Positions 1 to 46,378 of a stretch of DNA of 46,378 bases are shown piece after piece. Numbering within the stretch: the first letter of the stretch is position 1; the number at the start of each line of letters is the position of its first letter. The stretch is from Bifidobacteriaceae bacterium (GTDB taxonomy: Bacteria > Actinomycetota > Actinomycetes > Actinomycetales > WQXJ01): contig JAITFE010000012.1 of NCBI GenBank assembly GCA_031281585.1, forward strand, positions 1 to 46,378, in the 5' to 3' direction. The notes beneath the pieces are model-generated. The model made no database searches and had not been told where the DNA came from. It worked only from the letters and a program-made list of their open reading frames with translations. The position numbers and the translations under genes were made by a program.

Positions 1-65
1 CCCCTCGTCCGAATCCCCCGCCGCCCGATGCCGTCCGCCCAGGTCTTGGGAACCGTGGCGGCAGG

Positions 66-890
66 TCAGTTGGCTGGGTCGGGGATGTTGTACGGGAGGC
101 GGCGGACGGCATCGGACAACGACTGGGCACGAGCCGACCGCGCGGGCGCCGAGGCGAGTTCGCGGTTGCGACGCTCGCAGAGGACCGCGGCCAGGTACCG
201 TTCGGGGTGGGTGCCGGGCGGCGGCGGGGGAGCGGTCTGGGCGCCGACCTCGGCGGCCAGGGACGCGCCCAGCTGGTGGCGCGACTGCGGGGACAGCGAA
301 CCGGCTCGCAGCAAGAACTGCCGGGCCCTCAAAGCCAGCCCGTCGCTCAGGGCGCCGATGTCCGCGATCTGGGCCCACGGCGCCAACTCGGGGGGCATGG
401 GCAGGGAAAGCACCTGCATGCGAACCCCTCGGGTGCGCATCGCGTAGGTTCCCGCCAAGAAGTCGCCGATCCGCTTGCCCCGGTCGTTGAACAGCATGGT
501 CAAGAAGGCTGGAATCCCGGAGGTGACCCAAGTCTCGAAGACGGCGGCCAAAGCGCGCGTGAGCGCCTGCCGAAGCCTGATGGGACTGCCGTCGTCTTGG
601 ACAATGCGGATGCCCGTCGCCAACTTGCCGACCGACCGCCCCCGGCTGAGCGTCTCCACGGCGGTGGGGATCACCACGAAGAGGAGCGCCACCCCAATGG
701 AAATGGCGGCGGCCTGGGCGGCCCCGTCCCAAGAGCCAATGCCAAGCAGATCCGCCAGCATGGCCAACAAGAAGCCCCCGGCCACCAGGACGCACAGGTC
801 AAGAAGAAAGCCCAGCAGACGGATGCCGAACGAGGCGGGCCGCAATTCCAGCTTGACGGCCTCGCCGATCACGATCTCATCGCCGCGCAT
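66..890 (-). CDS. RDD family membrane protein
   Basis: This 274-residue protein carries an RDD domain. The N-terminal part has the Arg-led first helix (RPASFGIRLLGFLLDL) and a second membrane segment, followed by the typical amphipathic stretch GKLATGIRIVQDDGSP and a third helix near residues 120-135. The last 120 residues are soluble, Ala/Arg-rich and lack a motif I know. RDD proteins are membrane proteins of poorly defined, probably transport-related, function. It is divergent from the SpoIIM-family gene starting at 996, with 105 bp between them. In many actinobacteria an RDD gene sits beside SpoIIM, DUF58 and MoxR genes, as here. The start is the ATG at 890; no strong ribosome binding site is evident. 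Confidence 0.85.
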   Translation of the reverse strand: MRGDEIVIGEAVKLELRPASFGIRLLGFLLDLCVLVAGGFLLAMLADLLGIGSWDGAAQAAAISIGVALLFVVIPTAVETLSRGRSVGKLATGIRIVQDDGSPIRLRQALTRALAAVFETWVTSGIPAFLTMLFNDRGKRIGDFLAGTYAMRTRGVRMQVLSLPMPPELAPWAQIADIGALSDGLALRARQFLLRAGSLSPQSRHQLGASLAAEVGAQTAPPPPPGTHPERYLAAVLCERRNRELASAPARSARAQSLSDAVRRLPYNIPDPAN

Positions 891-983
891 GGCTGCCTGC
901 CGCTAGGGCTTGGCCCGCCCGCCAAGGCCGACTGCGGGGCCAGCCGCACAGCCAAGATGGGCTAAGGGAGCAGGACACTCCAC

Positions 984-989
984 TAGGGT
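984..989 (+). promoter_or_regulatory. Probable -10 element of a leaderless transcript (SpoIIM gene)
   Basis: TAGGGT lies 6 nt before the GTG at 996 and no Shine-Dalgarno sequence fits in between. Transcription would start at or next to the start codon. The same spacing recurs at eight other genes in the window. Confidence 0.5.
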
Positions 990-995
990 AGCGGC

Positions 996-1967
996 GTGGA
1001 CATTGAGGCGTTCGCCGCAGAGCGGGGGGCTGCGTGGGACCGGCTGCGCGCCCTGGCGGGCGAACGCAGGCTCACGGGCGCCCAGGCCGACGAACTGGTT
1101 TGGCTGTACGAACGGGTCGCCACCGACTTGTCGCAGTTGCGGTCCGAGGCCCCCGACCCGTCCTTGATCTCTGAGCTTTCGGCCCGCCTGGCGGACGCGC
1201 GGGCCAGGATCCTGGGCGCGCATGACACCTCCACCGGCGCCCTGCGCCGGTTCGTCGAGTTGACCATGCCGGAAGCCCTTTACCGCCTACGGTGGTGGGC
1301 GCTCGCCTGCACCGTCCTCAGCGTCGCGGTGGCCGTCGCCGCCGGCGTCTGGGTGGTGGTCCACCCGTCGGCGCTGGCGATCATGGGCACGCCCGAAGAG
1401 CAGGAGGAGTACGTCAACTCGGCCTTCGCCAACTACTACTCCGAATACGCGCACTCCAGCTTCGCCGCGTCGGTGTGGACCAACAACGCCCGGATCGCGG
1501 CGCTGTGCGTGGCGGGCGGCATCACCGGCATCTTCCCGGCGTTTGTGCTGTTCCAGAACGCAGTGTTGGTGGGCGCCACAGGCGGCATGATGGCGACCCA
1601 CGGCGCGGCGGGCGTCTTCTTCAGCCTCATCCTGCCTCACGGACTGCTGGAGCTGACCTGCGTTTTTGTCGCCGGAGCGGTGGGTCTGCGCCTGTTCTGG
1701 TCCTGGGTGGCGCCCGGCCTGAGGACGCGGGCGCAGTCGCTGGCGAACGAGGGCAAGGCGGCCGCTGCGGCTGTGGTGGCTCTCAGCGTGGCCCTGGCCG
1801 TCAGCGGCCTGGTCGAGGGCTTCGTGACGCCGTCCGCGCTGCCCAGCGGGGTCAAGATCGCCATCGGCGCGCTGGTTTTGGCCGCCTTCCTCGCCTACAT
1901 GCTGCTGGCCGGCCGCCGCGCGGCGGCCGTCTTGGCGGCGGAACGCGACTATTCGGCTCCCGTCTAG
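996..1967 (+). CDS. SpoIIM (stage II sporulation protein M) family membrane protein
   Basis: The 323-residue product has a soluble N-terminal helical region of about 90 residues, then several membrane segments (about 97-125, 165-190, 200-240, 255-275, 285-310). The pattern fits the SpoIIM/DUF95 family, including the polar-aromatic stretch between the first and second helices (NSAFANYYSEYAHSSF). In non-sporulating actinobacteria the family is common and its role is unknown, so the name should not be read as evidence of sporulation. The start is GTG 996, chosen because it follows a -10-like hexamer at leaderless spacing. Its 3' end overlaps the convergent DUF58 gene by 4 bp. Confidence 0.85.
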   Translation: MDIEAFAAERGAAWDRLRALAGERRLTGAQADELVWLYERVATDLSQLRSEAPDPSLISELSARLADARARILGAHDTSTGALRRFVELTMPEALYRLRWWALACTVLSVAVAVAAGVWVVVHPSALAIMGTPEEQEEYVNSAFANYYSEYAHSSFAASVWTNNARIAALCVAGGITGIFPAFVLFQNAVLVGATGGMMATHGAAGVFFSLILPHGLLELTCVFVAGAVGLRLFWSWVAPGLRTRAQSLANEGKAAAAAVVALSVALAVSGLVEGFVTPSALPSGVKIAIGALVLAAFLAYMLLAGRRAAAVLAAERDYSAPV

Positions 1968-3256
1968 AGCCGGCCGGCCGCCTTCAGCGCCAGGTAGCGG
2001 TCAGCCACGGCGGGGGCCAGTGCCTCCGGCAAACCGGCCACCAACTGCGCGCCCACCGCCCGCAACCGGGTCTCCATGGCCCCGACCGCCAACTCCCTCC
2101 GTTCGGCGGCGGCCGCGTCGAACACCGCGTCCACGTCCTGACGGCCCGCGAGCATTTCGGCCGTCTGCGGGTCCCGAACCGTGGCGATCATCACCACGTG
2201 GCGGCGCAGCAGCGTGTCCAAGACGGGCGTGAGGCCCACCTCGACCAGCGCCGGGTCGGTGCTGGTGATGAGCACCACCAATGCGCGCTGGCGGACCCGG
2301 GCGCGAATCTGCCCGGCGATCAGCGTCCAGTTCGCCTCCACCAGCGCGGGTTCCACCAGGGCGAGTTGGTTGGCCAGTTCGGCCAACGCGGCCGAGCCGA
2401 CAGCGGGCGCCATCCGCCCGCGCACCACCCTGTCCGCCGCCAGCAACTCAACCCGGTCGCCGCCGGCCGCCGCCAAGGCGCCCAGCAGCAGTGCCGCCTC
2501 GATCCCCGCGTCCAGCCTGGTCTGGTCGCCAACCCGCCCGGCCGCCCATCGGGAGGTGTCCAGGAAGATCAGCACCCGCCGGTCCCGTTCCGGCCGCCAC
2601 GTGCGCACCATGACGTGCTCCGCGCGCGCTGTGGCGCGCCAGTCGATCGACCGCACGTCGTCCCCCAGGGCGTAGTCCCGCAGCGAGTCGAACTCGGTGC
2701 CCTCGCCCCGCACCTGCGAGGCCGCCCGCCCGTCCAGGTCCCGCAGCCGGGCCAGACGCGACGGCAGGTGGCGCCGCGACCGGAACTCGGGCAGCACCCG
2801 CACCCGCCCCGGCACCGCCACCGACCGCTGCCGCCCGGCCAGTCCCAACGGCCCAAAGCTGCGCGTCGTCACCCGGTCGGCTTCGAAGTCGCCCCGCCGC
2901 CGTGGCCGCAAGACCACGTCCATGCGCCGAGCCTCGCCCGCCGGCACCGCCAGGTCCTGGATCTCCCGTTCCGCCCCCGCCGATGCCGTCCACGCGTCCC
3001 GCACTTTCAGCCGCGCCTTCCGCCCGCTTGAGTTGGCCACCGTCAGGGTCGAGGTGGCCATCTCCGTCAAGCGGACCGCGCCGATCGGCTCGCGCGTGAC
3101 ACGCAACGCCTTGGGACTGGCGGCCAACGCCAGGTCGGCCAACGCCAGCGCGACCACCATAGCCGTCCACGCCAGCACCAGGACGGGCGCGGGCGCGAGC
3201 ACGAGCGGGACAACGCCCAAAGCGAGCGCCGCGGGAAACCGCCAGGTGACCGCCAT
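1964..3256 (-). CDS. DUF58 domain-containing protein
   Basis: This 430-residue protein begins with two hydrophobic segments (about residues 7-40), then a beta-rich region, then the DUF58 signature [14 protein letters not shown] near residues 198-211. A von Willebrand A-like segment with a MIDAS-type LDTSRW follows near residue 232. DUF58 proteins are nearly always encoded next to MoxR AAA+ ATPases and are thought to be their membrane-anchored partners. Here the MoxR gene is 5 bp upstream in the same operon. It is the last gene of the minus-strand operon that starts at 7209 and converges on the SpoIIM-family gene. Confidence 0.9.
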
Positions 3257-3261
3257 GCCGG

Positions 3262-4274
<1,013 letters not shown>

Positions 4275-4278
<4 letters not shown>

Positions 4279-5351
4279 GGCGAGAGCACCTCTTTCTCCA
4301 ATTGGTCCAAGTCCCGAGCCAAGGCGGCCAGTTGGCCGGCGGAAACCGGCGCGGGACCGTACAACAACTCGCGCACGTTCGCCTCGGGGCGGCTGGTGGC
4401 CTGCGCTATGCCGGCCACCAGCGTAGCGGGCTCGCTGCTCCAGCCCAGACCCAGAGCGGCGCCGGCGCGGGTGGCGGCGCCGGCCCGCAGCGCGGCTGCG
4501 GCGTGGCCCACCGCTTGGCTGCGCCGGTAGAGGCGTCCCAGGCCCACCGTCACCTCCGAGGCGGGCACCGTCACAGGCAGTTCGTCCGGCACGATCCGTC
4601 CCATGCGACGGCCGCGCCAAAGCGCGGCCCCGGCCGCGGCGATCACCAGTTGCAGCGTCGCCAGCTCCGCCCACGGCGGGAGCAAGCCCCACATGCCGGT
4701 CGGGGTTCCGGAGTCGTCTTCCCACCCGGCCACGTTCCAAACCAGGCGGCGGTGCCCGCCCAGGGCGCGCAAGGCGGTCGCCGCCCGGTCCCCGTCGGTG
4801 ATGCCGCCGTTGGTGAACACCTCGGCGTCCTCGTAAACCCTCAAGCGCTCCTCAGGGATGCTCGACTCCAGGTATTCGCGCAGATACGGGTCGGGTTCTA
4901 TAAGGACCACGTCGCATTCCGCGGTCGCGTACAACTCCTGTTGGGTGTCGCTGACCTCCGCCGAGCCGGCGATCGCCAACGTGGTGTCGCCAAAGGACTG
5001 CGCCACCGCCTCAGCGGTCGAGGGGGCCGCGATCACCGTGACGCCGTTCCGGCCGAGCACCTGGGCGACGGCCCTGGCCCCGTCCGGCGCCGGGTTGCCC
5101 ACGCTCAGCCAGGTGTCATCCGTGGGGACCGTCAACAGCGCCGTCATGGTCAGCGCCAGTCCCAACGGGATGCCCAGGCCGAGGATCCAGGCGACGGCGG
5201 CGCGCCCCTTGCGGGGCCGGCCGGGATGGCGGCGGGCCCCCGGCGGCACGGGGAAACCGTTTGGGCCGGGTACTGCGCCCGCCGCCGGGGACGGAGGCGC
5301 GGCGAACGGGTCGGTGGCGTACGGATTGGCCGGCGCGGGCGAACCGGTCAC
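4275..5351 (-). CDS. DUF4350 domain-containing membrane protein
   Basis: This 358-residue protein has a Pro/Ala-rich N-terminus (about 45 residues), one membrane helix (about 53-72), an extracytoplasmic DUF4350-like domain (about 75-215), a second helix near 225-243, and a cytoplasmic Ala/Arg-rich tail. It begins at a GTG that overlaps the DUF4129 stop (GTGA) and its own stop overlaps the MoxR start, so translation is probably coupled along the operon. DUF4350 genes are regular companions of MoxR-DUF58-DUF4129 sets. Its biochemical role is unknown. Confidence 0.85.
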
Positions 5352-5980
5352 GCCGCCACGACCTCGGCCAGCGGCTTGGCGGCGTCCGCCTGCGCGTCCA
5401 GATCGACGAAGAACTGGTACACGCGCTCGTCGCCGCGGGCGTTCCCGTAGGCGATCGCGTCGAACTGGTCGGCCGCGCTCCCCAAAGAGGCGGCCAAGGC
5501 TGGGAGGAGGCGAGCGGCATCGGCGGCCAACTCGTCGGCGGTGCGTCCCGGCCGGCGGTCCAAGATGACCCGGTCCTCCAAACGGCGGGCCATCGCCTGG
5601 AAGGCGAGAATCGAAGCCGCGCGCCAGTCGCCGGCGGCGGCCCGCTCACGGGCGGCGGCCCGCAACTCCTGGGCGCTGCGCTGTTCTTCGCCCAAGACCG
5701 GACCGGGGGCACGGGCGGCGATCCGGCGGCGCATCGGCCCGGCCACCCGCCACGCGATCAGCACGATCACCGCCACCGCGGCCAGCCCGACGGCGAACGC
5801 CTGCCACGGCGGGAGCGCCCCGAAACCCGGCATTTGGTCGAACAACCCCTGGACCCAATCTATGAGCCGTTCCAGCAGCGAGGGCTGACGGTGGTAGATG
5901 TTCTTGGACAACTCGTCCTCCAGCCAGCGCCGGGCCTCGGATGGGTCCGGGTCGAGGGGCGGGACCGCGAACAGCCTCAT
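5348..5980 (-). CDS. DUF4129 domain-containing membrane protein
   Basis: The product is 210 residues. It starts with a short segment ending in EARRWLEDELSKNIY, has one membrane helix (about residues 62-80), and then a cytoplasmic DUF4129 domain of helices containing AARERAAAGDWRAASILAFQAMARRLEDR. This is typical of DUF4129 (protein-glutaminase-like C-terminal domain of MoxR-associated proteins). It overlaps both neighbours by 4 bp. Function unknown, probably part of the membrane assembly served by the MoxR ATPase. Confidence 0.85.
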   Translation of the reverse strand: MRLFAVPPLDPDPSEARRWLEDELSKNIYHRQPSLLERLIDWVQGLFDQMPGFGALPPWQAFAVGLAAVAVIVLIAWRVAGPMRRRIAARAPGPVLGEEQRSAQELRAAARERAAAGDWRAASILAFQAMARRLEDRVILDRRPGRTADELAADAARLLPALAASLGSAADQFDAIAYGNARGDERVYQFFVDLDAQADAAKPLAEVVAA

Positions 5981-7209
5981 TGGGGCGGTTCCTCGGCGGC
6001 GCGCATCAGCGCCAGGTCCAGGCCCTCGGTGCGAATCCGGGCGTCAATGTAAAGCAGCGCCACAACGGAGGCGGTGAAAGGAGTGGTGATCAGCCCGGAC
6101 AGGGCGGTCGCCAGCGCCAAGATCACCGCGGACAGCGCCGGGTTGTCCATTGCGAAGAAGACCGAGATGAAGGACGCGGGCGTGGCGAGAATCCCGGAGA
6201 TGACCCCCACAATCAGGGAGGCGAGCAGGTAGATGCCAAGGCTCCGCCAGAACCGACCGCGCGTGAGTCGCCAGCCACGTTTCAGCGACGCGATGACGCC
6301 TTGCCCCTCCAGCACCAGCGTGGCGGGCGCGAGCAGGGTCCGGATGGCGATCCAGCCGACAGCGGCCACCATGCCCAGCCCGCCAAAGAAGATGAGGAGG
6401 AGTCCCACCGGTCCCATGGCGTCTTCGGCGATCGCGACCCCGGCCCCGACAATCATCGCGATCGGAATGATCATCGCCCCGAGCATCATCAACGCGATCA
6501 GCAAGGTCAGCCCGATCAGCCTGGGCACCCGCCCGCCAATCGCCCGCCAGGCCGAGGCGATGGTCACCTTCCGGCCGATCGCGCCTTGGGCCACGGCCTG
6601 GGTCAGCATGCCGCTCAGGATGGTGGTCCCCAGGAAGCTCACAATGTAGCCGATCCCGCTGCCGAGCACCGCGTTGAGCTCGTACGCGAAGGCGTTGCCG
6701 TAGCCGCTGGTCGGCGCCATCGACACGAAATAGGTCGGCACCGCCTGCGCGGCGGCCGCGATGATCACCACCACGGCGGTCAGGCCAAACATGACCGAGG
6801 GGGCGAACCGGATGGAGCGGAACGCGCCGTCGAAGATGTCGGCCAGGCGCAGCGGCCGCAGCGGAATGGTGCCGGGTCGGCTCACAAATGGGGCAGGCGC
6901 GCCATAGGGCGGCGGCGCGAACGGCGGCTGCCCGTACTGCGGGGCCCCATATTGCGGCGGGCCGTATTGGGGTTGCCCGTACTGCGGTTGCCCGAATTGG
7001 GGCGCCCCATACTGAGGCGGCCCGTACTGCGGGGCCCCATATTGCGGTTGCCCGTACTGCGGCTGGGTGTATTGGGGCTGGGCGTACTGAGGCGCGTCGT
7101 ACTGAGGCTGCGCGGCGGGCGGCGGATACGGCGTGGGCGGAGGATCGCCAAAAGTGCCGAACGGCCCTTGCTGATAGGGCCCTTGCTGCGGGTTGCTCGG
7201 TTCGCTCAT
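5977..7209 (-). CDS. Polytopic membrane protein with Pro/Gln/Tyr-rich N-terminal repeats (glycerophosphodiester phosphodiesterase membrane-domain type)
   Basis: This 410-residue protein starts with a disordered region of about 105 residues made of five-residue units of the form PQYG-(Q/A/P). A polytopic membrane region with about six helices follows. The stretch PLRLADIFDGAFRSIRFAPSVMF is typical of the membrane domain also seen fused to glycerophosphoryl diester phosphodiesterases. There is no catalytic phosphodiesterase domain, so the name describes only the membrane part. It is the first gene of the operon down to DUF58. The ATG at 7209 is preceded by GGAG at moderate distance; the longer in-frame extension to 7704 lies inside tsaC on the other strand and is not believed. 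Confidence 0.75.
   Translation of the reverse strand: MSEPSNPQQGPYQQGPFGTFGDPPPTPYPPPAAQPQYDAPQYAQPQYTQPQYGQPQYGAPQYGPPQYGAPQFGQPQYGQPQYGPPQYGAPQYGQPPFAPPPYGAPAPFVSRPGTIPLRPLRLADIFDGAFRSIRFAPSVMFGLTAVVVIIAAAAQAVPTYFVSMAPTSGYGNAFAYELNAVLGSGIGYIVSFLGTTILSGMLTQAVAQGAIGRKVTIASAWRAIGGRVPRLIGLTLLIALMMLGAMIIPIAMIVGAGVAIAEDAMGPVGLLLIFFGGLGMVAAVGWIAIRTLLAPATLVLEGQGVIASLKRGWRLTRGRFWRSLGIYLLASLIVGVISGILATPASFISVFFAMDNPALSAVILALATALSGLITTPFTASVVALLYIDARIRTEGLDLALMRAAEEPPQ
6919..7110 (-). repeat. Tandem 15-bp repeat encoding PQYG-type units
   Basis: About twelve imperfect 15-bp units inside the membrane-protein gene encode PQY followed by G, A, T or D and a spacer residue. The units differ at third and second positions, so they are not a very recent expansion. 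The tract could vary in length between strains. Confidence 0.75.
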
Positions 7210-7322
7210 GTTTCCAAACTCCGGTGCCGGTGTCTGGACCCACCATAGCCGCCGCGACCGCTCCCAAGCACCCGCCGGGGCAGGTACACGGCTTCGACGA
7301 GGAGTCCCGAAGGGCCAGGCCG

Positions 7323-7328
7323 TAGAAT
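7323..7328 (+). promoter_or_regulatory. Probable -10 element of a leaderless transcript (tsaC)
   Basis: TAGAAT is a good -10 hexamer and ends 7 nt before the ATG at 7336. There is no Shine-Dalgarno sequence between them, so the mRNA probably starts at the start codon. Confidence 0.55.
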
Positions 7329-7335
7329 CACCTCG

Positions 7336-7977
7336 ATGCTTGTTACCTCGACCGATACCCCCGCGACCGGAGACTTGAGCGATGCCGCCGCCGCCGTCGC
7401 GCGGGGCGAGTTGATCGTGATCCCGACGGACACGGTCTACGGTCTTGGGGCCAATCCCTTTGACGCGGCCGCGACGGCCCGTTTGTTCGCGGCCAAGGCG
7501 CGGCCCACGGACATGCCGCTGCCCGTGCTGGTGGCGGACCTGGCGGCGGCGCGGACCCTGGCGGCCGAGTGGCCGCAAGCCGCCGAGCGCCTCGCCCAGG
7601 CTTTCTGGCCGGGTCCCCTGACCATCATCGTGGCGGCCGCGCCGTCGGCCGGCCTGCGGCTGGGCGGGTCCGGCCGGACCGTCGGCCTGCGCCAACCGGA
7701 CCACCCGACCGCGTTGGCGTTGCTCAAAGCGACGGGCCCGCTCGCGGTCACCTCGGCGAACCGCTCGGGGGAGCCCCCGGCCACCACCGCCGCCGATGCC
7801 GTGCGTCAGCTTGGCCCCGCAGTCGCCGTCTGCGTTGACGCCGGCCGGGCGCCGGGAGAAGTCCCGTCAACGGTCGTGGACCTGAGCGGTCCGGAGCCGC
7901 TGGTGCTGCGGGAAGGCGGGATCGGGCAAGCCGAATTGCGCGGGGCGCTGGGCGGCCGGGCTGGGCGGCCGGCGTGA
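7336..7977 (+). CDS. tsaC: L-threonylcarbamoyladenylate synthase (Sua5/YciO/YrdC)
   Basis: This 213-residue protein makes threonylcarbamoyl-AMP from threonine, bicarbonate and ATP for the t6A37 modification of ANN-reading tRNAs. The YrdC-fold marks are present: GELIVIPTDTVYGLGANP near the N-terminus, the KARPTDMPLPVLV segment, FWPGPLTIIV, and the late LAVTSANRSGEPP motif. The length matches the short TsaC/YrdC form without the Sua5 C-terminal domain. It is followed with a 4-bp GTGA overlap by the WecA-like gene, a common actinobacterial order leading to the atp operon. Confidence 0.95.
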   Translation: MLVTSTDTPATGDLSDAAAAVARGELIVIPTDTVYGLGANPFDAAATARLFAAKARPTDMPLPVLVADLAAARTLAAEWPQAAERLAQAFWPGPLTIIVAAAPSAGLRLGGSGRTVGLRQPDHPTALALLKATGPLAVTSANRSGEPPATTAADAVRQLGPAVAVCVDAGRAPGEVPSTVVDLSGPEPLVLREGGIGQAELRGALGGRAGRPA

Positions 7978-9143
7978 GGACCTACCTGATTCTGGCCGGG
8001 ATCGCGGCGGTGGTGACGGCTTTAATGGTGCCGTTGGTGCGGCGCCTGGCGTTGGCCACGCGCGCGGTCACGCCTGTGCGCGCGCGAGACATCCACACGG
8101 TCCCAACGCCTCGGCTGGGCGGCTTGGCCATGCTGGTCGGCATAGCCGTGGGCCTGGCCACAGCCTCGCAGGTGCCGTTCTTGGGCCCGGTTTTCACGGA
8201 CTCCGCGCCCTGGGGGGTGGTCGCGGCCGCGGCTTGCGTGTGCCTGCTGGGGGCGCTTGACGACTGGTTTGAACTGTCCTGGCCCACTAAACTGGCGGGC
8301 CAGGTGCTGGCGGCCGGGTTCTTGGCCTGGCAGGGCGTGCAGTTGATCACACTGCCGGTGGCGGGTCTGACGATCGTCTCTTTTCGGGTCAGCTTGGTGG
8401 TCACCATCATCGTGGTGGTCGCCACCATCAACGCGATCAATTTCGTGGACGGGTTGGACGGCCTGGCGGCGGGCATGGTGGCGATCGGCGGCGGCGCCTT
8501 CTTCATCTACTCCTACCTGTTGTCCCGCCAGTCCGGCGCGGCCAACTACGCGACTCTGGCGGCTCTGATCCTGGCCTTGACCGTGGGGGCCTGCATCGGC
8601 TTTTTGCCCCACAACCTCAACCCGGCCCGGATTTTCATGGGCGATTCGGGCTCAATGCTGTTGGGCCTGCTTTTCGCCGCCGCCACGATCTCCGTGACGG
8701 GCCAGATCGACCCCGGGGCGGCCAAGGTCACCCAGGGGCAGGCCCTTGGCGCGTTCGTGCCGATCGTCCTGCCGTTCGCGGTGCTGGCCCTGCCGCTGCT
8801 GGACATGCTGATGGCGGTGGCGCGGCGCATGCGGGCGGGCCAGTCACCCTTTAAGGCGGACCGCATGCACCTGCATCACCGTCTGCTTCGCTTGGGGCAC
8901 ACCCAACGCCGCGCCGTCGCGATCATGTACGTGTGGACGGCGGTCTTGGCCTTCGGCACGGCGGGGCTGGCCGTCTTCCACACCCGCCAGCTGGCGGTCT
9001 TCCTGGCCGTGGGCGTGATCTTGGCCCTTGTTCTGACCTTGGCGCCGCACCGGCGGCGGCGTCCCGCGCACAAGGCGTCCGGACCGTCGGCGCCTCGCCC
9101 CGAACCCACTTTGGAGGAGAATCCCGATGAACGCAGCGAATGA
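7974..9143 (+). CDS. wecA: WecA/MraY-family undecaprenyl-phosphate sugar-1-phosphate transferase
   Basis: A 389-residue polytopic membrane protein with about ten helices. It carries the family's cytoplasmic motifs: LGALDDWFELSWPTK (Asp-Asp pair), NAINFVDGLDGLAAG, GDSGSMLLGLLF, and the HLHHRLLRLGHTQR motif that separates the WecA-type branch from MraY. It should transfer a HexNAc-1-phosphate from a UDP-sugar to a polyprenyl phosphate, the first step of envelope glycan assembly. In actinobacteria this enzyme typically lies just upstream of atpI/atpB. The start is a GTG overlapping the tsaC stop. The exact sugar cannot be told from sequence. Confidence 0.9.
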   Translation: MRTYLILAGIAAVVTALMVPLVRRLALATRAVTPVRARDIHTVPTPRLGGLAMLVGIAVGLATASQVPFLGPVFTDSAPWGVVAAAACVCLLGALDDWFELSWPTKLAGQVLAAGFLAWQGVQLITLPVAGLTIVSFRVSLVVTIIVVVATINAINFVDGLDGLAAGMVAIGGGAFFIYSYLLSRQSGAANYATLAALILALTVGACIGFLPHNLNPARIFMGDSGSMLLGLLFAAATISVTGQIDPGAAKVTQGQALGAFVPIVLPFAVLALPLLDMLMAVARRMRAGQSPFKADRMHLHHRLLRLGHTQRRAVAIMYVWTAVLAFGTAGLAVFHTRQLAVFLAVGVILALVLTLAPHRRRRPAHKASGPSAPRPEPTLEENPDERSE

Positions 9144-9606
9144 CCCCAAGACGAACCCCGTTCCGGAGGAGCCCGGCGGCGCGAACCCGGTCGGCTCCGG
9201 CGGGATCGACTATGGCCGCGTCGGGGTGCAACTGGGCGTTCTGGCGGCCGTGCTGGCGGTGGGCGGCGGCGTTCTGGGCTACCTGCTGGCGGGAGGCAAA
9301 GGCCTGTGGGGCGCGCTCATGGGGGCCGTCATCGTCGGGGCGTTCTTTGGCGCCTCGGCGGTGGTGATGCACCTGTCGAAGACCGCCGAGTCGAAGGCGC
9401 GGAACCTACTGATCGCCTGGTTCGCCAAGCTGGTGGGCCTGTTCGTCATCATGTTGGCGCTCAATCAGGCGACCTTTATCAGCCGCCCGGCGCTGGGAAT
9501 CACCATTCTGGTGGGCGTCATAGGGTCGTTGGTCCTAGAAGGTCGCGTGGTTTGGAGTGCACGCATTACCCCCGGACCGGGCCAAACGCCCGGCCAGCGC
9601 CCCTGA
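9127..9606 (+). CDS. atpI: AtpI-like membrane protein upstream of the ATP synthase operon
   Basis: The 159-residue product has a hydrophilic N-terminus of about 35 residues and four hydrophobic segments (about 38-58, 62-82, 98-115, 120-138). Position and topology match the poorly conserved ATP synthase protein I. Members have been linked to c-ring assembly or ion uptake in other bacteria, but the actinobacterial ones are little studied. The start at ATG 9127 is supported by GGAGGA at 9114-9119; it overlaps the end of the WecA-like gene by 17 bp. Confidence 0.7.
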   Translation: MNAANDPKTNPVPEEPGGANPVGSGGIDYGRVGVQLGVLAAVLAVGGGVLGYLLAGGKGLWGALMGAVIVGAFFGASAVVMHLSKTAESKARNLLIAWFAKLVGLFVIMLALNQATFISRPALGITILVGVIGSLVLEGRVVWSARITPGPGQTPGQRP

Positions 9607-9728
9607 CCAGACGGCCGTTGGTCCCAATTGTGGTAGGTTTGTGACGGCCCACTGACCATTCACCTGCTCCGGCAGGCCATAGCCGTTCGGCGAAGAAGCG
9701 ACTATGGAAGAGACCCCTTCTAGGAGTC

Positions 9729-12199
<2,471 letters not shown>

Positions 12200-12227
12200 C
12201 CCGACAAGATTTCGAAGGAAAGAGAAC

Positions 12228-13856
12228 ATGACTGAGCTGAGCATTCGTCCCGAGGCCATTCGCCAGGCGTTGGACGAGTTCGTCGAGTCCTACAAGGCGG
12301 CGCCGGCGGCGACCGAGGAGATCGGCCGCGTCACCATGGCCGGTGACGGGATTGCCCAAGTTGAGGGCCTGCCCGGCGTGATGGGCAACGAGTTGCTGCG
12401 TTTCGCGGACGGGACCCTGGGCATTGCCCAGAACCTGGACGTGCGGGAGATCGGCGTGATCGTGCTGGGCGAGTTCGCCGGCATCGAGGAGGGCCAAGAG
12501 GTTCGCCGCACGGGCGAGGTGCTGTCCGTGCCTGTGGGGGACGCCTACCTGGGCCGGGTCGTGGATCCGCTGGGCGTGCCAATGGACGGCCTGGGTGAGA
12601 TCGAGACCCACGAGCGCCGCGCGCTGGAGCTGCAAGCGCCCACGGTCATGCAGCGCCGCTCGGTCCACGAGCCGCTGCAGACCGGCCTCAAGGCGATCGA
12701 CTCCCTGATTCCGATTGGGCGGGGGCAGCGCCAGTTGATCATTGGCGACCGCGGCACCGGCAAGACCGCCATCGCGACGGACACCATCATCAACCAGAAG
12801 GCGAACTGGGACAGCGGGGATCCGAAGAGGCAGGTCCGCTGCATCTACGTGGCCGTCGGCCAGAAGGGTTCCACCATCGCGGCGGTCCGGGCCGCCCTGG
12901 AAGACGCGGGCGCGCTTGAGTACACCACCATCGTGGCGGCCCCGGCGTCCGATCCGGCGGGCTTCAAGTACCTGGCCCCGTACACCGGCAGCGCGATCGG
13001 CCAGCACTGGATGTACCAGGGCAAGCACGTCTTGATCGTGTTCGACGACCTGTCCAAGCAGGCCGAGGCCTACCGGGCCGTGTCTCTCCTGCTCCGCCGC
13101 CCGCCGGGCCGCGAAGCCTATCCGGGCGACGTCTTCTATCTGCACTCGCGCCTCCTGGAACGCTGCGCCAAGCTGTCCGAGGCGATGGGCTCCGGCTCAA
13201 TGACCGGTCTGCCGATCATTGAGACCAAGGCCAACGACGTGTCCGCGTACATCCCGACCAACGTCATCTCCATCACGGACGGCCAGATCTTCCTGCAGTC
13301 GGACTTGTTCAACGCCGACCAGCGCCCGGCCGTGGACGTGGGCATCTCGGTGTCCCGCGTGGGCGGGTCCGCCCAGGTCAAAGCGATGAAGAAGGTCGCG
13401 GGCACGCTCAAAATCGACTTGGCCCAGTACCGCGACCTGGAGGCGTTCGCCATGTTCGCCTCAGACCTCGACGCGGCCTCGCGGCAACAGCTGACCCGCG
13501 GCGCCCGCCTCATGGAACTGCTCAAGCAGCCGCAGTACACGCCCTACCCGGTGGAACGGCAGGTCGCCGCGATCTACGCCGCCACCAAGGGCTACCTGGA
13601 CCGCGTGCCGCTGGACAAGGTCCACGAATACGAGCGCGACCTGCTGGACTACCTGGACCGCCGGACCGAGGTCCTGGCGACCATCGCCCAGACAAACGAC
13701 CTGGCGCCTGAGACGGAGGCCGCGCTGAAGGCAGGCGTGGAGACCTTCACCAAGGAGTTCCTGCTCACTATTGGCGTGCTGACGTCCCCGGAGGAAGTCG
13801 AGCCGGGCGAGGCGGACTTGGAGCAGGAGCAGATCAAGCTGAAGAAGCGGGGCTGA
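12228..13856 (+). CDS. atpA: F1Fo ATP synthase subunit alpha
   Basis: This 542-residue subunit holds the non-catalytic nucleotide sites of F1. The P-loop is GDRGTGKTA (residues 173-181), the adenine-region motif [13 protein letters not shown] is present, and the C-terminal helical domain is complete. The conserved Arg finger region [12 protein letters not shown] is seen. The start ATG 12228 is preceded by GAAGGAAAGAG. It lies 28 bp after atpH and just before atpG. Confidence 0.98.
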
Positions 13857-13860
13857 CTCG

Positions 13861-16328
<2,468 letters not shown>

Positions 16329-16329
16329 C

Positions 16330-16602
16330 ATGGCGGCGCTGAACGTCGAGGTCGCGGACTGGGAGGGCCAGGTCTGGCAGGGGCTGGCCAGCTTTTTCAC
16401 CGCGCCCAGCGTGGATGGCTCGATCGGCGTCTACCCGCGTCACGAGCCGCTGCTGGCCATTCTGCGCGAGGGCGAGGTCAAGATTCTGGCCGTCGACGCG
16501 CCGGAGGCGATTGTTCGCATCACCGGGGGGTTTCTGTCCGTCGATTCCGATATTGTGACCGTAGTCGCGGACGAGGCGCGACTGATGACGCCAGCCAAAT
16601 AG
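16330..16602 (+). CDS. atpC: F1Fo ATP synthase subunit epsilon (short form)
   Basis: Only 90 residues long, this subunit has the beta-sandwich N-terminal domain (VEVADWEGQVWQG, the GSIGVYPRHEPLLAILREGEVK segment, and FLSVDSDIVTVVADEA). It lacks the C-terminal two-helix domain that inhibits rotation in E. coli and Bacillus. Short forms occur in several actinobacteria, so this is probably genuine rather than truncation. The ATG at 16330 is one base after the atpD stop. Confidence 0.95.
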   Translation: MAALNVEVADWEGQVWQGLASFFTAPSVDGSIGVYPRHEPLLAILREGEVKILAVDAPEAIVRITGGFLSVDSDIVTVVADEARLMTPAK

Positions 16603-16617
16603 CCTCTGGAGGGAGTA

Positions 16618-17034
16618 ATGCCGCAAGCGCTAGCCGTCACGCTGGTTGGCGCGCTAGTTGTGGCGGTCGGCCTGCTCGGCTTGGTGTGGCTGCGCTGGCA
16701 GTACCTGCGGGCCCGCCCCGGCTACTTCCCCTGCACGGTCGTCGAGGGAGAGGGCGCGAAGCGCCGCGAGCGCACCGGCCTGGCGGCTTTTGGGCCGCTG
16801 GCGTTGGATTGGTTTGCCCGCGACTCGCTCAGCCCCGCACCCGCGCACCAGTGGCCCAGGCGCGGCCTGACCATCAAGACGCGCCCTTTAGACGACTCCT
16901 CAAGGGGCGGCTGGCAGGTCGTCAACCTCAATTCGGACGGCACGGGTTACCTGTTGGTGATCTCACGCGGCGCCTCGAGCGGGCTCTTGTCCTGGATCGA
17001 GGCCGGTCCCAGCCGCTCTGACACCGCCCCCTGA
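16618..17034 (+). CDS. DUF2550 family protein
   Basis: A 138-residue protein with one N-terminal membrane helix (about residues 6-26) followed by the DUF2550 core with RPGYFPCTVVEGEG and a Trp/Phe-rich middle (FGPLALDWFARDSL). The family is essentially actinobacterial and its genes normally follow atpC, as here, 15 bp downstream with a GGAGGG ribosome binding site. Function unknown. Its last 72 bp overlap the 3' end of the minus-strand adenosyltransferase gene. Confidence 0.85.
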   Translation: MPQALAVTLVGALVVAVGLLGLVWLRWQYLRARPGYFPCTVVEGEGAKRRERTGLAAFGPLALDWFARDSLSPAPAHQWPRRGLTIKTRPLDDSSRGGWQVVNLNSDGTGYLLVISRGASSGLLSWIEAGPSRSDTAP

Positions 17035-17613
17035 CTCCGGCCGCCAGAGCTCGCCCTCCCCGCCGGCCGCGCGCGCCAACTGGAACAGCAGGTCGGACAG
17101 CCGGTTCAGGTAGCGCAGCGCCTCGGGGTTGAGACCGCCTTCGCCGCCGATGCCGTGCGCCCCTGCAGCGTGCCAGGCCGCCCGTTCCGCCCGCCTCGCC
17201 ACCGTGACCGCCAGATGAAGGTGGGCGGCGGCCGGCGGCCCACCGGGCAGAACGAACGAGCGCAGCGGTCCGAGTTCCTCGGCCAGGTCCTGGATGACCT
17301 GGTCCCAGGCGGCCGTCCGGGCCTGATCGACGCGGGGGACGCTCCGACGGCGCGACCGGACGGGACAGGCGGCGGGCAGCGGCGTGGCCAGGTCGGCCCC
17401 CAGGTCGAACAATTCTTGGAGCAACTGTTCGGCCCAGCGGTCCAACCGGGGCGCCAGGCCGAAGGCGCGGGCCACCCCGATGGCGGCCGCGGCCTCGGCG
17501 ACCGAGCCCACGGCCTCAATCCGGGGGTCGGTCTTCGACACGCGGCTGAGGTCCCCCAACTGGGTCAAACCGTCGTCGCCGGCGCGGGTGGCGATCCGAG
17601 ACAACACAACCAT
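16963..17613 (-). CDS. PduO-type corrinoid adenosyltransferase
   Basis: This 216-residue enzyme should adenosylate cob(I)alamin with ATP to form coenzyme B12. It has the ATP-binding N-terminal motif TRAGDDGLT (residues 9-17; the usual third residue is Thr), the middle PGG...HLAVTVARRAERAAW region with conserved Arg pairs, and LNRLSDLLFQLARAA near the C-terminus. About 24 extra residues follow the usual end point and are encoded within the 72-bp overlap with DUF2550. The ATG at 17613 follows a TAGGCT hexamer at 7 nt, fitting a leaderless transcript. Confidence 0.9.
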   Translation of the reverse strand: MVVLSRIATRAGDDGLTQLGDLSRVSKTDPRIEAVGSVAEAAAAIGVARAFGLAPRLDRWAEQLLQELFDLGADLATPLPAACPVRSRRRSVPRVDQARTAAWDQVIQDLAEELGPLRSFVLPGGPPAAAHLHLAVTVARRAERAAWHAAGAHGIGGEGGLNPEALRYLNRLSDLLFQLARAAGGEGELWRPESGGGVRAAGTGLDPGQEPARGAA

Positions 17614-17620
17614 GCGGGCC

Positions 17621-17626
17621 AGCCTA
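17621..17626 (-). promoter_or_regulatory. Probable -10 element of a leaderless transcript (adenosyltransferase)
   Basis: Read on the minus strand this is TAGGCT, ending 7 nt before the ATG at 17613. It is part of a compact divergent promoter region with the element at 17650-17655. Confidence 0.5.
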
Positions 17627-17649
17627 ACCGCCCCGGCCGGCGGGGCGGC

Positions 17650-17655
17650 CATAAT
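17650..17655 (+). promoter_or_regulatory. Probable -10 element of a leaderless transcript (GH3 lipoprotein)
   Basis: CATAAT lies 6 nt before the GTG at 17662. This spacing favours GTG 17662 over the in-frame GTG at 17671 as the start. Confidence 0.5.
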
Positions 17656-17661
17656 GAACTG

Positions 17662-18822
17662 GTGCGGAGAGTGAATCGGGTGGTGGCCGTCATGGCCGCC
17701 TTGGCGGTGGCGGGCGGTTGCCAGCTTGTGGGTCAGGGAAGCGGAAACCCCTCCGCGGCGCCCACAGTCGGGCTGGAGGAGGCCCGGAAGCAGGCCGCGG
17801 CGGTGGTCGCGGGGATGACCCTGGAGCAGAAGGCCGCCCAGCTGATCATGGCGCCGCTGCGGCCCGGCGACGACCCGGCCGTCCTGGCCAGTCGTCAGGT
17901 CGGGGCGGTGGTGCTGCTGGGCGACGGCTGGGATTCGGCCGCGAAGGTCAAGGCCGCGACGGCGCCCCTGCGCGAGGCGGCTGAGGAGTGGCCGGCCCGG
18001 CTCTGGATCGCGGCCGATCAGGAGGGCGGACAGATCCAACGGCTCCGGGGAACCGGCTTCGAGACCATCCCGGACGGGATCGGGCAAGGGAAAATGAAGC
18101 CGCGCGAACTGCGGGAGGCGGCGCAAACCTGGGGCGGCGAGCTTCTGGACGTGGGGGTCAACCTGGACTTGGCGCCGGTCGTGGACCTGGTGGACCCGGC
18201 GGATCGCCAGGCCAACGCGCCGGTCGGGTCGCTGCGGCGCGACTATGGCCTGGACGCCGCCGGGACGGCCGAACACGCGAAGGCCTTCATCGAAGGCATG
18301 AGGGCTGCGGGTGTGGGCACGGCGGTCAAACACTTTCCCGGGCTGGGCCGTGTCACCGGGAACACCGACCTGACCACGCAGGGGGTTGAGGACGCGGTGA
18401 CGGACCGTGAGGCCGAGTCGGTCCAGGCCTTCGCCGACGTTTTCGAGGCGGGCCCCACCATGGTCATGGTGTCGGTGGCGACCTACTCGAAGATGGACCC
18501 GACCGGACCGGGCGCGCTCTCTCCGACCGTGATCATGGGGCTGCTGCGGGAGCAATTGGGCTGGCGGGGCGTGGTGGTCTCGGATTCGCTTTCCGCGGCC
18601 GCGGCCGCGGTCAATGTCTCCGGGCCGTTGTCGGTGGAGGACAGGATTCTGACGTTCCTCGGGGCCGGCGGCGACATCGCGTGCTTCGGCGTGGCGGACG
18701 AGGCGTGGGCGGCGCTGGACGGCCTGATCGCCAAGGCGCAGTCCGACCCGACCGTGGTGGAAATGATCGACCAGGCGGCCATGCGGGTGATCGCGGCCAA
18801 GGCCCAGGCGGGGCTGGTCTGA
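17662..18822 (+). CDS. GH3-family (NagZ/LpqI-like) lipoprotein
   Basis: This 386-residue protein has a lipoprotein signal (RRVNR, hydrophobic core, lipobox VAGGC with Cys20), so it should be anchored outside the membrane. The rest is one GH3 N-terminal TIM-barrel. IAADQEGG, the KHFPG motif (Lys223-His224) and VVSDSLS with the expected nucleophile Asp308 are present. In NagZ proteins KHFPG is followed by a DSH loop supplying the acid/base dyad; here the loop reads GRVTGNTD, so Asp-His is replaced by Asn and Asp. Related beta-N-acetylhexosaminidases recycle peptidoglycan, but activity here is uncertain. The stop overlaps the nucS start. Confidence 0.85.
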
Positions 18823-19517
18823 TGCGGCTGGTGGTGGCGCACTGTGCGGTCGACTATTCGGGGCGGTTGGGCGCCCACCTGGACCCGGCCCGGCGCCTGC
18901 TCATGCTGAAGGCGGACGGCTCGGTCCTGATCCACGCCGACGGCGGCTCCTACAAGCCGCTGAACTGGATGAACCCGCCCTGCAGGCTGGTCGAGCTGGA
19001 GCCGGAGCCGGCCGAGGCGGAGGCCGGCGTGCAAGCGGTCTGGGAGGTCAGCCACCTCAAGAGCGACGACCGTCTGCGGATCCAGCTGTATGAGATCCTG
19101 CATGACATCGACACCCCCCTGGGGACCGAGCCGGGGCTGGTCAAGGACGGCGTGGAAGCGCACCTGCAGGCGCTGCTGGCCGAACAAGTCGAGGTGGTGG
19201 GACCCGGTCTGAGGCTGATCCGGCGGGAATACGCGACCGCGATCGGGCCGGTCGACTTGCTGCTGCGGGACGCGGCTGGAGGCACTGTCGCCGTGGAAGT
19301 CAAACGCCGGGGGGACATAGATGGAGTAGAACAACTCACTCGTTATGTGGAATTACTCAAACGCGACCCTTTGTTGACGCCGGTTCGCGGCGTGCTGGCG
19401 GCCCAGGCGATCAAGCCCCAAGCCCAAGTGTTGGCGCAGGACAGAGGTCTGGACTGCGTGATTCTCGACTACGACGCGATGCGGGGGATGGACGATCCGT
19501 CGACCCGCTTGTTCTAG
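18822..19517 (+). CDS. nucS: NucS/EndoMS mismatch-specific endonuclease
   Basis: The 231-residue product belongs to the NucS family, which performs non-canonical mismatch repair in actinobacteria and some archaea that lack MutS/MutL. It has the N-terminal beta-sandwich ([16 protein letters not shown], then [19 protein letters not shown]) and the RecB-like nuclease core with Asp145 and Glu159-Val-Lys161, followed by the QLTRY helix. The C-terminus STRLF resembles a sliding-clamp binding tail. ATG 18822 overlaps the GH3 stop by one base. NucS near the atp operon is a common actinobacterial arrangement. Confidence 0.96.
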
Positions 19518-19536
19518 CTTTGGCATAGCTTTGGCA
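19515..19536 (+). repeat. 11-bp tandem duplication at the nucS stop codon
   Basis: TAGCTTTGGCA occurs twice head to tail, with the first TAG being the nucS stop codon and a further TAG directly after the second copy. It looks like a small slippage duplication. No coding effect is expected. Confidence 0.8.
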
Positions 19537-19615
19537 TAGTCGGGCCCCCGGCGGGCGGCGGATGCGGCATGCTAGACGGGTCACACGACCCCAACGTGTC
19601 GCTCAGGAGAGTGCG

Positions 19616-20269
19616 GTGTCCAAAGCAGTACCACAGCCACGGTCCTACCATGGCTCCCTCATCACTTACGTCGGTTGCCCCATAGAGATTTGGGATGATC
19701 CCGGCGACCCCCGCCCCCATGCCGCCACCCTGACGATTGACGCTCTCGAAGAGCTGGACCTTCCCCCAATCGCCGAGGTGGACGCGTGGGAGGCGGTGGA
19801 GGACCTCGAAGCGGAGGCCGCCGCCGTGCGCGGCGTCCCGCCGTGGAGCGCGCTGAAGGAGAACGCGGCCTCGCAAGCGGGCATTTCCCGCCCCGTCACC
19901 GTCTCGGTCGTGGCCGCGCTGCTGCTGATCCTGGCCATGGTGCATGGGCTGGGGGCTCTTGGGTCGCTGTCGCTGGGACTGCACGGGCGCGGCATCGGAT
20001 CGGCGGTCATCGCCGGTTCGCTGGCCCTGATTGTCGGAGTGGGCGAGGTCGTGTGCGCGGTGCAGGTCTCCCGCGGCAAAGGCTGGGCGCGGGTCGTGGT
20101 CGCGTCGCTCGGCATGCTGGTGCTCTTGTGGCTGACCATGGCGCCATGGTCGCCGGGGACCATGACGGTGGTGGTGTTCGCGGTCTGGCTGGCCATCGGG
20201 GCGCTGCTGGCCCATCCGCTGACCTCTCGGTTCTTCGCCGCGACGAGCGCGGTACCGGCCGAGGTCTGA
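19616..20269 (+). CDS. Hypothetical membrane protein with acidic cytoplasmic N-terminus
   Basis: This 217-residue protein is not recognised. Residues 1-90 are hydrophilic and acidic with three short Glu/Ala-rich helices. Four membrane segments follow (about 94-112, 122-143, 148-168, 174-195) in a compact bundle. GTG 19616 is preceded by AGGAGA at 19605-19610. It stands alone between nucS and a small CxxC protein gene. The codon bias is typical of the region, so it is probably a real resident gene. Confidence 0.65.
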   Translation: MSKAVPQPRSYHGSLITYVGCPIEIWDDPGDPRPHAATLTIDALEELDLPPIAEVDAWEAVEDLEAEAAAVRGVPPWSALKENAASQAGISRPVTVSVVAALLLILAMVHGLGALGSLSLGLHGRGIGSAVIAGSLALIVGVGEVVCAVQVSRGKGWARVVVASLGMLVLLWLTMAPWSPGTMTVVVFAVWLAIGALLAHPLTSRFFAATSAVPAEV

Positions 20270-20284
20270 TTCGGCCTTGGGCGC

Positions 20285-20302
20285 ACGCCCGCGTGCGGGC
20301 GT
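20285..20302. terminator. GC-rich inverted repeat after the hypothetical membrane protein
   Basis: ACGCCCGC and GCGGGCGT face each other across two bases 15 bp after the 20269 stop. The stem would be 7 bp with a 4-nt loop. There is no U-tract, so termination by this hairpin is possible but weakly supported. Confidence 0.35.
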
Positions 20303-20313
20303 CCCGCGCCGCT

Positions 20314-20319
20314 TAGGAT
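20314..20319 (+). promoter_or_regulatory. Probable -10 element of a leaderless transcript (CxxC protein)
   Basis: TAGGAT ends 6 nt before the GTG at 20326, with no ribosome binding site in between. Confidence 0.5.
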
Positions 20320-20325
20320 GGCTTG

Positions 20326-20625
20326 GTGCCAAGGGGATCGCGGAGGGCCAAGTTGGCCGCGCGGCCGCCCCGGCCGCTTGACTTGGAGCGGGCCCGCGGC
20401 GGCCTGCCGACCCGCGCGACCGCCCGCGACGGACGCGAATTCTTCGTCTCGCCGCCCTCGCCCAGTCCCAAGGGCTATGTCTGCCCGGGCTGCGGCGCGG
20501 GCGTGGCCCCCGGCCAGACCCAGGTCACCGCGTGGGAGGCCGAATCGCTGCTGGGCGGGGAGGCGGCTCTGGAGTTGCGCCGCCATTGGCACCTGGCCTG
20601 CTGGCGAAGCTTCGCGGGTCGCTAG
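20326..20625 (+). CDS. Small conserved actinobacterial protein with CxxC...HWHxxC metal-binding pattern
   Basis: A 99-residue basic protein. After an Arg/Pro-rich start (RRAKLAARPPRPLDLERARGG) it has Cys53-x2-Cys56 in VCPGCG and His87-Trp-His89-x2-Cys92 near the C-terminus, which together could hold one zinc ion. Similar small proteins with the segment PPRPLDLE and the ending HWHxxCW are common in actinobacteria, often misannotated as ATP/GTP-binding. No function can be given. The start is the GTG at leaderless spacing; a TTG one codon earlier is possible. The last 4 bp overlap the end of the convergent lipoprotein gene. Confidence 0.7.
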   Translation: MPRGSRRAKLAARPPRPLDLERARGGLPTRATARDGREFFVSPPSPSPKGYVCPGCGAGVAPGQTQVTAWEAESLLGGEAALELRRHWHLACWRSFAGR

Positions 20626-22244
20626 CCGCGCTGGCGACGGAACCGGCCCCGGTCCGACTCGGCCGGGGCCTGGCCCGCGGTGACGGCGGCGCCTTCGACC
20701 GTGTAGACCGAGTCCGCGACCACGTCCGGGCGGGAAAAGACCAAAGCGGACACGGATTGATCCGGGGTCAGCGTGGCGAGGACGGCGCCGTCCGGCCCGG
20801 CCACGGCGATGGGGCTGCCGCCCTCGCCGCCGCCGTCCAAGGTCGCGTAGAGCCAGCCCTGGGTCGATTCGGATTCGGGCGGCATGATCGAGCCCCGGCT
20901 TTGGCCCAAGCCGTACGCGATCACGGTTCCGCCCGTGACGACCGGGCCACCGTCGGCTATGTCGAACGGCCCGTTCATGCCGTTCGCCGGGGCGTAGACG
21001 GTGATTTCGCCCCCGGAGATGACGCCGGGCCCGTTGGAGTCGATCCCGTCCGAACCGGCGTGAACCGTCAGCACCCCTCCGGTGATGGTCAACTGCACGC
21101 CGTATTGCACGCCCATCGCGCCGCCCGGCCGACCGCCGCTTTGGCCCGGACCCGGCCCTCCCGGGGCGCGCGAGGGCCGGCCGCCGGCCCAGTCCCGCCG
21201 GCCGCCGCCCTCCTGGCCGCCTTCGGAGCTTTGACCGGCGGCGGCGTTGACGGCATCGTCGCTGGCGGTGATCGTGACCTCGCCTCCGGCCACCACCAGA
21301 ACCGGGGCCTCCAGGCCCTCCTTGCAGTCGGTGACCAAGGTCGCGCCGCCGTCCACGACCAGCGTTTGGTCGCCGTGGATCGCGTCGTCGCCGCAGGCGA
21401 GTTCCGCCACGCCGCCCGTGACCAGTGCGGAGGTCGCCGCGTCGACGCAGTCCGTCCCCGCGTTGACCTTGAGTTCGCCGCCCTCCAGCAGCACGTAGCC
21501 AGCCCCCGGATCCTCCGAGTTGGTGGCTTTGAGGCCGTCGCCGCCGGCGTCCACCGTCAAAGAGCCGCCGGTCAAGCGCAGGTAGTCGCGGCCCTTGACC
21601 GCGTCATCGGCGGCCTTGACGGTGACGTTCCCGCCGGCGATCACCAGGCCGTCTTTGCCGGCTATGCCGTCCCCGGCCCGGCCCGTCACCGTCAACGCTC
21701 CCGAGCCGGCCAATGTCAGGTCCACCTTGGAGAACAGCGCGGCGTCCGGCTCCTCGCCCGCGTTCTGGTAGACGGCGGCGTCCGTCAGGGTGTTGGCCGA
21801 TCCGTCGGCGAGGATGATCACGACCTCGTCGGCCTCCTCGATGTCGATTGCGCTGGACGTCTCCGATGTGATGTCGGCTCCGTCCAGAACAAGCTGGACC
21901 AGGCCCTTTTTCTCCACCTCAACCTTGACCTGGCCGTCCGCCAGTTTCCCGGCCAGGCGGTAGGCGCCCGGCTTTGTGATGGCGGCGGAGCCCTCGCTCA
22001 GGTCGATGAACTCCGGGTCGGCGTAGTCGGCGTCTTTGGGCGCCCAGTGGCTGGCGAGGGAATCCGCCAGCGCTTCGGCAACATCAGCCGGGGCGTCGGA
22101 GACGTCGCCGGAGGCGGTTGCCCCCGTTCCGCCGCCCGCGTTGCCGCCGCCAGTCCCGCCGCCTTGGCTCGGGGAACAGGCGGCGAGCGCGACCGCCAGG
22201 CCCGCGGCCAGAGCGGAGGCGGCCGTCGGCAGCAGGCGCCTCAT
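20622..22244 (-). CDS. Cthe_2159-type carbohydrate-binding beta-helix lipoprotein
   Basis: The 540-residue product starts with a lipoprotein signal (RR, hydrophobic core, lipobox LAAC) and a Gly-rich linker. The body is a right-handed beta-helix built from recurring hydrophobic-Gly-Asp units such as DGLVIAGGNVTVKAADDAVKG, DGLKATN and DGIDSNGPGVISGGEITV. This matches the family of Cthe_2159-like polysaccharide-binding proteins (PF14262). A Gly/Arg/Pro/Gln-rich insertion lies near residues 335-375. It overlaps the upstream DUF4956 gene by 4 bp. In other bacteria this pair often occurs with VTC-type polyphosphate polymerase and CotH genes, which are absent here. Confidence 0.8.
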   Translation of the reverse strand: MRRLLPTAASALAAGLAVALAACSPSQGGGTGGGNAGGGTGATASGDVSDAPADVAEALADSLASHWAPKDADYADPEFIDLSEGSAAITKPGAYRLAGKLADGQVKVEVEKKGLVQLVLDGADITSETSSAIDIEEADEVVIILADGSANTLTDAAVYQNAGEEPDAALFSKVDLTLAGSGALTVTGRAGDGIAGKDGLVIAGGNVTVKAADDAVKGRDYLRLTGGSLTVDAGGDGLKATNSEDPGAGYVLLEGGELKVNAGTDCVDAATSALVTGGVAELACGDDAIHGDQTLVVDGGATLVTDCKEGLEAPVLVVAGGEVTITASDDAVNAAAGQSSEGGQEGGGRRDWAGGRPSRAPGGPGPGQSGGRPGGAMGVQYGVQLTITGGVLTVHAGSDGIDSNGPGVISGGEITVYAPANGMNGPFDIADGGPVVTGGTVIAYGLGQSRGSIMPPESESTQGWLYATLDGGGEGGSPIAVAGPDGAVLATLTPDQSVSALVFSRPDVVADSVYTVEGAAVTAGQAPAESDRGRFRRQRG

Positions 22245-22852
22245 GGCATAGCTGGCGGCACCGCCGCCGGGGCGTTTGCGGGAGGGGGCGCGGCGCCGGC
22301 CGGCGCGACGGCCGGCACCGGCAGCCGCACCGCGATGACGGTTTCACCGCGGACGGCGTCTAGTTTCCTCACCTCGGCTTTGGACGGCGCCGCGCCGAAC
22401 ACAGCCGCGAGGCGGGCGTCGAGGTCCGGCCCCGGCGCGGTCAAGCCGGGCAGGACCACTGTCACCGGCCGGGCGACGCGGGCGGCGCCCCGCCAGTCGG
22501 CCAGCCCCAGGACCAGCACGATCACCGCCATGAAGGCCACGGCCGCCCAGCCCATGGGCGCGGCCAGCCCGCCGATCAGGCCCAGGGCCAGACTGGCGAA
22601 GTAGTAGCCGATCTCATGCTGGCGCAATTCGGCGCTGCGCAGCCGGATCAGCGCCAACACGCCGAACAGGCCCAAGCCCAGGCCCACGTTCACGGAGGTG
22701 GCGGCGAGCGCCGCCGCGACGGCCAGAACGCCCACGTTGACCGCCAGGAAGGCGGCGACCAGATCCCGCCGCCGGTGCCGGGGGTAGTAGAGCCCCAGCA
22801 CCAGGATGGCGATGCAGACCGCATCGGCTAACGGCAAAATGACGTCGAACAT
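22241..22852 (-). CDS. DUF4956 domain-containing membrane protein
   Basis: This 203-residue protein has four or five membrane helices in the first 130 residues, including the DUF4956 hallmark GVLALIRLRSAELRQHEIGYYFASLALGLI, and a soluble C-terminal domain of about 70 residues ending in an Ala/Pro-rich tail. The ATG at 22852 is chosen because the family starts with such a helix; the reading from 22897 adds an unlikely polar leader. It is translationally coupled to the downstream beta-helix lipoprotein. Role unknown. Confidence 0.8.
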   Translation of the reverse strand: MFDVILPLADAVCIAILVLGLYYPRHRRRDLVAAFLAVNVGVLAVAAALAATSVNVGLGLGLFGVLALIRLRSAELRQHEIGYYFASLALGLIGGLAAPMGWAAVAFMAVIVLVLGLADWRGAARVARPVTVVLPGLTAPGPDLDARLAAVFGAAPSKAEVRKLDAVRGETVIAVRLPVPAVAPAGAAPPPANAPAAVPPAMP

Positions 22853-22945
22853 GGGCAGGCCTCGGCTCGTTTGGTTCGTCCAATTGTCGGGCCGCAAGCT
22901 CGGCGCTGGCTGGGATTCGGCTGTGGATTGGCTGAGAGCGCGGGA

Positions 22946-24292
22946 TCAGGCGGCCAGAAGGTCCTTCAGGCCCGCGATCGCGGGGCCGAGTTGGCGTTGG
23001 CGGGAGAAACGCTGGCCGAAGGCCAACGCCTCGGCGGCGTCGGCCGGCGTCAGCCCGCGGACCAGTTCCGCCCCCCGGCCGAAGGCCGCCGCGACCGCGT
23101 CCACGTCCAGGCCGCCGGACAGCGCCCAGAGCGGGTAGCCGTCCAACACGCGGGAGGCCCCCGCCTCGGCCGAATGGAGCGACACCACCGGCTTGCCGGT
23201 GGCCACATATTCGTAGACCTTGCCGGAGGTGACGTAGCGGCCCGCCCGGATCGGCAGGACCAGGGCGTCCAGCCCGGCGTAGAAGGCGCCGACCTGGGCC
23301 TTGTCGACCCGCCCGACAAACTCGACGCCGTCGGCGGCCGCGCCGAGCACCGCCGCCGCCACCGGATCCCGCGCCGGATCGGGTTGCGCGCCGAAGTAAC
23401 CCAGGTAGCCGCCCAGCTTGAGGACGGCGTCCCGCGGGATCAGGCCCCGCTCCTTGGCCGCCCGCCAGCCCGCGATCGCCTCCGGCATGGGGGCGTTGGC
23501 GGAGATGGTGCCCAGATAGCCGAAAGTCAGCGGCCGGGCGCCGGGGGAGAGGCTGGAACCCGGCCGGACGGCATCGGCGGCTTGGCTGTCGTCAAGGGCC
23601 AGCAACTCCGGGTCCCAGCCGTTCGGGACCCGCCGGAAGCGGCTGGCGGCGTGCGTATAACGGGCGGCGTGCCAGTCCAAGATGTCCTGGTTGATGAACC
23701 AGGCTTGGGCGGCGGTGTCCATCAGGCGGCGCTCCCAGCGGGCCGGACGGGAGCGGTCGGGGTAGATCTGCTCGCCGTCGAACACGCCCAGAAGCCAGGC
23801 GTCGCGGTAGTCGATCACATAGGGAACGCCCGTCGCGCGGTGGAATTGATGGGCGGCGGCGAAGGCGACATGCGGATTGCCGGTGGCGAGCACCAGGTCG
23901 ATGGGGTGGCGGCGGTGGACGTCCGCCAGCGCGAGGCGCAGGGTCTTCAACCATTCGGCGTAGCCGACCTCCGGGAACACCGCTTTCTCATAGGCGGCGC
24001 GGACTTTGCGCCACAGGCCGGGTCGGAGGCGCCGGGCCAGCGACCAGGTCGACCGGTCGCCGTTCCGCAGCGGCCAGGCGAAACGGGTCCGCAGGACCCG
24101 GACGCGGGGGTCGACTCGCTCCTCGAGGGACAGGTCCGCCCCAGTGATCTTGGTGAACGCCGTCCGGTCCACGGTCACCACGGAGACCGACCAGCCCTCG
24201 GCCGCCAGCGCGTTGGCGGTGGCCAGCTGACGATAGGTGCCGCCGGAGCGGGACGGCGGGAAGCCCCAGGCGATGTAGACGACGTGCGGCAT
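22946..24292 (-). CDS. Glycosyltransferase family 4-type protein
   Basis: A 448-residue GT-B glycosyltransferase. The N-terminal domain opens with AWGFPPSRSGGTYRQLATANALAAEGW, typical of GT4 acceptors, and contains DYRDAW. The C-terminal domain contains LPIRAGRYVTSGKVYEYVATGKPVVSL, the donor-binding Glu region near residue 385. It has no membrane segment. It is divergent from the next glycosyltransferase (24402) and probably adds a sugar to an envelope glycan. The ATG at 24292 has AAAGGA upstream at about 11 nt. Confidence 0.85.
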   Translation of the reverse strand: MPHVVYIAWGFPPSRSGGTYRQLATANALAAEGWSVSVVTVDRTAFTKITGADLSLEERVDPRVRVLRTRFAWPLRNGDRSTWSLARRLRPGLWRKVRAAYEKAVFPEVGYAEWLKTLRLALADVHRRHPIDLVLATGNPHVAFAAAHQFHRATGVPYVIDYRDAWLLGVFDGEQIYPDRSRPARWERRLMDTAAQAWFINQDILDWHAARYTHAASRFRRVPNGWDPELLALDDSQAADAVRPGSSLSPGARPLTFGYLGTISANAPMPEAIAGWRAAKERGLIPRDAVLKLGGYLGYFGAQPDPARDPVAAAVLGAAADGVEFVGRVDKAQVGAFYAGLDALVLPIRAGRYVTSGKVYEYVATGKPVVSLHSAEAGASRVLDGYPLWALSGGLDVDAVAAAFGRGAELVRGLTPADAAEALAFGQRFSRQRQLGPAIAGLKDLLAA

Positions 24293-24401
24293 GGACTAGC
24301 TGATCCTTTACGCTGGAGGTTCGGCCCACCCTGGTTCGCCGGCGCCTTGGGCGGACGCGGCGCGGGATGAGCCGGTGGAGATAAGTCAGTGGAAGGGTAG
24401 C

Positions 24402-25664
24402 ATGACGCGCCTTACGCCAATGCGGCGGGCTTGGTCCCAGGTGACGCGTTCGCGCCACCGGCTGCCGCCCAGCTTGGACGGGCTGGTGGAGCGCCTCAAG
24501 TGGTCCTTCGCCCGGGCGCCCGCCAACCTGAGGTTGGCCCCGGCCGCCGCCGGGCCGGAACCGCGCGTGCTGATCGCGCCGACCAACTTCGCCGGGCAGG
24601 GCCACGCCTGGGCGGCCGCGCTGACCAGGCAGGGTCCGGGCGGGGCCGTCAACTGGGCCTTCCTGGCCGGTCCGGGATTCGGGTTCAAAGCCGACTACAT
24701 CCAGCCGATCAGCGTCAACTCGGCTTCCGGACGGTTCCAATCGGCGCAGTTCGCCAGGGTCGCGGACCACTGCCAGGCGGTGGTGATCGAGTCCGGCTGG
24801 CCGCTTTTTGGGCGGCTGTTCGGCTACTCCGCGGCGCGGGAGGCGCTCGCCCTTGAGACCGTGGGCCTGGCGGTGGCCGCGCTTTGGCACGGCTCGGACA
24901 TCCGCCTGCCGTCCGAGCACCGGGCCGCCCACCCGCTCAGCCCCTACGCGCTGCCGGAACTGCGGTCGCGGGCGGCCGAGTTGGAATCCACCGCCCTGCG
25001 CCACCGCCGGTCCATGCTGCACCTGGGCCTGCCGCAGCTTGTCTCCACGCCCGATCTGCTGGACCAGGTCAAAGACGCCGCCTGGTGCCCGGTGGTGGTG
25101 AACCCGGACGTGTTCGCGGCGGGTCGCGCCGAGGGGGCCGCGCCGATCCTCGCGGGCGGACGCCCCAAGGTGGTCCACATCCCCTCCGATCCGCTGGTCA
25201 AGGGCACCGACTTGGTCGACCCGGTCCTGCGCCGCCTGGCGGACGCGGGCCGGATCGAGTACATCCGCGCCGAGGGCCTGACCGCCGCCGAGGTGCTCGC
25301 CCTGTACGCCCGCGCCGACGTGGTGGCCGACCAGTTCCGGATGGGCATTTACGGGGTCGCGGCGGCGGAGGCGATGGCCTTGGGGCGCCTCGTGGTGTCC
25401 GATGTCGACCAGTCGGTCCGCGCCTCCGTCGCCGAACGCACGGGGCTGGTTCTGCCGATTGAGCAGACGCCCGCCCAGGACTTGGCCGAGCGCCTGGAGC
25501 AGATGATCCGGGATCCGGTCCCGTTCCGGGCGCTGGCCGCGCGGGGCCCGGCTTTCGCGGCGGCGGTCCATTCGGGCGCCCGCTCGGCTGCGGCCCTGAC
25601 CGCCGCCTTGGGCCTTGAGTGGCCAAGTCAGGCCCAGTTCTCCTCCTTGACCCCAGACGGGTAG
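24402..25664 (+). CDS. Putative glycosyltransferase (GT-B, GT4-like)
   Basis: The 420-residue product is a likely GT-B glycosyltransferase. An N-terminal domain with VLIAPTNFAGQGHAWAAAL is followed by a C-terminal domain with IPSDPLVKGTDLVDPVLRRL, ADVVADQFRMGIYGVAAAEAMALGRLVV and a final helix. The DQFRMGIYG...EAMALG stretch corresponds to the donor-phosphate binding E-x7-E-type region. The start ATG 24402 has GAAGGG upstream. A GTG at 24375 would add nine residues. The acceptor and donor are unknown. Confidence 0.7.
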   Translation: MTRLTPMRRAWSQVTRSRHRLPPSLDGLVERLKWSFARAPANLRLAPAAAGPEPRVLIAPTNFAGQGHAWAAALTRQGPGGAVNWAFLAGPGFGFKADYIQPISVNSASGRFQSAQFARVADHCQAVVIESGWPLFGRLFGYSAAREALALETVGLAVAALWHGSDIRLPSEHRAAHPLSPYALPELRSRAAELESTALRHRRSMLHLGLPQLVSTPDLLDQVKDAAWCPVVVNPDVFAAGRAEGAAPILAGGRPKVVHIPSDPLVKGTDLVDPVLRRLADAGRIEYIRAEGLTAAEVLALYARADVVADQFRMGIYGVAAAEAMALGRLVVSDVDQSVRASVAERTGLVLPIEQTPAQDLAERLEQMIRDPVPFRALAARGPAFAAAVHSGARSAAALTAALGLEWPSQAQFSSLTPDG

Positions 25665-25738
25665 ACGGACCGCTGGATGGCGACGGCCGCGGCGCCGCGC
25701 GCCCACCGCGGTGATCGTGTGGGCGGACCCCCGACCAG

Positions 25739-26056
25739 GTGTTGCGTTATGGGTTTGTCGCGTCCTACCGCCCGCACGATGCCGTGGAGCCGGTGGTCGG
25801 ACCTGGCGCTGATCGGGCCCTCGGGGGACCCCGAATCGCTGGCGGACTTCTTGTATCTGTTGGATCCCGCCGCCCAACGCTGGTTGGAGCACTTCGCGGC
25901 GGACCTGGCGCGCCTGGTCGCACGGGCGCGTCGCGGCTCTTGGAGGAGCTCTCCGGCCGCCCAGACGGCGACTTCGCCGTGTTCGCTTTGCCGCCGCTGG
26001 GGACCTGGCAGCTGTTGCTGGTCGAATTCGCTGACGGGAGGCGTTGCGATGACTGA
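25739..26056 (+). pseudogene. Decayed or frameshifted small gene upstream of the GH13 gene
   Basis: Two overlapping frames each look coding in parts. The +2 frame gives a plausible start (LRYGFVASYRPHDAVE) and end (LLEELSGRPDGDFAVFALPP, then LGTWQLLLVEFADG). The other frame is convincing in the middle (LALIGPSGDPESLADFLYLL, then DPAAQRWLEHFAADLARLV). Joining them needs two compensating frame changes near 25800 and 25925. This suggests a gene of about 100-130 codons that has lost its frame twice, or sequencing errors. The product is not recognised. Its end overlaps the GH13 start, so it was probably the upstream operon member. Confidence 0.4.
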
Positions 26057-27335
26057 GCCAGTTGCCGGGGCCGCCCCGGAGTGGTGGCGGCAGGCGACCG
26101 TTTACCAGATCTGGCCGCGCTCGTTCGCGGACGGCGATGGCGACGGGGTCGGGGACTTGGCGGGCGTCATCGGGCACCTTGGCTATCTGGCCGAACTCGG
26201 CGTGGACGCCTTGTGGCTGTCGCCGTTCTACCCCTCGCCGGGCGCGGACATGGGCTACGACATCAGCGACTACCAGGACGTCGACCCGCTGTTCGGCGAC
26301 CTGGCGACCTTCGACGCGCTGGTGGCCGGGGCGCACCGGCGGCGTCTGCGGGTGATCGTGGACATTGTGGCCAACCACACCTCGGACGAGCACCCCTGGT
26401 TTTTGGAGTCGCGGTCCTCGCGCGCGGCGGCGAAACGCGACTGGTATTGGTGGCGGCCGCCCCGGCCGGGTTTCCAAGGGGGCGAGCCGGGGGCCGAGCC
26501 CAACAACTGGCAGTCCTTCTTCGGCGGCCCGACGTGGACCTACGACGGGGCCAGCGGCGAGTACTACCTGCATCTGTTCGACCGAAAGCAGCCGGATCTG
26601 AACTGGGAGAACCCGGCGGTGCGGGAGGCCCTTTTCGGGATGATGCGCTGGTGGCGGGACCGCGGCGTGGACGGGCTGAGGCTGGACGTGGTCAACCTGA
26701 TCTCGAAAGACCCGGCCCTGCCGGACGGGGAAGGCGGTGACGGGTTCCCGTTCTACGCCAACGGACCCAGGATCCACGAGTTCCTGCGCGAGCTGCGCGC
26801 GGCGGTGGCGCCCGCCGGGAACCCCGGGGGCTTCGCGCTGATCGGCGAGATGCCCGGAATCAGCGCCGAGCAAGCCGTCGCCTACACCGACCCGGAGCGG
26901 CGCGAGCTGGACATGGTCTTCCCGTTCGACCACATGGACTTGGACCACGGCGCCGGCAAGTTCGACGTGCTGGAATTGGCGCCCGGCGCGCTGGCGGACC
27001 GCCTGGCCGATTGGCAAGAGCGGCTGGGGCGGACCGGCTGGGTGGGGCTGTACCTGTCCAACCACGACCAGCCGCGCCCGGCCTCGCGGTTCGGCGACGG
27101 CTCGCCGGCCGCGGCGAAGGCCCTGGGGCTCGCCATGCACCTCCAGCGCGGCACCGCGTTCTGCTACCAGGGCGAGGAGATCGGGATGGTCAACCCGGGT
27201 TTCACGGACGTGGGGGAGTTGCGGGACGTCGAGTCGCTGCGCCACCTGGAGGCCGGGGGGTCCCTGGCGGGCGTGGCGGCCATGGGCAGGGACAACGCCC
27301 GCCTGCCCATGCAGCCTAAATCCCGCAGGTGTTGA
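26049..27335 (+). pseudogene. GH13 alpha-glucosidase-type gene, 5' part interrupted by an insertion sequence
   Basis: This is the first 422 codons of a GH13 enzyme of the oligo-1,6-glucosidase/alpha-glucosidase type. It begins WWRQATVYQIWPRSFADGDGDGVGDL. The catalytic triad is intact: Asp213 in GLRLDVVN, Glu267 in IGEMPG, Asp340 in NHDQPR. After the codons for LPMQ the reading enters the insertion sequence and stops at 27335 with six foreign residues. The ATG at 26049 has GGGAGG upstream. The barrel is nearly complete, but the end of domain A and the C-terminal beta domain are cut off. Whether the truncated protein folds is unknown. Confidence 0.92.
27309..27314 (+). repeat. Target site duplication, left copy (ATGCAG)
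   Basis: ATGCAG directly abuts the left end of the insertion sequence and is repeated at 29185-29190. Removing one copy and the element restores the frame LPMQW of the GH13 gene. Confidence 0.95.
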
Positions 27336-27353
27336 CCATATACGGGTCGGTTG
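27315..27353 (+). repeat. Left terminal inverted repeat of the insertion sequence
   Basis: It matches the reverse complement of 29146-29184 at 37 of 39 positions. A related sequence (CCATATACG, followed nearby by GTTGGAGG) recurs inside the element at 27512-27530, just before the transposase start region, and could be a second protein-binding site. Confidence 0.93.
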
Positions 27354-27539
27354 AGGCGCCGCCGAACGGTTCCCGGTGCGGTGGCTGGCCCGGTCACGCT
27401 CCCGTATGCGCTGGCCGGTGCCTGTTTCCGTCCCGCGTCGCGTTTCTGCGCCCTGATTCCGCAGTCGTCGGCGTGTCGCCTCGGCAACACCTCGCGTATG
27501 TGGTTGACTAGCCATATACGCGAGTTGGAGGAGGCCCGC

Positions 27540-27632
27540 ATGGCCCTGTCGAGAAGGACGATGGTCCCCCTGCCGCCCAGCGGCGTGATCGTCAGCCGCG
27601 CCCCCGGCGCCCGTACGTGTACAAGGTCCTGA
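27540..27632 (+). CDS. Out-of-frame leader ORF of the transposase gene (possible N-terminus joined by -1 frameshift)
   Basis: This 30-residue reading begins at an ATG with a strong Shine-Dalgarno (GGAGGAGG, 27527-27534, 5 nt spacing), the best in the element. It stops at 27632, overlapping the main transposase frame. The main frame is open from 27512, but its only start (GTG 27617) has no ribosome binding site. A -1 shift at the C5 run 27601-27605 would give SRAPRRPYVYKVLKTYRN, which reads like a natural transposase N-terminus. The join may be programmed frameshifting, coupling, or a one-base error. Confidence 0.5.
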   Translation: MALSRRTMVPLPPSGVIVSRAPGARTCTRS

Positions 27633-29143
27633 AGACATACAGGAACGCCAAGGGCCAGCCCACGAACGACCGCCGCTCGATCGGTCGGCTCGACGAGGCG
27701 TCCGGCCTGCTGATCCCGAACGACTACTACTGGGAGGCCTACCCGGACCGGGCGGTGGAGACCCTTCCCAACCCGGACGCGGTCCGCTCGGTCGGGGCGT
27801 CCTTCCTGGTCGCCAAGACCCTGGAGGGGCTCGGCGTGGCGGGGATGCTGGAGGCGGCGCTCGGGGCGGCCAGGGCGCGGGGCGCGCTGACCGTGGCCTG
27901 CTACATGGCAAGGCGCGGCAACGTCGTCGACGGGATCTCCGACTGGCAGGAGACGTCGACCCCGTCCGGGGAGGTGAGATTGGACCCCAGGTCCGTGTCC
28001 CGCCTGTTCGCGTCGATCAGCCACGCCGACAAGATGGCGTTCTTCCGCGCCTGGGCGACCCGCCGGGACGGCCCCCAATACCTCGCCTACGACGTGACCT
28101 CGTTCTCCACCTACGCGCGGGGAGTCGGCGACGCCGAGTGGGGCCACAACCGGGACGGAGAGAGGCTGCCGCAGATCAACCTCGGCTGCTATCTTGACCA
28201 GGCGACCGGGCTGCCGGTCTTCTACACCACCTACCCCGGATCGATCATCGGCAAGTCCCATCTGTCCTCGATGATGGCCTACAACAAGGACCTCGGAGTC
28301 AACCGGGTCACCTTCGTGATGGACCGCGGGTTCGCGTCCACCGCGAACATCGGCTACATGCGCCGCCACAAGCTGTCATACGTCCTCGGCGTGGAGGCGC
28401 GCTACAAGGCCGCCCGCCAAGCGGTCGAGGAAGTCCGGGCAGGTGTCTTCGAGATGCCGAACCGGCTCGGCTCCGGTGTATACGCGAAAGCCGTCAAAGG
28501 CGTCTTCTGGGGGCAGGAGGCGACCCTGCACGTCTTCTACGACCCGGTGCTCTGCGAGCAGCGGCGGAACGAGCTCACGCGCGAGGTCGACGCCGAGGCC
28601 GAGGCCCTCGCCCAGTTGGACCAGCTCACCAAGAGGCAAGCCAAACACCACAGCCGCCGGCTCAGGATCGACCTCGCCGACGACGGGACGTTCGCCTTCG
28701 AGCGGGACTGGGACAAGATCGCGGCCGCCGGCCGGGACGCCGGCTTCTTCTGCGTGCTGACCAGCACCGCCCTCACCCCCAAAGACGTCCTCGCCGTCTA
28801 CCGCCGCAAAGACGCCATCGAGAAAGCGTTCGACGACCTGAAGAACCACACCGACATGAAACGGCTGCGCACCCACAGCGACGAGACCACCAGCGGGAAA
28901 CTGTTCTGCGCGTTCATCGCGCTGATCGCCTGCTCCGAGATCCAAGCCAAAGTCGGGCCCGCGCTCAAAGCCTCCAAACAGTCGGCGTCCAAGAAGGACG
29001 TCCTCGCCGAGATGGACAAGATCAAGATCGTCGACGCCGCGTCCGGCAGGCGGCTCATCAACCCCGCCACCAAACTCCAACGCGGCATCCTCGAAGCCCT
29101 CGGCCTCACCGAAGAACGCCTAAAGTCCTACGCGGCGGGATAA
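27617..29143 (+). CDS. IS4-superfamily (IS1634-like) DDE transposase
   Basis: The 508-residue protein has the RNase H-like catalytic residues Asp159 (AYDVTSFS), Asp236 (VMDRGFAS) and Glu402 in YRRKDAIEKAFDDLK. The last fits the Y-x2-R/K-x3-E-x6-K signature of this superfamily. A beta-strand-rich insertion lies between the second Asp and the Glu, as usual for the group. It should cut and join the element ends. The start given (GTG) is the first in-frame start codon, but real initiation is probably upstream at 27540 with a change of frame. Confidence 0.9.
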   Translation: MYKVLKTYRNAKGQPTNDRRSIGRLDEASGLLIPNDYYWEAYPDRAVETLPNPDAVRSVGASFLVAKTLEGLGVAGMLEAALGAARARGALTVACYMARRGNVVDGISDWQETSTPSGEVRLDPRSVSRLFASISHADKMAFFRAWATRRDGPQYLAYDVTSFSTYARGVGDAEWGHNRDGERLPQINLGCYLDQATGLPVFYTTYPGSIIGKSHLSSMMAYNKDLGVNRVTFVMDRGFASTANIGYMRRHKLSYVLGVEARYKAARQAVEEVRAGVFEMPNRLGSGVYAKAVKGVFWGQEATLHVFYDPVLCEQRRNELTREVDAEAEALAQLDQLTKRQAKHHSRRLRIDLADDGTFAFERDWDKIAAAGRDAGFFCVLTSTALTPKDVLAVYRRKDAIEKAFDDLKNHTDMKRLRTHSDETTSGKLFCAFIALIACSEIQAKVGPALKASKQSASKKDVLAEMDKIKIVDAASGRRLINPATKLQRGILEALGLTEERLKSYAAG

Positions 29144-29145
29144 GG

Positions 29146-29184
29146 CAACCAACCCGTATATGGCCAACACCTGCGGGATTTAGG
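29146..29184 (-). repeat. Right terminal inverted repeat of the insertion sequence
   Basis: Mirror copy of 27315-27353 with two mismatches. It starts 2 bp after the transposase stop codon, so almost no sequence separates gene and end. Confidence 0.93.
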
Positions 29185-29190
29185 ATGCAG
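29185..29190 (+). repeat. Target site duplication, right copy (ATGCAG)
   Basis: Second copy of the 6-bp target duplication, abutting the right end of the insertion sequence. Confidence 0.95.
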
Positions 29191-29622
29191 TGGACGGCGG
29201 ACGGGGGCTTCAGCGCGGGCCGCCCCTGGATCGGCCCGCCGCGCTGCGGCGCCGAGGTCAACGCGGCCTCGCAGTTGGGCGACCCGGACTCGGTGCTGTC
29301 CCTCTACCGGGCGCTGATCGCGCTGCGGCGGGAGCACCCCGCCTTCCGGGGCGCGTTTCGCCGCCTCGAGGCGGGCCACCCGGCGGTTTACGCCTATGAG
29401 CGGGGTGAGCCCGGCCCCGCGGCCGAGACGCTGGTGGTGGCGGCGAACCTGTCCGGCGCCCCCGCCCGAACCTCCCTGGCCGCGCCGGGCGAGGGCCAGG
29501 TGGTCCTGGCCACCGGGCCCGTCGCCCCAGACACCCCTTTGACGCTGCCGCCTTGGACCGGCGTGGTCTTCCGGCCCGGTTTTCGGGTTCCCCGCAGGGC
29601 GGCGCGAGCGTCGGGAGGCTGA
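29185..29622 (+). pseudogene. GH13 alpha-glucosidase-type gene, 3' part after the insertion sequence
   Basis: This begins with the second ATGCAG copy and continues the GH13 protein (MQWTADGGFSAGRPWIGPP) to the natural stop. It contains the end of the barrel (VLSLYRALIALRREHPAFR) and the C-terminal beta domain. Joined to the first part it gives about 565 codons, the normal length of the family. The frame is undamaged. The ATG of the duplication could in principle start a 145-residue fragment, but it has no catalytic residues. Confidence 0.9.
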
Positions 29623-29642
29623 GTCAGGTAGTCGTCTATCGC

Positions 29643-31736
29643 CTATTCGACCCAGGGGATTTTGGCGGGGTGGCGGCGGTCGGGGGCTTGGAGCCCGGTG
29701 CCGAGTTCGCCGTTGTTGTTGCTTCCCCAGGCGCACATGGAGCCGTCGTCGGCCAGCGCGAGCGAGTGGTGTCCGCCGGCCGCGACTTGGGTTATGCGGA
29801 GGTCTTCGGGGAATCCGGTGACGCGTATGGGCCGGGTGGCGAACTTGACTTGGGCGTCCACCCCGAGTTTGTGGAATTCGTTGTAGCCCCAGGCGTACAG
29901 GGCGCCGTCTTCGGCGACGGCGAGCCAGTGGTCGTCGCCCGCGGACATGGTGGCTATGCGGGTGTCTTTGGGGAACTGCCCGAACCGGGCGACGTGGCGC
30001 AGCCCCGGTTTGGGGTCGGGTTCTTTGGGCGGGGTGCCGAGCGAGCCGGCGAGGTAGACCTTCCCGGACGCGGTGACGACAGTTGTGGACATGATTGACG
30101 GGTGCGCCTCGATTATCGGGTCTCCTTGCGGGTACCCTGTGGCCGGGACGGGGGTGGCCCGGTTTTGGTCGGTGCCGTCGCCGAGCTGCCCGTGGCTGTT
30201 CGAGCCCCAGGCCCACAGCCGCCCTGTTTCGGTCAACGCGACCGAGTGGCCCCCGGCCGCGGCCACCCGGGTGATGCGTTCTCCTTCCGGGAGCCCTGTG
30301 ACGCGCACGGGCTCCCGTGCGCTGTCCTGTGTGCCGTCGCCCAGTTGCCCTTCGCGGTTGTGGCCGATTGCATAGACGGATCCGTCCTCGGCGAGGGCGA
30401 GGATGTGGGCTGCGCCGGACGACACGTCCTTGATCCGCGCCCGGCATGGGAACCGGACCGGTTCGAGGCGCAGCCGGTCCGGGTAGGGGCGCTCTTGGCG
30501 CATCCGCTCCAGCATGAGGCGGTTCCAGAGGTATAGCCTCCCGTCCGTGGTCAGCGCGGCCAGCTTGTGCCATCCGGCGCTGATCTTCGCGAACCGGTCG
30601 CCGTCTTGGAACAACAGCACCTGGTAGGGGGTCCAGAAGAATTTGCTGCCCCCGCCGGGCTTTTCCATGCCCTCCGACCCCCACAGGTAAACCCGCCCGG
30701 CCGCGTCCAACGCCATGGAAACCAAGGCACCGGCGTCGATCCGGGCCACCCTGGACTGGCCGGGGGCAGCGTCCTCCGCGGCGGCTTCCGCCTGGGGTCT
30801 GAACTCCGGGCGGCGGTCCGGGTAGCCGGGCGTGATCCACGCCAGGGTTCTGGCGTCGAGTTCAGGAAGCGGGGCGGGTCGCAGCCGCTCCGGCGGCTCG
30901 GGTATGACCGGGTCGGCGTCCTCGTTCCGCACCGGCCCGTACTTCAACGTCTTCAAACCCTGCCCCGCCCCGACATACGCCTCCGGCTTTGTGGTGTACA
31001 TCGGCACCTTGTAGTACGCAGCCGTCGCCGCGCACAACAAATCTGTCCGACTCAACACATGCGGGTTGTCCGAAGGCATGTTGAACGCCATCGTGCTGTA
31101 CCACGCCTCTACCGTGCCGTCCAGGGGCACCGGCGTCGACAATGACCATGAAGCGCCCCGGGAACGTGCGCCGCGCCCTTCTCGGCGTTCCATCAGGGTA
31201 CGGTAAAGCGCCGTCTCCAACGTCAGGGCGGCGGAGACGAACAACGCGTCGTCGGGCCGGAACTTCGCCGGGCGCAGCCCCTCGATCAACACGGATGTGT
31301 CGATCGTGACCGCCCGGTCGGTGGCTGGGTCGGCGAAGACCGGTACCCTCGTCTCATCCGCGTAGTCCATCGGCTCACCGAAGACGAGCTTGAGTACGCC
31401 CGACGGCTCGTCGCGGGTCACCTCGACGACGCTGTACGGCCACTTGAAGCTCCACTTCGGTGGCTTGATCAAGTAGCGGTTCGCGCGGGCAAACGCCACC
31501 TCCACCGGGTTGCCGTCCTCGTCCGCCACCGTGTACGCCCACGGTGTCCTCGCGTCCAGCCCGCTCGTTGACAAATCCGGGATACCCCCCGCCCGCACAA
31601 CTGGCGCCGAAGGGAAATCACGGGCCTGTCCCGACGATGGGGGATCCGGATCGGTTCTGGGCAATCCCGCCCACAAATACGCCAATGGGGAAATCACCTC
31701 CGAAGCGGCCTTCCCCTCATTCTCATCCAGCCACAT
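29643..31736 (-). CDS. PIN-like nuclease domain fused to an RCC1 beta-propeller
   Basis: This 697-residue protein has no signal peptide or membrane helix. Residues 141-270 look like a PIN domain: Asp146 (VTIDTSVLI), Glu174 in VSAALTLETALY, Asp232 in TDLLCAATAAYYKVPMYTTK, then EAYVGAGQGLKTLKYG. The final position is Lys-Pro-Glu instead of Asn-x-x-Asp. Residues 330-697 hold RCC1 repeats such as GHSVALTETGRLWAWGSNSHG and HHSLALADDGSMCAWGSNNNG, enough for one propeller. Residues 1-140 are unrecognised. I know of no described PIN-RCC1 protein. The RCC1 part would bind partners and the PIN part might cleave RNA; both are inferences. It is divergent from the RTX gene and converges on the broken GH13 gene. 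Confidence 0.8.
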   Translation of the reverse strand: MWLDENEGKAASEVISPLAYLWAGLPRTDPDPPSSGQARDFPSAPVVRAGGIPDLSTSGLDARTPWAYTVADEDGNPVEVAFARANRYLIKPPKWSFKWPYSVVEVTRDEPSGVLKLVFGEPMDYADETRVPVFADPATDRAVTIDTSVLIEGLRPAKFRPDDALFVSAALTLETALYRTLMERREGRGARSRGASWSLSTPVPLDGTVEAWYSTMAFNMPSDNPHVLSRTDLLCAATAAYYKVPMYTTKPEAYVGAGQGLKTLKYGPVRNEDADPVIPEPPERLRPAPLPELDARTLAWITPGYPDRRPEFRPQAEAAAEDAAPGQSRVARIDAGALVSMALDAAGRVYLWGSEGMEKPGGGSKFFWTPYQVLLFQDGDRFAKISAGWHKLAALTTDGRLYLWNRLMLERMRQERPYPDRLRLEPVRFPCRARIKDVSSGAAHILALAEDGSVYAIGHNREGQLGDGTQDSAREPVRVTGLPEGERITRVAAAGGHSVALTETGRLWAWGSNSHGQLGDGTDQNRATPVPATGYPQGDPIIEAHPSIMSTTVVTASGKVYLAGSLGTPPKEPDPKPGLRHVARFGQFPKDTRIATMSAGDDHWLAVAEDGALYAWGYNEFHKLGVDAQVKFATRPIRVTGFPEDLRITQVAAGGHHSLALADDGSMCAWGSNNNGELGTGLQAPDRRHPAKIPWVE

Positions 31737-31743
31737 GGGCCCA

Positions 31744-31749
31744 AGCCTA
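31744..31749 (-). promoter_or_regulatory. Probable -10 element of a leaderless transcript (PIN-RCC1 gene)
   Basis: On the minus strand this reads TAGGCT and ends 7 nt before the ATG at 31736. The 98-bp gap to the RTX gene thus holds promoters for both. On the plus side TTGGAA (31762-31767) and GATATT (31787-31792) are a weak candidate pair for the RTX gene. Confidence 0.5.
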
Positions 31750-31834
31750 GTCGTTTAACGGTTGGAATAGAGGTCGGGGTCTCTCTGATATTCTGGCGCC
31801 GATTAATCCTCCGACTTCGAAGGAGTATGGGATT

Positions 31835-34800
31835 ATGTTGACCATCCCCGAGGTCCGGCCCAAGCGGATCACTTCTATCATCGCGGCGTTCTCTGTCGCG
31901 GCCGTCGGCGTTGTGGCGGTGCCGTCGGCCGCCGTGTCGGCCGTACCCGCAGCGGCGCCGACCCAGGCGATTTCAAAGGGTCCGGTCCAGGTCGGCCTTT
32001 GTCCGCCGCTCTACGAGGCGGACAACAAAGATGGACTGCGCTGCCTGGTTGACTGGGACCAGGTCCGGGCCCGAGGCTTCAACAGGTGCTTGGAGAACTA
32101 CCGGGTGAACAACCCGATCAACAGGACCTATCTTCCGAGCCAATGCTATGGGAATAAAGCCGAAGACCTTGAGGACCTGGACCCGGAGGACTCGGGCCCG
32201 GAGCCCGAGGACGTGAAGCTCGGCCGCCTTTACGCGGAGGCAATAGCCCAGGCGCGCCTTGTCCAGTTCTACAACCAACTGTTGGCAACCGTGTCGCCCG
32301 GAATGGGGGTCGCCCCGGGCGGTGATCCTCTCGTGGCGGCGTCTGTTCAACGCCAGGGCGTTGTTGCGTCGCCGATCCAGTGGGAACTGCAGACCAAGGT
32401 TTGGGCCAAGAAGCGCGCTGACGTGGCGCTGATCGATTCCGACTGGGGGAGCCCGGCAACCAACAGGGTCCAGCTGATCGAGCTCAAGCTGCTTGAGCCG
32501 AACGACAGCCGGAAACGCGCTCAAGAGCAGGTTCAGGGTTACGCCGACAACCTGAGAAGCGAATTCGGTTGGCTGAACGCCGCGCCTGCAGACATGACCG
32601 GCTACCTGGACAGGTTCTACGTGGTCAACCAATGTGACGGCCCCGGCGGTTCAACGGCATACGCCACGGACGAGTGGGAAGCCAAAGGCGAGGCGAAAGG
32701 CGTCGTCGCGGTTCGAAAGATTGACGAGCACGATTGCGTGGAAGCGCTCAGGGAGAATCAGATCGAGTTTACGAGCGCCGCGCAGTTTGCGATGGCAAAT
32801 GTCGCGGTGCCCCTCGACGATAACGTGCGTGTTCCACCCCACGCGCCGGCGCCCTCGGTGCCAGCACCGCCGGAGCACCCGTCTGACGCGCCCTCGCTTT
32901 CGGAGGTGGGGATCGGGGCCGCAGAGACGGCGGAGGCAATAGTGAGACTTGTGGTCACCTTGCGGCGGTTTGACGCGGTCCTGAACATGGTGTGCCTGGC
33001 CGTCATCAACCCATTGACAAGGGGGTTTAATCCGTACGACGGTTCCCTGACCACTCCGGCGGCGGCTTGCCTGGAAGCTAAGAACGCGGCGGCGTTCATA
33101 TTGGCTGCGAGTCTTGCGGGAGTTGTCTTTACTCCCGAGCAGAAGAAACAGATTAGGGACGCTCTGGTCTACGGTGACGACGAGATGGTGATAAGCGCGT
33201 CTGGCCCGTACGGCGAGGGAATTGGACCGGGCGGCGGTTCCGGTGGCGGCGGTTCCGGTGGCAGCGGAACCAGCGGCGGGGGTGGCGGCGGGGGTGGCCC
33301 CGAGGACACCGGCGACGAAGGCGATGGTCCTCCTGACGCGGGTAGCAAGAACGCGAAGAAGGCTGACAACGGGTACACCGGCAGCCAGACGCAGCCCCAG
33401 GCGTCTGACCCGGTGATTGTGGATGTGGCCGGTGACGGGTTCTCGCCGACCACCGCCGAGGCCGGGGCGTACTTCGACTTGGATGTCAACGGGTACGCGG
33501 AGCGGATCAACTGGGTTCAAGACGATGACCGGGTGTTGGCGTGGGACCGGAATGGCAATGGGCGCATCGACAACGGTTTGGAGGTGTTCGGGGACTCGAC
33601 CAAGTTGACCACGGGCGCTGCGGCGGGGTCCGGTTATGTCGCGTTGGGCGAACTCGATTCGAACGGGAACAACGCGGTCGACCCGGAGGATTCGAGTTGG
33701 GAGGACTTGGTTCTTTGGGCCGACACGGCGAATCTGGGACGCACAGATCCGGGCGAGTTGCAGTCGTTGGACGATTTGGACGTGAAGTCGATCTCTTTGG
33801 AGGCCCGTCCGCTAGACCAGACGGTGGAGGTGGGAGTCGTGTTGGGGCAGGGCTCCCAGGTGACGTTCGGCGACGGGCTGGTGCACCTGGCGGCAGAGTA
33901 CTGGGTGAGCACTGTCAGTTGGGACACGATCGAGCCTGATCTGGACGACGAGGCGGGTGTCCCGGAGGATGTGCGTCGGTTGCCGAACGTGCGGTCTTGG
34001 GGTTGGGTGCCGTCGTTGCATCGAGCGGTGATGGGCGACGCGAGCGGGCGCGTGAGGGAATTGATCGAGGGATTCGCGACGGCCGCGGACACCGCCGCCC
34101 GTGAGGCTCTGGTGAAAGAGTTGGTGCTCAGTATCACCGGCGCGGACAAAGTCGCTCTCGGGAGCCGCGGGCCGAACTTCGACGCGCGGAAACTGGCCGC
34201 GATCGAGGCGATCCTTGGCAGGAACTTCAACGGTGTTTCGGGCCCAAACCCAAATACCGGAGCGGCCCTGATTCTGGAGGGTGTGTGGACCCGGCTGTAT
34301 GAGATCTACTATTGCGAGTTGTTGTACCAGACCCGCTTGGTGGCGATCCACGACCTACTGAACTCGGACTTGGTGGAGGATGACCGGCTCGACGTGTCGG
34401 GGCTGGTCGGGCTTGCGGGACTCTTGGAGGCGGCTGGCGCCGCAGGCGACGCCTTCTTGGCTGACCTTGGACGGTACATGTTCTATCTGCAGCAAGGCGG
34501 AATCGCGGGGCTGGATGAACTCTCGGCTGCGCTGGGGCCAGCAGGTCTGGGGCTTTACCGGGACATGCCGCAGATCGGCTCAATGCTGTGGTTCGGAACG
34601 GAGCGCAACGACACCATCACGACCACTGCGGGTTGGCCTACCGCCTACGGCATGGGAGGCAACGACACTCTGAACGGCTCGGCCTCCGCAGACGAGCTGT
34701 ACGGCGGCGCGGGGAACGACAGACTGTACGGAAACGCGGGCGACGACTTCTTGGACGGCGGGAGCGACAACGACACGTTGGACGGCGGCGCCGGCGACGA

Positions 34801-35191
34801 CCGGTTGGTGGCGGGCACTGGGAATGACACCGTGTATTCGGGGGTTGGCGAGGATTTTCTCGTCGGGGGTGCCGGGGACGACTGGTTGGACGGCGGCGCG
34901 GGGAAGGACGTGTACGACCTGGCCGGGGGCGGCGTGGACGTGGTGGCCGATTCGGGCAACGCCACCGTGGTGGTGTTCCCGGAGGGCGTGGTCCCGGAGG
35001 ACTTGACGGTTTCGAAGTCCGGGAGCGGCTTGGTGTTTCATTATCCGGGTGGGTCGTTGGAGTACCGGGAGTGGTATTCGTATTCTCCGGGGTCGGCCGG
35101 GTACGACCTTTACTACAAGCCGGCGGCGTTCCAGTTCGCGGACGGGACCCACTTGACCGCCGCCCATGTGAAGGCGATCGCCCCGCATTGA
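31835..35191 (+). CDS. Secreted RTX protein with PD-(D/E)XK-like N-terminal domain and FrpC-like calcium domain
   Basis: An 1,118-residue exported protein. In order it has a Sec signal (RPKR, hydrophobic core 12-36, cleavage near AVSA/PAAA); a domain of about 180-245 with Glu184, Asp197 (KKRADVALID), Glu216-Leu-Lys218 and QVQGYADNL, the motif order of PD-(D/E)XK nucleases; a Pro-rich linker (330-352); a Gly/Ser linker (464-490); an FrpC-like region at 525-590 (VDVAGDGFSP, DRNGNGRIDNG, FGDST); a helical region (715-910) resembling proteobacterial RTX exoproteins; ten RTX nonapeptides (940-1029, e.g. GGAGNDRLYG); and an HCBP-related tail ending FADGTHLTAAHVK. ATG 31835 has AAGGAG at 31820-31825. 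Nuclease activity is unproven. An RTX protein of this type is unusual in this group and suggests transfer. Confidence 0.85.
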   Translation: MLTIPEVRPKRITSIIAAFSVAAVGVVAVPSAAVSAVPAAAPTQAISKGPVQVGLCPPLYEADNKDGLRCLVDWDQVRARGFNRCLENYRVNNPINRTYLPSQCYGNKAEDLEDLDPEDSGPEPEDVKLGRLYAEAIAQARLVQFYNQLLATVSPGMGVAPGGDPLVAASVQRQGVVASPIQWELQTKVWAKKRADVALIDSDWGSPATNRVQLIELKLLEPNDSRKRAQEQVQGYADNLRSEFGWLNAAPADMTGYLDRFYVVNQCDGPGGSTAYATDEWEAKGEAKGVVAVRKIDEHDCVEALRENQIEFTSAAQFAMANVAVPLDDNVRVPPHAPAPSVPAPPEHPSDAPSLSEVGIGAAETAEAIVRLVVTLRRFDAVLNMVCLAVINPLTRGFNPYDGSLTTPAAACLEAKNAAAFILAASLAGVVFTPEQKKQIRDALVYGDDEMVISASGPYGEGIGPGGGSGGGGSGGSGTSGGGGGGGGPEDTGDEGDGPPDAGSKNAKKADNGYTGSQTQPQASDPVIVDVAGDGFSPTTAEAGAYFDLDVNGYAERINWVQDDDRVLAWDRNGNGRIDNGLEVFGDSTKLTTGAAAGSGYVALGELDSNGNNAVDPEDSSWEDLVLWADTANLGRTDPGELQSLDDLDVKSISLEARPLDQTVEVGVVLGQGSQVTFGDGLVHLAAEYWVSTVSWDTIEPDLDDEAGVPEDVRRLPNVRSWGWVPSLHRAVMGDASGRVRELIEGFATAADTAAREALVKELVLSITGADKVALGSRGPNFDARKLAAIEAILGRNFNGVSGPNPNTGAALILEGVWTRLYEIYYCELLYQTRLVAIHDLLNSDLVEDDRLDVSGLVGLAGLLEAAGAAGDAFLADLGRYMFYLQQGGIAGLDELSAALGPAGLGLYRDMPQIGSMLWFGTERNDTITTTAGWPTAYGMGGNDTLNGSASADELYGGAGNDRLYGNAGDDFLDGGSDNDTLDGGAGDDRLVAGTGNDTVYSGVGEDFLVGGAGDDWLDGGAGKDVYDLAGGGVDVVADSGNATVVVFPEGVVPEDLTVSKSGSGLVFHYPGGSLEYREWYSYSPGSAGYDLYYKPAAFQFADGTHLTAAHVKAIAPH

Positions 35192-35217
35192 GCAGCCCGG
35201 GTTGGAACGTCCGGGAA

Positions 35218-35248
35218 GGTCCCGGCCGGGTCTGACGGGCACGGGACC
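35218..35248. terminator. Weak inverted repeat downstream of the RTX gene
   Basis: GGTCCCG and CGGGACC face each other across 17 nt, 27 bp after the RTX stop. No U-tract follows. It could be a poor terminator. The gap also has TAGTGT (35259-35264), a possible -10 for the sugar operon, 44 nt before its first start codon. Confidence 0.3.
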
Positions 35249-35308
35249 GCGCCTGGGATAGTGTGGTGCGCGGCCAAAACAACTTCTTGACGGGGAGAGA
35301 ATCGCAAA

Positions 35309-35905
35309 GTGGGATATTTCGCCGCGCCCAGCGCGGATGTCGACGAGCGCGCGTGGATTGGCGACGGATCGAAGATCTGGCACCTGGCGCAGGTGCGCGA
35401 GGACGCCGAGTTGGGCGAGAACTGCATCATTGGGCGGGGCGCCTACATAGGCACCGGGGTTCGCCTGGGCGAGAACTGCAAAGTGCAGAACTACGCCTTG
35501 GTCTACGAGCCCGCGAACCTGGCGGACGGCGTGTTCATAGGCCCGGCCGCGGTGTTGACGAATGACACCTACCCGCGCGCGATCAACCCGGACGGGACGT
35601 TGAAGAGCGGCGAGGACTGGGAGTTGGTCGGCGTGACGATCGGGCGGGGCGCCGCGATCGGCGCAAGGGCCGTGTGCGTGGCCCCATTGACCATTGGGGC
35701 CTGGGCCACGGTGGCGGCCGGGGCGGTGGTGGTCAAGGACGTGCCCGCCCACGCCCTGGTGGTGGGCGTGCCCGCCCGCCAGGTCGGCTGGGTCGGCCGG
35801 TCCGGCCAGCCGCTCAAACGCGAGGGCGACATCTGGGTCTGCCCCGCCACCGGCCAGCGCTACGAAGCAAACGGAGACACGATTCGAGAAATGGAGCAGC
35901 CATGA
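35309..35905 (+). CDS. Left-handed beta-helix N-acetyltransferase (WbpD/WlbB-like)
   Basis: The 198-residue protein is a hexapeptide-repeat acyltransferase. Repeats run from VDERAWIGDGSKIWHLAQV through ENCIIGRGAYIGTGVRLGENCKVQNYALVYE to GRGAAIGARAVCVAPLTIGAWATVAAGAVVVKDVPAHALVVGVPARQVG. KIWHLAQV and the later NDTYPRA segment match the group acetylating the 3-amino group of UDP-2-acetamido-3-amino-glucuronate. A short C-terminal extension has WVCPATGQRYE. It is the first gene of a coupled operon with the aminotransferase and dehydrogenase of the same pathway. GTG 35309 follows GGGGAGAG. Confidence 0.85.
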   Translation: MGYFAAPSADVDERAWIGDGSKIWHLAQVREDAELGENCIIGRGAYIGTGVRLGENCKVQNYALVYEPANLADGVFIGPAAVLTNDTYPRAINPDGTLKSGEDWELVGVTIGRGAAIGARAVCVAPLTIGAWATVAAGAVVVKDVPAHALVVGVPARQVGWVGRSGQPLKREGDIWVCPATGQRYEANGDTIREMEQP

Positions 35906-37002
35906 GCGCGAAGTTCATTCCCCCGGCCAAGCCGATCATCGGCGACGAGGAGCGGGCCGCGGTGGACCGCGTACTGCGCAGCGGGATGATCGCCCAAGGC
36001 CCCGAGGTGGCGGCCTTCGAGCAGGAATTCGCCGCGCAGCTGGTCCGAGGGCGCCAATGCGTGGCGGTGTCCTCCGGCACCGCCGGGCTCCACCTGGGGC
36101 TGCTGGCGGCCGGGATCGGACCCGGCGACGAGGTCATTGTGCCCTCCTTCACCTTCGCGGCCACCGCCAACTCGGTCGCGCTGACCGGCGCCGCGCCGGT
36201 CTTTGCGGACATCGACCCGGACTACTTCTGCCTTGACCCGGCGGCGGTCGAGGCGGCCATCACGCCCCGCACCAAGGCGATCATGCCCGTCCACCTTTAC
36301 GGCCAGCCGGCCGACATGACGGGGTTGGCGGCGATCGCCGAGCGGCACGGGCTGGCCCTGTTCGAGGACGCCGCCCAGGCCCACGGGGCCGAACTGGACG
36401 GCCGGCCGGTCGGCACGTTCGGCGTGTTCGCCATGTTCTCGCTCTACCCGACCAAGAACATGACCTCCGGCGAGGGCGGCATGGTCAGCTGCGCCACCGA
36501 GGCCCAGGCGCGCGGCGTCCGCCTGCTGCGCAACCAAGGCATGGAGAAGCAGTACGCCAACGAGGTTGTGGGCCTGAACGAGCGCATGACCGACATCCAC
36601 GCCGCCATTGGGCGCGAGCAACTGAAGAAGCTGGCGGCCTGGACCGCCCAGCGCCAAGCCAACGCGGCGTACCTCAACGCCAACTTGGAGGGCGTCACCG
36701 TCCCGCCCACCCGGCCCGGCGCGACGCACGTCTACCACCAGTACACCATCCGGGTGGGGGAGGACCGCGACGGCATGGTGCGCGCCTTGCGCGAAGAGCA
36801 CCAGGTCGGCTCCGGCGTCTACTACCCCATCCCGAACCACCAACTGGCCTCGTTGGCGAAGTACGCGCCCGGCCTGGAACTGCCGGAGACGGCCAAAGCC
36901 GCCGCCCAAGTCATCTCGCTGCCGGTGCATCCCTCCTTAAGCCAAGAGGACCTCGACCGGATTGTGGGGGCCGTGAACGCCGTCGCCAAGGCGGGAGCCT
37001 GA
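35902..37002 (+). CDS. DegT/DnrJ/EryC1/StrS sugar aminotransferase (WbpE-like)
   Basis: A 366-residue PLP-dependent aminotransferase. It starts IPPAKPIIGDEERAAVDRVLRSG, has SSGTAGLHLGLLAAGIGPGDEVIVPSFTFAATAN, DIDPDYFCLDP, EDAAQAHGA, and the PLP-binding Lys185 in SLYPTKNMTSGEGG. The later RMTDIHAAIGREQLKKL helix is typical. With its neighbours it fits the transamination of a UDP-3-keto-2-acetamido-glucuronate. The ATG overlaps the stop of the acetyltransferase gene (ATGA). Other 3-keto or 4-keto sugar substrates cannot be excluded. Confidence 0.9.
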   Translation: MSAKFIPPAKPIIGDEERAAVDRVLRSGMIAQGPEVAAFEQEFAAQLVRGRQCVAVSSGTAGLHLGLLAAGIGPGDEVIVPSFTFAATANSVALTGAAPVFADIDPDYFCLDPAAVEAAITPRTKAIMPVHLYGQPADMTGLAAIAERHGLALFEDAAQAHGAELDGRPVGTFGVFAMFSLYPTKNMTSGEGGMVSCATEAQARGVRLLRNQGMEKQYANEVVGLNERMTDIHAAIGREQLKKLAAWTAQRQANAAYLNANLEGVTVPPTRPGATHVYHQYTIRVGEDRDGMVRALREEHQVGSGVYYPIPNHQLASLAKYAPGLELPETAKAAAQVISLPVHPSLSQEDLDRIVGAVNAVAKAGA

Positions 37003-37003
37003 G

Positions 37004-37990
37004 ATGGCGAACCTGCGGGCGGGCGTGATCGGGATCGGCTCGATGGGCCGCCACCACGCCCGCATCATGCGCGAGATTGACGGGGTGGACCTGGTGGCCG
37101 TCGCGGACCCCGTGGGCGACCGGTTCGGCGTGGCCCGAGACCTGGAAGTCGGCCGGTCGGTCGAAGACCTGATCGCGGCGGGTTTGGACCTGGCGGTGGT
37201 GGCCGTGCCGACCACGTACCACGAGGAAGTCGGCTTGGCCCTGGCCGAGGCGAAGGTGCCGACAATGTTCGAAAAGCCGGTGGCGGCATCGGCGGCCGCA
37301 GCCTCACGCCTGGCGGAGGCCTTTGGCGCGGCGGGCGTGACCGCCTGCGTGGGACACGTCGAGCGTTTCAACCCGGCGATCTCAGAGATGCGCAGCCGGA
37401 TTGGCCAAGGCGAACTGGGCGACGTTTACCAGGTGGCGACCCGTCGGCAGGGGCCTTTCCCGTCCCGGATAGCGGACGTCGGCGTGGTCACCGACCTGGC
37501 CACACACGACATCAACTCCACCCAATGGCTGGCGGGCTCCGACTACGCCGCGATCAGCGCCCAGGTCACCCACCGGGCGTTGCGGGAACACGAGGACATG
37601 GTTCTGATCACGGGCCGAATGGAGAACGGCGTCCTGGTCAACCACATTGTCAACTGGCTGTCCCCCATGAAGGAGCGGGTCACCATTGTGACCGGCGAAC
37701 GCGGCGCGCTGGTGGCGGACACCGCCGCCGTCACCCTGACCTTCTGGGCGAACGGCTCCGTGCCCACTGAATGGGAGCAGTTGCGCCAGTTCCGGGGCGT
37801 GTCAGAGGGCGACACGATCCGCTACGCCATCCAGACGCGCGAGCCGCTGAAAGCCGAGGACGAGGCGTTCCGGGACGCGGTCCTCGGGGTGCGCCATGAC
37901 GTGGTCTCGCTCGCGGAAGGCTGCAAGACCCTGCTTGCGGCCGAGGCGGCGCTGAAGTCTGCTGCGACGGGTCAGACCGTGCGGCCGTGA
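37004..37990 (+). CDS. Gfo/Idh/MocA family oxidoreductase (WbpB-like)
   Basis: The 328-residue enzyme has the NAD(P) Rossmann motif GVIGIGSMGRHHA at the N-terminus, the family signature FEKPVA (about residues 90-95), GHVERFNPA, and the catalytic-region DLATHDINSTQWL. In the WbpB/WlbA pathway such an enzyme oxidises C3 of UDP-GlcNAc-uronate before transamination. The gene order acetyltransferase, aminotransferase, dehydrogenase supports this. The preceding 6-dehydrogenase (WbpA) is not in the window. ATG 37004 is one base after the previous stop. Confidence 0.88.
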   Translation: MANLRAGVIGIGSMGRHHARIMREIDGVDLVAVADPVGDRFGVARDLEVGRSVEDLIAAGLDLAVVAVPTTYHEEVGLALAEAKVPTMFEKPVAASAAAASRLAEAFGAAGVTACVGHVERFNPAISEMRSRIGQGELGDVYQVATRRQGPFPSRIADVGVVTDLATHDINSTQWLAGSDYAAISAQVTHRALREHEDMVLITGRMENGVLVNHIVNWLSPMKERVTIVTGERGALVADTAAVTLTFWANGSVPTEWEQLRQFRGVSEGDTIRYAIQTREPLKAEDEAFRDAVLGVRHDVVSLAEGCKTLLAAEAALKSAATGQTVRP

Positions 37991-40725
37991 AAACGCGCCA
38001 GGGAGGGCGGCTGTTCGCCTCCGACCGAACCGACCCGACGGTCTATTGGTCGATCCTGGCGGTCGCGTTCTTGGTGACGCTGCGCGGAGTGTTCAGCGTG
38101 CGCCGGCTGTTGTCCACGGACTCGCTGTTCTACTACGGCCGGGCGTTGCTGTATTCCGGCTACAGTCGCGAGGAGGCCTTCGCCAAGGCGAACGAGGCTG
38201 GCGACACGATTGGCTTCAACGTCCCATCGGTCGAGCGGATGTTCGACTGGAACCTGGTTGAGCCACGCGTCGTCTATTCGCTGCTGAGCGCACCGTTCGT
38301 GCGGTTGATGGGTTGGCACGGTCTGCTGGTCGTGTCGATTGGCGCGGTCGCTTTGCTCTTCGGGTTGATGGGCTGGGCGCTCCGGCGCCGCTACGGCACT
38401 GTTGTGGGCCTGGCCGTCATGTCGCTTGTCTTGTCCTCCGGCACGTGGTTCTTCTTCGGGGTCGCCGCGCTGACGGAGTCGCTGAGCGCCCTATGGTTCG
38501 CCTTGGCGCTGGGGGCGGCGTGGCGAGCTCGCGCTGCGGGCGGGCGACGGAGGCGGGCTTGGTTGCTGGCCGCCGGCGTGGTGACCGTCCTTTTCGCGTT
38601 CACCCGCCAAGCGATGCTCATCCCGGCCGGCGCCTTGTTCGCGGCATGGCTGGGGGAGTGGGCCAAGACCAAGACGCCCAAGAACTCGTGGGCCGGACCG
38701 GCGGCCGTGATCGTTGGAGTCGCGGCGGCGTGCCAGGTTTTCCAACTCCTTGCCTTCCCCTACAGCCCCAAGGCGGAGTGGCTTGTGCAGACCGGTTCGG
38801 ACACATGGACTCTGAAGCAATCGCTGTTCAACGGGTTGCGGGCGGTCTACCTGTCGCTCACCGCCTTCAGCGGCTCCGATGCCGCCATGGCCGTGCTGAT
38901 TGTGCTGTTGGCGGCGTCTTTCGCGGTGTGCTGGCGTCGGGTCGAGGTCCACTTGGCGGCCGGGGCCCTCGCCGCCGGAATGGTGTACCAAATACTAAAT
39001 GGCGCCGCTCAGGTCAGACTGCGCTACTGCCAACCGGGCTGGTTCGCCTATGTCCTGGCAGTCGGCGCGTTGCTGGGTTGGCTCGCGACCCGCCCCAGGG
39101 CCGCGGCGACAAGGATTGCCCGTCCGGCGCCGGCGGCCAAGGCGAGCGAACCCGCGTCGACGGGGGCGCGGCGAGCTTGGCGAGAATGGGCGCCCGTCGC
39201 CCTGCCGGCGGGCGTTGCGGCGGGCTTCTCGACTTTCACATACTTCTTCCCGGCCGCCAACGGGAGCTACGGCTACCAGGCTGGGATCGCCGCTGGAATT
39301 GGCTGGCGACTCAACCAAGGCGAGACCCTGTACCTCGACGTGTGGGAGAACAAGGGGCCGCTGTATTACCTGATCAACGCCCTGGGGGTGAGGCTCGACT
39401 ACTGGCACGGCGTCTACGTGCTGGAACTGATCGCCCTCGTTGCGGGGGCGGTCCTGATGTACAGGCTGGCCCGGATGCTGCTCAACCCCTGGCTGGCGTC
39501 CGTCGCCGCGACCGTGGCGTTGACCCAACTGGCGAAGACTTTGGTGGGAGGGGACCTGGTTGAGGAGTGGGCCATCCCCCTTCAAGCGTTGGCCGCCCTG
39601 GCGGCCTTCCGGGCCGTGACCGAGATGGGGACGCGGCCGGTGCGGCGGGGCCTGGCCCTGGGCTTGACGATTGGCGGGCTCTTCGCGCTGCGGCCCAACC
39701 TGGTCGCGTTCGCGGGCGTCGCCGCCTTGGGGTTGGCCTTGTACCTGGCCAAAAGCCGCGCGTGGTCCCGGCTGTGGCGGCTGGCGGGAACCGCGTTGGC
39801 CGCCTGCGCCGCGGTGCTCGGGGCGCTGGGGGTTTGGCTGGCGGCGGACGGCGCCCTGGGCGCCGCGCTTGAGGCGGCCTACTTTGACGTGGTCCACTGG
39901 CAGCATTCGCCAGAGGAACTCGAGGCCAGTTCTTGGAAGATGCTGGGGTTCGCCTCGCCAGCGGTTTTGATGGCTCTGGGGCTCTTCGGCCTGGGCGTGG
40001 CCGGCCTTGTCGTCCGCCGGTTCTGGCGCCAAGTCGAAGGCGGGGACACCCGCGCCGTGGCATTGACGGCGCCGGTGCGCTGGACGGCTCTGGTTTGCGC
40101 CGCCGGGTTGGCCGCCAACTGGTTGGCCAACCGAGTCTCCGGCAACCCCGATCCCAACTACATGATGTCCTTCGTGCCGCTGATGGCCTGGCCCGTGGCG
40201 TGGCTGATCGCCAAGGCGGTCCAGGGGCTGAACCAGGGGCTGGGCCTGCGGCCGCCCTGGCCCGGGTTGATCGCGGCCCTGTCGGGAATGGTCCTGGTGG
40301 CCGCGTCGGCGGGTCCGGCGGTCGCGGGGCGGGACAAGATCTGGTCTGACAGCGCCTCCAGCGAGTCCGTTCGGGATCTCACGGCTTTTGTGCGGGAGCA
40401 CACGGACCCTGATGACGAGATCGCCTTGTTCGGAGTGTCCCCGACCGTCTACTACGCGGCGCAGCGCGCGCCGGGCACCGCCCGCCTCTACGAGCCGATG
40501 TCCCGCTTTGACGCAGACTTCAAACGGAGGTGGTGCGATTCGCGGGCCGAGGAAGTCCTCGCGGGCCGGCCCAAACTCGTCATTCTTGGCTATGAGGACT
40601 CTTCGAGCGGTTGGACGGCAGGGTGTGTCAGCCCGGATCTGGCCAACAAGGTGCGCGCCATGCTAGACCGCGACTACGAAGCCGCGGACAACGACCACGG
40701 CTGGGCGGCCTATCTTCGCCGCTGA
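37987..40725 (+). CDS. Very large polytopic membrane protein, probable tandem GT-C glycosyltransferase fusion
   Basis: This 912-residue protein has about twenty membrane helices. Two halves each start like a GT-C enzyme: a first luminal loop with [13 protein letters not shown] near residues 43-55, and a second with [21 protein letters not shown] near residues 446-465, which resembles the Asp-x-Trp-Glu-x-Lys-x-Pro loop of ArnT/PMT-like GT39 relatives. Residues 370-395 are a charged, Ala-rich linker. The last 130 residues from about 781 are a soluble domain outside the membrane ([20 protein letters not shown]). GT-C enzymes use polyprenyl-phosphate sugars, fitting the neighbouring Ppm1-like and GtrB-like genes. 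GTG 37987 overlaps the previous stop. Confidence 0.7.
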
Positions 40726-41486
40726 GGTGCGCGTCTGAACAACGACGCCCAACGCCTGGCCAGGCCCCACTTGGTGACCAGCCACATGGCCTCCCGCACA
40801 ATCGAGCCGCTCATCTTGGAGACTCCCGCCTCGCGTTCGGGGAAGCTGATCGGCACCTCGACAATGCGCGCGCCCGCGTCGCGGACCGCCATTGACATGT
40901 TGACCTGGAAGCCATAGCCGTGGGCCTCAACGGTGCTCAGGTCGATTGAGCGCAGCAAAGACGCTCGGTAGGCCCTGAAGCCGGCGGTCGAGTCCTTGAT
41001 CCTCAGCCCCATCATGATGGAAACGTAGGCGTTGCCGCCCCGCGAGAGGAGTTTGCGCCGCCTCGGCCAGTTCAGGACCTCGCCGCCTTTGACCCAACGG
41101 GACCCGATCGCCAGGTCCGCGCCGCGGTCCAAGGCGGCCAGCAAGTCGGGGAGTTGCTCGGGGCGGTGCGACCCGTCCGCGTCCATCTCCACCAGGGGGT
41201 CGAAACCCCGCTCCAGGCCCCAGGCGAAGCCCGCCAGATACGCCTTGCCCAAGCCTTCCTTGGCCGACCGGTGCAAGACGTGGACGTGGCTGTCGGCGGC
41301 CGCGGCGGCATCGGCCCACTCGCCGGTGCCGTCCGGGCTCGCGTCGTCGGCGACCAAGACGTGGGCGGCTGGGACGGCCCGGCGCAGGCGTTCGACCACG
41401 CCGGGGAGCGATTCGCGTTCGTTGAAAGTCGGGATGATGACCAGCGGCGCCGGTGTGGCCGGGCTGGTCGGCGTCTCCGAGGGCAC
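40710..41486 (-). CDS. ppm1: Polyprenol-phosphate mannose synthase-like GT2 glycosyltransferase
   Basis: The 258-residue GT-A enzyme matches actinobacterial Ppm1/DPM1-type proteins: [35 protein letters not shown], the metal-binding [14 protein letters not shown], and [24 protein letters not shown]. It would make polyprenyl-phosphate mannose on the inner membrane face as donor for GT-C enzymes. It has no C-terminal membrane helices, consistent with the short D2-like form. Its 3' end overlaps the convergent GT-C gene by 16 bp. The GTG start lies 6 nt after TAGCGT, so it is probably leaderless. Confidence 0.88.
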
Positions 41487-41492
41487 TCAGGC

Positions 41493-41498
41493 ACGCTA
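41493..41498 (-). promoter_or_regulatory. Probable -10 element of a leaderless transcript (Ppm1-like gene)
   Basis: On the minus strand this reads TAGCGT and ends 6 nt before the GTG at 41486. Confidence 0.5.
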
Positions 41499-41547
41499 CC
41501 AGAGGAAACGCCATCCGGCGGTCGACTGGCCGGACCGCGTCGCCTGG

Positions 41548-41553
41548 TAGCCT
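41548..41553 (+). promoter_or_regulatory. Probable -10 element of a leaderless transcript (GtrB-like gene)
   Basis: TAGCCT ends 7 nt before the GTG at 41561. With the element at 41493-41498 it forms a compact divergent promoter region of about 75 bp. Confidence 0.5.
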
Positions 41554-41560
41554 GGGCGGC

Positions 41561-42496
41561 GTGTACAAGGGGCTCAAAGTGGGTGTCGTGGTGCCCGCCT
41601 ACAAGGAGGAAGCCCACATTGAGACCGTCATCAAAACCATGCCGGAGTTCGTGGACCGGATAGCGGTGGTGGACGACGCGAGCCCGGACAACACCGGCGA
41701 GGTCGCCAGAGCGGCGGCGGACCAACGCACCGAGGTCGTCACGCACCAGGTCAACCAAGGGGTCGGCGGGGCGATTGTGACCGGTCACCGGCGCATGATC
41801 GAACTCGACATGGACGTGTCGGTGGTGATGGCGGGGGACGCGCAGATGGACCCCGCCCACCTGCCGCGCCTGCTGGACCCGATCGCGGAGGAGGGGGTCG
41901 GTTTCACCAAGGCGAACCGTTTCTACTCCTCGACGTCTTTCGAGGGCATGCCGAGGCACCGCATCTTCGGAAACATGATCCTCACCCTCCTGACCAAGGC
42001 CGCCTCCGGCTACTGGAATTTGGTGGACCCCCAGAACGGGTACACGGCCTGCACCACCGAGGTGCTGCGCCGCCTGCCGCTGGGCAAGGTGCACAAGCGC
42101 TACGACTTTGAGAACGACCTGCTGATTTGGCTGAACATCTTCGACGTGCGGGCACGGGACGTCAACATCCCGGCGGTTTACGGCGCGGAGACCTCGACCA
42201 TGAACCTGGCCAAGGTCGCCCCGCGCATCATGGGGACGCTGATCGCGGGCGGCTGGCGCCGGCTGTGGCGCAAGTACATCCTTTGGAGCTTCTCGCCCAT
42301 CGCGTTGCTGCTGTTGGCGGGCCTTGCGCTGACCATCTTTGGGCTCGCCGTGGGCGCCTGGGCCACGGTCTGGTCGCTCAGCCACGGCGTGTCCGCCTCG
42401 ACCGGCACCTGGCTGTTGGGCGTCGCGCCAACCATTGTGGGGATCCAGTTCCTGGTCCAGGGTTTGGTTTTGGACATCCAGGCCACCCCCAAGTAG
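41561..42496 (+). CDS. GtrB-like GT2 glycosyltransferase with two C-terminal membrane helices
   Basis: This 311-residue protein has a GT-A domain (VVVPAYKEEAHIETVIKTMP, VVDDASPDNTGEVA, metal-binding MAGDAQMDPAHLPRLL) and two membrane helices at the end (about 240-270 and 285-307). This is the layout of GtrB/DPM1-type enzymes that attach a sugar to polyprenyl phosphate. The next gene encodes a GtrA flippase, so the pair should make and turn over one lipid-linked sugar. GTG 41561 is chosen for its leaderless spacing and because the GT2 fold begins at once; the longer reading from 41453 is not needed. Confidence 0.85.
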   Translation: MYKGLKVGVVVPAYKEEAHIETVIKTMPEFVDRIAVVDDASPDNTGEVARAAADQRTEVVTHQVNQGVGGAIVTGHRRMIELDMDVSVVMAGDAQMDPAHLPRLLDPIAEEGVGFTKANRFYSSTSFEGMPRHRIFGNMILTLLTKAASGYWNLVDPQNGYTACTTEVLRRLPLGKVHKRYDFENDLLIWLNIFDVRARDVNIPAVYGAETSTMNLAKVAPRIMGTLIAGGWRRLWRKYILWSFSPIALLLLAGLALTIFGLAVGAWATVWSLSHGVSASTGTWLLGVAPTIVGIQFLVQGLVLDIQATPK

Positions 42497-42500
42497 CACG

Positions 42501-42980
42501 ATGCCGTCTGCCCCGCCGCCCTCAGCCGACCCCCCCAGCCCTGCCGGACCCCCAGCCGGCCCTCCCGGCGGTCCCCTGGGCCGGTCCCTGGGCCGATTCC
42601 TGGGACCGGACGGTTGGCGGCGGCTGGTCCTGTTCGTCCTGGTTGGCGGCGCGAGCGCGCTGGTGGAGTTCGGGGTGTTCATGGCGTTGGCCGCGCTGGG
42701 CCTGGTCGCATGGGCGGCCAGCGCCATCAGCTTCGTGTCCTCGTTCGCCGTCAACTACCGGGGGAACCGCGACCTGACCTTCCGGGCGGGGGCGGTGCCG
42801 GGGGCGATCCGCCGCTACGTCACCCTGGTGGCCGTCAACCTGGTCGCCTCGACCGCCCTAGTGGCGGCGCTGACCTGGTGCGACGTCCCCGGCTGGATCG
42901 CCAAGCTGATCGCGATGGCCCTGGTGGGCCTGGTCAACTTCGTGGTCCTGCGGGTCTGGGTCTTCCGCCCGTCCGGCTAA
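42501..42980 (+). CDS. GtrA family membrane protein (polyprenyl-phosphate sugar flippase)
   Basis: The 159-residue protein has a Pro/Gly-rich N-terminus of about 38 residues and then four membrane helices with the GtrA pattern: LVLFVLVGGASALVEFGVFMAL, SFVSSFAVNYRGNRDLTFR with the family's Asn-x-x-x-x-Arg-x-x-x-F segment, and the closing GLVNFVVLRVWVFR. GtrA proteins are thought to flip the polyprenyl-phosphate sugar made by GtrB. It starts 4 bp after the GtrB-like gene. Its stop overlaps the end of the poxB-like gene on the other strand by 4 bp. Confidence 0.88.
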   Translation: MPSAPPPSADPPSPAGPPAGPPGGPLGRSLGRFLGPDGWRRLVLFVLVGGASALVEFGVFMALAALGLVAWAASAISFVSSFAVNYRGNRDLTFRAGAVPGAIRRYVTLVAVNLVASTALVAALTWCDVPGWIAKLIAMALVGLVNFVVLRVWVFRPSG

Positions 42981-44707
42981 AGGATCCGGGCGTTGTCGGC
43001 CGCCTCGTGGACCAATTCCGGCAACTCGCCGTGGAACACCCGCTTGATGCTGGAAAGGGTGAAGCCCTCGGCCGTGGAGGTCGGCAAGTGGGACGGCATG
43101 GACAGCGCGGTCGGGTCGACCACCACGTCCAACACCACCGGGCCGCCCTTGTGAGCCAGGGCCTCCGCGACCGCGCCGCGCACGTCGCCCGGCTCCTCGA
43201 CCCGGATCCCGTGCGCGCCCAGGGCGGTGGCCACCGCCGCCAGATTCGGGTTGGGCATGTCCGTGCCGAACGGGATGTAGCCGGCCTCCTGCTGCTCAAT
43301 GTTGACGAAGTCGAGTTGGCCGTTGTTGAAGATGACGTTGACCACCCGCGCCTTGTGCTGCACCTCCGTGATGAGGTCGCCCAAAGCCAGCATGGTGAAA
43401 CCGCCGTCGCCGCACATGGCGATCGCCTGGCGCCCCGGCGCGGCCAGCGCGGCCCCAAAGCCGTACGGCGCCGCAGACGCCATTGACGCCCAGGTCAGCG
43501 ATCCCATGAAGCGGCGGTCCCGGCCGGCGCGGACATGCCGGGCGACCCACATGCACGGCGTGCCGGTGTCCGCGAAGAAGAGGGCGTCGTCGTCGGCCAG
43601 GTCGGAGATGGTGGCCGCCACGAACTCCGGGCGGATCGGCTTCATGTCCGGCCCGCGTTCCACGTAACGGCTCAGCTTGCCCAGCCAGCGCTCCGTTTGG
43701 CGGACGTGGTGGTCCAGGTGCCCGCGGTCGGCGTGGCGCTCCAATCGCGGCAGCAACTGCGCCACGGTCTGGCCGACGTCCCCGACCACGCCCAGTTCGA
43801 TCGGCATCCGCCGTCCCAGCCGCCGCGGGTCGCGGTCTATCTGGATGGCGGGCGTCCCCGCCGGCAGAAAGTTCTGGAAGGGGAAGTCGCAGCCCAGCAT
43901 TAGCACCAGGTCCGCGTCATGGAGCGCGTCGTAGGCGCCGCCCCAGCCGAGCAGGCCGGTCATCCCGACGGCGTTCGGCGTGGCGGCCTCCAGCCACTGC
44001 TTGCCCCGGAACGAGAACGCCACCGGCGCGGCCGTCAGTTCCGCCAGCGCCGCGACCTGCGGCGCGCCGTCGCGGCAGCCGTAGCCGCCCATGATGGTGA
44101 TCTTGCGCGCCTGGTTGATCAGGTCCGCCATGGCGGCGAGGTCCGCCTCGGGGGCCGGGGGAGGGGCGGTGTCGAGGCGCGGCAGCTTGTAGCGGCGCTT
44201 GGTGGACTCCTGTTTGGCCACGTCGCCGGGCAGCGAGATGACGGTCGGCCCGGCCTCGAGCAAGGCCGTGTTGATGGCTTGGTTTATCACCGCGCGGGCC
44301 TGGTCCGCGTCCACGATCCGGCCCGTGTAGAGGGAGGCCGTGCGGAAGAAGTCGTACGGGTTCAGCTCCTCCAGCCCGTCGGTGTCCATGATGGTCCGCT
44401 CGACGTCACCGGCCACGGCGATCACCGGCGCGCCCTCGTGTTTCGCGTCCAGGAGCCCGTTGATCAGGTGCGCCACGCCGGGACCGGCCGTGCCGCAGAC
44501 CGCGACCGGCCGCCCGGTCAGCTGCGCCTCCGAGGCGGCCGCGAACGTCCCGTATTCCTCGTGCCGCACGTGGATGAACTCCACCCGCCCGTTCCGGCGC
44601 AACGCGTCGATCACGGGGTTGAGCGCGTCTCCCACAATTCCGTAGCATCGCGCCACCCCCGCGTCCGCGAGCATCTGCCAAAGTTGATCGGCCACATTGT
44701 GCGCCAT
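42977..44707 (-). CDS. poxB: PoxB-type pyruvate dehydrogenase (quinone), thiamine-diphosphate enzyme
   Basis: This 576-residue ThDP-dependent enzyme starts VADQLWQMLADAGVARCYGIVGDALNPVIDAL, has the cofactor-activating Glu50 in VRHEEYGTFAA, and the ThDP/Mg motif GDGG (433-436) followed by FNNGQLDFVN. The combination GIVGDALNP and NNGQLDFVNIEQQEAG is typical of PoxB, which decarboxylates pyruvate to acetate and passes electrons to the quinone pool. A membrane-binding C-terminal helix as in E. coli is not obvious. The ATG at 44707 has AGAGGGGG upstream; TAGCCT on the minus strand at 44746-44751 is a possible -10. Confidence 0.92.
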   Translation of the reverse strand: MAHNVADQLWQMLADAGVARCYGIVGDALNPVIDALRRNGRVEFIHVRHEEYGTFAAASEAQLTGRPVAVCGTAGPGVAHLINGLLDAKHEGAPVIAVAGDVERTIMDTDGLEELNPYDFFRTASLYTGRIVDADQARAVINQAINTALLEAGPTVISLPGDVAKQESTKRRYKLPRLDTAPPPAPEADLAAMADLINQARKITIMGGYGCRDGAPQVAALAELTAAPVAFSFRGKQWLEAATPNAVGMTGLLGWGGAYDALHDADLVLMLGCDFPFQNFLPAGTPAIQIDRDPRRLGRRMPIELGVVGDVGQTVAQLLPRLERHADRGHLDHHVRQTERWLGKLSRYVERGPDMKPIRPEFVAATISDLADDDALFFADTGTPCMWVARHVRAGRDRRFMGSLTWASMASAAPYGFGAALAAPGRQAIAMCGDGGFTMLALGDLITEVQHKARVVNVIFNNGQLDFVNIEQQEAGYIPFGTDMPNPNLAAVATALGAHGIRVEEPGDVRGAVAEALAHKGGPVVLDVVVDPTALSMPSHLPTSTAEGFTLSSIKRVFHGELPELVHEAADNARIL

Positions 44708-44817
44708 TTCATCGCCCCCTCTTTTCTGGTTTCACACCTTGGGGGAGGCTATGCCGCCCGTTCCATCCGGCCGGGTTCCGCGCCCGTTCGTTCCGCCAGG
44801 CGGACGGTTTGGGGCGG

Positions 44818-45996
44818 TCAGCGCTCGGAGCGGCGCTGGATGAAGGCGGCGATGCCGGGAACCGTGAAGGCGAGCCGTCCGCGTTCGGGCGCGTAGACGA
44901 GCCCCTTGGCGATCAGGGCGGCGCGGGTGGTGGAGAGTTGGCTGGGACTCTTGCCCATCCGCGCGCCGACTTGGCCGACAGCCACCGCGTCCACGCCCGG
45001 GTCGGGGCTGGACGCCGGAGGGAGCATGGCCTCGAGGAAGGTCCGTTCCGCCTTGGTCGCGCGTTCCCATCGGCTGGTGAAAAAGCCGTCGTCGAGTTCG
45101 GCCCAGCCGTCCTCGATGGCTTGGCGGGCGTCCGTCTGGTCGATCTCCGTGCCTTCGGCCAGCCGCCAGGCGTGATATCCGAAGGTTTGCAGAAAGAACG
45201 GGTAGCCCTGGGATTCGCCTGCGATGAGATCAAGGCCCGCGCTGTTGAAGCGGACGCCCAACCGCTCGGCCGGTTGTGCGAGGGCGGCCCGCGAGGACTC
45301 GTGGTCCAGTTTGTCCACCACCGTGTAGCTGAAACGCTCGGCGTAGGAGCGCACGGCGGCCAATTTGCCCCGAACGGACGGGAGGCCCGCGCCGACCAGA
45401 ATGAACGGCCACCCGCGTTGCGCGGCTCGGTGCTGGGCGGCGATCACAGCGCCGGTCACGGTAGGGTCAAGGTCCTGCAACTCGTCGATGAACAGAGCCA
45501 ATCCAGTTCCGTCTTTGGCCAAACGCGGCCCGAGCGTGTCCACCACGTCGAGCAACGCCAGTTCGAGGTCAACCGGTGATTGGCCGGGCTCATGGCGCCC
45601 GATCGCGATGCCGCCTCCCGTCAGCCCGGCGTTGAGCGAGAACGAGTCGATCGCTTTTACGGCTTCGGCGAAGCCCCGGCGCCGGACCACCTTGTGGCGG
45701 ACGCGCTCAAGTTCGCGGGCCAACCGCCGACCGGCCGATCCGAGCTCCGGGTCCGCGCCGGCCGCCTCGAGGTTCATGGTCTGCCAGTGAGCATCCTCGG
45801 CCCGCGCCTGAAACGCCTCGAGCAGCACGGTCTTGCCCACGCCGCGAAGGCCGAACAGAACCAAAGGACTTGAGGGCAGGCCGGTTGCGGACCTCGCCAT
45901 CATGGCTTCGAAGTCTGCCAGCTGCTTTTGACGACCGGCCAACTCCGGCGGCCGCAGGCCGGCGCCTGGGCTGAAAGGGTTGGAACGCTGGTCCAC
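44818..45996 (-). CDS. AAA+ ATPase of the Orc1/Cdc6-like type with C-terminal winged helix
   Basis: The 392-residue protein has an N-terminal RPPELAGRQKQLADFEAMM segment, Walker A GLRGVGKT (49-56), Walker B LALFIDELQDLD (about 166-177), and lid helices. The last 70 residues look like a winged helix (VDAVAVGQVGARMGKSPSQLSTTRAALIAKGLVYAPERGRLAFTVP). This is the layout of mobile-type AAA+ proteins related to Cdc6 found scattered in actinobacteria. Function is not known; DNA binding is likely. The GTG at 45996 lies 7 nt after TATACT, and a large palindrome covers the promoter. Self-regulation through this site is an inference. Confidence 0.8.
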   Translation of the reverse strand: MDQRSNPFSPGAGLRPPELAGRQKQLADFEAMMARSATGLPSSPLVLFGLRGVGKTVLLEAFQARAEDAHWQTMNLEAAGADPELGSAGRRLARELERVRHKVVRRRGFAEAVKAIDSFSLNAGLTGGGIAIGRHEPGQSPVDLELALLDVVDTLGPRLAKDGTGLALFIDELQDLDPTVTGAVIAAQHRAAQRGWPFILVGAGLPSVRGKLAAVRSYAERFSYTVVDKLDHESSRAALAQPAERLGVRFNSAGLDLIAGESQGYPFFLQTFGYHAWRLAEGTEIDQTDARQAIEDGWAELDDGFFTSRWERATKAERTFLEAMLPPASSPDPGVDAVAVGQVGARMGKSPSQLSTTRAALIAKGLVYAPERGRLAFTVPGIAAFIQRRSER

Positions 45997-46003
45997 AATG
46001 GCA

Positions 46004-46009
46004 AGTATA
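46004..46009 (-). promoter_or_regulatory. Probable -10 element of a leaderless transcript (AAA+ ATPase gene)
   Basis: On the minus strand this reads TATACT, a strong -10, ending 7 nt before the GTG at 45996. It overlaps the outer edge of the 59-bp palindrome. A -35 would lie around 46027-46033, in the inner arm and spacer. Confidence 0.6.
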
Positions 46010-46064
46010 GCGATCTATACCCGTGTATAGCAGAATCTCCTATACACGGGTATAAATCACTATA
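46006..46064. repeat. 59-bp near-perfect palindrome, probable operator
   Basis: Arms 46006-46030 and 46040-46064 are reverse complements at 23 of 25 positions, around a 9-bp spacer. The inner 15 bp of each arm, TATACCCGTGTATAG, are perfect, and each is itself a dyad (TATAC, 4 bp, GTATA). The site is far more A/T-rich than its surroundings. It covers the promoter of the AAA+ gene and the last codons of the MFS gene. Two dimer sites arranged symmetrically suggest cooperative repressor binding. Confidence 0.9.
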
Positions 46065-46378
46065 GATGTGCGGCCGGTGGCCGCCGCAGCCGCTCCGACC
46101 AGCGCGAACGCGGATCCGATGAACAGGGCCGGGCGGTAGCCCGTGCCGGCCACGGCGCCGGCCAGGGCCGGGCCGACAATCTGGCCCAAGGCGTAGCCGG
46201 CGGTCAGGATGGCGACCGCGCGCCCAGGGGCCAGGGCGCGGCCGGCCGCCATGGCCAAGGCCACCGCGCCCATGAAGGTCCCGCCGAACAGGACTGCGGC
46301 GGCGCCGGCCGCCCAGGGGCCCTCGGCCAGGGCGGGCAGGGCCATCCCGAGGGCCTGGATGGCCAAGGCGCAGGCCAG
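46040..46378 (-). CDS. MFS transporter, C-terminal part (YbfB/YjiJ-like), runs off the window
   Basis: The last 112 residues of a major facilitator protein are visible, with four membrane helices. The stretches TAGYALGQIVGPALAGAVAGT and YRPALFIGSAFALVGAAAAA resemble the YbfB/YjiJ branch. The 5' part lies beyond position 46378. The final residues (SIVIYTRV) and the stop codon are encoded by the right arm of the palindrome, so the original end of this gene may have been replaced when that sequence arrived. Substrate unknown. Confidence 0.7.
   Translation of the reverse strand: MACALAIQALGMALPALAEGPWAAGAAAVLFGGTFMGAVALAMAAGRALAPGRAVAILTAGYALGQIVGPALAGAVAGTGYRPALFIGSAFALVGAAAAATGRTSIVIYTRV

Follow-up and report, generated by a model that had tools for sequence, protein, structure and literature searches.

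In Streptomyces, BldC binds direct repeats at promoters as cooperative head-to-tail multimers of varying number, with 9 bp per subunit (PMC5859096). In mycobacteria, IniR combines an SSO1545-like ATPase domain with a DNA-binding domain and is reported to bind and activate a promoter (PMC5760070). The window analyzed here, the whole 46,378-nucleotide stretch of contig JAITFE010000012.1 from a Bifidobacteriaceae bacterium, carries a gene for a stand-alone ATPase with a predicted winged helix. Such “ATP-binding protein” genes are common, and no assigned function was found for them. The promoter region of this gene contains an operator-like array (Table 1).

The array is a 59-bp palindrome with 52 of 59 positions symmetric and its arms paired at 26 of 29; when all centers in the window were scanned, the runner-up reached only 21 of 29. 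An inverted-repeat search returned the same arms (46006-46034 and 46036-46064, 29 nt each, 90% complementary, 1 nt between them), of which the 25-bp arms with 23 matches and a 9-bp spacer described in an earlier, sequence-only reading are a slightly shorter version. Six spaced TATA half-sites with steps of 10-10-15-10-10 bp are the better and simplest description of this palindrome. The two dimer sites first proposed are replaced by six half-sites at intervals of one helical turn, an architecture common to homologues, and the 15-bp core, rightly called a dyad in itself, consists of two neighboring half-sites 10 bp apart and is self-symmetric because TATA is its own complement. The array is A/T rich and unlike its surroundings, as had been noted, with a G+C content of 37% versus 69% for the window, and 6 of the 14 TATA words of the 46-kb window fall inside it. 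The palindrome is real and far beyond chance. The pattern TATA-N6-TATA-N6-TATA has two exact occurrences, both in the array, while 100 dinucleotide shuffles of the whole window gave no match even with 2 mismatches; elsewhere in the 3.98-Mb genome the pattern is absent, again allowing 2 mismatches.

Table 1. Features of the array and of the flanking genes in the window
Feature	Positions	Strand	Basis or location
Operator-like array: 59-bp palindrome, six TATA half-sites	46006..46064		Repeat search, symmetry scan, genome search, shuffles
Half-site 1, TATA	46006..46009		-13..-10 from ATPase start; overlaps -10 box
Half-site 2, TATA	46016..46019		-23..-20 from ATPase start
Half-site 3, TATA	46026..46029		-33..-30 from ATPase start
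Half-site 4, TATA	46041..46044		-48..-45 from ATPase start; beyond 15-bp central step where orientation turns
Half-site 5, TATA	46051..46054		-58..-55 from ATPase start
Half-site 6, TATA	46061..46064		-68..-65 from ATPase start
Predicted -10 hexamer TATACT	46004..46009	-	7 nt before GTG start
ATPase gene, 392 aa, AAA_16 (PF13191), C-terminal winged helix	44818..45996	-	Profile match, homologue alignment, structure model
MFS_4 transporter gene, 3' end	46040..46378	-	Runs off contig; last codons inside array

The ATPase gene reads leftwards from a GTG at 45996, a start that agrees with the family N terminus MDxxxNPYxPGAG. Relative to this start, the array extends from the predicted -10 box out to -68, and thereby overlaps the predicted promoter of its putative binder's own gene; the overlap with the -10 element claimed earlier is provided by half-site 1. 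A -10 box ~7 nt before the start codon is usual for leaderless actinobacterial mRNAs, and since TATACT lies at this distance from the GTG, the ATPase mRNA is likely leaderless.

Consistently with the earlier reading, the array also supplies the final residues of the upstream MFS gene (IYTRV-stop, stop at 46040). MFS relatives have unrelated C-terminal residues at the corresponding end, which would be consistent with an insertion at the array. The proposal that the array arrived together with the ATPase gene gains indirect support from arrays that accompany the gene on unrelated plasmids and from an array found with a decayed ATPase (see below), while for this particular insertion the MFS comparison is only suggestive. 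The 39 MFS codons at the window end (46262-46378) are repeated at 100% in G000:C29 (29041-29157), and judging from this identity the MFS gene probably continues in contig C29.

The ATPase matches AAA_16 with 53.7 bits (cut-off 32.6), and its Walker A (GLRGVGKT) and Walker B (LFIDELQD) motifs are invariant save one V/A position in Walker A. The best structural matches of an AlphaFold model built from 13 sequences (pLDDT 79.8) are PABY2304 (2qen, Z 21.6) and SSO1545 (2fna, Z 20.5), aligned over 311-314 residues (model residues 13-388, winged helix included) at 14-16% identity, followed by archaeal Orc proteins, plant NLRs, and Apaf-like proteins. By this predicted fold, the ATPase is SSO1545/PABY2304-like (STAND/Orc-like) with a C-terminal winged helix; the winged helix that the sequence-only reading had assigned to the product is thus present in the model and covered by the 2qen/2fna alignment. 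The Orc1/Cdc6 family model TIGR02928 scored 16.0 bits, far under its cut-off of 181.3, and a sequence search of solved structures (PDB) gave no close relative. Among known defense families no match was convincing, the best PADLOC hit scoring 20.4 bits across 52 residues, and no relatives were found in the viral contigs searched. One “phage” record carries a homologue, the record being an unverified 5.9-kb scaffold from fecal samples.

Upstream DNA was collected for 125 distinct genes, the window's gene and 124 homologues. An initial set of 69 upstreams had 167 5-mer self-matches at lag 10 against 11.0 expected (z 36), with z values of 27 at lag 20, 12 at lag 30, and 0.8 at lag 11. The enlarged set was split into 83 genes at at least 36% identity and 41 more distant ones, and the lag-10 peak was found in both (z 19.5 and 25.8, respectively), with further repeat peaks at lags 9 and 18 in the distant homologues; 83 other upstreams from the same DNA, serving as controls, showed no lag-10 peak (z 1.0). 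In the closer group (group A), TA-TA spacings of 10 and 12 bp are the most enriched (z 20.5 and 24.8) and those of 11 bp are depleted. Across 84 genes of this group the TAs cluster before the start at about -12/-13, -24, -36/-38, -46/-48, and -58. Individual upstreams tend to repeat words of their own; examples are TGATACGACC-TGAAGTAATC in G016, AAATTTACG in G010, AATCTATG in G013, a palindrome of about 80 bp in Mycobacteroides chelonae, and CTATGGTGTCGTCTAGCG in G187, where it forms a perfect inverted pair. The architecture, as read from these upstreams, is common to homologues and the word is not. The same 15-bp core, which the sequence-only reading had suggested looking for, is absent upstream of homologous ATPase genes, which have the spacing in common instead, and it has no second copy in the genome.

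At the level of single genes, a best-palindrome or best-direct-repeat test alone picked out 43% of homologues at p<=0.02. A combined score, whose spacings were chosen after most of these genes had been seen, identified 65% of homologues at p<=0.05 versus 10% of controls, and about a third of homologues miss this level. Fourteen plasmid loci, many of them from other phyla, were analyzed later, and 8 of these scored at p<=0.05. Among ten orthologues of one genus-level group, mean pairwise identity is 0.76 at -70..-1 versus 0.30 at -110..-71, so that in that group conservation stops at the array edge and is near background beyond -70. A conserved word, GCGACACGCC, lies just outside the array at about -70 in several group A families (e.g., L043, L087, and L108). 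Some homologues (L058 and L034) have, besides the repeats nearer the start, another array further out, at about 100-170 bp upstream.

Two paralogues in the same genome have different words, TTATAAACCGCGCAAAA in two copies at C107 and CGAACCGATACGAACCGATGCG at C100, each with a full match only at its own gene. The two C107 copies are 18 bp apart and not significant in the 10-bp score, so members differ in spacing. G010 has one additional array copy, immediately ahead of a decayed version of the same ATPase in which a C-terminal stretch is kept, which means that the array can be duplicated together with its gene; this second array copy is at about 3640-3830 on the minus strand of G010:C12 (L203), and the remnant reads DVSPTDRAYVSAMAQDEGPSRTSEIADRLGF. 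In G016:C207 (L202, 936-3760), the order is the ATPase, a second ATPase, which we take to be AAA_14/DUF4143-like, and then a second copy of the first ATPase's array, with a similar GGGCGGCATCGGGCACCGCCGATGCCGTCC stretch at both ends. Extra array copies were considered as regulon targets and rejected as such, the G010 copy preceding a decayed remnant and the G016 copy lying beyond the neighboring gene in a repeated flank. Array similarity is correlated with protein similarity (rho 0.41, compared with 0.15-0.19 for DNA further upstream). A winged-helix-specific codivergence with the array was likewise rejected, the partial correlations for the ATPase domain and the winged helix being 0.11 and 0.10; the reading domain is not singled out, because array similarity tracks both equally closely.

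Many of the homologues are on plasmids and others are chromosomal. Plasmid homologues from Pseudomonadota and Chlamydiota show the pattern too, with arrays present at those of Sphingobium, Rhizobium, Pandoraea, and Protochlamydia. A Vibrio sp. HDW18 plasmid (L199) has a solo homologue among short genes (DUF3709, DUF3024) that look like integron cassettes, and a plasmid labeled Bacillus subtilis DK01 (L197) has, in the stretch 1550-3901, a distant homologue directly after an AbiEii-type nucleotidyltransferase gene.

The sequences by themselves establish the array with its spacing, position, and privacy, as well as the conserved architecture and a link to the gene that holds across phyla. The ATPase is the economical candidate for the binder, given that the array moves with the gene and that paralogues use different words. 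We consider it probable that the array is the ATPase gene's private autoregulatory operator, to which several ATPase winged helices bind, most likely repressing. Half-sites one helical turn (10 bp) apart would place a protein multimer along one DNA face, most likely several adjacent ATPase molecules that contact the DNA by their C-terminal winged helices, and the 15-bp center, where the orientation turns, would make two three-subunit arms face each other. Such a multimer, covering the promoter between the -10 box and -68, would exclude RNA polymerase and keep the gene's own level low. The ATPase may oligomerize perhaps in one nucleotide state, and nucleotide state or another signal could exert control. 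Placement over the promoter suggests repression, with activation the less likely alternative; the self-repression originally put forward is still the best model.

An operator bound by another protein, a host regulator or a nucleoid protein, with the ATPase merely the regulated gene, is unlikely. Nucleoid proteins may be drawn to A+T-rich, phased TA steps, which may also bend DNA, and the array-protein correlation is no stronger for the winged helix than for the ATPase domain, both in keeping with such a binder; a shared host binder, however, would favor a shared word, whereas paralogue words differ, and each is confined to the gene it belongs to, with a further occurrence at a decayed copy in G010. 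It is unlikely that a host protein reads all these different words, and the design is met again on plasmids from other phyla.

Somewhat less probable still is that the array is where the ATPase assembles for its actual function, as an origin-like, centromere-like, or transfer site, with secondary effects on the promoter. Phased short repeats are typical of sites of this kind, many homologues are plasmid borne, and the nearest folds include Orc1/Cdc6 initiators, although the match to that family is far below threshold. On annotated plasmid stretches, however, the ATPase gene is mostly alone, without a replication or partition partner (ParA/ParB-like neighbors are seen in Pandoraea only); homologues are chromosomal too, and the array lies over a promoter.

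We regard as quite improbable an RNA hairpin at the end of the MFS mRNA or in the leader of the ATPase mRNA. Folding of this strand is very favorable (-54.8 kcal/mol, z -8.3), but there is no terminator-like T run, a search for intrinsic terminators (G+C-rich stem plus T run) found 0, and the array has no Rfam match. Among homologue upstreams, just 16% reach a folding z below -3, and arrays made of direct repeats do not form a structure, so the feature in common is the DNA spacing and not a stem. A nonregulatory mobile-element end or target site, though in line with an array that is unlike its surroundings and supplies MFS codons and with homologues on plasmids, is the least credible account, since there is no second copy at the gene's other end or elsewhere in the genome and arrays hold preferred distances to the start codon.

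If the array is indeed the ATPase gene's own operator, gene-private promoter arrays would give these ATPases a first activity that can be tested, namely binding to specific DNA sequences as a phased multimer. They would also provide a natural set of protein-operator pairs for studying specificity divergence, and make the ATPases candidate orthogonal regulators. It is tempting, if still tentative, to propose a widespread group of horizontally moving, stand-alone STAND/Orc-like ATPases in Actinomycetota, Pseudomonadota, and Chlamydiota, each of which may read its own fast-diverging, helically phased array; diversification of the words would insulate paralogues in one cell, and the ATPase would assemble on its array into an ordered oligomer acting as an autorepressing, nucleotide-gated switch.

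To our knowledge, gene-private phased arrays are known for neither BldC nor IniR, and a literature search of open-access papers found no published description of such arrays. The archaeal ATPases SSO1545 and PABY2304 (2fna, 2qen) are the best structural matches of the model, yet share only 14-16% identity with it, and the same kind of search found no report of operators for them. Archaeal Orc1/Cdc6 proteins likewise have an AAA+ domain plus a winged helix, but Orc structures rank after SSO1545/PABY2304, the family model reaches 16.0 of 181.3 bits, and the array here lies over a predicted promoter rather than a demonstrated origin. IniR resembles the present case as an SSO1545-like ATPase with a DNA-binding domain that regulates a promoter in an actinobacterium; it differs in having 818 aa and a MalT-like sensor domain and in activating another operon, and the excerpts of its description mention no repeat array at its own gene (PMC5760070). 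BldC is the nearest working parallel, a winged-helix-type protein on direct repeats of about one helical turn at promoters. It is, however, a 68-residue MerR-like protein with several targets, whereas the putative binder here is a 392-aa AAA_16 (AAA+/STAND) ATPase, the array words of which vary by gene, those tested being confined to their own gene or to a decayed or repeated copy.
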